This document shows, in pieces, positions 1 through 64,000 of a stretch of DNA of 64,000 bases. The stretch spans positions 419,780 to 483,779 of the forward strand of contig MU277676.1 in assembly GCA_022385805.1 (NCBI GenBank), given 5' to 3'. The notes beneath the pieces were generated by a model that saw nothing but the letters and a program-made list of their open reading frames with translations, ran no database searches and was not told where the DNA came from. The translations under genes were made by a program, and so were the position numbers. The stretch's first letter is position 1. Every line of letters begins with the position of its first letter. The DNA comes from Pilatotrama ljubarskyi. Taxonomy: Eukaryota; Basidiomycota; Agaricomycetes; Polyporales; Polyporaceae.

Positions 1-634
1 GAGCCAGCATCCTCCACCGTAGGTCATACATACGGCGCGCTTGGGAGGAACGCGATGCATGAGGTGAAGTCACAGGGGCGCAGGACCGCAGGAGAACAAA
101 GCCCATCAGGGACAGACTTCGGCGGCGGTGCGCGAGTCTGTCTATTCCTACCTACGCGTGGGGGAACCGAAGTTGATGTCTTGATTGCAGCGGCCTACAG
201 CGGCTTACTTCCACTCGTACCTTCTGGGAACGTCCGGTGCTCTTCGGACGTCTTTACAGGTAGAGGATAGTCTGGGGTGATGCTCTACTCTGAGAGGTAC
301 GAGTCATACACAATACTTGGCGAGTCCCGGTCCTGGTGAAGCGTACATACTTACGAGTTCTTAGGTCAACCGGGTCGTGCATGCAACGGTGGCAACGGCC
401 AGTGTCTCTGTCGTCCGCTGTACCCGGACTTTCTTGCATCAATGGATATGAAATTCTAACTTGTGGCTATCCGGCGGAAGACACTTATCAAACCTCCCCG
501 CTCGCCAGTGCGGCGAGTTTCAGTTCGTCAGCCGAGCCACAGAAGCCCGAATGAATGCGTTGCAGTCCCGGTCGTCCTTAAAAGAGGGAGCATGTTCGTG
601 GTCGGGAAGACTATCCGCTTCTCTTTCTGCCCTG
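1..634. other. Upstream non-coding stretch
   Basis: I see no convincing gene here. Short open frames on both strands overlap each other, carry no recognisable motif and have no splice context. The last 100 bases probably hold the promoter and leader of the aspartic protease that starts at 635. Confidence 0.5.
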
Positions 635-2671
635 ATGACTTTCTCGTTCTTCCGGGGCCTTCCCCTCGCTCTTTCTTTCTTCTCTTATCTAATTGCCGTC
701 GAGGCTCAGGATGCGGGCGCAAGCTATGGCAGCCTCAACTCACCGGTCGACATCGCTTTGAAGGATATGCAGGATGGCGGGGTAGGCATGCTGCCATAGG
801 CTCTTGGTTCACGTATTCATCTACATTCTTCGGCAGTACACAGTCGATATCGTCCTGGGCGGACAGAGTGAGTACACCTTTGCACTTCGTTGCCACGCCT
901 GCAGCGCTGATGCGTCATGCACGATATATAGACTTCACCGTCATTCTGGACACCGGGTCGACCGATCTCTGGGTAGCTCCGAAGGGACGCAATATCCAGG
1001 CGACGAACACCACGGATCTCCAAACGGACAATACCTATGCTGTTGGGGATACACGAGGAAACATTGCGTTCGCCGAGATGCGTATTGGCCCATATGTCAT
1101 CCCGCATCAAGGTAACGTCTTGCAATGCTCTACCTTCTCATCCCTCTAACACTCATGCGTGTTGTATCAAGCGTTTACGAACGCCTCTCAGGTGCGACTG
1201 AAGTCAATGGCGACGACCTGTGCCACGTACTGACCCGTCGCTAAGGTATCGGACATGCCGGACGATGTCGACGGAATCATGGGGGTAGCCTTCGAGGGCT
1301 TGAGTCCTATTGCGATTAACATCAGCCGGGCTTGGGGCCTGGATGTCGCTTCAAAGCTGGGACGAGCCCCCATCACAAACCTCTTCTCCCAGGATCCCTC
1401 CGCTCCGGCTTACTTTGATCTTGAGCTCAGTCGCCTGGACCAAGACGGCACCGCGCAGAACGGACATTTCTTCATCGGTCAGCACAAGCCAGGGGCAGAG
1501 GCAGTGGCCGAGGCTCCGAAGCTGCAGCGCATTGACCCGGGACACTGGACAGTCGTCATGGACGGCGCGAAGATCAACGGCCAGCCTTTCAGCTTCAACA
1601 AGTCTAGCGTCGATGGTGTCCCTGACGGAAAGGTCGCCGCTGTCTTCGACTCGGGGTTCACCTACTCGCAGTTCCCCAAGGCCCTCATCGATGCCATTTA
1701 CGGTTCCATTCCCGGCGCAGTCCCTTACAGCGGCCTTATTCCTGGTATGGATAACGGGGCTGGCAACAACTGGATTGTCCCCTGTAACGCAAGCGCGAAT
1801 ATCTCATTTATCTTTGCGTACGTGTGATTCGTGTTTGTTCTATTTTCGTTCACGCCTAACGAATCGGGACTAGCGGACAAGAGTTCCCTGTGCATCCTCG
1901 CGACCTCATCTTGTTCAACAGCACGATCGAGCTCGAGAAGATTGATGGCGTTAGCATCCTTGCCAACACCACCGTGTGCACTAACCGATTCTTCGAGGGC
2001 GAACCGATCGGTTCTTATGATATACTGCTGGGCATGGGCTTCCTCCGCAACGTTTACGCTTCGTACGTGCATTCTTCGCTCCAGACTGTCCATCTATTGA
2101 CGCTTTCTTATCCAGGTTCCAGTATGGCGATTACGAGTTCCCTGGCACCAACAGCACTGGCCAATTGCCCTATGTGCAGCTGCTATCCGTGACCGAACCG
2201 AACGCGGCCTGGGCGGAATTCACCGCCTTCTCGGCAGGCCAGCTTGCATCCGGCCCTCCCGCCATCGATCCAGCGGTCTTCGTCAAGCTACTTATAGACT
2301 ACAACAGCACTCACTCGACATCGACTGGCGCCGCCTCTGCCGCTACCACCGCCTCCACTGCCTCCACTCCGAGCTCGAGCGCTGGGGCCACTCCCGGTCA
2401 GCTTGACGCTGCGATCGACTCGGACCTGGCGGTCAGCGGAGCGGCTTCTGACGACGGGTCATCGAAGGACTCTGACTCCAGCAAGTACGGCCCCATTGCC
2501 CTTGGCTTGCTGGGCGCGAACGTCGCAGTGGGGCTTGCGGTACTCGGTCTAACGCTCGCGTTGTGCATACGGGGGTCGAAGGAACGGCGCGAGGCTCGGT
2601 ATAAGCCTCTCCGCCTGCCGAAGGAGGACATGCCGGTCGACCCGGAGAGGGGGCCGTTGTATAGCGATTGA
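635..2671 (+). CDS. Membrane-anchored secreted aspartic protease (pepsin family A1)
   Basis: Secreted acid endopeptidase. The spliced reading gives seven exons (635-781, 837-867, 932-1111, 1172-1191, 1246-1817, 1874-2062, 2116-2671) and 564 residues. The start gives a clear signal peptide (MTFSFFRGLPLALSFFSYLI, cleavage near VEA-QD). The first catalytic motif is LDTGSTDLWVA with Asp about residue 66, preceded by YTVDIVLGGQNF. The second is VFDSGFTYSQFP near base 1650. The C-terminus has a Ser/Thr/Ala-rich linker (2310-2470), a transmembrane helix (about 2490-2565) and a basic cytosolic tail, so the enzyme is probably anchored in the plasma membrane with its catalytic domain outside. Pepsin-like fungal proteases with a C-terminal anchor are known. 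The specific substrate cannot be read from sequence. A decayed copy of the 3' exon lies 0.6 kb downstream. Exon borders are my reading of consensus splice sites. Confidence 0.9.
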
Positions 2672-3240
2672 GCTGGGTGCTAAACCTGATCGTGCACTTG
2701 CGCGTACTTGTAATTCGTCCATCGTGGGGCTGCCGCTTTCCGTCCGCTGACGTATCGACACACTCTTGCATTCCTCATGGACTTCCTGTATCTTCAATGC
2801 CTTGCTGTATTGTCCTTCATATCTATCAGTCCTTTGCTAATATCATGTGTTCGCCTACTACTTCCTGGCTAGCCCTGTGCACAAACCTCGCCTGCGGAGC
2901 CTCCTCGTCGTCTCCTCGTCATAGCGTGTCGCTTTTTCAGCGCCGTTCACATGCCGAATGTCGCCCTAAGCGCCCGACTCTGCTTGGACTACAACCATGA
3001 CCATGTCTCAAGGTCCACTATCCATGATCTCACTCAGATGTGCTTGACCTCGAGATCTGTGTGCGCGCGCAAGCCATCAACGTACAAGGCTAGCTATATT
3101 CGATGTCTAGTGCAAGAACACTGAGCACGTCGTTCCGCCGCGTACTGTGGCATTCAGCTGAGTCAAGCGGCCATATCGGTTAGTGACACGGATGCCAGTA
3201 CTCCTGCGGTGTGTTTGAAGGCGTAACGTTACTCAAACTA
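2672..3240. other. 3' flank of the aspartic protease
   Basis: This holds the 3' untranslated region and spacer between the intact protease and its decayed copy. I see no gene. The TG-rich stretch around 3060-3070 is low complexity. Confidence 0.5.
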
Positions 3241-3814
3241 TCAAACAGAGCCCCACTCTGTACCATAGCATACGCCGTACCCGATGTAACCGAGAATGCT
3301 AGTGGCCACGCTGCCTTCTCAGCGAATCAATTTGCGTCAAGCCCTCCTTCAATGGGCCCTGTAGCCTTCCTGAAGACTGAAGTTACTCGTCGCCTTGGAC
3401 TACACGCACTCGGACAACTCAGAGGCTTTCAGAGGACAGTACAGATGATACTACGATCACGAGCGTCAGCCCCATCGCAACCGTGACCATGCTTGCCAGT
3501 GGCAGCGCCAGCACTGATACCTCCGCTGGTCCCGAAAGCGAGGTAGATGCAACTGACAACCTCACATCAGCGGCGGCGCGGCTGCTTCGGAGGATGAGTC
3601 CTCGAAAGACTCCGACTCCGTCAAGTACGGCCCCATCGCCCTTGGCTTGCTGGGCGCGAACGTCGCGAACGGGATTGCGGCACTCGGGCTCATTCTCGCG
3701 TCGTGTATACGAGGCTCGAGGGAGAAGCGGGAAGCTCGGTACAAGCCTCTCAGCTTCAAGCCTCAGGAGCATATGAAGGTCAACCCCGAGAGGGCAGCGC
3801 AGTACGGCGACTGA
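3241..3814 (+). pseudogene. Decayed tandem copy of the aspartic protease 3' end
   Basis: The last 200 bases translate to a tail almost matching the upstream protease: SKDSDSVKYGPIALGLLGA here against SKDSDSSKYGPIALGLLGA there. The TM helix, the RGSREKREARYKPL basic tail and a closing ERAAQYGD correspond too. Further 5', around 3260-3390, a segment with VTENASGHAAFSANQFASSPP parallels the parent VTEPNAAWAEFTAFSAGQLA. The parts lie in different frames and no catalytic DTG/DSG region is present, so this is a truncated, frameshifted relic of a tandem duplication. The C-terminal anchor is better preserved than the rest. It has no intact start, and whether it is transcribed is unknown. Confidence 0.85.
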
Positions 3815-5440
3815 GACAGCGTTGCCTTCATGCCTCCCACCTTGACCGCTTTCATCCTCATTGCTTCACTCCGTACTTGATGTAATTTTATCTGTTTTCT
3901 GTGTCAACGCTTCATGAGTAGCAGTACAAGTTTGCTTGGCAGAACTTGCGGCCATCGGACTACTCAGTAGGTGAAAATACGCGTATGTTAACCTGCGCTC
4001 CTTGAAGTTTGGCAGCTTTACCTCCAACTTCCTTCGTGTCTATCAAACATCCACCCGACTCTAGCAGCTCCTGCTGGCCCACCCATAACACTAAGTATAG
4101 CTAGTGACAGGCGAGAGCCTCAGTGAGACTGAGCGCAAACCGCGAGCATCCCTGCATTCACTTCGGCGATCTCGGATCGACCACCCGGACCATGAACTCC
4201 CCACGCGATCTCCGAGAGGCTCCTCCTCACATGCTTGCACTCGACCTCATCCTACCTCTACAATCCACATCCACGCAAAGCAAACGACTCCGCCAGACTT
4301 TTGGAATCGTGCTGGCGTGTAAATGACTGGCTCCAGTGATAGTGAAGACGTGCGACAGCGACGACGTGCAGTCCCGGTAACTTACTCCCTTGCCCACCTC
4401 TGACGCATCAAGTACCAGAGCAAGCGCTAGCCTGTAGGTCCATTGCGGCTGTATAATCCAAGACAGCCACCTCTCAGAGTCATGGCATCGCGGTGAGTGT
4501 CGTCGGGCGTCATAAAAAATGACCTGTCTCGTACAGTGGTGCGTGAGTCTTGCGTACGATCGCCAGTGAGCCTGTCTCATCCACGCTGCAAGTACTTGCA
4601 TGAAGTGCAGAAGTCACCAGACCGGCTGTCTCCATTTTTACGGTGGCCTTTTCTAGGATCCCGCAACGTTCGAACGCTGGTGAACTAGGCACAACGCGCG
4701 GCTGGACCAGCTGCCTACGATGGAGGACGTTCCGGAACGCCTTGATGCACGCAGCTCAGTTGAGATCCCGGCATCGCGATGGACTGGGTCGGGTAAGTTT
4801 CGTTGGTCATCGTGGTAGAGAATGGACCAGCTAGCGAGTGAATCGAAACGTACAGAAGACACCGTGGAATGTTGATCGTCGTTCTGCAATGTGAGACATT
4901 CATCCTCTTCCCTAGTGGCATCCTTCCAGTCCACAGCGTCGAGGACGGAATAAGCGTGCCTCTGGATGCGCGGTCATCCGAAGGTTTGTCAGAGGAGCTC
5001 AGCTTTAGACAGATTGATCACGACTGGTCCGGGTTAATAGTATATTGCAGGACGCCTCACCATCATGGGGAAAGCCACGCCTTTTGGATATTCATCCTTG
5101 CAACTCTTGACAGACAACTCTTGACGGAAGCAACCAGATCAGCCGCGAGAGCTATGAGACATAGTCATGCCGCCGGTATGCTCGGGATCCCAAGGCAAAT
5201 AACCAAGCATGCTTTCGCGGTTCCAGGCTTTCGGCTGCCAATGAATTGGTTCGGAGATGTCTCACTCCCAATCGTCATATGCTTCGCTGAATGTTTAGGC
5301 CTCTCCCCATCCTCTTCCGCTCTCCGTGACGTATGCAACTTGCAATGCAAGGAGTGTCGCAGAGCGTATGGTCTCGGTGAACCGGGCTTCGAAGTCTTTG
5401 GGGACTTGAACCACCAGTTGCGGCCCTTGCTGGTGTACAT
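3815..5440. other. Intergenic region, no supported gene
   Basis: No frame here shows a known domain or a consistent set of splice sites. An open frame of 229 codons at 4869-5558 runs through the TATA box and leader of the next gene and is probably accidental. Confidence 0.5.
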
Positions 5441-5441
5441 G

Positions 5442-5449
5442 TATAAATA
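5442..5449 (+). promoter_or_regulatory. TATA box of the ferritin-like gene
   Basis: A TATAAATA motif stands 114 bp before the start codon at 5563, followed by a pyrimidine-rich leader with CTTCCTTCACTTGACACA just before ATG. Spacing and leader composition are typical of well-expressed basidiomycete genes. Assignment is by position only. Confidence 0.6.
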
Positions 5450-5562
5450 CAGGGAACTTCCTGCTGAAGTCTGCATCGTTCAAGTCCCTCGAACGGTTCT
5501 TCCAGCCCGCACGCGCCCACCCTCCTTTGCGAGACCTCCTTTCGCTTCCTTCACTTGACACA

Positions 5563-6646
5563 ATGTTCCGCAAGGCCATTCTTCTCGCACTCGTCGGCGC
5601 GGTCGCCACGCTTGGTCAGAGCCTCTCTGACTGGGATGGTCCGTACCTTCACCTCCCGCCCTGCACGTCACGACGCTGACTTACTCTCTTGCAGACACGA
5701 GCCTCTCCCAGTACCTGCTCACCATCCAGCAGGTCGAGAACGCGTTCCTCACCCAGGGCTTGGACCAGTTCGCGGACAGCGACTTCGCGGACGCCGGCTA
5801 CCCCGCCTGGGTCCGCAACCGCTTCACGCAGATCGCGGCGCACGAGGACGCGCACGTCGCCGAGCTCACCAATACGCTCGGTGACGCCGCCCCCGCGCCC
5901 TGCACCTACAACTTGTGAGTGCCGCGACCTCTCCTTCCGTGCCGCGACCTCCCAGGACTGACGTCTGCGCAGCCCCATCACCGATGTCGACTCCTTCATC
6001 GACATCGCCCAGCGCATCGCCACCGTCGAGGCGTCCGCGGGCCTCGGCGCCGTCGGCTTCATCAACGGCACGGGCCTGAAGATCGCGACCGCCGCGGCCG
6101 CGGCGACCGAGTCGCGCCAGGCGAGCTGGATCACCTCCGCCGTGCAGAAGCGCCAGCCCTGGAACGGCGCCTGGGAGACGCCCCTCTCCCCCAACGAGGC
6201 CTACTCGCTCCTCAGTACGTCCTTCGCTCGAGGCTCGTCAGCTTTCCCATGAGACTCATCACGGTGCTCTGCCCATAGCTTCCTACATCGGCGACTGCCC
6301 CGACACCAACCCCGACCTGCCGTTCAAGACCTGGCCCGCGCTCACCGTCTACCCCGGCTACCCGACCGCGGACGGCACCGTCTACGTCTCGCTGACGCTC
6401 AAGGCCGCCGCCTCGACCTTCTACCTCGCGTGGCTCGACGGCCTCACCGTGCGCTACTCGCAGATCACGAGCGGGCAGGCGACGGTGCCCGAGGGCCTCG
6501 ACGGCACCGTGTACGTCGCGGTCGTGTCGAGCCAGGACCCGCCGAGCACGAACAACCTCGTGAGCGGCTTCGCGATCGTTCAGTTCCCGTTCGACTCGTG
6601 GACCTCGGAGAGCATCCCGCTCCCCAAGGTCGCGAAGGACGCGTAA
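5563..6646 (+). CDS. Secreted ferritin-like domain protein (Rds1-type)
   Basis: Four exons (5563-5638, 5695-5914, 5973-6214, 6279-6646) splice to 301 residues with no conflict of phase. The N-terminus (MFRKAILLALVGAVATLGQ) is a signal peptide. Residues about 28-170 form a four-helix ferritin-like domain: it opens with TSLSQYLLTIQQVENAFLTQ, continues with ITQIAAHEDAHVAELTNTLG-like helices (here FTQIAAHEDAHVAEL) and the helix IDIAQRIATVEASAGLGAVG. Conserved Glu and His (VENAF, AAHEDAH) match the metal-ligand pattern of the fold. The C-terminal third is beta-rich. Related fungal proteins are annotated as Rds1, named for nutrient-stress induction in fission yeast. Their reaction is not established, so I call the fold and not an enzyme. 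It is probably secreted or in the cell wall. The upstream TATA box and strong leader suggest high expression. Confidence 0.88.
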
Positions 6647-6649
6647 ATC

Positions 6650-7428
6650 GACCGTCGGCGCGCTGCGTGGGACTCTGAGACAACGGCATTGACAATCCGC
6701 CTTCGGCATCCTTTCTTTTGGGTCTTTTTCGTTGTTCTAGCTACTGCGTTCGTACGGTCATGGCCTCCATACCCTGCTGACAGACGTAGATGTCGCTCTT
6801 TTGCTTTTGTACGGCTCGTACCTGAATAAACTTCGTTTGTTTGCACCGTCAACCATCTTTGTCGAGGAGCTTAATGACACATGGTGCATGATGTCTCGGT
6901 ACCGTCCGAATACCATTGAGATGTCTCGACTTCGACGGTGTGCGAGCAAGAGTGGCAGGTTTATAGTTCTTGCTTTTGGTATTGAAGATGCGTCGCATCA
7001 GCAGTGACTACTTGTCCTCACGGGCGTGGGAGAGCGGGGCTTCGAGAGGGTGACATAGGGGTAGGTCGTGCTGTCCCCTGGCTGCTGTGAGCGAAAGGGC
7101 TAACATCGCTGATGGCGGGCAGGAGAGAGAGAGAGAGAAGAAAGGGGAGGGGAAGGACGGGAAGGGCGGGGAGAACGGAGAAGCCGAGTTACCAGACGGC
7201 ACTCAGCACGGCTAGCGGTCGAGCGGTCCGGAAGAGTACGCCACCAGTGAGGGAGAAGAACAAATAAATCACGAACGCATCGTGTAGGAAGGATTGGTAT
7301 GATACACGGGATTGTTCATATCAAAGAAACGACGGCATACAGCTACAACGAGGCACCGAACACTATCCTACACAAGTCCGTTCCAGGAGCAGAAGAGTCT
7401 ATCAGAGCGACGACGAAACTACCGGAGC
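6650..7428. other. Spacer between convergent genes
   Basis: This contains the 3' ends of two convergent genes. A purine-rich low-complexity tract (GAGAGA then GGGGAAGG repeats) covers about 7118-7185. No gene is supported. Confidence 0.6.
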
Positions 7429-10206
7429 TTAGACGACGTTGTACGCCTCGCTGCGCCACTCCTCGCCCTTTCGCGCAGCCTCGACGCGCTCCTGGGTGCG
7501 GTTCACCCATCCGGCGGGGTGTCCAGCGCCAGGGAGGAGCTCCTCGCCTGGTTGGGTGACGACCTTGAACTGCGCGCCGCGCTCCTCCTTCTTCGCCTTC
7601 GCCTTCTCAGCCTCCTGCTTGCGCGCCTGGAGCTGCTGCTTGAGCACATCGCGGCGGCTCTTGTCCTCAGATGCCTTCGCCTGCGCCATCTGGTCGCGCA
7701 CGGCGACGAGCTGTCCGTCGACGTACTCCAGCGCGGTGCGGATGGCCTGGCCGATCGCCTTCTGGAGCTGCTTCTTTACGAGACCCGTCGCGAGCGGGCT
7801 GAGCATCTTGTAGAGCGTGTCGTGCTTCGAGTCGCGGATCGAGAACTTCAGCGTATGGATGTTCGTGTTGACGTCCTTGACCTTGAACACGGACGAGCGG
7901 TCCTTGTCCGCCGACACGAGGTGCACGGTGACGGTAAGGCCGGAGCCGCCAAGGAGGACGTCCGCGAGACCCGAGTCCTGGAGCTTGGGCGTGCCAGTCT
8001 TCTTGTTGAACCAGAACGCCACGTCGCGCATGTCGGCCTGGATCTGGCCGAGCGTGAGCGTGAACTCGTGGTGGAACTCATCCCTGCGCGTCATGGTCAG
8101 CATCTACTTGAGGACGTATGAAGGTGAGACGACATACTTAATGTTCTTGTACGCGCTAAGCTTGGCGAAGTTGCGCGCCTCCATCGAGATGAGGTTGGGG
8201 AAGAGGTTCTTGCCCGAGAGCGCGAGATTCTCGATGACGAGGTCGACGGCCTCGTCGGTGTACTCAATGCGCGGGATGGGCACGTAGCCGACCTGATCGA
8301 TGAACCCGGGGATGATTTGCTGGCGGATGTCCGCCCAGAGTTCGGGCTTGAACTTCAAGTTGCCGTCGCCGTCAAAGAACAAGTCCTTCGCCAGCTGCGC
8401 GAAGTTGTTGCCAATCCTGTGAGACAACGTCAGCACTTACTAGCCCAGCCCTCGGGGAAGCGGGTGTACGTACTGCTTGTTGAGCGGATCGTCCGCAATC
8501 GCGCCGAACCACGCCTGCACGCTGCCGAACAGGTTGTCGAAGTGGCCCTTGTACTTGCCGTCGTAGAACTCGCGCCCGCTGTCCCGGAGCTGGTTCGCGC
8601 GCTCGTTGGCCTGGTCGTCGAGAATGTAGCCGGGCTGGAGGAGCGCCTCGCGCACGAACTCATCGACGTCGCGGAACCAGTGGCGGAGTCGCTCATCGTT
8701 CTGCGCGTCATCGTATAGCGCGCGCATCGCGTCGCCGATGGTATCGAGGCTGCGACCGTTGGCGAACCGCTCGAGGAGCGTGCGGAGCTCGCGCATGGAA
8801 GTTTGGAGGTTGGGGTCGGACGAGAGCTGCTGGTGCGAGTCCTTGCCGTGCTCGGCAATAGTGCGGCCGTGCGAAGCGTACTCTTCGAGGAAGTTGAGGA
8901 GCCACTGCATGGACTCCTTGTAGTCCTGGTGGCTCTGGCACTCGTAGATGACCTGGGCGAGCAAAAATATCAGAATCCGCGCGATGACGGATATACAGAA
9001 CATGCGCAAAACATACCTTCTTCAGACGGAACATGAATTGGTCGCGGCGCTCCTCGGGGAAGTACTCGTCGCTGAGGAAGTTCTTGATACGATCCTTATG
9101 CTCATTCGCGCGCTCCTTGTGCTCATCGGGGACGCGGCCACGGAGCGTGTCCTTGACGTCACCCCACTTTTCCTGGAGCTTGTTCTTGCGTGTCTGGACG
9201 TCGGCCTCGTCCTGAGGCGGCTCGTCGGGCGCAGCACGCGCCTTGACGTCCTCCTTCTGGCGCTGGGCCTCAGTCTGCATTGCAAGCGTGTCAGAGACAG
9301 CGTTTCGTGGAAGTTGGCGCGCATATACCCACCTGTGCCTTCTGTAGGGCCTCGTCCTTCTTGCGCTGGGCCTCAGCGAGAGCCTCATCGCCGCGCTTGA
9401 CCTCATCGCCCTTCTTGATGGCGGTGCCTGCCGCGGGGTCTTCCGACCTAGGGTGGTGGGCTACGCGGATGTCGGTACCGGGCACCTGAACCTCGGGGAC
9501 CTATCGATGACGTCAGTGGATGCGCGCCACTTCCGGGGTTTAATCAACTCACCGGAGTCTCGTCGGGGCCAACCTCGCGGCCGCCCTCCGAAATGAACTT
9601 GTGCTCGGGCGCAGGCTCGTCGATCTTGCGAAGCTCGTCCTCGCCAGGACGCGCCTTCTCGGCGACTTTCTCGGCGCCGCGCGCGAGCAGGTCGCGGCCG
9701 ATGACGCCAAAGTCAGAGAAGAGTTTACGAACTTCCGCATTGGTGAAGACGAGGGAGAGGAGGGTGCGGAGGTGCTGGACGGCGACCTGGCCATCGGACT
9801 TGGCCTTCGAGCGGTCGACAGGGACGACCTCGTTGGGGTCCTTCTTCGCGCGGTCGGCGTCGACGTCACGGGTGTGCCAGATGAAGTTCTGGAAGACCTC
9901 GTCCGCGTTCTTCTCAGCGATGATGCGGCGGAGGGTCTCGAGGATGTCGTGGGTATCGCTGACGAGCTTCTGGCCGTCGGGGGAGAGGGAGTCGGAGCCG
10001 GAGAGAGAGCTATGTGAGAGGTGGGCGATGATGGCGTCGAGCTGCTCGTTGGTGGGCAGACGGGACTCCTTGATGGCGGAGAAGATGCCGTAGAGGCGGA
10101 GCTTGCGGTCGACGTCCGTCTGGAGCTTCTGGCGGTCGATGGGCTCGGTGACGGCGTTGGCAGCGGGGCGGTCGCTGATGTCCTTGGAAGCCTGAGGGAG
10201 AGACAT
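7429..10206 (-). CDS. HAM1-like fungal protein (N- and C-terminal HAM1 domains)
   Basis: Six exons on the minus strand (10206-9553, 9500-9333, 9274-9017, 8952-8474, 8416-8138, 8083-7429) join in phase to an 830-residue protein, the usual length for this family. It begins MSLPQASKDISDRPAANAV. The N-terminal half is mostly helical and charged (for example FQNFIWHTRDVDADRAKKD and the long helix around EYFPEERRDQFMFRLKK). A lysine/glutamate-rich hinge (GDEVKRGDEALAEAQRKKDE) covers exons 2-3. The C-terminal part (DEFHHEFTLTLGQIQADMRD, then VAFWFNKKTGTPKLQDSGLA) matches the HAM1-like C-terminal domain, which is predicted to take a lipid-binding BPI/LBP-like fold. Filamentous fungal members carry both domains. 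The name comes from hyphal-anastomosis genetics, and the molecular function is not established. The final acceptor at 8084 was chosen because it keeps the frame and has a CTGAC branch site. Confidence 0.9.
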
Positions 10207-10345
10207 TATGGAGATGGGTAGCTAGTCGTAAGAGGGTAGAGTCTCTGTCGAAAGTTGGATGTCGTTAGGCGGGGTGAGAGTAGTGGTAGTGGTCGTGAGG
10301 AGAGTCGTAACGCTTTTGGAGCAGAGATGACCCGCACCCGAGCTG

Positions 10346-10352
10346 TTATATA
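10346..10352 (-). promoter_or_regulatory. TATA box of the HAM1-like gene
   Basis: TATATAA on the minus strand, 140 bp upstream of the start codon at 10206, in a GC-rich promoter. Assignment is by position. Confidence 0.5.
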
Positions 10353-10359
10353 GGGCGAG

Positions 10360-11515
10360 GAGGTGCGGTCGCGTCATAGGCTGGGATGCGGTGGATCGTC
10401 TGCAATCACACGCGTCCTCGCAGCGTGCACCACCGCAAACGTCAGTCGTTCCCCGTCACTCCACCCAACTTGCCTCTTTCGGCAACTGTCTCGACCTTTT
10501 CCTCAGCCACCGTGCCATTCTCCTCCGTCTCTTCTGTACACGCGTCGCCTCCAGGCCTTCCATGCGCGCGTATCCCAGGGCAGACCTGTCGAGGAGAAGT
10601 GTTTGGCGTGTCGTCATCGCAGGTGATGTCACCCTCTCCTCCTCCTGAGCCGCCTTCTCCTCCGCGCAGCACCCAGCAACCACAACGGCCGATCGGTACC
10701 GAGCGAAATGAAAGGTCCGCATCTCCTCCTCGATCTCACCTAGGCCGATCTCTGTCTCCCCGACTGGCCATGGGGCCAGGGGTAGGCCCGAGACATCCAC
10801 CTGCGCAGGCGCCCTGCGACTGTGAGATTCGATGTACATCATTACTGCAGTGGAGAATTATATCAGCAACGACAGATGATACGCAAGCGTCGCAGCATAC
10901 GCTGAAGTCGCGGCGGGAACGGGTGCTGTACTGTCCTGTAGAGCTCAGAGTTGTCTTGGCGAGGGCGGGAGACAACACACGTCATACCCAAATAAAGCCA
11001 AGCAGACGCGTCGCGTACTTACTCGTGCGAAGCGCCCATGACGCGTCTGTGGCGGAGGGCGCTTACTCGCTCCCGCCCATGTGCTTGAGCTTGAACGCCT
11101 CTCGACCGGAGCGCATACACTCAGCAGCTGTCTTTGTAAATAGCGCTAGCAGAGCCGACAACTATGACGCACCCGCGCCACGATTGCACCTTCGGGCCCG
11201 GGCAGATACCCTGCAGCTGACTGCCTTGCACTGCGGACACTTGCGAGAACAGCATGCTATAGTATTTACACGCCTCGGCGGAGTGCATCACACCAGCCTG
11301 TGTACTTGTGATTTTCCAGTCGCCTTCGTGTAATCCGACAGGGCCCTCCTCCAGTCACTCTTCATGCTCAACACAGACCATCCTTCATACACCAAAACTA
11401 CGATCCTCTGCTACACGTCTCCCGCTCGCGAACACCGCCTAAACATCCCATGCGAAACTCCTTATGCACCTCCACCACGGCACGCATGACCAGCAGCCAA
11501 CATGGCAGACTCTCC
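10360..11515. other. Intergenic region, no supported gene
   Basis: A long frame (10386-11333, plus) exists but has no domain, no coding-like composition and no splice logic. I see nothing else that can be supported. Confidence 0.5.
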
Positions 11516-11519
11516 GGAT

Positions 11520-11765
11520 TTACTCCCAGGTGATGTCGCCGAGGCTGCGGTAAGTGACGGTCGAGTTAACGGGAACGTACACCCCGGCACGCTTCGTGTC
11601 GTCCGCGTTCTTGAACGCAACCAGCTCCCAGCCAGAACGCGACCACGACTCGCGCTTGCCGGCGTCGACGGTGAACCAGGCGTCGGAGCCGTTCGAGTTC
11701 GTGTACTTGGACACAAAGACGTGCAGCGTCGAGCTGCTGCCGTTGACGATGATGATGCTACCCAT
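11520..11765 (-). CDS. Small conserved-looking fungal protein, 81 aa, function unknown
   Basis: Single coding exon, MGSIIIVNGSSSTLHVFVSK to SLGDITWE. The sequence alternates hydrophobic and polar residues (IIIVNGSSSTLHVFVSKY, WFTVDAGKRESW, WELVAFKN, AGVYVPVNSTVTY), which suggests a compact all-beta domain. It has no signal peptide and no cysteine. The pattern recalls small single-domain proteins common in agaricomycetes whose role is unknown to me. A textbook acceptor (CTCTTTCTAG) lies directly against the ATG. A good donor (GTACGT) at 11839 defines a likely 5'UTR intron 11766-11839 with its leader exon upstream, which fixes this start. Coding bias and the intact frame make it a likely real gene. 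Other roles, such as a lectin-like or effector-like domain, are guesses. Confidence 0.75.
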   Translation of the reverse strand: MGSIIIVNGSSSTLHVFVSKYTNSNGSDAWFTVDAGKRESWSRSGWELVAFKNADDTKRAGVYVPVNSTVTYRSLGDITWE

Positions 11766-11839
11766 CTAGAAAGAGGCAAGGCGTTGTGGATCGCGTTCGA
11801 GTCAGACAGTACAACTGTGAGATGGGGGGAGGAACGTAC
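11766..11839 (-). other. Predicted 5'UTR intron of the 81-aa gene
   Basis: Donor GTACGTTCC and acceptor TTTCTAG frame a 74-bp intron that ends immediately before the start codon. Inferred from splice consensus only. Confidence 0.55.
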
Positions 11840-12362
11840 GATTGATACGAGTGAATGCGATGGGGAAGGTTAGATGAAAGTCGATGTGGCGATGTGCGCT
11901 GCTGTCGTCCGGCTGCGTGTCAGCCGTGCACAGTCAAGTGTGGAGGCCGATTATGTGCGTACCGAGTATGCGAGTGCTGCTTGCCTGGGGAGTTCAAGTC
12001 GACACATTGCCCTTTTATCCCTCGTTTCGGCGTCTTCAGGGGGTCCATTATTGTCAAGCAAACTCCCGAAGGACACGAGCCCAGTCTCACGGCAATTGGA
12101 AGATGTCACTGAAAGAGCACGAGAGCGGCGGGAGGCCCTTCGCGATACAATGTGCCACCGGGGTTTCGAGTTCGTTGGCTCCACCGGGCCAGCATCGCGT
12201 AGTACAGCAATATGGGTGCTTTACGAATGCCGGTGTCGCGCGATTGAATGGCCTGACTCACTGGTGCCGTTGCGGTCGAGTCTCTCGAGGCCTCGTGGTC
12301 CACATCTAGGTTTCTCTCCGTGCATCGGGCCACTAGACTCGATGTTAGAGAGGTCATGGTGG

Positions 12363-12472
12363 GTTGTCGTGGACATCAGGAATGGATAGCTGCCTACCTC
12401 ATTGAATTACGAAGGGAGGATATCTGACACTAGCAATGTATACGATTGGGTCAGCAACCTGTCGCTGCGAAG
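12363..12472 (+). repeat. Direct repeat copy 1
   Basis: The stretch GACATCAGGAATGGAT, then CCTCATTGAATTACGAAGGG, then TGACACTAGCA recurs 367 bp downstream with substitutions and small indels, roughly four matches in five by eye. Its origin (mobile element end or local duplication) is not clear. Confidence 0.75.
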
Positions 12473-12729
12473 TCCACTTGGGCTGTTCAAGTGGCGGAGG
12501 CTCGTTGGCAGTCCCAGTCGTCAGAGAGTGCATCATGTGCGATATCACTGGCAGAAGAGCGCAGGAATGGACCCTACAGACGATTGCTTAGCATTGAGGT
12601 TGATTCGAGGGGAACCACACTGCGGGACTGCGCACACTGCTGCAGATCTAGCCCTTTGGTTGAGCAGTCGTTTCTCTCACAAGTACCGAGGCGAGGGAGC
12701 CGTGCGCGGGCGTTCGTAGGTCACGGTAT

Positions 12730-12836
12730 GTTGCCGTCGACATCAGGAATGGATCATTGCCTGCCTCATTGAATTGCGAAGGGAGTATCTCTTGACACTA
12801 GCAGTGAAGTCGGGTCAAGAGCCTGCCGACGCGAAG
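12730..12836 (+). repeat. Direct repeat copy 2
   Basis: Second copy of the repeat at 12363-12472, with CCTCATTGAATTGCGAAGGG and TTGACACTAGCAGTG at matching offsets. The two copies flank 257 bp of unique sequence. Confidence 0.75.
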
Positions 12837-14256
12837 CGGATGTTAACCTAGGGTCATTAGGCAGTAAATGCCACGGAAGGGCGCAGGAGAGGGGCTGCAG
12901 CCTGAGACCGACGTGTCCCTAGATCATCTCGGGAACGTGCGCGCGGAGCACTGTGCGTGTTGCCGCAGGTCACGCTCTTGGTCGAGCAGCGGTGAAACGA
13001 GCTGAAGGGCCCGTGAGTAGGGAATCGTGCAGAAGGCAATGTCTAGCGGCTCGAGAATAGCCGTGACCTGTCCATATGGGGTTCTGCAGGTCGGGTGGCC
13101 CAGCTGAGAGTTGACTACAGCCGCGGTGAGGGCCTTGGACCGTCGAACGCCGGGCCGTGCCAAGAGTCGCTTGGAAGACGTAGCGTAAGGATGGTAGGGC
13201 GTCCATCATTAGAGTTATATTGCCACGGCGGTTCAATTATTCCGGAGGAGGTTTCCCTCGAGTCGGATGTTGACTCGGCGTACGGCCATGTGTCCCACCG
13301 TGACCAGGTCCCACCTACGTACCGTACCGCAGGCAGCAGCGCCTCATAGTAGGTATACCTGTGCACAAAGCATGGCAACTCGCGTCCAGTACCTATAGGT
13401 TATACTCACCGCTGATGTATGTATGATAAGACAGCGTCTGCATCTTCGAAGTTCAAGTGGGGCTGGCATTCCGCAGAGGACGGTTTGGGTATTGCCCGAA
13501 GCCTGGACGACTCTGGCCGAGAGAGATACATGCATCCATATTGTGTTGTCCGTCTTTGAGGTACACAGCGAAGTAGGGCGTATACAGAGTAACAGTATAC
13601 TGTAGCTTCTGTCCGACAAGCACGGACCAGGTCAGCTTCACACACGGGCGCTAATGAAGCTGAACAGCCGCTCCGAGTCCTTATCATGGTCATTGCTTAC
13701 TCTCAGGCTGTCGCCGCATATACAGCGCAGCACTCTTGATAGACCCGTTTGCCCGCATTTCGACGCTCTGGGGGGCTCGATAGGAGCTTGTACTGCATTC
13801 AACGGTTAGGCGAGTGCATATACGAGTGCACGCAAGGTGCTATCGACCCAAATGAGCGAGAATGTCGTCTGGCCGCGATGGCATGCTTCATTTCAGGACG
13901 CCTATCCACCCCGGAGCCCAAACTCACAGCCAGGTAGAGCGAGCCGCGTCGCAGGCGCACAGCTTTGAGGCGGCATGGTGCGAGATTTGATGCTGATGAT
14001 CCCCTGTCCACTCATACGCAGAGCTTCCCGGGCACTGCGCGCCGCGTAGTCCGCAGGCCAGGCCAATAGCCACCAGCTATCGCTAACGCGTCCCGGCGTC
14101 ATGATGCTTCCTCTCATCCTGCTCGGGGCCGCGTAATCCTGTGCTCGGACGCGTAGAAATAGCTACCTGCGCACGAACGAGCTTTCTGTCTCACCTTCTT
14201 CTCTCCTCCAGGTACCGCCGCGACTATTCGTAGATAGACGCGTCACCTGGCATATC

Positions 14257-17200
14257 ATGCATATGACGCAGACCATCCTCGCGTACGCGCGTCCCGACGC
14301 GTAAGTCTCCTTGCATTCGTGCACACGTATGTGCTGATGCCTTTTCTCGATATAGATCCGCGTCCATAGACTCCCAGATCGTCCTTCCCCTGGGCACTGG
14401 TCTCTCAGTGATCGTGCTCCTCCTCCAGATGTCGGCCAGGTCCAGCTTGTCACCAAAGAGGACCGTAGAGCCCGCGGCAGAACATAACGGTACACGTTCT
14501 TCAAGAATGACACAGCGTGTTGGGTTTCAGGTATTCGTCGCGCAATCCGGCGGTCGCGCCGTCCTCGTGTACAAGCTGCTCCGTCTGCTAGCCTGTGTAT
14601 CCTTGCTATGTTTATCTATTGTTACCGCTAGCATCAATGCCCGTGGGCTTGGCGGAGGGCGCGCAACGACGTTGTGGACGCGATTCGTGCAATGCGAAGT
14701 CTACGTAGGCGACAGTCTACCCTTGCCCTCCATTACATGCTGACAAGCGGTTCTATGCAGGCTTATAGTACTGCCCTCGCACTGGCCTCAGTGCTTCTCC
14801 CTGGTCATGGCTTCACTCCCGCGCTTTCCGGCCATCTATCCTTCGTATTGCTGCTCACCTGGGCGGTCTATCTCTACCGGGACGTGCTCCCGCTCGCGAC
14901 GACCATTATGCGCCCTATGGATGCCGACGAAGGGCTGCTGCTCTGGATCAAGCTCGGGATCTTGACCGGTGCTGCTGTCATCATTCCCATGTTCATCCCT
15001 CGTTCTCCAGATTCGGTACGTCCTGAGACGTCTCGCACCACAGTAAACGCGTTTGTCTGATGGCACCCAGGATACTGAGGTTGCAGAGCCCTTGACGAAG
15101 GAGCAGAAGGCGGGATGGTACTCGAGGCGGATGTTCAGCTGGCTAAATGAGACCGTCGCGAAGGCGTACCGGGTCAACCACATCCCCTTGGAAGAACTGC
15201 CGCCCTTGGCATCGACTGACCGCACGAAGCATTTGGTCGACGACAGCCTGAAGGTGCGCCCACATTGGTTTCCATCCGTACAGCGATGCACATGAAACGT
15301 GATAGTACCTCGACCCGCTGGAGACACGACAGGACACGCACATTTTCTGGGGATTTCTCAGGCTCTTCCGTGAGGACCATCGCATTCATCTTGTAGAGTC
15401 GCGATTCGATGCTGATAACACCCGGATATAGGTCAGCAATACGCTGTTGGAGCCGTCTTGACGATCTTGGCGGTACGTCCTCACCTCGTCTTGCACCGTG
15501 TCTGCTACGCATCCCAGCTAACCCCGAGCTAGTCGTTGCTCGGCCTATCTTGGCCCGTCGCTACCCAAGGGCTCCTCGCGTGAGCGCTGGTCCACCCTCA
15601 CCGTGCGTCCGAACCACACAGCGACTGACCATCCCTTGTCTATCGTCTCACAGGTCGCTTGAAGAAAGACATGCTGAGCCCGTGGTCCGTCCTTGGGCCT
15701 GGGTTCTTCTCTTATTCATCGGTCCGACGGTGAAGACGGTCTGCGAGGAGTGGTACTACTGGATCATGGTCCGTCTCTCCTTCCCTACCCTCTTGCTATC
15801 TCTGTGTCGCGTCGCACGCTGAGGCATAGCCCGACCGCAGAACCGCATGAGCGTCCGCACAGAAGCCATCATCACCGAGCTGCTCTTCCAGCACGCCCTC
15901 CGCATTCGCGTCAAGTCCGAGACGGCAGGCTCTGGCCAAGACGAAGGCACGGCAGCGGGAACCTCGGAGCAGGCAGCTCAAGCGCCCGAGGCACCGAAGA
16001 ACGACTTCTTGGTGGGGAAGCTGAATAACCTCATAACGAGCGATTTGGAGAACGTCACGGAGGGGAACAAGCAGTGGCTTCTCGCTCGTCAGCATTCCTT
16101 CGCCTGCGCTGTCCGTTGTGGAGAAAGTTACTGATGTCTGGCTGCAGTATTCCAGACCCCTTTGCGGATCGCAGTAGCGATTGTTTTCATGTACAGCGTC
16201 CTGGGATGGAGGTGCGTATATAATCTCGGTGTAGCACAGCGAGAATATGTGCTCACACATTCCGTTGTGGTTAAGCGCCCTCGTCGGACTAGCGACTCTG
16301 CTCGCCCTCATCCCTCTCCCAGGCTACCTCAGCGGCTGGATCCAGACGTTCCAGAAGAAAAGGATGGACAAGGTATTATGCTTGCACTCACCGCCTGCGT
16401 TCTCTCGCTGACGTCCGGCAGACGGATGCTCGAGTGCAGAGCATCAATGAAGGCAAGCCTACACAATCCACTCGTCTTGTCGTGCTTGCTTACGCCGAGT
16501 CGATGGTCCACAGTCCTTAATGTCGTACGGATGATCAAGCTCTTCGGCTGGGAACGCCGCGTCTCCGCCCAGATCGACGAGCGCAGAGAAGCGGAGCTGG
16601 CCTACATCAGAATGACGCGGTGGCTCGAGATTGTCAACAATCTGTTTAAGTAAGTCCTCCGGGTCTTGTCGAGATGCTCTTGCACGAGTGCTGAGGACCG
16701 CATAGCTACAGCATACCATTGATCACGATGGCGGTCACATTCACTGCATATGTAAGTGTCGTTCCTACGCATACAGGCTGTTGCTGAGGAATGTTGTAGA
16801 CTGTCCTGATGAAAGGAGAGCTGACGGCGTCTAAGTTGTTTTCGAGTAACGCCGGTCGGTGTACATACCATCGATCATCACGGTATATGCTGACGCGCCT
16901 GATGCCAGCATTCATGCTCATCCAGCAGGAGATGCACCAGATCTTCTTTATGATCCCTAGAATCACACAAGGTGCGTGTATTCCGTGATGAGCCTCCACC
17001 GCAGAGTCACTGAGTGGAACGCACAGGCCGTGTTTCCATTGACCGTATCAACAGTTTCCTGCATGAGGCAAGGGTGCCGATCTCGTCCATAAGCTGTTCC
17101 GCTTACCTTCATCACAGACCGAGCTCCTCGACGAGTTCGCAGCCACTAACGACCGCGCCCCCGCACCGCCCGAATACGTCCGTCCAAGCCACGACGAAGA

Positions 17201-20200
17201 TGTACTCGGAATCAAACGAACCTCCTTCACATGGACGTACGATGCGGAGCCCCAGACACCCGCATCGACAGCCTCAAGCGAGCGGCAGAGCCGGAAGTAT
17301 GTGCTGAACATCGACGGCGAGCTGCTCTTCAAGCGCGGACGTATCAACCTCATCGTCGGGCCTACTGGGTCCGGGAAGACGTCCCTCTTGATGGCACTCC
17401 TAGGTGCGCTCTAGCGGTATCGCGGTTGTGCGGTATCCTGACTTGAAGTGTGGTGTAGGCGAGATGCATGCGAAGCCTTCTGGACCTGACTCGTTTGTGA
17501 GTCTTCCCCGGAGCGGCGGGGTCGCTTATGCCGCGCAGGAGTCTTGGGTCTTGAGTGATACTATCCGAGTGAGTCAGGGGATCTCTGTCGTACTCTCATA
17601 CAGTCGTCTCATAGCCTACAGAACAACATCCTTTTCGGCGCGCCGTACGACGAGGCTCGTTACGCGAAAGGTGGATCTACCCACTTCGCGCCGCGGAACA
17701 TGGTGCTGATGTTGTCTGAAGTTATCAAGCAGTGCGCCCTCGAGCGCGACTTCAGCCTTTTCGAAGCTGGGGACAAAACAGAGGTCGGCGAGAAGGGAAT
17801 CACACTCAGGTAGACCGCTGATTGTTCTCGCTCTCTGATCGTTCACGTGCTGACGATACTTTGCGACTCGCCGTAGTGGCGGGCAGAAGGTCAGAATATA
17901 TGCCGCATTCGAAATCCATCTTGTGGCCAGTATGCTCACATGGTCTCTCAGGCTCGCATCACCCTCGCGAGGGCGGTCTACTCATCCGCTGAGATACTGC
18001 TGTTGGACGATGTAAGCCGAGGCTCTGTCGACCCATGCTGTAATTGATCCACAACGCATCACGTAGGTTTTGGCTGCACTCGACGTCCACACCGGCCAAT
18101 GGATAGTCGACAAATGCTTCAAAGAGGGTCTGGTCCGCCGACGCACCGTCCTGCTCGTCGTACGTGATTTGACCTGCACTTGCTGGCCTCGGCGATGTTG
18201 ACAACAGGACCCTCAGAGCCACAACGTCGCCCTGGTCCGCCCGATCGCCGAATTTGTCGTCGCGCTAGGCGCAGATGGACGTATCGCTAGTCAAGGCAGC
18301 CTCGAGAAGACTCTTCAGGAGGATCACGAGCTGCTCGACGAGATAAAGACTGAGGAAGAGCAGCTCAAGCGCGTCGAGCAAGCCGTTGCTAAGCCTGAGC
18401 TCCCTGCGGACGACGATTCACAGAAAGGCAAGCTTGTTGTCGCAGAGGAGATAGCGGAGGGCCAGGTAGGCTGGAGTGCATGTGAGTAACAATGACACAC
18501 ACCATAGGTGACCAAGCATTCTGACGACTCCGTTTGGTCAGTGCGTCTCTACGTCATGAACGCCTCCAAGGCCCCGGTGCTGTATTGGTTGGCGGTGACG
18601 ATCCTGCTGATCGCCACGCACTCGATCATGAACACCCAAGTGAGTTGCCTATGTTCACGTGTCTGAACAGGTCTGACTGTCCTTCTCAGACGTACATCTT
18701 GGGCTTGTGGGCGAATGAGTACGAGAAGCGTGCACCATCAGAAGTCCCCGTGGCCCAGTGAGCAATCACCTTGTCTGACCGTCGTCGATTGCTCACGCAG
18801 TATCCATAGCTACCTTGGATTGTACGGCCTTTCAGTCCTGGGCACCGTGGTCGCGTACGCCACCTTTTGGCTCTTCTTCGTAACTGGCGCGAATCGTGCA
18901 TCCCGGATCATTCACACGGAGCTAGTCACCTCCGTCCTCGGTACCACTCTGAGGTAGGGAAGTCCTTTAAGTCTTACAAATGACAGCTCACAACTGGTGT
19001 CAGATGGCTCGACATGACGCCTACATCTCGCGTCGTAGCTCGTTGCACAGTAGACATGCAAACCAGTAAGGCTTCTCCATCTACCATTTACGACTCGCTC
19101 TCATGCGTCTTCTCCAGTCGACATCACCATTCCAAAGCAGGTCTTCTACATGGTAGAAAGCAGTGTTTATCTACTTCTGCGGGTCGGCGCAGCAGCTATC
19201 ATGGCACCGCTCTTCATCCTTCCTGCCGCTATCGTCGGAGTCGCAGGTGCCTCCTTGGGCTGGATTTACCTAAAGGCGCAGATATGCGTGAAACGGGAGA
19301 TGAGCAACGCTCGCGCGCCGGTGTTGGGGCATTTTGGCTCCGCCGTCGCGGGCATCGGTACGTCCCACACTTCAACAGTGCCATGCACGCGAGACTCATG
19401 GAAGACGAGCAGTGTCCATCCGTGCCTATGGCGCTCAGGACCACTTCAAGAGGGAGTCGTACGCGCGGGTCGACAAATACAGTCGTGCGGCCTTCATATA
19501 TAGCGGCCTGAATCGGTAAGTCTACCTTGTCCTGCGCGGGAGCAGTTCACGCACAGACCCTTTGACATCAGGTGGATCACTGTGAGAGCAGATATCATGG
19601 GCTCTGCTCTCACTGCGCTTCTTGCCGGATATCTCGTGTACGTGTCGAGACTGAGTGCTTCGAACGCTGGTTTTGCGATGATCATGGCAGGTGCGTGTTG
19701 AATGAGCCTGAATTCCGCGACCAGTTCTCGAACTACGCTCTTAGTCGGCTTCAGCGCCAACATCCTATACTGGGTCAGGTTGATCAACGACCTCATGCTC
19801 TCCGGTATGCACCTCTTCCCCCAACAAGATCGTCTTCCTCGCTGACGCACGCACCCCTTCGTATAGCGAATAGGCACGTCAAGTCTTATGATAATGCGTG
19901 TTGTGGCTGACTGGCATCCTCAGTCTTGAGCGCGTTCAGCAATACTTCACCATCGAGCACGAGCCGAAGCCGACGAGTACCGGTGTGCCCCCCGCTTACT
20001 GGCCGGCTAGCGGCGAGCTCCGCGTCGAGAAACTCTCTGCGCGTTACTCTCCCGTGAGTGACGCTACTGTAGTATGCTACTCGTCTGGGCACCGCTGACA
20101 CAGCTCACAGGATGGTCCCTCCGTGTTGCACGAGATATCCTTCGAGGTGAAGTCAGGAGAGCGTATCGGCATTGGTATGTCCCCCGTAGTAGTCCGCTTG

Positions 20201-21264
20201 CATGTGCTGGACTGATATCATTCACAACAGTCGGACGCACTGGCAGCGGAAAGGCAAGTCATTCTCAACTACATCTCACGCATAATTACTCAAGTGCTTG
20301 TCGGTGGCTTTTCAGAGTTCCTTGACCCTGGCCCTCCTGAGATGTATCTTGACTGAAGGCAAGGTGTATTACGATGGTATCGCTACGGACTCGATCAACC
20401 TCGACGCCTTGCGCTCCAACATCACCATCATTCCCCAGACGGTACACATCCTCCCACTACCTCGTGTCTCCATCACGCTAACCAAAACCGTTTTGTCCTC
20501 ATCACAGCCCGAGCTGCTCAGCGGCACGCTCCGCAAGAACCTGGACCCGTTCGAGCAACACGACGACTCGACACTCAACGACGCGCTGCGCTCTGCCGGC
20601 CTCTTCTCGCTTCAGGACGACGAAGGCAATGCGCGCCTGACGCTGGACACAGAGATCGCTGGTGGAGGGAGCAATTTGTCCGTCGGCCAGCGGCAGATAC
20701 TGGCCCTTGCACGGGCGATGGTGCGAAGGAGCAAACTGCTGATCCTCGACGAAGGTGCGTGCCACAGATTCCGGAATTCAATGGGTCCTGCAGACTAATG
20801 GACCCTAAAATTAGCCACATCTGCAATCGGTGCGTTGAACTCGCACATGGGACTAACCGTCACGACGGGCTGACGGAGTAACAAAGACTATGAGACGGAC
20901 GCGATCATCCAGAACACCCTACGCTCCGAACTAGGCCGTGATGTTACTGTACTCACGGTAGCTCATCGGCTTCAAAGTATCATGGACGCGGACAAGATCG
21001 TGAGTGCTGGAATTTCCTAATTGCCATGAGACACCTGCTCAGTTGACGGGGACGTACGACAAGATGGTGCTCGACGCCGGACGAATCGTACGCTCAGGTT
21101 TTCTTCTCTTGCGTGACGATCACTGAACGTGGTTGTAGGTCGAGTACGATGCCCCGCGACGCCTCCTTGAGAAGGAGGACGGACACTTCCGTAGTCTGGT
21201 CGATGGCAGCGGCGATAAGGAAGCGTTGTACGCTCGGGCGGGGCTTACACCCAATGATGTATAA
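14257..21264 (+). CDS. ABCC-type full-length ABC transporter (copy A)
   Basis: Multi-exon gene for a full transporter, roughly 1400 residues, of the MRP/ABCC type: an N-terminal hydrophobic region (14360-15050), a first membrane domain (15300-17000), NBD1 (17280-18330), a second membrane domain (18540-19920) and NBD2 (20000-21250). NBD1 has Walker [17 protein letters not shown] (about 17360), a signature beginning SGGQK (17877 on, split by an intron) and Walker [17 protein letters not shown]2 has GRTGSGK (20230), signature LSVGQRQ (20667) and LLILDEATSAI interrupted by an intron. The H-loop is TVAHRLQS. The start gives MHMTQTILAYARPDA before a GTAAGT donor. The product should export organic anions or conjugates from the cytosol across plasma or vacuolar membrane. 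The substrate is unknown. It is paralogous to the next-but-one gene exon by exon. I checked only part of the splice map, so small exons are uncertain. Confidence 0.85.
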
Positions 21265-21424
21265 GGGAGGTAGAATCCACATATGAGAATGCTTCATACA
21301 CCCCGTTCTTCCTCGTCACTTTATACGGCAGGAAGCAGGCGGACGGAAGATCGGGGAGTTACCTCTTGAATGAGGATGTGTAGAATCAGCCAGCAGCTGC
21401 ACAGGCTTCTCTTTCTACGCTGTC

Positions 21425-21960
21425 ATGGTACAGACCATCCTAACAACATACATGCGTTCTGAGGCGTAAGAATGTCCCCCAGAGCGCAGATCTGGACTAA
21501 TTCTTCTGTCGGCCAGCTCGGTTTTCCTGGAATCCCAGAATGCCCTCCTCGACGGGACTTTCTTTCGTCGTGCTCCTCCTGCAATCGGCCCCAAAGATAC
21601 GCTCTGTTGATTCACCCTCCAAGGGAGCGTCAGAGTCCACCCCGGAGGACTATGACGCGACTGCCTCAGCACGGGCAGACATTGGCGAATGAAGCAGTTC
21701 ACCGAACTTTTTGGCGGTCGCGTCATCTTCACGCACCACTTACTCCGTTCGTGGGCTTGTATAAGCCTACTGTGCCTCCCTATCGCAACCCTAAGCACGG
21801 GAGGCCATGGGGCAAGTGATACTAATCGTTGCCACGGTGGACTCGGCTTGTATAGCATAGTGCGAGGTCTACGTAAGCAGAAAGCCTCGTCCGACGGAGC
21901 ATGACGCACTAACGAAGTCGTTCCACAGGCATATACTACTGAAGCTCTTGGTCTTGTAAG
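21425..21960 (+). pseudogene. Truncated third ABC transporter copy (first exons only)
   Basis: Starts ATGGTACAGACCATCC, matching copy A's ATGACGCAGACCATCC, with the same exon 1 length and a GTAAG donor. The next segment retains CTCCTCCTGCAATCGGCC and then LRSWACISLLCLPIATLS, the counterpart of LRLLACVSLLCLSIVTAS in copy A. The reading frame is broken, and similarity ends near 21960, before any nucleotide-binding domain. It lies in the same orientation as both full copies, so it is a remnant of a tandem triplication. Confidence 0.85.
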
Positions 21961-22181
21961 TGCATATGTAGAATATACTGTAGTCTCCCCGAAGTAGACG
22001 TCGCGACGCAGAACGACGTGTAGGCCGTGTCGGCCCCGTGCATGCCGCGCGGGAGTCGCAGCAATCACAAGACCATGGCCAGCCGATACGCTTCTCCAGG
22101 TTCCCGTCCGGCTTGGTGTCGGCACTGTTGGGCCTTGATGGAGACCAATGAGCGGAAATGCATGGCGGCGTCGCGTCCCCT

Positions 22182-22189
22182 TCGCCCAC
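22182..22189. repeat. Target-site duplication, left (TCGCCCAC)
   Basis: 8-bp direct repeat identical to 24109-24116, abutting the left end of the hAT-like element. Confidence 0.85.
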
Positions 22190-22782
22190 TAGGGCTCCGC
22201 ATCGTAGCGGAATTTACGGCGTAACGCGGACGTATTGGGTTACGGCGGCTCCGTATTTACGGTTCCCGCGCCCCCGCGAAGTCTCGGATCCCTCCGGCCA
22301 GGCCGTGAGCGTAACCGTATCTATACGCCGTATAGCCGCACGTACGCCGGTTCCGTGTACCCATCTTCACCAAATCCAGTCTGTAATGAATGCACTTTTT
22401 TCGATTCAACGGATTGGGATGATCATTGAATGATATACCATGACATGATCGGGCACTCATGAACTGTTTGTGAGCCGTTGAAGCTGCTGCCAGATGGGCG
22501 CGCTGCGGGCGCCTAACTCTGGAGCTTGAAGCCCCCTACTAGTACTTCCACCGTGACGGAAACTGAAGGTCTGTATCAAATTCAATACTCTGTACTTCGC
22601 CTCCAATCTGCAAGGATTGTTGCTATAAGTTCCATGATGCATGTATTGTCCTGACTTTTTGGGTGGTTTGTGTGCTACAATATTACACATCGGCACGGCT
22701 AGTTGCTGATGGTCCCTACTCAAGTGAAATGGGATGTGACCCCTGGCGGGCTACTGGGTTCAGTTGATTCTGACATTAGAGT

Positions 22783-22927
22783 GTATTTGCAAGCGGTTTA
22801 AACCGCCCCACACGAGTTATACACTCCTGGCTTGTACACTTCCAACTTGCGCGAATTTCGGCGCTACACCCGGCGCATCCGCTCCAACTGGTTAAGCGCC
22901 TAACGGTGTAAACCGCGTTGCAAATAC
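22783..22927. mobile_element. Small inverted-repeat element nested in the hAT-like element
   Basis: 145-bp segment whose ends are imperfect inverted repeats: GTATTTGCAAGCGGTTTAAA on the left, against GTATTTGCAACGCGGTTTAC read inward from the right. No clear flanking duplication is visible, so it may be a MITE or part of the host element's own structure. Confidence 0.55.
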
Positions 22928-23118
22928 AGGACTGACTACAAGGTCGACTATATTACTATTCTACATGAGTTACGATTGCTCAAGGCCGGGATGACCTGTA
23001 AGTCTCTACTACAGCGGTCTACTGCTGGTTCTCCATTGGCGTCTGCCCCAGTCCCGGATACGACGCCCGTACGCGTAATTTACGGCCGTAATACGACTAC
23101 GGCGGTGCGGCGTACAAT

Positions 23119-23937
23119 TTGACGCCCATCCGCCCGGCCTCTGAGCCGTCCTCCCCTGCTGCCCACTCCCCATCCCTTCGTCCACCTTCCCTCCCCCTCC
23201 CTACATTCACGCTACCCGATTACACCCTTCACTCCCCTGCCCACGGTTACGTTGAATCTAACATCTCATCCTTCCTCGCATCCCTAGCGTCATACCTAGC
23301 ATCCCACTCTGATCGCTTCCGGCCCAACCTCACTCTATTCCGCCCACTTTATGACCAACACCCCCCTCCCCCTCACCCATACACACGCGCTTCCTCTGCC
23401 TACTCCGCCGCCGTGCAGCTCTACGCCCGCTCAAGCCAACTTGACACCGGTTTCACCCGCTTCGCCCGTTTAGGCGACTGTCACCCTTGGTGCCATGCAG
23501 GCTGCAACACGATCGAGACCATGCACCACATTTTCGTGGAGTGCCCAAGTTTCGACGGCCTTCGTCAGAGCGCACTGCAGGACCTGATTCGCGACACGTC
23601 CGAGCAGCTCGCCGCTGCTGAAACCACACCACCACTCACGGACGTAGTCCTCCGAATCACGTCCGCGCTCTTCTCCGACTCCATCGACGTCTGGCCTCAA
23701 TACACCAGCCGCTACTACTTTGGCACCATGCCTCCGCTTCGCTCCACCACTGGTTCACACACACCTGCAATTCGGCGCCTGCTCGCGCGGGTCGTTCACG
23801 GTTGGCATACCGCATCCATTCGTCTCGCGGGTCGCATCTGGGGTGTATACAAGAGACGTATCTCCCCGCGCCCGTCGGCGGTGTCCCCGGCAGAAGTGCT
23901 ATCCCTCCCTCCCCACTTGCAATACTTATTACATTAG
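23119..23937 (+). CDS. Retroelement-like ORF, 272 aa (C-terminal non-LTR RT type)
   Basis: Uninterrupted frame inside the hAT-like element. The centre has a zinc-knuckle-like pattern C-x3-C-x3-C followed by MHHIFVECP, an H-x4-C arrangement seen near the C-terminus of many fungal LINE-type reverse transcriptase proteins, after a segment reading TGFTRFARLGD. There is no reverse transcriptase catalytic YxDD or endonuclease domain, so at most this is a 3' fragment captured by the element. The first 60 residues are Pro/Ser-rich. The frame lacks stops over 272 codons, so it could still be expressed. It may alternatively be an element-specific protein of unknown role. Confidence 0.6.
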   Translation: MTPIRPASEPSSPAAHSPSLRPPSLPLPTFTLPDYTLHSPAHGYVESNISSFLASLASYLASHSDRFRPNLTLFRPLYDQHPPPPHPYTRASSAYSAAVQLYARSSQLDTGFTRFARLGDCHPWCHAGCNTIETMHHIFVECPSFDGLRQSALQDLIRDTSEQLAAAETTPPLTDVVLRITSALFSDSIDVWPQYTSRYYFGTMPPLRSTTGSHTPAIRRLLARVVHGWHTASIRLAGRIWGVYKRRISPRPSAVSPAEVLSLPPHLQYLLH

Positions 23938-24108
23938 TGCTGTTATCAGACCGCTTATTTGTCCGGGCCGGCGAGGTATTGGGTTTTTACCTACTTAGCT
24001 GAGTTACTTGCTGTAGCGTAGTCGGTCTTAATAAATCCGTTCTCCGTCCGGGGCGTATCGTACCGTGCGAATTACGCCGTCAGCGTATCCGTACGATGCG
24101 GAGCCCTA

Positions 24109-24116
24109 TCGCCCAC
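24109..24116. repeat. Target-site duplication, right (TCGCCCAC)
   Basis: Right-hand copy of the 8-bp duplication that begins at 22182. Confidence 0.85.
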
Positions 24117-25027
24117 AGGCTGGTCGCCGACAACGCGCGCTTGTTGCGACTGAGCGGTATATCGCGTCGGGTTCGGGAGAGAGCGTAGCTCAAGCTTTCA
24201 CTCTCAGGATTCATCATTCCAATGATGAGGATGGGCGCTGGCTCTCTGAATTGAGCTGGGAGGGATGCTCTGAGTCTTGGCGGCTGACGGATTCGGCCTG
24301 CGAGAAACACGGGCCGGGCTGCCGGCAAGTGGCACTGGGCGCTTCTTTGCGGTCGACTCGTCCGAGACTCGACTCTCGAGCGACATGTACAGGTCAAATA
24401 CTACTGTATCCTCAGCTCGAACGATTGCCTCACGTCGAAAACAACGGTGCGATACTATCGTACATATTGAGGGTGAAAGTTGCTGGCATCTGAAAAAGTC
24501 GGATCGGAGTCCATGATGGGGGTCAAACTACACAGATCCAAGTTAAAGACGTTTACTGGTCCAATGACTATGCATGGCGCCGGTTCCATACAAAGACCCT
24601 TCGCTACAACTTCACCACGTCAACCTTCAGAGAGCCATGATGGGATCCGACGGCGGTACCGTCGTAGTTCGCAGAAGTCGTCGTTATCAAATCCCGTCCG
24701 CGACTATGATACCCACTCATCCGGGACATCGGAGATCCCATCACAGCGCGTATTTGTGCTATGTAGTGAGCACGTCAACAACAAATCTCACGAGCTCACG
24801 AGCTCAGGGTTTCAGGCACAGCCGCATATTGGTCGAATGCAGGTACTATAAAGCTGCTAACTGCTCTATGAAATGCCTCCACTCCTCTCTCCACCCACCT
24901 AGTGTTCGGGCTGCCAGTGTACGTCCAGCATCATTGAGCAGACGCCTAGACAGCTCGCGCTCAAGGACGCGACTTCACAGGTCTTCCCATTCGGCATATC
25001 GTGGCGTTAAATAATCTTTCGACACCT
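24117..25027. other. Spacer upstream of ABC copy B
   Basis: About 0.9 kb with no supported gene between the mobile element and the second full transporter. It presumably includes the promoter of copy B. Confidence 0.5.
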
Positions 25028-28000
25028 ATGCATCCCGGCGCGTACGTAGACCATTGGTGCCTGCCACTGCGGACTGTTCCAACTGACCTCGATCATACAG
25101 GGACGCTATTGTGGACTCCGGAACCGTCTTGCTAGGGTTTACAGGACTTTCACTCGTCATACTCCTTCTCCAATTGGTCGGGGAAGTACGCTCCGCCGGT
25201 TCGCCAGCAATAGGAGTTTCGGACTCGGCTCCGGATGATCATGACACTAGCAATCCACAATCAGATGATGTGTGGCTGAAGGGTCTCGTCAGGTTGTCCG
25301 GAGACCGCGTCGTGCTGGCGTACAAGCTAGCCCGTCTCCTGGCTTGTATAGGTCTCTTGTGCCTCTCCATTACCACGGCGAGCCTTGGTGCTTGTGACTC
25401 CGATGAAATGCACCGGCCATCTTGGTGGACCCAGCTTGTCGAATGCATAGTCTATGTGGGCAGGGCGTCTTCCGGTGAAGCAAGAGTATACTGACAAGCT
25501 CTGTGTGCAGGCTTACGTTACTGTGCTTGCGCTAGCGTCGGTATCGCTTCCTCGTCATAGCGCAGTGCTGTCGGAGCACCTGTCGTGGGTGCTGTTGCTC
25601 ACCTGGGTCGTTTATGTCTACCGGGACGTCATTCCCTTGGCAACGACGACTCTTGTACCCAAGGATGCAGACGAAGGCGTGCTGCTCTGGATCAAGCTCT
25701 TGATCCTGACTGGCGCTGCTGTCATCATCCCGCTTTTAGTACCTCATCCGCAGAGTTCGGTAGGCCTCATCTCTATCGTATCTATGTCATGGAAAAGGCT
25801 TCAGCTCAACCGATCACTCTTCGTTGACAGGGAGATGTGGGAACATTGACCGCGGAGGAGAGAGCCGGGTGTTACTCAAAAAGAGTGTTCAGCTGGCTGA
25901 ACGGGACGATCGTGAAGGCACAGAAAGTCGAGCATATGCCTCTGGAAGAGCTCCCGCTGTTGGCGGAACGTGACAGCACGAAAAACCTGGTAGATAGCAG
26001 CCTTAAGGTACGCACCCCATAGTGAAGTCGATGTCCTGCTAAGGTCACACGATGGACGAATCACTGCAGTATCTTGACCCTTTAGAGACAAGGAAAGACA
26101 CGCATATCTTCTGGGGATTCTTGAGGCTATATCGTCAGGACCACTTCAGCGAATCCTAGCACTGTGTGATGTTGATATCAGAGCAGGCCGTGAATACGCT
26201 CTCGCAGCCCTTCTAACATTCGCAGTGGTAAGTCCTCACGTTCTTGTAAGGCTCGCGTGTTCGCCCTGGCTGATCCGGACAATGTAAGGCACTGCTCGGG
26301 CTTGCTTGGCCACTCTCCACCCAAGGTGTGCTCATGTACGTACCATTGCGACATCCCGAGCTGTCGGTACGACGTGCGCTCATTTCCGTCTCATCCTACA
26401 GGTCGTTGGAGACGGGACACACGCAGTCCGCCTTCCGTCCGTGGGCATGGGTGCTCCTACTCCTTTTCGGCCCGACCTTGAAGACGATCTTTGAAGAGTG
26501 GTACTTCTGGATCATGGTCAGCTCCTCTACTATCCTTCTTGCTACTGACGATTTGGCTGACGATCGAATGGTTCGACTGCAGACACGCCTCAGCGTCCGC
26601 ACGGAGGCGCTCGCCACTGAGCTCCTCTTCCAGCACGCTCTCCGTATCCGAGTCAAGTCCGAGACGTCGTCCTCTGTCCAGGGTGAACAGACGTCAGGAA
26701 ACGGGATCACTCAGTCGCCAGAGAAGCCGGAGAAGGACTACCTGGTCGGAAAGTTGAACAACCTCGTAACTAGTGACCTGGCGAACGTCACCGAGGGCAA
26801 CAAGCTATGGCTGCTCATTCGTCAGTGTTTCATCATCATGCTTTCCGCTGTCTGCTGCCATAAGGCAATCTCACCCTGTCCTCGCACGCAGTCTTCCAGA
26901 CGCCCGTCCGCATCACAGTCGCGGTTGCGTTCATGTACAGCGTTCTGGGTTGGAGGTACGCGTCCAGTTGGGTGCAACACATGAGGATGGCAAGAGCTTA
27001 CCGAGCCGTTTGTACAAAGTGCACTTGTCGGACTGGCAACACTCCTAGCGCTTATGCCTCTCCCCGGATACCTCAGCGCGTGGACGCAGACCTACCAGAA
27101 GAAAATCATGGGCAAGGTATGGAGCATCTATTGTACTGCTAAAGCGTACCATGCTGTGATGCTAATGATTCCGTTCAGACCGATGCTCGAGTACAAACTG
27201 TTCACGAAGGCGAGCCGGTACATCAGATACTACGCCCAGGCTGTTCGCTGATCGTCACCTCCTTACAGTCCTCAATGTCATACGAATGATCAAGCTTTTC
27301 GGCTGGGAGCGCCGCATGGCGAGTCAGATCGACGCGCGCAGGGACGAAGAATTGGTGTACATCAGGAAAGCTCGCTGGCTCGAAGTTGCCAATGCTCTAT
27401 TGAAGTACGTGTCCTGTTGCCGGTCCCATGGAGCGCGCCGACACCAGAGCTGAGGCCCGCTCAGTTACAGTATTCCCCTCGTCACCATGGCGGTCACCTT
27501 CGGCTCATACGTGTGTTCCGTTTAAGTATATCGGACTTTCCGAACCGGGATCTGAGCACTCCTGCAGACGGTTCTCATGAAAGGAGAACTAACAGGTGCG
27601 TCATGGATGCGTCCCTAGCGCGGGGTAGCGCTCCTCACCATCTGCAATCATCAGCTTCCAAGCTCTTCTCGTCGAACTCAGGTGGGTGTTCTTCCTGTCG
27701 CTGCGGGAGACCGTCCTCAGATACCAACCCACGATTATAGCGTTCATGTTGATTCAGTACGAGATGCATATGCTCTTCCGCATGCTCCCTTTGGTCACGC
27801 AAGGTACGTAGCCGCTGGCCAAGCTTCTCATTCGCGTCTCAACTTCGAGTACCAGGCCGAGTCTCCCTTGACCGTATCAATCGTTTTCTATACGAGGCAA
27901 GAGCGTTCACTTCACACCGATGTCGATTCGTGGCTCATGCGAGCATTTGCAGACCGAACTGTTAGATGGATTCACCCGCACGAAAGATTCCCCGCTCGCA

Positions 28001-31000
28001 GGCGAAGATGTCGACCCCAGCGGCAACACAGACGTGCTCGGTATAAAGCAAACAGCCTTCACTTGGACGGATGACCCGGAGATCCGAACGCTGGGGCCTG
28101 CAGGAGGGAGCGCACCACAGAGTCGGAGGTTTGTCCTGAACATTGACGGCGAACTGCTCTTCAAGCGCGGCAGGATCAACCTCATCGTCGGGCCCACCGG
28201 ATGTGGAAAGACGTCCCTCCTGATGGCGTTACTAGGCATGTCCCCTAGCGTGTCATTCGCCAGAGACGGTAGATTCTGATCTCTCCGCGTAGGTGAGATG
28301 CATGCGAAGCCGTCCGGACCTGAGTCATTCGTCAGTCTCCCTCGGAGCGGTGGTCTCGCGTATGCTGCTCAGGAATCTTGGGTCCTGAGCGATACTATCC
28401 AGGTGAGCAGGAATCACTCCCTGTCTCACAGAGCTCAGACGCTCACATTGCATAGAACAATATCTTGTTTGGTGCGGTATACGACGAGGAAAGATACGCT
28501 GCAGGTAAGTCCGGAAGATAACATCCTGCGTGAATATGACACGGACGAGCTCGGAGGAAGTTATTAAGCAGTGTGCTCTGGAGCGCGACCTGAGTCTCTT
28601 CGAAGCTGGGGACCAGACTGAGGTAGGAGAGAAGGGCATCACGCTCAGGTACGCAGCACACCTCGTTCTGGATACACCCTGCTCTTCGTAAATTGACAAT
28701 ACAAAATCTCCCTGTATAGTGGTGGACAGAAGGTTAGAACATGGCATCACGCCCGCGTCTACACGTTAAGCTGACATAGGCGTCCAGGCGCGCATCACCC
28801 TGGCCAGAGCAGTATATTCCTCTGCTGAGATACTTTTGTTGGACGATGTGGGATTCCCATTGTTTGCACGTGCCCTTGCTAACTGGGAACGTATCATGTA
28901 GGTACTGGCCGCACTCGACGCTCACACAGGGCAATGGATCGTAGACCAGTGCTTCAAGAATGGTCTGGTCTGCGGACGCACTGTCTTGCTCGTGGTACAT
29001 CAGGACACTTCATACGCCTTGCTTATGATGTTGAGGTACTTCGCCCACAGAGCCACAACGTCGCCCTTGTACGCCCTATCGCCGACTTTGTCGTCGCGCT
29101 AGGCGCAGATGGGCGTATTGCAAGCCAAGGAAGCCTTGACAAAACCCTGCAGGAAGACCGAGAGCTCCTGGACGAACTCGAGACTGAGGAGGAGCAGCTC
29201 AAGCAAGCCGAGCAAGAACTCGAAAAGCCTGAGCTCGTGCAAAATAATGCTCCGAAAGGGAAGCTCGTCGTTGCGGAAGAGGTCGCGGAGGGTCGTGTAG
29301 GTTGGGACGCATGTGAGTCCCGCCAGTCTGTGTTTGGATAGAGCCTGCGCCCTGACGGGTCACCCTAGTACGCCTATATATCGTGCACGCATCCAGCATC
29401 CCAAGGCTGTACTGGACAGGCCTCGCATTCCTGCTGACCCTAACCCACGGCATCATCAACGGTCAAGTGTGTCGCGTCGGCTCGTAGAGATGAGCTGGGT
29501 CTGACAACGGTTCATAGACATACATTTGGAGTTTGTGGGCGAATGAGTACGAGAAGCGTGAACCCTCACAGGTCCCTGTGGCTTTGTAAGTGATGGATCA
29601 TGGCCTGGGATACTGAGTACTCACCTTACGACTCCAGCTATCTCTCCGTGTACGCGATCGCCGTCGCTTCTTCCGTCTCCATGTTTGCTCTCGCTTGGCT
29701 GGTCTACGTAAATGGCGCAAAACGCGCTTCTCAGTCTATTCACGACAAACTAATGACGTCGATCCTTGGAACAACGCTGAGGTGAGCCAGCGGCGGACGT
29801 TTCATTGGTCTCTATGCCAGTGTATTCTGCTAACCGGCACGTGTAGATGGCTTGACATGACGCCTACATCTCGTATCATAGCCCGCTGCACAGCCGACAC
29901 GCAGACTAGTAAGCGATTCGCATGCAGATCTCGAGCAGTCCTCAAAAATCTCCTCCAGTCGACATCACCATACCACGTCAAGTGTTTGGCATACTGGGGC
30001 TCACTCTCAACATGCTTCTCCGAGTCACGTTGGCTGTCATTTTGGCCCCGTTGTTCATCATCCCATCAGCCGTCGTCGGAGTGGTCGGTGCCATGCTAGG
30101 TTTGGTGTACCTCAAAGCACAGATGTGTGTGAAGCGCGAGATGAGTAATGCTCGCGCCCCTGTCCTCGCCCACTTCGGCACTTCAGTTGCTGGCATTGGT
30201 ACGCCGTCAACTCGTCACTTAGCTGGAAGTGTTTCTTAGATTGCTCAGTGTCCATCCGCGCCTACGGTGCTCAAAATTACTTCAAGGCACAATCGTACCT
30301 TCGAGTTGACAGATATAGCCGCGTTGCCTTGATCTTCAACGGGCTGACTCGGTACGCGTTACCTTTACTCGCTCAGCTGGGGCACATCAGTCACAACTTC
30401 TGCCCCTATAGATGGATCACCATCAGGATGGACATAATGGGAACAGCTCTCCTTGCACTCCTCGCTGCACATCTCATATACGTTGCCCGGCTGAGCGCTT
30501 CCAACGCCGGCTTTGTGATGAACATGGCAGGTACGCATCCGCGCGAGCTCGCATGTATTGGAGGTTTCTCAATGTATTTTCCAAGGCGGATTCACCATCA
30601 ACATCCTCTCCTGGATCAGAGGGGTTAACGATTTGATGATCTCCGGTACGAATTCTGTTTGAATCCGAGACAACACATTACTGAACACTGCACCGCTTCC
30701 TCTACTCACTAGCAAATAGGCACGTCCCATGATCACGCACAGCGTCCTGTAGCTTACTTGGAGTCGAAGTCTCGAGCGCGTTCAACAATACTTGACCATT
30801 GAACAAGAGCCGAAGCCGACAAAGACTGGCGTGCCGCCCGCATATTGGCCCGCCAGTGGCGAACTCCGGGTCGAGAAGCTCTCCGCCCGCTACTCTGCTG
30901 TGAGTGGCGCCATATAAGTCGCTAACGTGGCATTTCGCTCACGGATATGTCTCTAGGACGGACCTCGTGTTCTCCATGAGCTATCGTTTGAGGTTCAGTC

Positions 31001-32099
31001 AGGAGAGCGAGTCGGCATCGGCATGTTTCCTCTCAAGCTCGTCTACTAACATCTGAAAACTGATCTTCTGCAATGCAGTCGGGCGTACTGGTAGCGGAAA
31101 AGCAAGTTGATCGATCCCATACACCTTTCTTTGGGAGAATAGCACGCTCATCGCGGGTGCCCTCAGAGCTCCTTGACGCTCGGTCTCCTCAGATGCATCC
31201 TAACGGAAGGCAGAGTCTATTACGACGGAATTGCAACAGATTCAATCAATCTCGACGCCCTTCGCTCGAATATCACTATCATTCCGCAGACAGTACGCAC
31301 TCCCTTGAGGATTGTCGATCCTCTGAATGACCTCTCACTGTGCAACCCCACCCCCACAGCCCGAATTGCTCAGCGGAACGCTCCGAAAGAATCTGGATCC
31401 CTTCGAGGAACACGATGACTCGACACTTAACGACGCCCTGCGGTCCGCTGGCCTCTTCTCTCTGCAGGAGAACGAAGGCAACGCGCGGCTGACGCTCGAT
31501 ACGGAGATCGCTGGGGCCGGGAGCAACCTCTCGGTCGGTCAGCGACAAATCGTAGCCCTCGCGCGAGCGATGGTGCGCAGGAGCAAACTGTTGATCCTCG
31601 ATGAAGGTGCGTACTGCTTTCCAAGCGGACGCTTTTCCTGAGCTGAGGGTCCACATTTTCAGCCACGTCTGCTGTCGGTGAGCCGAGATTGGCCTTGCGT
31701 AGGCCTCGCTACCTACTGAGAGATACCTAGACTACGAGACAGATGCGATTATCCAGAACTCGCTGCGTGCCGAGCTGGGCCGCGATGTTACAGTGCTCAC
31801 CGTAGCTCATCGTCTACAGAGTGTCATGGACTCGGACAAGATCGTGAGCTTCTATCGCACTATATCCGGATCGCAGACGAGCTGATCGCAACGCACGCGC
31901 ACGACAGATGGTGCTCGATGCTGGGCGGATTGTACGATCATCTTGCCCCGGTTTGACAGTGTGATCACTGAGCATATCATGACAGGTCGAATACGACGCT
32001 CCACGAAGCCTCCTCGAGAAGGACGGCGGGTATTTCCGCACCCTGGTGGACAGCAGCGGAGATAAGGCAGCGTTGTATAGTCGAGCCGGGCTTGACTAG
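25028..32099 (+). CDS. ABCC-type full-length ABC transporter (copy B)
   Basis: Paralogue of copy A with the same exon layout. Exon 1 is tiny (MHPGA, donor GTACGTAG), then [19 protein letters not shown] and further membrane helices. The landmark segments are conserved: [20 protein letters not shown] (about 25595), [20 protein letters not shown] (26070), and Walker A of NBD1 [16 protein letters not shown] (28190). NBD1 ends with EILLLDD and [16 protein letters not shown]. In NBD2 Walker A is VGRTGSGK (31080), the signature [16 protein letters not shown] (31530) and Walker B LLILDE. The H-loop is LTVAHRLQS. The protein ends [18 protein letters not shown]. The expected role is ATP-driven export of organic anions or conjugates, as for copy A, and the substrate is unknown. 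Both copies use the same rare GC-AG intron inside NBD2 Walker A. The full splice map was not verified. Confidence 0.85.
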
Positions 32100-32368
32100 T
32101 GCGCCGCTCTGGGACGATATGGCGGAAAGACCTCGGCTATATGATACTGATACCCATCGCGCCGTCATCGCTCCCTATTTGTACTTGTGATTAGGGCATC
32201 GCGGTCGTTCTCTTTTGATGTTGTGCTCGATATTTTTTGGCATTGGCCGATCAACGCGCGACACGCGAAGAGGTTGTCGTGCCACATGCTATAAATCATG
32301 ACTGCATATGGTGATCAAACAAGAAGACAAACACTGAGCAGATGAAATGCACACAAGCTCAAACAAGA

Positions 32369-34440
32369 TCAAGACAAGGGCGCGGTGCTCGGCATACTGC
32401 AGCTCTCCCGGATCAGCCCTTCCGCCCACGCTCCGCACGACTTGATTCTGACCTCGAATGGCTCGGGGTACCTGCATTCCCAGTTTCGTCAGTACTCTGG
32501 CGCGAGGTTTGGAGGTATGAAAAGTCAGCGTACGAAATGACGCCAGGGGTCATCTTCCCCTCGAGCTTGACCGGAACGCCGCTCGCATCCAAAGGCGCGT
32601 TGATCGACACCGTATGTAAGACCGTAGAGATGATGATAGACAGTGACGCCTCTGCAAAGTAGCGGCCAGGGCAGATCCTACAGGAGAGAGGTGAATGGGG
32701 GTGCACAATGTGTCACAGAGTTGTTTATGATAAACAAACCTTCGTCCATATCCGAAAGCAATCTCAGTAGGGTCAAGGACGTCCGGGTTCAACTTGCCGT
32801 CCTTCAAGAAGCGCTCCGGCATGAACGTCTCGGGGTCAGAATAGTGCCTCGGATCGCGCGAGTACGCCCTCCACCAATCCTTCAGAACAGATCAAAGAGT
32901 AAGGACGAGCGGAATAACCTACCATATGTTCGACACGACCAGAGTTCCCTTGGGTATGAAGTACCCGCGGTACTCGTCGTCCTGGATCGAACGATGCGGC
33001 ACGCCGAGCGGGACGACCGAGCGCCAGCGCAGGCATTCCTTGATTAACGCTGTGACGTATGGAAGCGAAGCCTCGTCCGAGAAGTCTGGGAGACGATGTT
33101 GACCGACGACAGCGTCGAGCTCGGCCTGTGCCTTCTTCTGCACGTCGGGATAGGACGCCATGGCCAGAAAAAAGGACTGAATGCATGAGAGCGTCTACCG
33201 CACATCTCGCGTGAATAGGGATAGCCGCACAAAGGTATTCTGGCTTACAGTGTCCGCTCCACCTGACGCAGACTCGTGAGCCAATTTGCCGACACGAGAA
33301 GCGCTACGGACTCACCGGCATAGGCAACGGCAACGACGTTTCTGGCCACTTCTGCCTCTTCAGCTGCGTCCTGGCCTTCGAGATGGCTGACACGCTGCAT
33401 CAGCTCCGTCGTAATGGATGGTACGGCGGAACCTTCTTGCTGCGGGAACATCAGGATCGAGAAGAGGAATGTCACGAAGGGCGCTGAACTTACGATAAGA
33501 GCCAGCGTGCGCCTCCAGGGCACGTCTCGTAAGCGATGCACGATAGGCGTCCATGCCTTTCCCTCGCGTCTGAACCTGGCTCCCGGCATCCAGGACGGGA
33601 CCCAGCGCAGAATAGGGAATGTCTCCACCAAGTATTTGCCAGGGACGAACGCTGCGTTGAACGTCGCGAGAGCTTCCTCGGCCATACCCAGGTACTCGTC
33701 ATTTCCTTCCTGGATCTCTATGCCGTAGGTCACACGCATGATCGTGGAGGCGAACAGTCTGTAGACAACGACGTCAGTTACCGATGACAGCCCGTCCACT
33801 GTGCTGGCACTGACCGCCGCACGTGGTGTAAGAAGTGCTTGGGATCATCGATCAAGCGTTGGGCGAAGCGGTGAGCCTCGAGCTCCTGGGACGGCCTATA
33901 CGGGAGAACCGCCGCCGGATTGAAGAATTGGTGGAACGCCCTGCGATGCCGTCGCCACCGTGGACCATAGTTTAGCACGGTCAGAACCCAGTCCCAGCCC
34001 GTCCTGCAGCAGCATGAACGCTAGACCTCTGAGTGAGGTGACCAAGGACTTACAAAGAGGCCATCGTAGATAGATTCCTGTCTGAATAAATGGAAGACCT
34101 CTTCTCAAGAAGGTCAACGGCAGCTTCATGCGTCCCGAGGATGACCATGGGCTGCCCAAGGGCATTTAGATAGACAACATCACCTTCACAAGGACGTGTG
34201 TTCTATTCAGACCTCATACATACTCCCTAGGGAAAATATACACATACCGTATCGTGCGTTCATCTCGCGGAAGGCTTGCTCCAGATCGTTGATGGGAATA
34301 TCCAGGGCATTTCCGATGATTGGCAGGGGACGAGGTCCTGGGGGCAACCGCGCTTTGTTGGAAGAACGGACATAATTCGAAGCGACGACCAGGAGTATGG
34401 TCGCAGCAACGACAAGCCAGATAGACAGTTCCTGTGCCAT
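32369..34440 (-). CDS. Cytochrome P450 monooxygenase
   Basis: Heme-thiolate monooxygenase anchored in the ER membrane. The start gives MAQELSIWLVVAATILLVVA, a membrane anchor, then the proline hinge LPPGPRPLPIIGNAL. The I-helix is GGADTTLSCIQSFFLAM, read across an intron ending in TAG near 33230. The K-helix ExxR is in KECLRWR (about 33030), and the PERF-type segment is FMPERFLKDGKLNPD. The heme-binding loop FGYGRR-ICPGR (FxxGxRxCxG) is also split by an intron, with cysteine ligand near 32690. The last exon, reached by splicing GTACGC...GCAG, reads YPEPFEVRIKSCGAWAEGLI and stops at 32369. About 500 residues and eight or more introns are typical of expanded agaricomycete P450 families. The substrate cannot be inferred. 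It lies tail to tail with ABC copy B, 270 bp apart. Confidence 0.9.
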
Positions 34441-34490
34441 GGCAGAGGGAAGGACTTGGGTTTGGGTGCGTCTTGAGTCGACATCAGTAC

Positions 34491-34497
34491 TTATATA
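34491..34497 (-). promoter_or_regulatory. TATA box of the P450 gene
   Basis: TATATAA on the minus strand about 55 bp upstream of the P450 start codon. Confidence 0.5.
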
Positions 34498-34499
34498 GT

Positions 34500-35680
34500 A
34501 CGTGTCCCCCGGACGGTCGCAAGTCCCCGAATCGCCGGAAGAATCGATATAACGTTCGAGTTCATGCAAAAGCCCAGGGCGAGCCGCCTGACAGGCGTGG
34601 AGACCGGTTGGGGGCCGAACGAGAACGCCACCGCTTCTCGCTCAGGCTCAAGCAAGAAAACAAGGACAAGTACTACTTACGGCGATGCGCCGCCGTTGCA
34701 CAAGTTGTCGAGAGGCCGCAGCTCGATTCGCCACAGACGGCCTCCTGCCGGGCTACGCTTCGAGCAATCCAGCGAGGATGGTCCGCAGGATGAACGGGTG
34801 ACGGATGGGAGCACGGAACGCCTGAGTGAGCATCCATTCCTCGGACCAGCTACGCCTGTCTGCCGTGACATTGCGTTTGTATACGGCGTGGGGGTAAAGG
34901 TCTCTTTTGAGGACCGTGTGAGCTGAAACTTGAGTGGCAGCTCAGCTTTCTGCACCATGCCTCAGCCATGTCGAAAACCCGGCTGTGGCGGGCTGCCGTG
35001 CTCAGCGGCACCAAGTATCGAAGGCCCGGATGCCGGCTCTGTATTGGGTTCGGATCCTGGAAACGTTCGTTAGCGATGACGGCCCCGTGGCTATCGGCAT
35101 GCGACAGGACGATAACAGACTCTACCTTGCCCTATGGGAAACATTACGAGTCGTCTGGCTCGAGCTTCATTGCCGCGGTTGTATGCACATCTCTCGACTC
35201 GGAGGTGAGTCGGAGTCAGTGCAGGGTACAAAGGCAGACATCAGAGGACACCCGGCCCGCTTACCGCCCCCAGCGACTACAGTCACGGCCCCGGGCCGAG
35301 GCCTGACATCTGGATCTGAGATCTGATACAGCACGTGCTGCAGCCGTTCTTCCTGCCCGCAAATGAAGGTATGCATGCTCATATCGGCTGACTTCAAGCC
35401 TACTTCCTCGAGACGTTCACTTGAGATCATTCGAGACGAGGCGGTGGGCCACAACCAAATCGTATCGCACATTTGTTTGGTGCTGACAACGGCAGCTCGT
35501 CGATAATAATACCCGAGATCATAAAGTTATTCTACCAACATGAACCCAAGTAACCAATGTCCGTTCGATGTTCCAGCGACGCTTACATAGTATCCTTCTC
35601 TTGAGCAACTCGTTTAAGAATCGAGAGGGCTACGGAGAAGAGCATATCAGCTATAGTAGCGTCCTGAGGGATGATCATGA
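34500..35680. other. Intergenic region, no supported gene
   Basis: Promoter side of the P450 and 3' side of the peroxidase. Open frames are short and unrecognised. Confidence 0.5.
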
Positions 35681-35681
35681 C

Positions 35682-37377
<1,696 letters not shown>

Positions 37378-37485
37378 AGTGGTGGGTGAAAAATGAACAA
37401 AGTAGAGCGATCTGCTCCTATGTGCAGCTGCGACGATCGACGACTGGAGCCGGTGCTTGGTGCTGTTCCCCTCCTCCTCGCAGAG

Positions 37486-37493
37486 CTTTTATA
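37486..37493 (-). promoter_or_regulatory. TATA box of the peroxidase gene
   Basis: TATAAAAG on the minus strand, 109 bp upstream of the peroxidase start codon, in a promoter otherwise GC-rich. Confidence 0.65.
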
Positions 37494-37499
37494 CCCTTC

Positions 37500-40400
37500 C
37501 ATGCCTCAGTCTGATCAACCGTTGCCCCGATGCGTTCAAGGGGGGCCAAGCCCGTACCCGGACCCAAGTAACAGACCGTGTACAGCGTACCGCACCGCCG
37601 GATGCACGGGCGCACTCCAGGTCGTGCTCGCGCCAAACGCGTGTGGACGACAGGGTCGTTGGCGGTGAGAGCGAACCCGCGCACCCGACGCGGCATGAAA
37701 TTTGGCGACGGCAGCGCCGGCGGATCGGACGCACCCAATCGCGGCGCGCTGATTGAAGCTTTTGTTGTACCGTCTTTGCGGGTTGTGTAGCATCGGACCA
37801 GCTGTGCAAAGCGGTACCGGCCGGGCGACAGGCGTGGTAGGACGAGCTAGGAACACGGGCATGAGTGGCATCGATGTGTGGGATTGGCAGATTCGTTCTC
37901 GCGAGGGCATCGCCCCGCCGCCGCGCCTGTGGCCGGTAAAGGCGACTGCTGGCCTTCAGCTGCTTTCCCCCGCAAGGAACGCGCCAGGCACACTCGTGGG
38001 ACATCCCGCTGAGCAGGATAGAAAACAAGCTTTTCCCACTTCCAGCCGGTACCGGCAGACGCGGGGCTCTAACTCCACAGCTACTGCTAATTCCGGAGGG
38101 ATCCAGCTGGGACTTTCGTGCGAACCTGAGGACTACTTGTGAGAAACTTGAAGTACTGGTCAAACCCTTTTGACAAAGAGAAGGGTTGAATGCTCACCGA
38201 GGCCACGTAGTCACTCTTTGACGCGGCAGCCTGCCTACGTCCGTCGCCCACAGAACGGCCCGCGCTGCATATGGTGCGCTCGCGGGGAACCACGAGGATC
38301 ATCAAGAAGGCGATGTGCTCTGGCGTCGGGAATGCTTGACGACTCATCCCAAGATAGGAAACCCGACCAGCCGTTTCAGAAAGTCGGCAACAAAGACCGC
38401 AGCGACGACGGAAGGAGTCGCATGTCTTCGCTCGGCATCGGAGCGCGCTCGACCGTTTGATCGTAGACTTCGAGAGAGCCGGTGCAGGGAGACCGGCTCT
38501 CGATCGAAGGGCACTGAGTGCGTCCGATGTGCGGAGCATTCCCAGCAAGAGTACTTGCAGTCTGACTGTCGGCGTTGGCGCTGTGGTGGAACGCGTCTGG
38601 CAAGAGGGCGGACGTGGTGAAAGCATGTTGTCGGTGAGAATGTCTCCGTCGCGCCGAGGCAGTCATCTTGCAGACGGCCAACATCAGAGCGTCAAATGTG
38701 CAGGGCAGAGCGGTGCAGCGTGAGAGGTACGTTCCGACGCTCAGGGTATAGACGAAGGTCACGACCGACCATCACTTCCGTTCTGCGGCCTCCCTGCCAC
38801 AAAAACGACTCATTTGCGAAGGTCGCGGGAGTCGAAATATAGGTTACCCGAAATGTAGAACTCACAGCGTTCGAAAATAGTTGAGGCTGGAGCAACCGTG
38901 TCTGGAAGTGCGGCAGTCTGCTAAAAGTAGAATCAGTGCGAATTTGGTCTTCCACGGACAATGCCGCGCGACAATTCTTCACGGGCCTGGAGCGGCTGAA
39001 GTTGAATATGCGGCATGTATTCCATGGCCTATGAGAGATCCAATGTCGCGGTTCGAAGGCCTGCGAACGTGCAGTCGGCGGAGATGGAGGGTTGGAACAA
39101 ACAGCTAGACGCCGGAATCCGGACAAGTCCAACCAAATCCGGCCCGACACTGGACAGCCACAACGCTCTTCGAGCGCTTGGCGAGCGCCTTGGACTTGCT
39201 TTGAACACTTCGTGACTCTGAGTCCGCGCGGTGACAGACCGGCATGAACTCACCGTCCAGTAAGGCCTGAGTGCTGCTGCAGCCTCTCAGACAAGTGCGT
39301 ATTAAATAAACCAGAGCGGCTACTCTCATAATGTCCCATTTACACAGCCGCTCTTCCCCGTGAAGCACGCGTCAGCTAAACAACTCGATGTTCCCAAACG
39401 AACTTGAAGAGTGTTATCCACTAACACGCATCCTAGGAACAAATGGCAAGCGTTTATCTCTTCATCTGCGGCCCTCTCTCAGCAGACAGTCCTGCACCAG
39501 GAATCGAAGAGAAATCGGCAGTGAAATCGAGTCTCATCGCCGAGCTCTGTCAATGGGGAGACTCACACGTCTGTCCCTCTTGTCCTGCCCACCGAGCTGC
39601 GGTCCATTCCGGTTCCCTGCGTCGGTACGGCTTTCACACGACCTTCAGTCGGGCAGGCACAATGTGCTACCGCATGACTCAAGGTGTCGCTGGTATCAAA
39701 TTCCTTCACTTCTCTTCCGCGCTATACCCGAGCATGAGGCTCGATAGTTGTGGCATGCCCGCCATGATCGTGATAGAGGCCAAAGACGTGGTTATTCATT
39801 TTTGTCAGGTGAGCACAGATGAGCCAGTGAGTTACGTCGAGTTGTGCTACCGCAAATTGAAAGGTGCCAGTCTCCAGATGACTCCAAGGGTACCAGTCCC
39901 GTCACCATGCTCACTAGACTCTAGCGATAGCATGTTGACCGACACTCGTTGCTTTTAGCTCCCGCACCGCGTTACTCTCCTTCAGTCAGTCCTCCAGTCA
40001 GTCGGAAGTCATTAGTTCGCACGGTTCACGCTCACGAGAGGTCCGCATAATGCTCGCAGTGCATTCTCTGCCGTGTCGAGTTTCAAAGGACAATCTCCCG
40101 GCGCCCTCGGCCGTATGCCGCTGCCTTGCATCTGGTCGTTGAGAGCACACCTCCCGCAAAGCTGTCCACCGAATCTCCCCGACCGCTCACTGCAGCGCGA
40201 CCATGCGTCATTGACCCACGCTGAATACGCGAGTCGTGTTTTCGAGCGTCAAAGGATCTCGCATGGTCCTGTATGATCGTTGAAGCGTTCATTTGTGGCC
40301 ACTATCGCGCAGGTACCTCTTGCCTGCCAGTGCGAAGGTCATGATCAATGATCATTAGGAAGGACGGCGAGCTGCGGGCCTCGACGTCGACAGCACCGTG

Positions 40401-40520
40401 GCTTATGATGACCATCGTGGTCAGGCCGTGTCCGCAATGATGCTGCCCATCTAAAACTACACAGCCAACTTCAACCGGCCCTTCAATGTGTGGAAAAGAC
40501 GGCGTGCAGGAAAGAGTACA
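37500..40520. other. Three-kilobase region without a recognisable gene
   Basis: Several frames of 100-180 codons lie on both strands (for example 38087-38626 minus and 39443-39958 plus). None has a known motif, a signal peptide, or splice sites that join neighbouring frames. The plus frame at 39443 (MASVYLFICGPLSADSPAPG at its start) is the most gene-like but remains unsupported. Confidence 0.4.
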
Positions 40521-40526
40521 AAAATA

Positions 40527-40624
40527 TGAACCCTGCCCGGATCGAACGGACGACCTTGAGGATTTCCCTAGATGGGCTCGCACCCACACTGGAATCTCAC
40601 GCGCTACCACTGTGCCAAGGGTTC
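40527..40624 (-). tRNA. tRNA-Trp-like gene (anticodon CCA) with intron
   Basis: On the minus strand a 7-bp acceptor stem (GAACCCT with AGGGTTC) encloses a perfect A-box TGGCACAGTGG, a T-arm with TTCGATC loop and a five-base variable loop AGGTC. Placing U33 before CCA gives anticodon CCA (Trp) and an intron of about 26 bases after position 37, the standard intron site. Total length is 98 bases. Two stem positions look mismatched (A12-C23 in the D stem and A31-C39 in the anticodon stem), so this may be a diverged or dead copy. Identity as Trp depends on the intron placement. Confidence 0.5.
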
Positions 40625-40629
40625 TTGCG

Positions 40630-42326
40630 ACGTTGCCTGCGCTAACTTTCCTCATCACATCACTAACTGCAACATGTTGATGGCATTCCGAGCCGGCTCT
40701 CGCGGAAGCCGATTATACTAGCTATGGGTTGTTCATAGTCGGGGAAGGAGGAGGGATGTATATGGTTGCAGTTCTCCTGACAGTATGATCCAAGCGTCGA
40801 GCGGCCAGCGCGCTCGGGAGCCCTGCTGAGCTTTTACCTGAAGGAATGGCTGATCGAACCCTGGTCTTATTGACTCCGAGTCGGGTGCACCATGCCAGCT
40901 CACTTGCGGGCATCAGCCCGCGGATGCTGCATGCAGTGGCATACTCACCTTAGCTAAGGAGCCGCGGGTCTGATCTCCGCCTTCGGTGGCAACGGACGTT
41001 CGTACTCGTAATAGGACTCGCAACAGTGGCTGCGCACGAAATACTGCGTAGCCTGGTAGGTATGCCTGATCGGAGTTCACCCGCGGCAATCCAGCGACCG
41101 ATGAGTTCTAACTCCTGAGTCAGTCACAGCGTTTGGAGGACCCGCTCACTCACCGCTGATGCATCTCGGGATGATAACGCCGTACCCCGCTGACCGTCGT
41201 GGACCGCAGCGGGCGACGGCTTGACAGCGTGAAGTAAACTTTTGAATTGCATCTAGGATGTACGGCAAGGTGGCATTTATCAAGGATGTGACGAGGTGAA
41301 GTCGCACCTGGAAACCAGGAGACGTGCCCATGAGTAGCCGGGCTATTGCATGCGCCTTCCCCAGCTGCGTCGCGGTTCGGCGCTGCATGGGCCACTGTGC
41401 GAGGCCCTCCTTGGCGTCGGTCATAGGGATAACTCCCCTGTCCCAGTTAGTGACTGTCACTGACGCCTTGGAGTGGCGTCTGCGGAGATACAGATGTTCC
41501 AGACTCTCTGGATGCTGCAGGAAACATCTTGCAAGTGAGCAATAATAGGGAAAGCGAGATGTCGGGGATGATCTGGCGAAGCGCCATGCGGACTTGAGCA
41601 TCGGGCCCTGGCCCGTCTATCCCAGAGTCGGCGACACACCGCGGATCCTAGGCAGGCTCTTCATGATCCTGGGCTTGGATAGATACGTGCAGATAGGCTC
41701 AATTATAAATACTTCGCAGTCACCGTGCGAGAATGAGAGCACGTCGCCCGATACCGCCATCCTAGGTCGACGATGAGAACGATGAGCAGGACTGGCGGAT
41801 ACGAAGGCAGTTGCTCCATGCAACCGCCTAGTCGCTGCCTGCGACCCTCACGGTTACCCTCAGTGTCTTGCTTTGCCTGCTACTGTACTTGCCGTGCTGC
41901 CGGAAGTATGACTGACTTCGAAGATGCAAGCAATCTAGGCAAGAACCTCACCGGTCTCAAGCCCAGGCCAGTTACCTATGAAGAACATCGGCTTCAGACG
42001 CTAGAGAGCAATGCGTGGCCCTCCATCGATATACACTTCCAAGTTACATCAGGCGAGATGACAGGGGAGAAGACTCGTCTGGGCGACATCTCGGTGGTTT
42101 CGCGTGCTCTTCGCTGATGCACGCGCTGGCCTCGTTCAAGGGCGACTTCCTCTTGGCTCCTGCGTCAAGTCGTACCAGATCCCCGTTCGCATGAACGCTA
42201 CCAGAGCGGCAGAGAAACAAATAGCGTTTCACAGCAGCGAGTAACGACAAGGTCGACCAGGCGATGGCAGAGACAACAAGAGAATAGAGACGAGCGACCG
42301 CCGGCGACGGCGGGACGGGCGGGCAG
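40630..42326. other. Intergenic region, no supported gene
   Basis: Short frames on both strands with no recognisable domain. A 151-codon minus frame at 41146-41601 is the longest and has no support. Confidence 0.45.
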
Positions 42327-42907
42327 TGGTCTCGTACCCAGACGATGGTGTGATACACCCGCACCCCACCACCGCGGTCACACCAACGTCTGGGGCAATT
42401 TAACCGTGGACTATACCGTGGGCTTTAGCGCCCGCCCATTTTGGTATATCGGCCTAAGCGCGCATAGATAACTCTCGCTTAGATCTCCCACCGCTACGGC
42501 GCGCCTGTCTTGAACACAACTTCGACTCCTTCCTGTACGCAAGGTGCCCTCTTTGGCTTGCCTGAATGCACAAATGGACGCATAAATTTCATATGGGTAC
42601 CATAGGATACCAGGGAAGGCGTCCGGCGACCAGATGGCCAGTCAGTACCAATCGACAACATCCTAACTTGAAGTCCGTATTCCTGCCTTTCCCGTGTTAA
42701 TTACCATGCGATGCCGCTTCTGCTGGAGGTTTTCACCTATATGCACCATATACACGTCATGTACCAGCGAGACTGCCCCCCGAGGGGCAATCACGACCAG
42801 TGGTGGTACTCTGAAGCCAGCGGTGGGAGATCTAAGCGAGAGTTATCTATGCGCGCTTAGGCCGATATACCAAAATGGGCGGGCGCTAAAGCCCACGGTA
42901 TAGTCCA

Positions 42908-42914
42908 CGGTTAA
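42908..42914. repeat. Target-site duplication CGGTTAA, left
   Basis: Seven-base repeat identical to 43803-43809. The uninterrupted left arm of the host element shows the same site once, which proves the duplication length. Confidence 0.85.
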
Positions 42915-43802
42915 TGGGGACTGGCAATCCCAGGGCCAAAGCACATAGGCGCGCGTGCCGGCGCTAAGCACATGGTCCGCGTCGTGATGGTACCAGATTT
43001 GCTTATCAGTGGAAAGATGAAGGAGATTAGATTCTTGTCTGCCCGCCATGATTATCGCAATGCACCGCTTGTGCACCGCACCTACTTGGCGCTTATACCC
43101 CCACTGCAAAAGCGGTGGTCCAGAGTGGTACCTCGTCTTTCGGTCCTTGCAGCAAGAACGGACGCGTTCATGACACAAATTCTTTCAGAAAAGCGTGTCA
43201 TACGATAGATACAACGAAGTCTCTGGACCCGATTGTCTCTAACTAGTCTGGGTTTGCTCTTGACACACACAAGGAGCACACCAGTCGCAATTTCATTCCA
43301 GAGAATATCTTCCGGGTATGTGGTTTCGTGGCTCAAAAAAAGTTTCAGGAGTGATTGGCCTAGCGAGTGAAGCTGGGCCGACAAGACAATTGACGAGGTC
43401 ACTTCAGCCACTGTGCTTACATAATGCGCACAAAGTATCGATACTAGCGGACTAATCGAGCCGGTGACGATAAATAAATTCATTTACTGCACAAATGACG
43501 GGCCCACAGAATGGCTGCAGTACTTCTGCACTTGTTGCGCTGTTTTTGCTGACCGAACGAGTGACTTCAGAGCAAATAGGAGGTCCGTACCACTTTCAGT
43601 ACGGCGGCACGTCGGGCGCTAGACCAGCGAGTCCCGATCGCGTTGGGTCTCCGATCGCGTTGGGCCCGTTTAGGTAGGAGCTCTCTTGATCTTTCACTCC
43701 TGATAACGTGGGCGCCAGCTTTATCTGTCTTTATGACTAGCGCCGAGTACATCCTTGATTACATAACCGGCACGCTCTTTTAGGAGGGGTTGCCAGTCCC
43801 CA
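42915..43802. mobile_element. 888-bp TIR element nested in the right arm of the foldback element
   Basis: Ends are inverted repeats of 17 bp with one difference (TGGGGACTGGCAATCCC on the left, TGGGGACTGGCAACCCC read inward from the right), flanked by a perfect 7-bp duplication CGGTTAA. Comparison with the intact left arm of the host element gives the empty site. The interior has only short frames and no recognisable transposase. A short direct repeat GATCGCGTTGGG occurs twice near 43640-43665. The superfamily is uncertain, and a 7-bp duplication is unusual. Confidence 0.85.
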
Positions 43803-43809
43803 CGGTTAA
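43803..43809. repeat. Target-site duplication CGGTTAA, right
   Basis: Right-hand copy of the 7-bp duplication at 42908-42914. Confidence 0.85.
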
Positions 43810-43879
43810 ATTGCCCCAGACGTTGGTGTGACCGCGGTGGTGGGGTGCGGGTGTATCACACCATCGTCTGGGTACGAGA

Positions 43880-43887
43880 CCAATCAG
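43880..43887 (+). promoter_or_regulatory. CCAAT box at the element/polyubiquitin-promoter border
   Basis: CCAATCAG lies about 215 bp before the polyubiquitin start codon. Its first three bases are the last three of the mobile element's right arm and the rest is flanking DNA. A role as binding site for the CCAAT-binding complex is inferred from the motif and position. Confidence 0.4.
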
Positions 43888-44024
43888 AGGAACCGAACGG
43901 TCTCGACCATCGCCCGCAGCGCGCGCCACTGACGCCCGGCGTTCCCCGGCACCCCGCCTTGATAAGCAGCTGCAGCGCCGCTCGTCTCTCTCTCCTCAAC
44001 CACCATCTCCCTCTCTTCATCTAA

Positions 44025-45465
<1,441 letters not shown>

Positions 45466-45469
45466 GTGT

Positions 45470-46250
45470 CGCGCGTCGTTGGTCTGTCGGTCCTCGTCGG
45501 TTCGTAATGGAATTTAGGATCATGGATGTATCACTGTACTAGTAATGTCAATTGTTTGGGAGGTGATAGCTTCGCATCGTGTGAAGTCAGAAGGCATCGA
45601 TAAATGAGGGCAACATTGAAGGAGCGTTACAATTCTTCGTGTGCGCTTGGGAGATGTTGTCTTCTGATGTCTTGCTGAGCTGACACAACAACAGTCGTTT
45701 CAGCAAGGTCACTCGCGAATTGCCGACCTCTGCATGCGCGTGCGGTATGTACGGGATCTGTACAAGCTTGGATGATATTTGCTGACGTAAATGTGCTCCT
45801 GTTCTCATCGCAGGAGGTATAAGAGCGCGTCCGTCGGATCGACACACTGGGAGTACCGAACTGCCGCCACGCTCGCCTCGATCATCGCACATTCCGAACA
45901 AGAAGCAGCATGTCGTAGTTTTCGGAGCAGCTCATCCACAGCACATGATGCCGTGTGCCTCGGATTTCTGACTGAGCACACAACCTGCAGACGTGGTATC
46001 ACACGCGCAAGCGAGGCCGCGAGCACCATTCTGCAGCTTCTGGACGTGGAGCGGTACCTGCTTAACGGAGCCTCCACCCGTCACATCTCCAGCAGGACGG
46101 CAACCATGTACGATGGGACCGCACTCGCTCTGACAGAGAATGCTTAGCACAGGCATGTGGTCGCGTCGTGCACCCTTGGAACGAGGTGCGCTTACCCTTG
46201 GACTGGTGGCGGGCGCACACCGCTGTTTGCCTTTCCTGCCGTCAGCTGCA
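45470..46250. other. Intergenic region between polyubiquitin and the O-methyltransferase
   Basis: 3' region of polyubiquitin, then the promoter of the next gene. No gene is supported. Confidence 0.6.
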
Positions 46251-46253
46251 GCG

Positions 46254-46260
46254 ATAAAAG
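46254..46260 (+). promoter_or_regulatory. TATA-like box of the O-methyltransferase gene
   Basis: ATAAAAG within GCGATAAAAGGG, 74 bp before the start codon at 46334. Confidence 0.45.
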
Positions 46261-46333
46261 GGTCTAGGGTAGCCGCAGGACGTCAGCCTCACCAACCCCA
46301 ACTGGTGCCCATTTCACACTGATCGCCTCCACG

Positions 46334-48397
46334 ATGTCGACCTTCGCAACCCTCCGTACTCTGCACACCCTCATCGGCGATGCGCTCGGCGAAATCGAGC
46401 GCGTATACGGCAGTGAAGCTGAGGTGGGAGGACCCCTGCTGGACTATCCGTCCCTCGACGTGCCGTACTACAAGACCGCGAGCCACGACGCTCATGAAGA
46501 CGCCGCGGAGAAGCTGACCTCGAACCCGGCCGTGGTGAATGCGGCCAACAGGATCGTTGCGGCGTGCGGGCAGCTCGCTGCTTCGGTGCACAGGCCCTTC
46601 TTCCAGCTGACTGAAGCGGTTATGGCAGTGAGTGCAGCAATCGCTTTGCCTAGACTGGCGTCAGCTCTGATACATTGGGGTAGGATCACATCGCCTCGTG
46701 CCTCACGTATCTCGAGGCATCTCATACCGTGGAGATCCTACGTGCGGCTGGTCCGAATGGCCTGCACGTCCGCGACATCGCTAGTGCCATCGACGGCATG
46801 CGCGCCGTGCCGAAGGCCGACCTCGAACCCACTGATCCGAGCAAACTCAGTAAGACTAGCAGGACTGTACTAGGCGAATCGGACGAGCAGCTGACTGGCG
46901 ACGTTGTGCTATGCTTATCCAGGCCACATCTTGCGGCTCCTCGCGACACACCATTGGTTGAGGGAGGTCGGGCCCGATATCTTTGCCAACAACCGCCTGT
47001 CGGCATTGGTTGATACTGGGAAGACTATGGACCAGCTCCGGGAGACGTGAGTGGTTGCGTGGCGCTCGCCCGGACGCTAAAATATGATGACTGACGGGGT
47101 AGTTCGCTGCAGCCCGCACAAAAAGTACGATGACACAGATGGCATAGCGGCGCTTGTCGCCATGAAGTACGTTCTAGGTCTCTCCACCGAGGAGCGCGAG
47201 GCCGTCAATTGATGCTGAACTTTCGTTGCAAGGGGAGACGACTTCTTGAAGTCTGTCGCGCACATGACCGACCACCTCCTGCCAGAGCGCGAGCGCTCCG
47301 TCATCTCCAGAAAGTTGTTGGATGGGGACCACAACGGCCAACGTCCTGCGAAGTACAAGACTCCATTCAACCTTGCCTTCCGCACTGAGCTGGGCTACTT
47401 CGATTGGCTTGAGCTTTCTGAGAACAAGTCGCGCCTTGCTGAATTCGGACGTGCTATGACCGGGGCGAGGGGATGGGAGGTGACGGAGAATATCATCGAT
47501 GGTGAGCATACTTGTGCGGTGTGTTAGGTTGTGAATACCCAGTGAATACGTTGGCAGCGTACCCATGGAAGGATCTTCCGAGGGATTCGGTCGTCATCGA
47601 CGTCGGCGGTGGCATTGGCTCCACCTCCGTAGTGCTCGCGAAGGCGTACCCCCACCTCCGCTTCGTCGTTGAAGACAGACAACCTGTCGTCGAAATCGCG
47701 CCCTCTGTAAGTACATTCCTCCGCAGACAGCTTTCCCTGACTTACTCGTTCACAGGTCTTGGGCCCTGCACAGGCGGAGCTCATCCAATCAGGACGTGTC
47801 TCGTTCAAAACACACAGCTTCTTCGACCCCCAACCCCCTACGATCGAGGTCCCTGGCGTGGGCAGCATCTCTTCGCCCTCTGTCTTCGTGATCCGCGGCT
47901 GCACGCATAACTGGCCTGACGCTGATGTGGAGAAGTGTGTGCCTCTACTCGGCCCTATCAGCCGATAGCGTGTACTGATAGAATCGCTCGTTGTAGGATC
48001 TTCCGCCATCTGCGCGCCGCCGCTGCGCCGACGACCGAGCTCTTGATCGTGGACATGATCCTTCCCCTCGCCTGCGTTGAGGATGCCGAGGACGAGGAAC
48101 AGATTCCGGGTGCAGAGCGGTCCCTCGTCCCTGAGGGGTCACCCCTCCTTGCGAACCTCGGGAAAGCGAGTGCGAGCGGGTATATGCTCGATGTCTCGGT
48201 ACGCCCCTCACCCCCTTTCGCACTCGCCCAATGATGCATGCTTACGGGGGAACGTCCAGATGCTGGCGATGCTCAACGCAAAGGAACGTACTCTTAGGGA
48301 GATTTCAGGCTTGGCGCGTGCTGCTGGCTGGAAAGTCACCAGTATGAAGCGTGCTCCGGGCTCGGTGTGGGCGTACACGTCCGCGAAAGCTATCTGA
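46334..48397 (+). CDS. SAM-dependent O-methyltransferase (plant/fungal family 2 type)
   Basis: Transfers a methyl group from S-adenosylmethionine to a hydroxyl of a small, probably phenolic, molecule in the cytosol. About eight exons. The N-terminal helical dimerisation part is MSTFATLRTLHTLIGDALGE on, with a winged-helix-like segment HTVEILRAAGPNGLHVRDIA. The SAM-binding motif I is VIDVGGGIGSTSVVLAKAYP (about 47600), followed by the acidic beta-2 end FVVEDRQPVV. The catalytic histidine region reads RGCTHNWPDADVEK, an HNW variant of the usual HDW. The C-terminus SGLARAAGWKVTSMKRAPGS is a normal end for the family. Splices such as GCA-intron-GAT-CAC-ATC (MADHIASCL) keep phase. Family members in fungi act on polyketides or lignin-derived phenols. 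The substrate here is unknown. Confidence 0.88.
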
Positions 48398-48399
48398 AA

Positions 48400-48713
48400 A
48401 TGCGAGTCCTGAACACTGTGATTGTGGACCATCTAGGCCGTTCTCAACAACCCGCCTGATGTTTCCTTGCATCACATCGCGGTGCGCCTATAGGCTCTCT
48501 GTAGCAGGATTACCATATCGGAACGAGCACGAGCCATCTGCAGCTTGCAGAAACGTGTGTCCGCAAGCACGAAGGACAAGATTCGAGGACGCATTCACGT
48601 ACACCCAGTCCTACACATCGCATCCTGTGAATCAAAGGTGCAGTTCTTCAGTAAATATCCCGGGCTGTAGCAGCGCAGCATGTCAATAAGGGGATCAGTT
48701 CGGGCAACGAGGC
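48400..48713. other. Convergent spacer, part of a local duplication
   Basis: 3' flanks of two convergent genes. From about 48640 (TTCTTCAGTAAATATC) the sequence is repeated near 51430 with changes, showing that the tandem duplication of the next gene includes its 3' flank. Confidence 0.65.
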
Positions 48714-50258
48714 TCACGCACTCCATATGATAGGGCCTTCATATATCAACGACCACGAGTTCCCGCTGTGTTTCCAGTCCTGAACTCGCTCCATCAGTCG
48801 GCGGACTACCTTCTCCCGGTCGGCCGCAGGGTTGGCAGAAGGCTCCGCGGCCTGAACGGTCACGATAGCTGCCACGCCCCTTGCAACCGCGGACATGGTG
48901 ACGGATGCCGTGCTCCACGTCGCGGTGTCTCGAGCAAACTGGACAGGGTCCGGGATGTTCCCAAAACGGAACACCGCCTTTCCTGAGCTCTCGGGAGCTG
49001 CCGCATTAACGACAGAGGATGGGGTGGGGTCCTCTAATAGGGAGGCAGACACGTTAGTGCTGTTCCGCTCTGAACGATATCGTAGCTGACCGGAGACACT
49101 GAATATGAGCCTCTTGTACGGTTGCCCGTCAAAGCTGTCGTAAGCTTTTAGGAAGGCTTTCTCGCAATGATGGACCGCCTCTGGAGTTCCGAAAGGGCCG
49201 TCCCCAGGCTGAAGGCAGATCTCCACCGTCGAGTTCCTGCGGGTGACGTCCCAGCTGGGCCTAGCCGCGCGGAGGTAGGCTGCGAACTTCCTCGCAGCGC
49301 TAGGCTCGAATCCTGCGATAGCCTTCACAGAGATCGCCATTGAGCGGTGCGGTGCGGAGAGGATGTCAGCTGCCGTAGACAGGAGCGCTTTCGTGGGACG
49401 ATCGACGGTGAAAGTGTTTGAGCGGACATCGTATGTCCTGCAGAGGGCCAATTGGCCGTCAAGTGTCCAAACCCCGCGGCTGAGGTTGTCGGGGTCTGCG
49501 ACATAGGCGACCCCACGCGAGGTGAGCCCGTTGGGGTAGTCGACCTGCGTAGGCAACGCGATGTCAGTCTTAAAAACCGTCCTTCGAGTGTACGTCGAAT
49601 GTTATACAGACAAGTATGCAGTTGCTGATCGAATCCGAGATGATGCTTCCGGTGCTGTCAGCTTGGCCAAAGAACACTAGCACCTCGTTGACGGCCATGA
49701 ATGCCAGCTGGCCGTTCACCGGCTCTTCAGGGGCGACGTATACCGTGGCGTACGATCCATTAAGGCGTTGTTGAACACCAACACGTATGCCCTTGGATTG
49801 GTTCTCGACGTAGAAAACACCGGGATCAGCATGAGCCGCGCCGACAGCCGCATGCATATATCCATCAGGGTCTAGGACGGCGATCTGTCCTGCAACCGTC
49901 GATGAGTATGAGCTTTTCCAACCGAACTGACGAGACTCACCCGGTCGGATCTCAACGGGTTCCCTATCCGCTTGCACGATGGCGCCTTCTCCGTTTGAAG
50001 TCTTGGTGCCGAAAACTCTGTATTCCGGATCCCAGTAGAAGTTATTCACATTTAGAAAGCTGCGATACCTGCATTCAGCACGGTGCGTTTGAAGGGCTGT
50101 GGGAAGCCATTGACTAGCGGATCTCGTACGTACACCCCGCTTTTCCAGATGACATTGAAGGTGTCGTTGACTCTCTTCGCAAGGCAGAGTTTGTAGCCCG
50201 CCGTCCGTAAACGAGAGGCGTCTGCGGTGTTGATAGCGACCCTCAACGTCAAGCTCAT
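48714..50258 (-). CDS. Conserved-looking fungal protein of unknown function, about 455 aa
   Basis: Four coding exons join in phase: MSLTLRVAINTADASRLRTA, then a GTACGT intron into FLNVNNFYWDPEYRVFGTKT, a second intron inside EIRPG-QIAVLDPDGYMHAA, and a third (49559-49607 region) into VDYPNGLTSRGVAYVADPDN. There is no signal peptide, no membrane helix and no catalytic motif I recognise. The first half is beta-rich and repetitive in style (PGVFYVENQSKGIRVGVQQR, YVAPEEPVNGQLAFMAVNEV), and resembles a family found in many mushroom genomes without assigned role. A leader exon with donor GTAAGT (50336) and acceptor CCTAG (50260) ends one base before this ATG, which supports the start. A TATAAAG box lies at 50470-50476. 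A decayed second copy follows at 51480. A toxin-, lectin- or scaffold-like role is possible but unsupported. Confidence 0.75.
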
Positions 50259-50259
50259 C

Positions 50260-50336
50260 CTAGGTTGTGAGTGGGGTGATAGTAAGAGACGCAGTGAGAC
50301 AAATCACGGTGGGCAACAGTACTGCGCGTCTACTTA
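50260..50336 (-). other. Predicted 5'UTR intron of the unknown-function gene
   Basis: GTAAGT donor and CCTAG acceptor define a 77-bp intron that ends one base before the start codon. An alternative donor GTATGA slightly upstream would instead fuse an N-terminal extension in frame, but the TATA position (50470-50476) leaves too little room for that upstream ATG to be in the transcript. Confidence 0.5.
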
Positions 50337-50469
50337 CAAGCTCATACCAGCGCGTTTTGTACTTTTCTAAGTACCGGGAGCGGCTAATCGAATAGAACGA
50401 TCTTCTGTTGTTCGGCCCTGCCCCCTCGGAGACATTACTTGTCCACTCGGACATAGACGCTTGGCCGGT

Positions 50470-50476
50470 CTTTATA
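50470..50476 (-). promoter_or_regulatory. TATA box of the unknown-function gene
   Basis: TATAAAG on the minus strand. It predicts transcription start near 50440, inside the leader exon. Confidence 0.45.
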
Positions 50477-50479
50477 CTG

Positions 50480-51479
50480 ATGCGACCGGACCCTTGACAT
50501 GACGCGACACATAGTGCGAAGCGGACGCAGTCCGCTTGACATAACCGAGCTATACTTCGCTCGAGCGATGGTATTGACCTCATGAGTGAAAAAATTAGCA
50601 TATTCACCATCGTCTGCGGCGCGGAACAGTTGATGTATACGCACCAACTATCTTCGCCGTCGTATCATGGCATGGCCCAACGGGCTGACTCGGAGTACGT
50701 CTGTAGTACAGTCAGATGACATATATACCGGACCTCCGGCTGTACTACGTACGAGTTCAGATAGTGAGTTCATCTAGGTCTCACGTCCTACGGGATGATT
50801 CGCGGCAGGCGCCCACGACCCACCTTCGGAGCTCGAGTCGCACGCCATTGTCGCTCTATGACTATCACCTTCCCGAAGCACATATGTCTGCCTGCAGTGT
50901 GAGATACCTGCTGAGGTATTCACGGATGGTCCTTGAAGGTGAACGCCAAGAGCCGACGCTAGTCGGTGCCACAACAACTTTACGACCGGTGTAGTACCAA
51001 GGTGACCGCGGGACCTGTCCGGCGGTAGATTCGGAGTGTTTCAACGTCGATATTGCCGGACTCAGGGCCGATGCTCCTGCATGGATAAGTATAATGTCTT
51101 GCATGGGTGACTTGTGATGACACTAGACCAGGAACGCACACCGGTGCCAGTGTCCAGTCTAATCACAACGCTCAGCGGCCGATTGAGAGGCCCAGTGCTG
51201 AGGCGCAGCGCCGTCTCGGCTCGTTCTCAGCAACCAACTTCCCTCTTTCGTAGTACGATATCGCCTGGATGCTTACTGTATCAGGGTGACCTCCTCGAGA
51301 CTTGCATGAGATACCACACAATTCTTTGATCATGTGCTGGCGCCGACATCGGTGGGACCAGAATTAATCATGGAGCACGCGTACAAGTAAACCCCACGCT
51401 CGGCATCGCGCTCTTTGAGCCAGAGCGTAGTTCTTCAGTAAACATCACGATCTATACGGGCGCAGCACGTCAATAAGGA
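50480..51479. other. Spacer between the gene and its decayed copy
   Basis: No gene seen. Its last 50 bases, from TTCTTCAGTAAACATC, are the duplicated 3' flank of the unknown-function gene. Confidence 0.5.
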
Positions 51480-52612
51480 GTTCACTTCGGATGAGGAGGG
51501 CACGCACTCCATATCATAGGGCCTTCATATATCGACGACAACGGACTCGAATTGCGTTTGCAGTCCTGCACTCGTCTCACCCGCTGTGAGACCACCAGCG
51601 CCGCCTCAACGGTCCCCATAGCTGCGACACCCCTTGCAACCTCGTGCTTCACTTCGCGGCAGTGTCTCGGGCGAATTAGACGGGGTCGGGGATAGTCCCA
51701 CAGCAAAGCACGGCCTTTCCTGGGCTCTCAAAACTGCTGTCACAGCAATATTGGACGGGGCCTAGTAGTCTAGAGAGACAGTCGCATTAGAATCGCGCGC
51801 ACTAAGATGATGCTGTCAATGACCAAAGAGTTCGAGTTAGAGCTTCTTGAAAGGTGGCCCTTCGAAGCCCTGACGCCTTCAGGAGTGCCATCTCGTAGCG
51901 ACGAATGGCCTTTCGGATTGGGGCGTCGTCTCCGCTGGGGATGACGCGAATCTCCACTATCGAACCAGAAAGGGTGACGCCCCAACCCGCTTTCGCAGCT
52001 TGGAGGTATCTATACTGTGGTGTCACGACCTTAGGCAACGTCCCATGTCCCGCCAGGTCGGTTGCGTTGCCTATCGCCCAGTTTGTCCCCTTGTCCCCGC
52101 CGCCGCGTTGCCTATTGTCCCCCAGGTGTACGGGCGCTTAGATATGTATGGTACCCAGTAGCTTGAAGCCATGAGCCACATCCTGGAGGCAACCACGGTG
52201 TATGCGTCGCCATTGTCCCATGTCCCGAGGTGTTCGTTGCCTGTGGCCCCTCCATTCGCACGATCACATGACGCTTGTTGCGTCGCCTAAGGTCGTAGTA
52301 TGCTGTGGCTGCACACTTCGCCGCCGTGCCAAGCTCAAATTCAGCGAGTACTGCCCTCACATGGCTGCCTACCACAGAGTTGGACGAGAGGATTACCTGT
52401 CATCTTTGGCAGGAGTCCGCCATTAGGGCTTACGACTGTGAATGTGTTGGTGTGGACGTCGTACGTCCTGGAAAAGGCCAGTTAGTTGTCTATAAATCAG
52501 CTGCCGCGACTGGAGTGGTCACCTTCAAAGGCGTAGGTCACGCTGCGCGAGGTCAGTCCATTCATTATGTAGGAAGAACAGCCGTGAATTCCTACGTCTG
52601 TCGACGACGATG
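51480..52612 (-). pseudogene. Decayed tandem copy of the unknown-function gene
   Basis: Pieces of the parent's last exon appear in the right order but in shifted frames: the 3' end SLIYEGPIIWSA is SSIYEGPMIWSA here, AAYLRAARPSWDVTRRNSTV is YLQAAKAGWGVTLSGSIVEI here, and NGLTSRGVAYVADPDNLSRG is NGLTSRSVTYAFEGDHSSRG here. Stops and indels break it throughout. The 5' half of the parent is missing or unrecognisable beyond 52612. The copy is interrupted by an insertion of about 278 bp (52021-52298). It is a dead duplicate, same strand as the parent, 1.2 kb away. Confidence 0.85.
52021..52298. mobile_element. MITE-like insertion inside the pseudogene
   Basis: Flanked by near-identical 10-bp repeats (TATACTGTGG at 52011-52020, TATGCTGTGG at 52299-52308). 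Near each end is the inverted 12-mer ACGACCTTAGGC (52025-52036) and GCCTAAGGTCGT (52285-52296). The inserted DNA falls exactly between two halves of the parent's AARKFAAYLRAA segment, so the parent gene serves as the empty site. The interior repeats GTTGCC and TGTCCC motifs. It has no coding capacity. The exact ends are uncertain by a few bases. Confidence 0.75.
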
Positions 52613-53115
52613 AGGCAACGGACCCTCCGAGATCGGGTATAGTCCGCCTCGTTCTGTGTGACTGCACTGTGGACCTGCAGGGCCGGCGGTCATGTCGACG
52701 CAACGTGACGCTCTGGGGGCTAAACAAGACAGCTCAGAGCTAGTGTTGCCAGCATAGTAGATTGTCATAACAATGCAGTTTCCCGTCAATATTCAGTGCT
52801 CGAGTCCCACCAGCGACTCCAGCTCTGAGCTTTCAAGCTATGCGGCGATGTTCCAGAACTCCACATTTGTTGCACGTACAGCTTGTGTGAGCACTGGGAG
52901 GATCGGCAAGTGCGCACGCGTGCCTTTACGTGTAGCACTTGGCACGGCCCATCAACAGGATAGCTTTAACGCTGCCTTTCGTGTGCGAAGGTGACCAAAT
53001 GTTCGAAACCTATCAAATGCTACGCGCTAGATTGTACAATGTCCCTCACGATCCGTTCCACTGCGCCCACAGCCCTCTGCATTATGACTACGCACCCAGG
53101 CACAACTTGTCCGAA
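52613..53115. other. Spacer between pseudogene and SDR gene
   Basis: No gene and no continuing similarity to the parent of the pseudogene could be recognised. Confidence 0.5.
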
Positions 53116-54241
53116 TTAGAAGAAGCTGCCTCCGTCGTGGCTGAGCAGCTTGCCGCTGTCCGAAGACGTCAAATTTTCGATGACCTGCAGCTGCTTGGCA
53201 ACCGACTGTGCCGGCGTCTCCAACTGGAGTGTGCTGCCCGCTTCGCGGAGGGCATCTGCAGCCTTGACCAGGCGGTCATGGCCCTCTGGGTCACCTGTCA
53301 TTTGAAGGCAGTTAGCATTCAAATTCCTCTGCGATGCGACTTTGAGATAGGTCTTACCCGAGTCGCCAATAGTGCCAGTCGTATCGACGAGGCCCGGGGT
53401 AAGCGAAACGACGACGAAGCCTTCGTTCTTGAACTGCACGGCCCACTTTGTGGAGGCCATGACCGCTGCGGCCTTCGTGGTGCCGTAGGCGACCATGCCC
53501 GCGATGCCGAAATTGGTGATGCTGCCCGGGTCGGCGCCGCCCGTGCTGATGACGATAATTTTCTTGGCTTGCCCGGCGCGCAGAAGCGGCAAAAAGGCGG
53601 CGATGCTGTGAATCACTCCGAGCGTGTTGACCTTGAACTGGACAAGACGGAGCGTTGGGCCTCAGCGGCCTCCTTGGGAATATCAGTGGGGGAGCAACGT
53701 ACTGCATCGATAAAGTCGGAGTCAAGCTCCTCCATGTTCGCGCTGTGTGGTCGGCCAGTTAGATGTCTCAAGCTCGCACAACATCAAATTCCGCTTACTA
53801 GTCGTCGTATCCACGGAAGAAGAGACTTATATCCATGCGAGCCGCGTTGTGAATGAGATAGTCGAGCTTCCCCCCGCTGATTGAGGCGATCTCCTCGGCA
53901 GCTCGCTTGGGGGAAAATGGCGGGTGTTAGCCTTGCCGCAGAGGCAGAAGTTCGTCGAACCTCGTACTCAGACATACCGAGATAGACCTGGCGTCGACAA
54001 CGTCGCCTTCGACGATATGGACGTTACCGAGGCCGGCGGCTGTGACAGTGAGATGTTTGCTGCTCGCCTTGTTCCGAACAACAGCGAATACCACTGCATC
54101 TGCACGTCCAGCCTGTCAAGTCAACTTTGTCAGTGAACCTGGATACCTTGGCGCCATGTTGCTAATCGATCTTACCAGCTGACGGACGTACTCGAGGCCT
54201 ATACCTCGCGATGCACCGACGACAGCGTAGAAGACAGCCAT
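53116..54241 (-). CDS. Short-chain dehydrogenase/reductase (SDR)
   Basis: NAD(P)-dependent oxidoreductase, cytosolic. The start MAVFYAVVGASRGIGLEYVR contains the cofactor-binding GxxxGxG as GASRGIG. The acidic/turn segment VVRNKASSKHL follows, then GNVHIVEGDVVDAR, then LDYLIHNAARM (the NAG-type motif, here NAA), and VNTLGVIHSIAAFLPLL. The catalytic set is Ser in VISTGG and Tyr-Lys in YGTTKAA. The C-terminal half runs through FVVVSLTPGLVDTTGTIGDS, an intron with GTAAGA donor and GACAG acceptor, then GDPEGHDRLVKAADALREAG and ends KLLSHDGGSFF. Five or six exons. It belongs to the broad classical SDR group that fungi use for carbonyl reduction of small molecules. The substrate is unknown. The exon around 53700-53900 is less certain. 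Confidence 0.88.
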
Positions 54242-57200
54242 TTAGTCGACAGTCGGCGGAATTTTACGCGCTTGAGGGGCGGTTGTTTTATCGCAGGGAT
54301 ACGAATCCTCGGCTTATATCTATGACCGACTCCATGCTGCGTACGCCAAGTGGGATGACATTCCACTGGCCGGATGTACGCGTAGGCTAGACGTGTCAGA
54401 TGCCATACCATCGCAGAGCACAAGGTAAGTCCAATCCCCGGTCGGAGCATAGTGTATTGCAGCGAGGGACTTTCCCAGCAGCAGGCGGGCGTTGTGCTAT
54501 CTCCGAGTCCTGCAGCTACGCGCGGGATTGGACAGCTCTAATAAGGTGCTATCGTCTATAGGTCGCGCACGTCCGAACGTCATCGGTCAGACCAATAGTA
54601 CTGATTCAGGCAGTGAGAAGAGCCAAGCATAGCAGTGAACCCAAGTTCTGGGCGATGTTCGACAATACATCTGCGCGGGTGTAATATTGGCAAGAAAGAG
54701 GGCCATGAGTGAGTCGGACTTGAGATTCAGAACTTGGTGAAGGCAGACGACTCCGACCCCGGATGTAGCCGGGGTTATTCACAGCCACAGCAGGATTTCG
54801 GGGTCTCCCGACACGCGTACGCAAGGCGTCTGTTTGGCCAATGTTGGGTGTACAGTACGATGTGCCTCACGCCCTCGCCAAGACGACTGGGCCGCTAGTA
54901 CAGAAACTCGGGAGTACTTTGCATATACTCAGGCTTGCGCAGCATTAGTCGACACTGATATCGTGCTCAGCATGCATTGGTCGCGAAGCGTCCTCCGTGC
55001 TGGTCGGACAGCGAGCGGTCTGCTTCTTTCCTCCAAATGCCCTTGCATATACTATGTGACACGTCGTGGGTACAACCGTGATGATGATTTTCAAGAAAGG
55101 GCACCACGGTGTCGATGCGCGTACTATTGCACTACATCTCTCGTGGGTAGTTCCATGGGACATAACTTACTGCGAAGCTTGTAACGCGGCCACCCCGGGC
55201 CTTCCAAATCGCTGGAAGACGCAGGTGCGTCTGTACGATACAGAACCAGTGAACGGTAATCATAACCTATAGGCACCGGCGGGTGCGCCGATCGGATGCA
55301 CTCTATTTATCCTTCATGTACGGATTTATGCGAGCAGTATGCAGTATCCCACGCCGTGAGCGAACGTCAATAGTCGCGCTCGGATATCTATCTAGATACA
55401 ATTTTATGGGAATCTAGGAGTAGTCGAGCGCCACGATGGACAGTCCCGCGTAAATCTGACTGCGTCGACCATCGCATGATCTCGGCAGCGTCAAAACCTA
55501 TCATAGAAGTGTAGACAGGCGGTCAGTGATTGCGAGAAGACATAGTCGATGCATGGCCGGACTCACGAGGCCTGGGGCTGGACATGTGTTGCCATTCTCC
55601 CTCTCCCCTGCCGGGTGCTGGGTCGTGAGCCTGCCACGCGCTGCCAGGCAGCCAAGCACGGCGCTGACTTCCTGCGAGGCGTGGTGAGTACCCGGTATCG
55701 CGGACTCGAAATAGTTGAAAGGACTCACTGGCACGTACTAGATGATCGCGCAGCTCGCCATCCAGGGGGCGTGAGCAGACTGCGCGGGGGTACCCGCGTG
55801 CGAACAAAAAGGTGCTTGGAACGCGGGGGTAGCCCGCCCGTGCGTCAGCGAAGAGCACGACTGTAGCAGAGTGGGTGGAGTCCTTGACCACCCTCGAGGG
55901 CGATCCGCTGAAGCAGACGCGGTGGATCCATCCGCAGCTCGATATGTGCCCATCGAGTGGAGACGAGGCAAAGCTGCGAGAAGCGCGCAGGCGGCGTGAG
56001 CGCACTGAACGATGTGCAGGGAGACATGTCACGTACGATGCGCGGTCTCCACTCGGAGTTCTTCTTCTCTGTCACGCTGTGCCTACGTGGACGTGTTCAG
56101 GCCCTGTAGGACGGCGGTTGGTCAGGACGTCTGCGGTGGAGCCGGGTGCAATGGACTGGGAGAAGAATGAGGGCGTACTGGCGACAGAGCCGAGAAGCCG
56201 AAGCGAGGCTTGAGAGGTTTGTCTGTCAGACGAGAGGGTGTTGAGAGGTCGATTGGGGGCGCCGCTGAGGTCCCCATGACCGTGTCGTCGCTGGAGTGAG
56301 TCGGGATGTGTGGGGATGATAGGCTCGGATGGAGGTGCTGGAGGATGATGTCCTTCGAGTCCTCTGAGCGGGGTTCTTATACCTCTCGAAGAAAGGTCGC
56401 TTTGCGTCGAGCGGGCTGACGTGTCAGTCTCGTACACTGCGATGGGACGCACGCATGGCCGAACAGCTACTGGGACAACGCGCGCCCGTGTTGGTCGCAG
56501 CGTTTCTCCGACAGGGCCAAGTTGCGGGCGAGCACGCACCTGAGAGCAGTGAGTCAAAGCGGGCGTGCAAGTGGTCGTCCAATACGGCTGAAGCGCAGCC
56601 GAATTGGCCGGCTGGCCGTTGCTGAAAGTCGGAGTGGAACTCTCAGGTTTGAGCACCGCTCTGATGCGAGTGGCTTCGAGGTACGTAGAATGACATGCGT
56701 CACAGCGAGCAGGTCCAAGCTTTCAGCCCAGGAGGATCGGCGCAAGCGCCTGGTTTCGACTGGCGGCCAGCGGCCCTGGATGGTGTCGCTCACTGTCCGT
56801 CCTCCAATATTCGATACGCCCCGCCTTCTATGTTGCACACAGGATGATCGAGGTAATAGTACTACTCGAGTAAGTACACCTTTTTACGCAGGAAGTGGAG
56901 TGTGAGCTGTGCGTATGGGCCATCGGGGAAGAATTGCGCACTCACAATAAATGAATGGCGCATCGCCACGGCCCGACCCAACGGCTTGTCCTGGGGCACA
57001 TTGCGGATGGACCTGCGCGGCGCACGAAAAGCGGCCACGCACGGGCCCGCGCACTGCTGTCACCTTGTGAACAGAGCGGCTCGATCAGTTTCCTGCGGCA
57101 GGGGATATCGGGATTCGCACCTGCCTCAGGGATTGGGAGCGGTGCTTGCTTTGTGCTAGCCGACCACGGATCCGATCTATGCTGTATTCGTACTCTTGAA

Positions 57201-57550
57201 GGGATCCCGGAGCCCAGAGCCAAAGCAGCCGCGCGGGGAATCCTCGAGGCTGCGGGACGTACCTGCGCCACCCGGCTCGAGTCCTAGAATGGATGCGTGA
57301 CGATGCAGCCATCTTCGCGCACGGCTCGGCCGCATTGTCGTCGGTCAATAGCAGCTCCGTGGCTTTGGGAGTCCTACGTAAGGTGCAGCACACGGTGGTA
57401 AGCAGAGCGAGCATGGCATCATGATCCGCCCTATGCGCCGATAGCAGGACATTCTGAGAAGGAGTCATGGTCCGTGAAAGCGCGACAATCCCTCCAACGT
57501 GACAAAAGAGCCACAGGAGAAGCTTCCGACGCAAAGCGTCGATATCCCTG
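54242..57550. other. Three-kilobase region without a recognisable gene
   Basis: Frames such as 55523-56032, 56072-56656 and 57085-57681 (minus) are rich in Ser, Pro and Arg and could be exons of a disordered protein, but I could not join them with convincing splice sites or name a domain. Confidence 0.4.
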
Positions 57551-57553
57551 GGA

Positions 57554-57560
57554 TATAAAA
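57554..57560 (+). promoter_or_regulatory. TATA box with strong leader before an interrupted start
   Basis: TATAAAA followed by a CA/CT-rich leader (ACACAAACAACAACGCACACC) and a good start context ATGG at 57646, but that frame stops after five codons (MANPT). See the finding on this region. Confidence 0.45.
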
Positions 57561-57645
57561 AGGCCGTCAGCGAGCACTCAGACCCAACATCATCGACACC
57601 CACCTTTCCCCTCTCGCACCTCGACACAAACAACAACGCACACCA

Positions 57646-58778
57646 ATGGCCAATCCGACATGATACTCCACAGACCCCCACCCGAGCGCCCCGCCGCCCA
57701 GCTCTCCCGTCTGACAGACAAACCTCTCACCAGCCGCCCACCCCTCTTCCGGGCTCCCGCGGCACACCTCCGCAGAGACACGCCATGACCTCGCTGCGTG
57801 GAAGCGACATACAGGCCATTGTCCGCTGCGACCGTATGTGCGGTGCCCTTCCACGCGCATCCAGCGTTTGTCCCGACCTGAACGGATTCAAATGTCCGCG
57901 GCGCCGTTCGACGGGCTAGCGACGATGTTCTCCAGGATGACCGGAGCAAGAGCGAGGAGGCAGAGACGGCATGGGCATCGGCCACCCGCCTCCGACGAGC
58001 GTGTCTGCGGAGCCTGCTGGTTGGGCCGTTACCCTTTCAGGCCGAGATCGACACCGGACGTCCGTGGATGGCTGATGCTTCCGGTCCCAAACGCGACCTA
58101 TCCGTGAGTCCCTGCGCTTCAGATCCAACGCTGCAGAGCCGATGCTGACGCGCATCGCAGCATCATGCGACGGCCACAAGTAAGGCGCCGTCGGGATCGT
58201 GAGCGCGACATCAATTCGAGAGCCCCGGACCGGGTGCTCGATAGGCGGAATCGGGTCACCCCTAGGCGGTACGATGTGCTCCGCCACCTACAGGCGTTAG
58301 TGCACTGTACATGGCGATGGCGACCTCGAGTCGACGAAGGAGCACACTCTTGCGGCGGGAGGCCCCATCCACGGACTGGATGAGTCAGTATTGGAAGGAG
58401 TTGGAGGTACGTCTTTGCTCATCTGCCTTCGCTGGGCAGGGCTTGAGCTGACGGCGATGGCCTCGTGGATCTCGCAGAAGCGCAAGAAGGGCAAAGATGC
58501 CCACGAGAGCCAGCTAGTCAAGCTATGCACTCCGACTCGGAAGTTCAGACGGCCAGCAGCCCTGGTACGTCTTGAGCATTCCATCAGCCTCATCCACGGA
58601 CGAGACGAAGTGGGATGCTCACCCATTGGACACAGATATAGAGCGAAGCCGCGCTATGGGACCGTTGCAAGGGGAGATAGAAGGCATGGAAGATGAGCTC
58701 GCAATGGTTCTGCGCATGCCAGAGGCTTGGTCCACCCATGGAGATGGGACGACGAGGACGATGCAGGACACTCTTTAG
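57646..58778 (+). other. Possible hypothetical or broken gene
   Basis: The strong promoter-like start at 57646 is cut by TGA at 57661. Downstream there are intron-like signals (for example GTACGTC at 58406 with GGGCAG at 58439, and GTACGTCTT near 58565) and charged frames, ending near 58778 (DDELAMVLRMPEAWSTHGDG-type sequence). I do not recognise a family and could not build one continuous reading. It may be a damaged gene or a gene with an unusual start. Confidence 0.3.
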
Positions 58779-59008
58779 CTGACGACATTATCTGGGGCTC
58801 TAGGCCGTTGCGATAGCTGCGCTAGGAACTGCCAATAACAATGTGGTTCACGCTGTACCTGCAGTCGAGAGACAAGGGAATTCGCTGGCCGAATTTGAGA
58901 TGATAAGGTTTGGACGAGGGGTTATAAGACACCGGACGCATGTTGTTGTGCGCTGTGATTGGTGACGCCATCCTCTGCGCAATAATTCTGCGGAAATTGG
59001 GGAGGAAA

Positions 59009-62000
59009 ATGGCGGGACGGTCCGCGCATGTGCGGCTCACCTCCGCGACCGCCACGGACAACAACAACCACAGCAGCGCGCAGAACAACAGCAGCAGCCC
59101 GGGCTGGTCGAACACCACGACGCCGGTGATGCGCACCCCAGCGCGCCGCCGCTCGTCGTCCCAGGGCGATGCGACACCGCGTGCACCCGCCCACGCCCTC
59201 TCCACCTCCCACTCCCCCGCCCCGCACGACGGCAGCAGCAGCACCGAGCACCCGTCGAAGCGGCTCGGTGGATTCCTCGGGGACATCCTGCTTTCCTCAG
59301 CCGGCTCCATCTCCGTCGCATCTTCAGCCCACCGCTCGTCGCCCATCCCGCATAGCCTCCTTCCGACCCGCACACACTCGCGCGGAGACTCTGCGCTCGC
59401 TCGCGACAACCCGTCCTCGCCCACGCCGACAATGGCCACGGCAACCGGACAGCCCTCGAAGGGCCATACGTCGCCATCCAAGGTGTGTCCTCCTCAGCTG
59501 ATAGCCTGTCTATCTCCCTCTCCGCTGCCCTCTCCCTCCGTCCAAGAATAGTCCCTGCTCATCTGGGATGCGAACGTCCGCGCACTGCCCATCACGCCCA
59601 TCCATGGCTGTCCTCTGCAATCGTCTGTTGAACCTTTCATCTTTCGGACGGCCGTGCTGCTCGAGTGCTGAAGCTTTCCCTACCTGCCTCTACTCCTCCG
59701 TTTCGATCGGAGTACTCGTATGCCTGCCGCTCTCGGCTCTCGTCCTATCCCGTCCGGTCATCTCCTCTCCGCGCTGCTTCCTAGGCCAGACATCAAACCT
59801 CTCCGTAAAGCATACGGACAGGCCGTACATGTAGATACAGACACAGGTATCGCGCTGATATGCTGCGTGTCGTGCGCACAGGCAGCCTGTTGGATGTGGC
59901 TGTCGTTGTACTGCTCGCCGGTCATCTTGTCCAGGAGGTGGTATGTGTATCAGGGGCAACCGCTCAGTCTTCGCCTGCTTGTGTGTTCATATCCGTATGC
60001 CATCTCCGAGTCCCCATTCTGCGAGCACGTTCCGGGAGGAGCATCACCCGCTCCCACTCTGGATAGACCAGAAGCTGATGGTTTAAGTGCCTAGCGGGGA
60101 AAGGGAGACCCAATCCCACAGCGGGCCACAGCCCTTTGCTCTGATCTGCACCGCGTCTCCTTCCCTTTCCCTCGCACTTCCGCTCGCGCACCCTTCCTCT
60201 CTTCTTCCTAACCCTCGTTCTCTCTGCCCGCAGGCGTCGTCCGCCCGCACTTATGACTCCAAGCTCGTCTCGCGCGAGATGCACCGCCTCGGCAACCTCG
60301 CCCACCTCCCCTCCCTCGCACCCTCCCTCTCCGCAACGCCCTCCAACATCTCCCTCGCAGCCCACATGGCCCCGCAACCCGGCAGCGGCCCTACCGCGCT
60401 CTCCTCGGCGCTCGCGGCCGAGAGCCCGTGGACGTCTTTGCACGTGCTTGTGCTGCCGCTGTTCAACGAGGAGCCGCTGAGGGTACCGATGTGAGTCCTT
60501 TCCCCGCTTTGTGAGAAGTGAGCGCAGACGCGACGCGCGTGCGCGTAGAGAGGACCTCAACCATCTCGTGAAGCGACATATTCAGATAGTCGTGTCCGCC
60601 GCGCCGGGCAAGGCCGTCGCGACCCTCGAGCACGACACCTACGAGCTCATCTCCGCCGGCATGGTCACCCTCAACTCGAAGCTCGCGGGTGTAGATGACG
60701 AGAAGCTCATCCCGCGCGTTGTCGAGCTCTGGTCCTCCTTCTGGACGCAAGTCCTGCCCTACCTCGAAGGCGTACGTCCCCGCGCTCTTCCTCTTCTTAC
60801 TCACGAACTCACCCACCCCTGTCGCGCGCAGTCCCTCCTCCCCCTCCAAACAGACCCGATCCTCTCCTCGCTCTACCGCCTGCCTAAAGCGCACCGCCCC
60901 TCCTCGCCGACGTCGACGCAGAACGGCAAAGGGTCCGCGTCGAACGTCTTCCTCCAGCTCCAGGCGAGCGCGTCCCAGATCGACGTCCGCGCGCTCGCGC
61001 TCGTCTCCTTCCGGGACCGCATCGTCCTCCCTCTCTTCCCGCGCCTCTACGCGCGCCTCACCATGTCCAAGGACGAGCACCCGCCCGGCGGGTCCGAGCC
61101 ACACCAGTCGCGCCTGCAGCAGATGTGCGTCGTCCCCGTCCCCGTCCTCGTTTCTCTCCCCTTCCCTTCCCTCTCTCTCCTCCTCCTTGCCATACGCTGA
61201 CGCCCGTCCCGCACAGGCTCCTCGTCCTAGTCTCCCAGCGCTCTCAACGCCTCGTCTCCCTCTCCCTCACCGCGCCCCCACCCCAGCCTACTGCAGGCGA
61301 AGCGGCCATCGCGCGCCTCCTCCGCGCGATGCACGCACCCATCGTCACTCTCGGCGCGCGCGCCCACGCCCGCCCCACCACCACCGGCGCCCCGTCCTTC
61401 CTCTCCGCCGGGCTCCCGCGCGACCGCCGTGGGCGGATCGCGCAGAAGGCCGAGCGAGGCGCCGTCGGCGGGGAACAGGACGGGCGCGGGCGGTGGTACG
61501 GGTCCGTGCGCGAGGAGTCGGAGGTGTACGAGGACGACGAGGAGCGGAGCGGGTGGTATGGGTACGAGGGCGAGGTGGACACGCCGCGCGTGGGCGTCGC
61601 GTTCGCGGACCCGGGGAGGGAGCGGGATAAGGAATTGCTGGAGAGCCTGAGGTGCGTGTCGTCCTCGCGGTCTTGCGCTCTGTGTGAGCGCGGAGAGGAT
61701 GGGGACTGACGAACGTGGGCGTGGGGACATGCAGGAGCCCGGACCCGGAGAGCACGACAAAGATGAGCATGGGCGGGTGGGGGTTGGGCGTGGGCCGGGA
61801 GGAGCAGTATGCGGAGGAAGACGAGGACGAGGAGAATCTGGATTGGGATCAGGCGCAGGTGCGTTTCCTTCCTCATCTCTCTTCTTGTTTTCTTCGCGTT
61901 CGTGCGTGAGCTGAGTGCTGATGTGTGCGTGTGCGTGTGTATGGGGCTATCAGGCGGTCGTGGAGCGCATGGTGGGCATGCAGTCGGACTCGCTCCCGCC

Positions 62001-62079
62001 GACGCCGCCTCCACATCAGCCACACCAAACGCAGCACCAACCGCAGCAGCAGCAAGACCCGCGGCGGCGAATGATCTGA
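59009..62079 (+). CDS. TORC2 subunit, HbrB/Bit61 family
   Basis: Component of the target-of-rapamycin complex 2, related to yeast Bit61 and animal Protor/PRR5, acting at the plasma membrane in growth and actin control. Exon 1 (59009-59482) encodes a Ser/Thr/Asn-rich disordered N-terminus beginning MAGRSAHVRLTSATATDNNN. After a 751-bp intron the HbrB domain starts: SLHVLVLPLFNEEPLRVPIE (60425-60555, crossing an intron), DLNHLVKRHIQIVVSAAPGK, then LIPRVVELWSSFWTQVLPYL, FRDRIVLPLFPRLYARL and LLVLVSQRSQRLVSLSLTAP. A variable acidic tail (YEDDEERSGWYGYEGEVDTP, EEQYAEEDEDEENLDWDQAQ) leads to a His/Gln/Pro end. The LPLFNxEPLRxPIEDLN block is diagnostic of the family. Eight or so exons with checked phases at most joints. 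Length is roughly 600 residues. Confidence 0.88.
59483..60233 (+). other. Unusually long first intron of the TORC2 gene
   Basis: 751 bp between donor GTGTGTCC and acceptor TGCCCGCAG, with a C/T-rich 3' part. It is about ten times the size of other introns in the window, and an unrecognised small exon inside cannot be excluded. Confidence 0.6.
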
Positions 62080-62563
62080 TACTACTTTGCAGGAGGTCTG
62101 TCTTGAGGGACGGTATGAGTGGCGTGGATCCCGTTGTATCGATATATATACCACTTCTTGTACCTCTAGCGTCGCTTTCCGCAATGCTGTCTCTCGTCAT
62201 CACCATGGTCAACAGGTCGCTCGCCACGCACAACGTTGGCCTCAACATTGCCGAGCTTCGCGCAGCAGAAAGTATATGCTGACATGCAGATGGACGCCGA
62301 ACCTGATTTGATTCGTAGATACCTAAAGTATAAGGACGATGCGCCGCCCGGACGCCCGAACACCGTACTACGACGTGTATACTGTACACTATGTCGCAGC
62401 AAGAGGTATGGGTACCGCCACGATGCCAGATGGATAAGCCAGACTACTGCACTAGCGCAAGACCTCCGGGAGCCGTGGCAGGTATGTATCGCTCCACCAC
62501 TGGCAGGCCGCAGGACGTATGCAAGACCATAAACTAGAAAATAACCATTACCGAACCGTTCAC
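62080..62563. other. Spacer between convergent genes
   Basis: 3' ends of the TORC2 gene and the right-edge gene. Nothing else seen. Confidence 0.6.
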
Positions 62564-64000
62564 TCACGTCAGATCGACCATAACACTCGCCTCACCAAAG
62601 AACCCGTCCATATCAATGTCCTCGTCCAACATGCTCTCTTGCGAGGATGACGGCAGCGCATCGGATGCACCTCGGTAGTACCGTCTCCCAGCCGCGCCAG
62701 TACTCGTGCTCCCGCTTGTTCCCGGACGCGAGGGGCCAGCCTGAGCGCGAGGAGCCTTTCCGGACGGTCCAGCAGCCTTCGCAGGAGCACCAGCAGGTAC
62801 AGCTCCATGTCCCTTCGTCGGACTGGACGGCTGCGAGAGCAGCGCGTCGATCTCCGCCCACGGATCCTCCTCCACGATCCTGCCGATCTCGTCGTCCTCG
62901 TCCGGTGCCCGTGCGGATGGGGCGAGCGACCCGCGCGACGAGGCGGCCCTGCGCTGGCTGTAGAACGACGGCTGGTCGTTGAAGGGCGCGCGGTTCCACC
63001 ACTTCCCGGAGTCGTCGCCTCGACCGCTACCCGCTCCTGCGTCGCCGTCGCCGTCGCCGTCGTCGTCTCAGTCGCTCGAGATACTGATCACGTCCGCGTC
63101 GACCGAGTACGTCCGGCGGCCCACTGAGAAGGAGCGAACGGACGAAGGTGTCGCTGCTGGGGACGAAGACATCAGGGGTCCTGGAGCGGGCGAGGAAGGC
63201 GTGATGAACACGGGCGAGGACCGTGACCTCTCATGCACATGACGGGAGGCCGAGGACCGCTGCGACGCGCTGAGCCAGGGAATCTCAGGCTCCTCGGACG
63301 ACTCGCGCATATCGTCGCCCTCATCGCGCGCGTGCGTCGTCTTCCTGCGCTTGGCCCGTCTGACCGCGGCCGGTCCCGCCTGTTCACGAGCGCGCTCCTT
63401 GTCTTTTCCCTTTGGACCCGCGGCCGCTTTAGCTGCGGACGGAGCGGACGCGCGTCCCTTGCCCTTCCTGTCGGCAGGTTTTGGTGCTGGAGGCTCCGGG
63501 GGCTCGAGGAAATCGTCGAAGAGGCTCCTTCGGCGCTCTATCACTTGCGGGAGAGGGACAGGAACGTCCTCGTCCTGTATGGCCTCTGGCTCTTTAGTGT
63601 TGCGTCTCCTCTTCCTCGGCCGAGGTTTCGGTTGAGCAGGGGCCGATTCCTTGGCCTCCGACGCGTCCCGTGCGGCCTCCTTCGCTCTAGCCTTCGCGCG
63701 AGCCGCAGGTTTCGCCCTAGCCACCGACGCACTGGCAGGCGTGGCCACAGCCGAAGCCTCGTCATACTCCCTAAACACAGCACCAGCCCGCTCGACCGCC
63801 GCATAGTCCACGTCCGTCGGCAGATCGTCCCGCTCCGCCGTATCGACGACGAACCGATCGGGATCGTCCGGGTCCGGCCAGGTGAAGAGGAAGCCGCAGT
63901 CGCGGCGCGGGAGGGACGAGGGCGCGTAGGGATGGACGGGCTCGCGTGCGGGCGCGGAGGAGGCGTGTGGGTTCGCACGGCGGGCTTCGTCGTCGAGGTG
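62564..64000 (-). CDS. Disordered basic protein of unknown function, 5' end outside window
   Basis: C-terminal part of a larger protein that continues past the right edge. A possibly folded segment FLFTWPDPDDPDRFVVDTAE (about 63870) leads into VDYAAVERAGAVFREYDEAS, then a long Ala/Lys/Arg/Pro-rich stretch with nuclear-signal-like clusters (KPRPRKRRRNTK, RRAKRRKTTHARD) and Ser-rich patches. The frame hits TGA at 63068 yet continues open in the same frame to 62564 with similar composition (IGRIVEEDPWAEIDALLSQP, then DEDIDMDGFFGEASVMVDLT). A 48-bp intron 63037-63084 (donor GTATCT, branch CTGAG, acceptor CGCAG) removes the TGA and keeps the frame. A nuclear, perhaps DNA- or chromatin-related, role is suggested by composition only. 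No family is recognised. Confidence 0.65.

Follow-up and report, generated by a model that had tools for sequence, protein, structure and literature searches.

Mutator/MULE transposons make target duplications of 8–11 bp. In the parts of the literature available for other groups, KolobokH is described as a fungal Kolobok with a RecQ helicase, belonging to a superfamily that makes TTAA duplications (excerpts of PMC9587614), hAT7 of rust fungi makes 7-bp duplications (excerpts of PMC12730594), and Dada elements have 6–7-bp duplications and a DxxH motif, target small RNA genes and lack TIRs in the case of Dada-U6 and Dada-U1 (excerpts of PMC3706591). Here, we analyzed a nest of two mobile elements in a 64,000-nt stretch (the window) on contig C7 of the 33.1-Mb assembly of the polypore Pilatotrama ljubarskyi. 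We read it as two unrelated non-autonomous DNA transposons, the outer one (A) moved by a DUF6589 protein together with a RecQ-like helicase and the inner one (B) moved by a MULE/IS256-like enzyme, and give this reading a probability of about 75%.

Element A, a non-autonomous TIR element, extends from 42327 to 43882 and is 661 bp long without its insert (strands are assigned to arms and ends only). Its 169-bp left arm (42327–42495, + strand) starts with TGGTCTCGTACCCAGACG and contains the insertion site once; a spacer of 323 bp follows (42496–42818), and the right arm is divided into an inner part of 96 bp (42819–42914, − strand), with the first copy of a 7-bp repeat at its end, and an outer part of 73 bp (43810–43882, − strand). 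The left arm pairs perfectly over 169 bp with the two parts of the right arm (42819–42914 plus 43810–43882), in agreement with the coordinates and the pairing given by an earlier, sequence-only reading, which had described a 661-bp element split in its right arm by one of 888 bp. The latter, element B (42915–43802), is non-autonomous as well; its left end TGGGGACTGGCAATCCC (42915–42931, + strand) and inverted right end TGGGGACTGGCAACCCC (43786–43802, − strand) are complementary at 16 of 17 bases, which bears out the 17-bp inverted ends claimed for it. The target duplication CGGTTAA lies on both sides of B (42908–42914 and 43803–43809). Since B itself ends in CCA on the right, the window copy taken by itself would allow a direct repeat of anything from 7 to 10 bp (CCACGGTTAA); a duplication of 10 bp was rejected, because 14 other insertions of B all read 7 bp and so confirm the length initially proposed.

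Rebuilt without B and one repeat, A measures 661 bp and is 99.85% identical to a copy on contig C26 and 99.70% identical to one on C90, with one gap each. These two intact copies (C26:151135–151794 and C90:74114–74773, 660 bp each) also show the empty B site, as had been noted for the left arm, and the proposed order of events, A before B, is supported. The youth ascribed to both elements holds for A, given its 99.7–99.85% identity to the intact copies; for the window B only the unchanged arms speak in its favor, because the sole close relative is a 521-bp piece with 95% identity. The intact copies on C26 and C90 are flanked by 9-bp target duplications (CTGTAACAG and GCCGTGTAC, respectively), which the window copy of A lacks (GGGCGGGCAG / ATCAGAGGAA); the duplication may have been lost in a later rearrangement, or the insertion may have been unusual. 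No allelic empty site of A was found in the same assembly, where the flanks (327 and 218 bp) matched only themselves. A polyubiquitin gene occupies positions 44100–45465 of the window. Its ATG, at 44100, is 217 bp downstream of the right edge of A and, therefore, the nest lies in or beside a housekeeping promoter.

Searching for A ends with up to three mismatches yielded 49 forward and 41 reverse places compared with 23 and 31 in the control, which means that most three-mismatch places are due to chance. Not counting five single ends (C66, C9, C58, C13, and C12), ten paired copies were examined and seven of them had exact target repeats of 8–9 bp: 9 bp at C26, C90, C25, and C16, and 8 bp at three copies of 1349 bp. 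The repeats of C29 and of a 6181-bp element on C38 differ by one base, and the tenth copy, that of the window, has none; the repeats at C25, C16, C29, and the larger C38 element were read by eye. The A-type TIRs are 169, 189, or 238 bp long. On C25, the paired ends lie at a distance of 22,977 bp, share 99.2% identity over their 238-bp TIRs, and enclose a DUF6589 gene (E 6.6e-88), a RecQ-like gene and a fragment of a Plavaka transposase (L035:1541–2473, − strand, E 1.5e-52). The latter is a further case of nesting and explains part of the ~23-kb size. Two more pairs came from the search for A ends, one of 6301 bp on C16 and one of 6181 bp on C38, and both enclose a DUF6589 gene. The C16 element has a 9-bp repeat and a TIR that is perfect over the 71 bp read; used as a query against the genome, this 71-bp end matched only the ends on C16 and C38. 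Hence the label "foldback" originally given to A has to be revised: A represents a short version within a group of TIR transposons, the larger members of which contain DUF6589 and RecQ-like genes.

The P. ljubarskyi genome has at least eight DUF6589 loci. Searches with the RecQ-like protein of C25, the best solved relatives of which are WRN and other RecQ helicases (best E 5.5e-17), matched six places including itself (C25, C16, C38, C123, C64, and C112), and at all six the distance between the RecQ-like and the DUF6589 gene is 2.1–2.6 kb. At three of these places (C25, C16, and C38), both genes reside between A-type ends. The two genes are convergent at C25, C16, C38, and C123 and divergent at C64 (162761–167516) and C112 (60820–65712), which suggests two subgroups. 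Two DUF6589 loci, C158 and C38:29–31 kb, showed no RecQ-like match. The ends were examined at four of the eight loci, namely, C25, C16, the C38 element of 6181 bp, and C123. The first three are fully enclosed by A-type ends. C123 is suggestive, as only a left end similar to TAGTCTCGT and an inverted repeat of 44 bp with 89% identity were found there. Within C38:267794–280231, a decayed B-type transposase gene is located ~3 kb from the A-type DUF6589/RecQ element; the two families cluster there.

Alignment and structure prediction indicate that DUF6589 is likely a DDE transposase. The aligned proteins share an invariant D/D/E set, and in the prediction a long helical segment precedes the last acidic residues of an RNase H-like core. 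Among the listed structures, the predicted fold is nearest to Hermes, the P-element transposase and RAG1, with modest scores, the best rows being Hermes and the P-element transposase. Profile comparisons gave no such assignment: the 17 Pfam families matched by 50 DUF6589 relatives (E up to 0.1) included neither MULE nor hAT or P, the profile produced two matches to the sequences of solved structures, neither better than E 0.49, and NCBIfam gave no match for P0005. A wider profile search collected 103 proteins, one of them listed without PF20231, and revealed no tie to any named transposon family. In viral contigs, 38 stretches fitted the pattern of DUF6589 relatives and none was confirmed. The domain occurs in many mushroom genera (Trametes, Ganoderma, Mycena, Amanita, Schizophyllum, Boletus, and others) in records named only hypothetical or DUF6589 protein, except for one labeled as a capsule protein, which looks like a misannotation. 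The name DUF6589 was absent from the literature searched; either family, A or B, may be present in Repbase under another name.

For element B, a search with the 17-bp end pattern (up to three mismatches) yielded 52 forward and 73 reverse places compared with 34 and 39 when the pattern was reversed as a control. From 40 listed places with up to two mismatches and a scan of the surrounding loci, we obtained 17 paired copies. This number does not include single ends on C84, C42, C44, and C1 and two on C5, for which there was no partner with a matching repeat, nor places on C22 and C37 and a second one on C44. One B-like end, with two mismatches, is present twice on C44 (138230–138246 and 160820–160836) in identical orientation and at a spacing of 22.6 kb. 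An exact 7-bp repeat, the feature to look for at further insertions according to the sequence-only reading, flanks 15 of the 17 paired copies, and all 15 sequences are different, with only a weak palindromic preference of about CTANTAG; C4 had no repeat and C54 no exact one, with masked bases present. The copies range from 888 to 7904 bp in length and have TIRs of 13–20 bp. A copy with a candidate transposase, which that reading had likewise suggested looking for, exists on C63, where the 7904-bp copy contains a multi-exon gene. The outer segments of this copy (~80, 277, and 230 bp) recur at 97.5–100% in two copies of 888 bp, on C21 and C35, which have thus arisen from such a gene-bearing B by internal deletion. 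The window B falls into a different subfamily, in which its only relative is a 521-bp piece on C1 (666495–667015; 95% over 516 query bases). A length of exactly 888 bp is found in three copies (C21:264619–265506, C35:49814–50701, and window 42915–43802). There was no listed match between the window B and the C21 and C35 copies beyond the ends, and the shared length is probably a coincidence.

Among the listed structures, the fold predicted for relatives of the C63 gene product best matches the transposase ISCth4, which we take to be an IS256-family enzyme. The MULE transposase domain PF10551 was matched weakly by 10 of 28 relatives (E up to 0.1, best 4.4e-4), and the core of the P. ljubarskyi protein reached E 0.087 and 13.7 bits against a cut-off of 27.6. 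Among transposases, MULE and ISL3 were the only named families matched by the 28 aligned relatives; hAT was absent from the 17 Pfam families they matched, a result that leaves room for distant kinship below profile reach. In NCBIfam, two relatives showed weak matches to ISL3 (E 5.2e-4, far below its cut-off) and IS1249, and the B profile had no match to the sequences of solved structures up to E 1. The second D is followed by a DxxH motif. Comparing DUF6589 with the B transposase revealed no homology (hhalign probability 0.35%). Altogether, B appears to represent a family of the MULE/IS256 type, but a distant one, and its 7-bp duplication is unusual. The initial view that B fits no common fungal superfamily thus needs to be corrected as far as its distantly MULE/IS256-like transposase is concerned, but is justified in that 7 bp is odd for that group.

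The following scheme would account for the nest. A would be the short form of a two-gene TIR transposon, in which DUF6589, acting as a DDE transposase of the hAT/P/RAG structural type, would recognize the ends T[GA]GTCTCGT..CCAGACG, excise A (the 660-bp copies included) and join it to the target with a stagger of 8–9 bp, while the RecQ-like helicase may aid strand opening or gap repair. B would be the short form of a second family, mobilized by the putative multi-exon MULE/IS256-like transposase with a 7-bp stagger. A came first, just upstream of the polyubiquitin gene, and B entered the right arm of A later.

Alternatively, DUF6589 and the RecQ-like protein could be passengers of an element that owes its movement to an ordinary Mutator-like transposase acting in trans. 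Mutator-like elements have long TIRs and ~9-bp repeats, which the TIRs of A (169, 189, and 238 bp) and its 8–9-bp repeats would suit, and the known capture of genes by transposons would allow for such passengers. However, passengers would hardly be expected as a pair at six places, and DUF6589 has the conserved D/D/E set and the predicted fold of a transposase, which makes this explanation quite unlikely. Somewhat less doubtful, yet still unlikely, is that B represents a diverged member of a named superfamily with 7-bp duplications, such as hAT7, P or Dada, for which repeats of 7 bp in rust hAT7 (excerpts of PMC12730594) and of 6–7 bp in Dada (excerpts of PMC3706591) could be cited. In contrast, the 28 aligned relatives of the B transposase matched neither hAT nor P, and among transposases only MULE and ISL3. 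Moreover, its best fold match is presumably an IS256-family enzyme, and its TIRs and, probably, its 15 different target sites set B apart from Dada.

We also considered that the nest, or the perfect arms, might stem from an assembly error, the outcome that the sequence-only reading had named as a possible refutation. In favor of an error, assemblers can be misled by long arms that form perfect inverted repeats, and A is not flanked by a target duplication in the window. Yet two further intact A copies have their own 9-bp repeats and 14 further B copies have clean 7-bp repeats, so that both elements recur at separate places with separate flanks. An error is therefore extremely improbable, and we rejected an assembly artefact on the basis of these independent copies.

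The preferred reading, two unrelated transposons each with its own candidate mover, places A and B within a known kind, DDE transposons, yet apparently in two undescribed lineages. Chances appear about even that DUF6589 constitutes a new superfamily of eukaryotic DDE transposons in mushrooms, the members of which travel as two-gene units together with a RecQ helicase of their own, and that B constitutes a second undescribed lineage, MULE/IS256-like and shifted to a 7-bp stagger. The nest itself is ordinary transposon biology, which the sequence-only reading interpreted well, and the nested copy offers a clean built-in reading of the 7-bp stagger; of greater interest are a probable function of DUF6589 and the helicase-bearing two-gene transposon. 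If DUF6589 proteins are transposases, a large set of genes could be reannotated, repeat libraries for mushrooms would improve, and it could be tested directly how a cut-and-paste element makes use of a RecQ helicase.

Element A resembles KolobokH, as described in the excerpts of PMC9587614, in that both are fungal DNA transposons with a DDE transposase (a candidate one in A) and a RecQ helicase, but has varied 8–9-bp repeats instead of TTAA (none of the seven exact repeats is TTAA) and encodes the helicase in a gene of its own, on the opposite strand. With hAT and P elements, A shares the 8–9-bp duplications and, at modest scores, a predicted RNase H-like core with a helical stretch; it differs by the lack of a corresponding Pfam match among 50 relatives, by TIRs of 169–238 bp, by the second, RecQ-like gene, and by GWLH in DUF6589 where those have C/DxxH. 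Element B is similar to Mutator/MULE and IS256 in its predicted catalytic fold, its weak MULE profile match and the DxxH after the second D, and is distinguished from Mutator/MULE by a duplication of 7 bp rather than 8–11 bp, by TIRs of 13–20 bp and, for the P. ljubarskyi core, by a profile match far under the Pfam cut-off. Judged by the excerpts of PMC3706591, B and Dada have in common a short duplication (7 vs 6–7 bp) and the DxxH motif, whereas B has TIRs and, with 15 different target sequences, probably many targets. Finally, B corresponds to hAT7, as far as the excerpts of PMC12730594 describe it, in being a basidiomycete transposon with a 7-bp duplication, and is set apart from it by transposase relatives without a match to a hAT model and by an IS256-like predicted fold.
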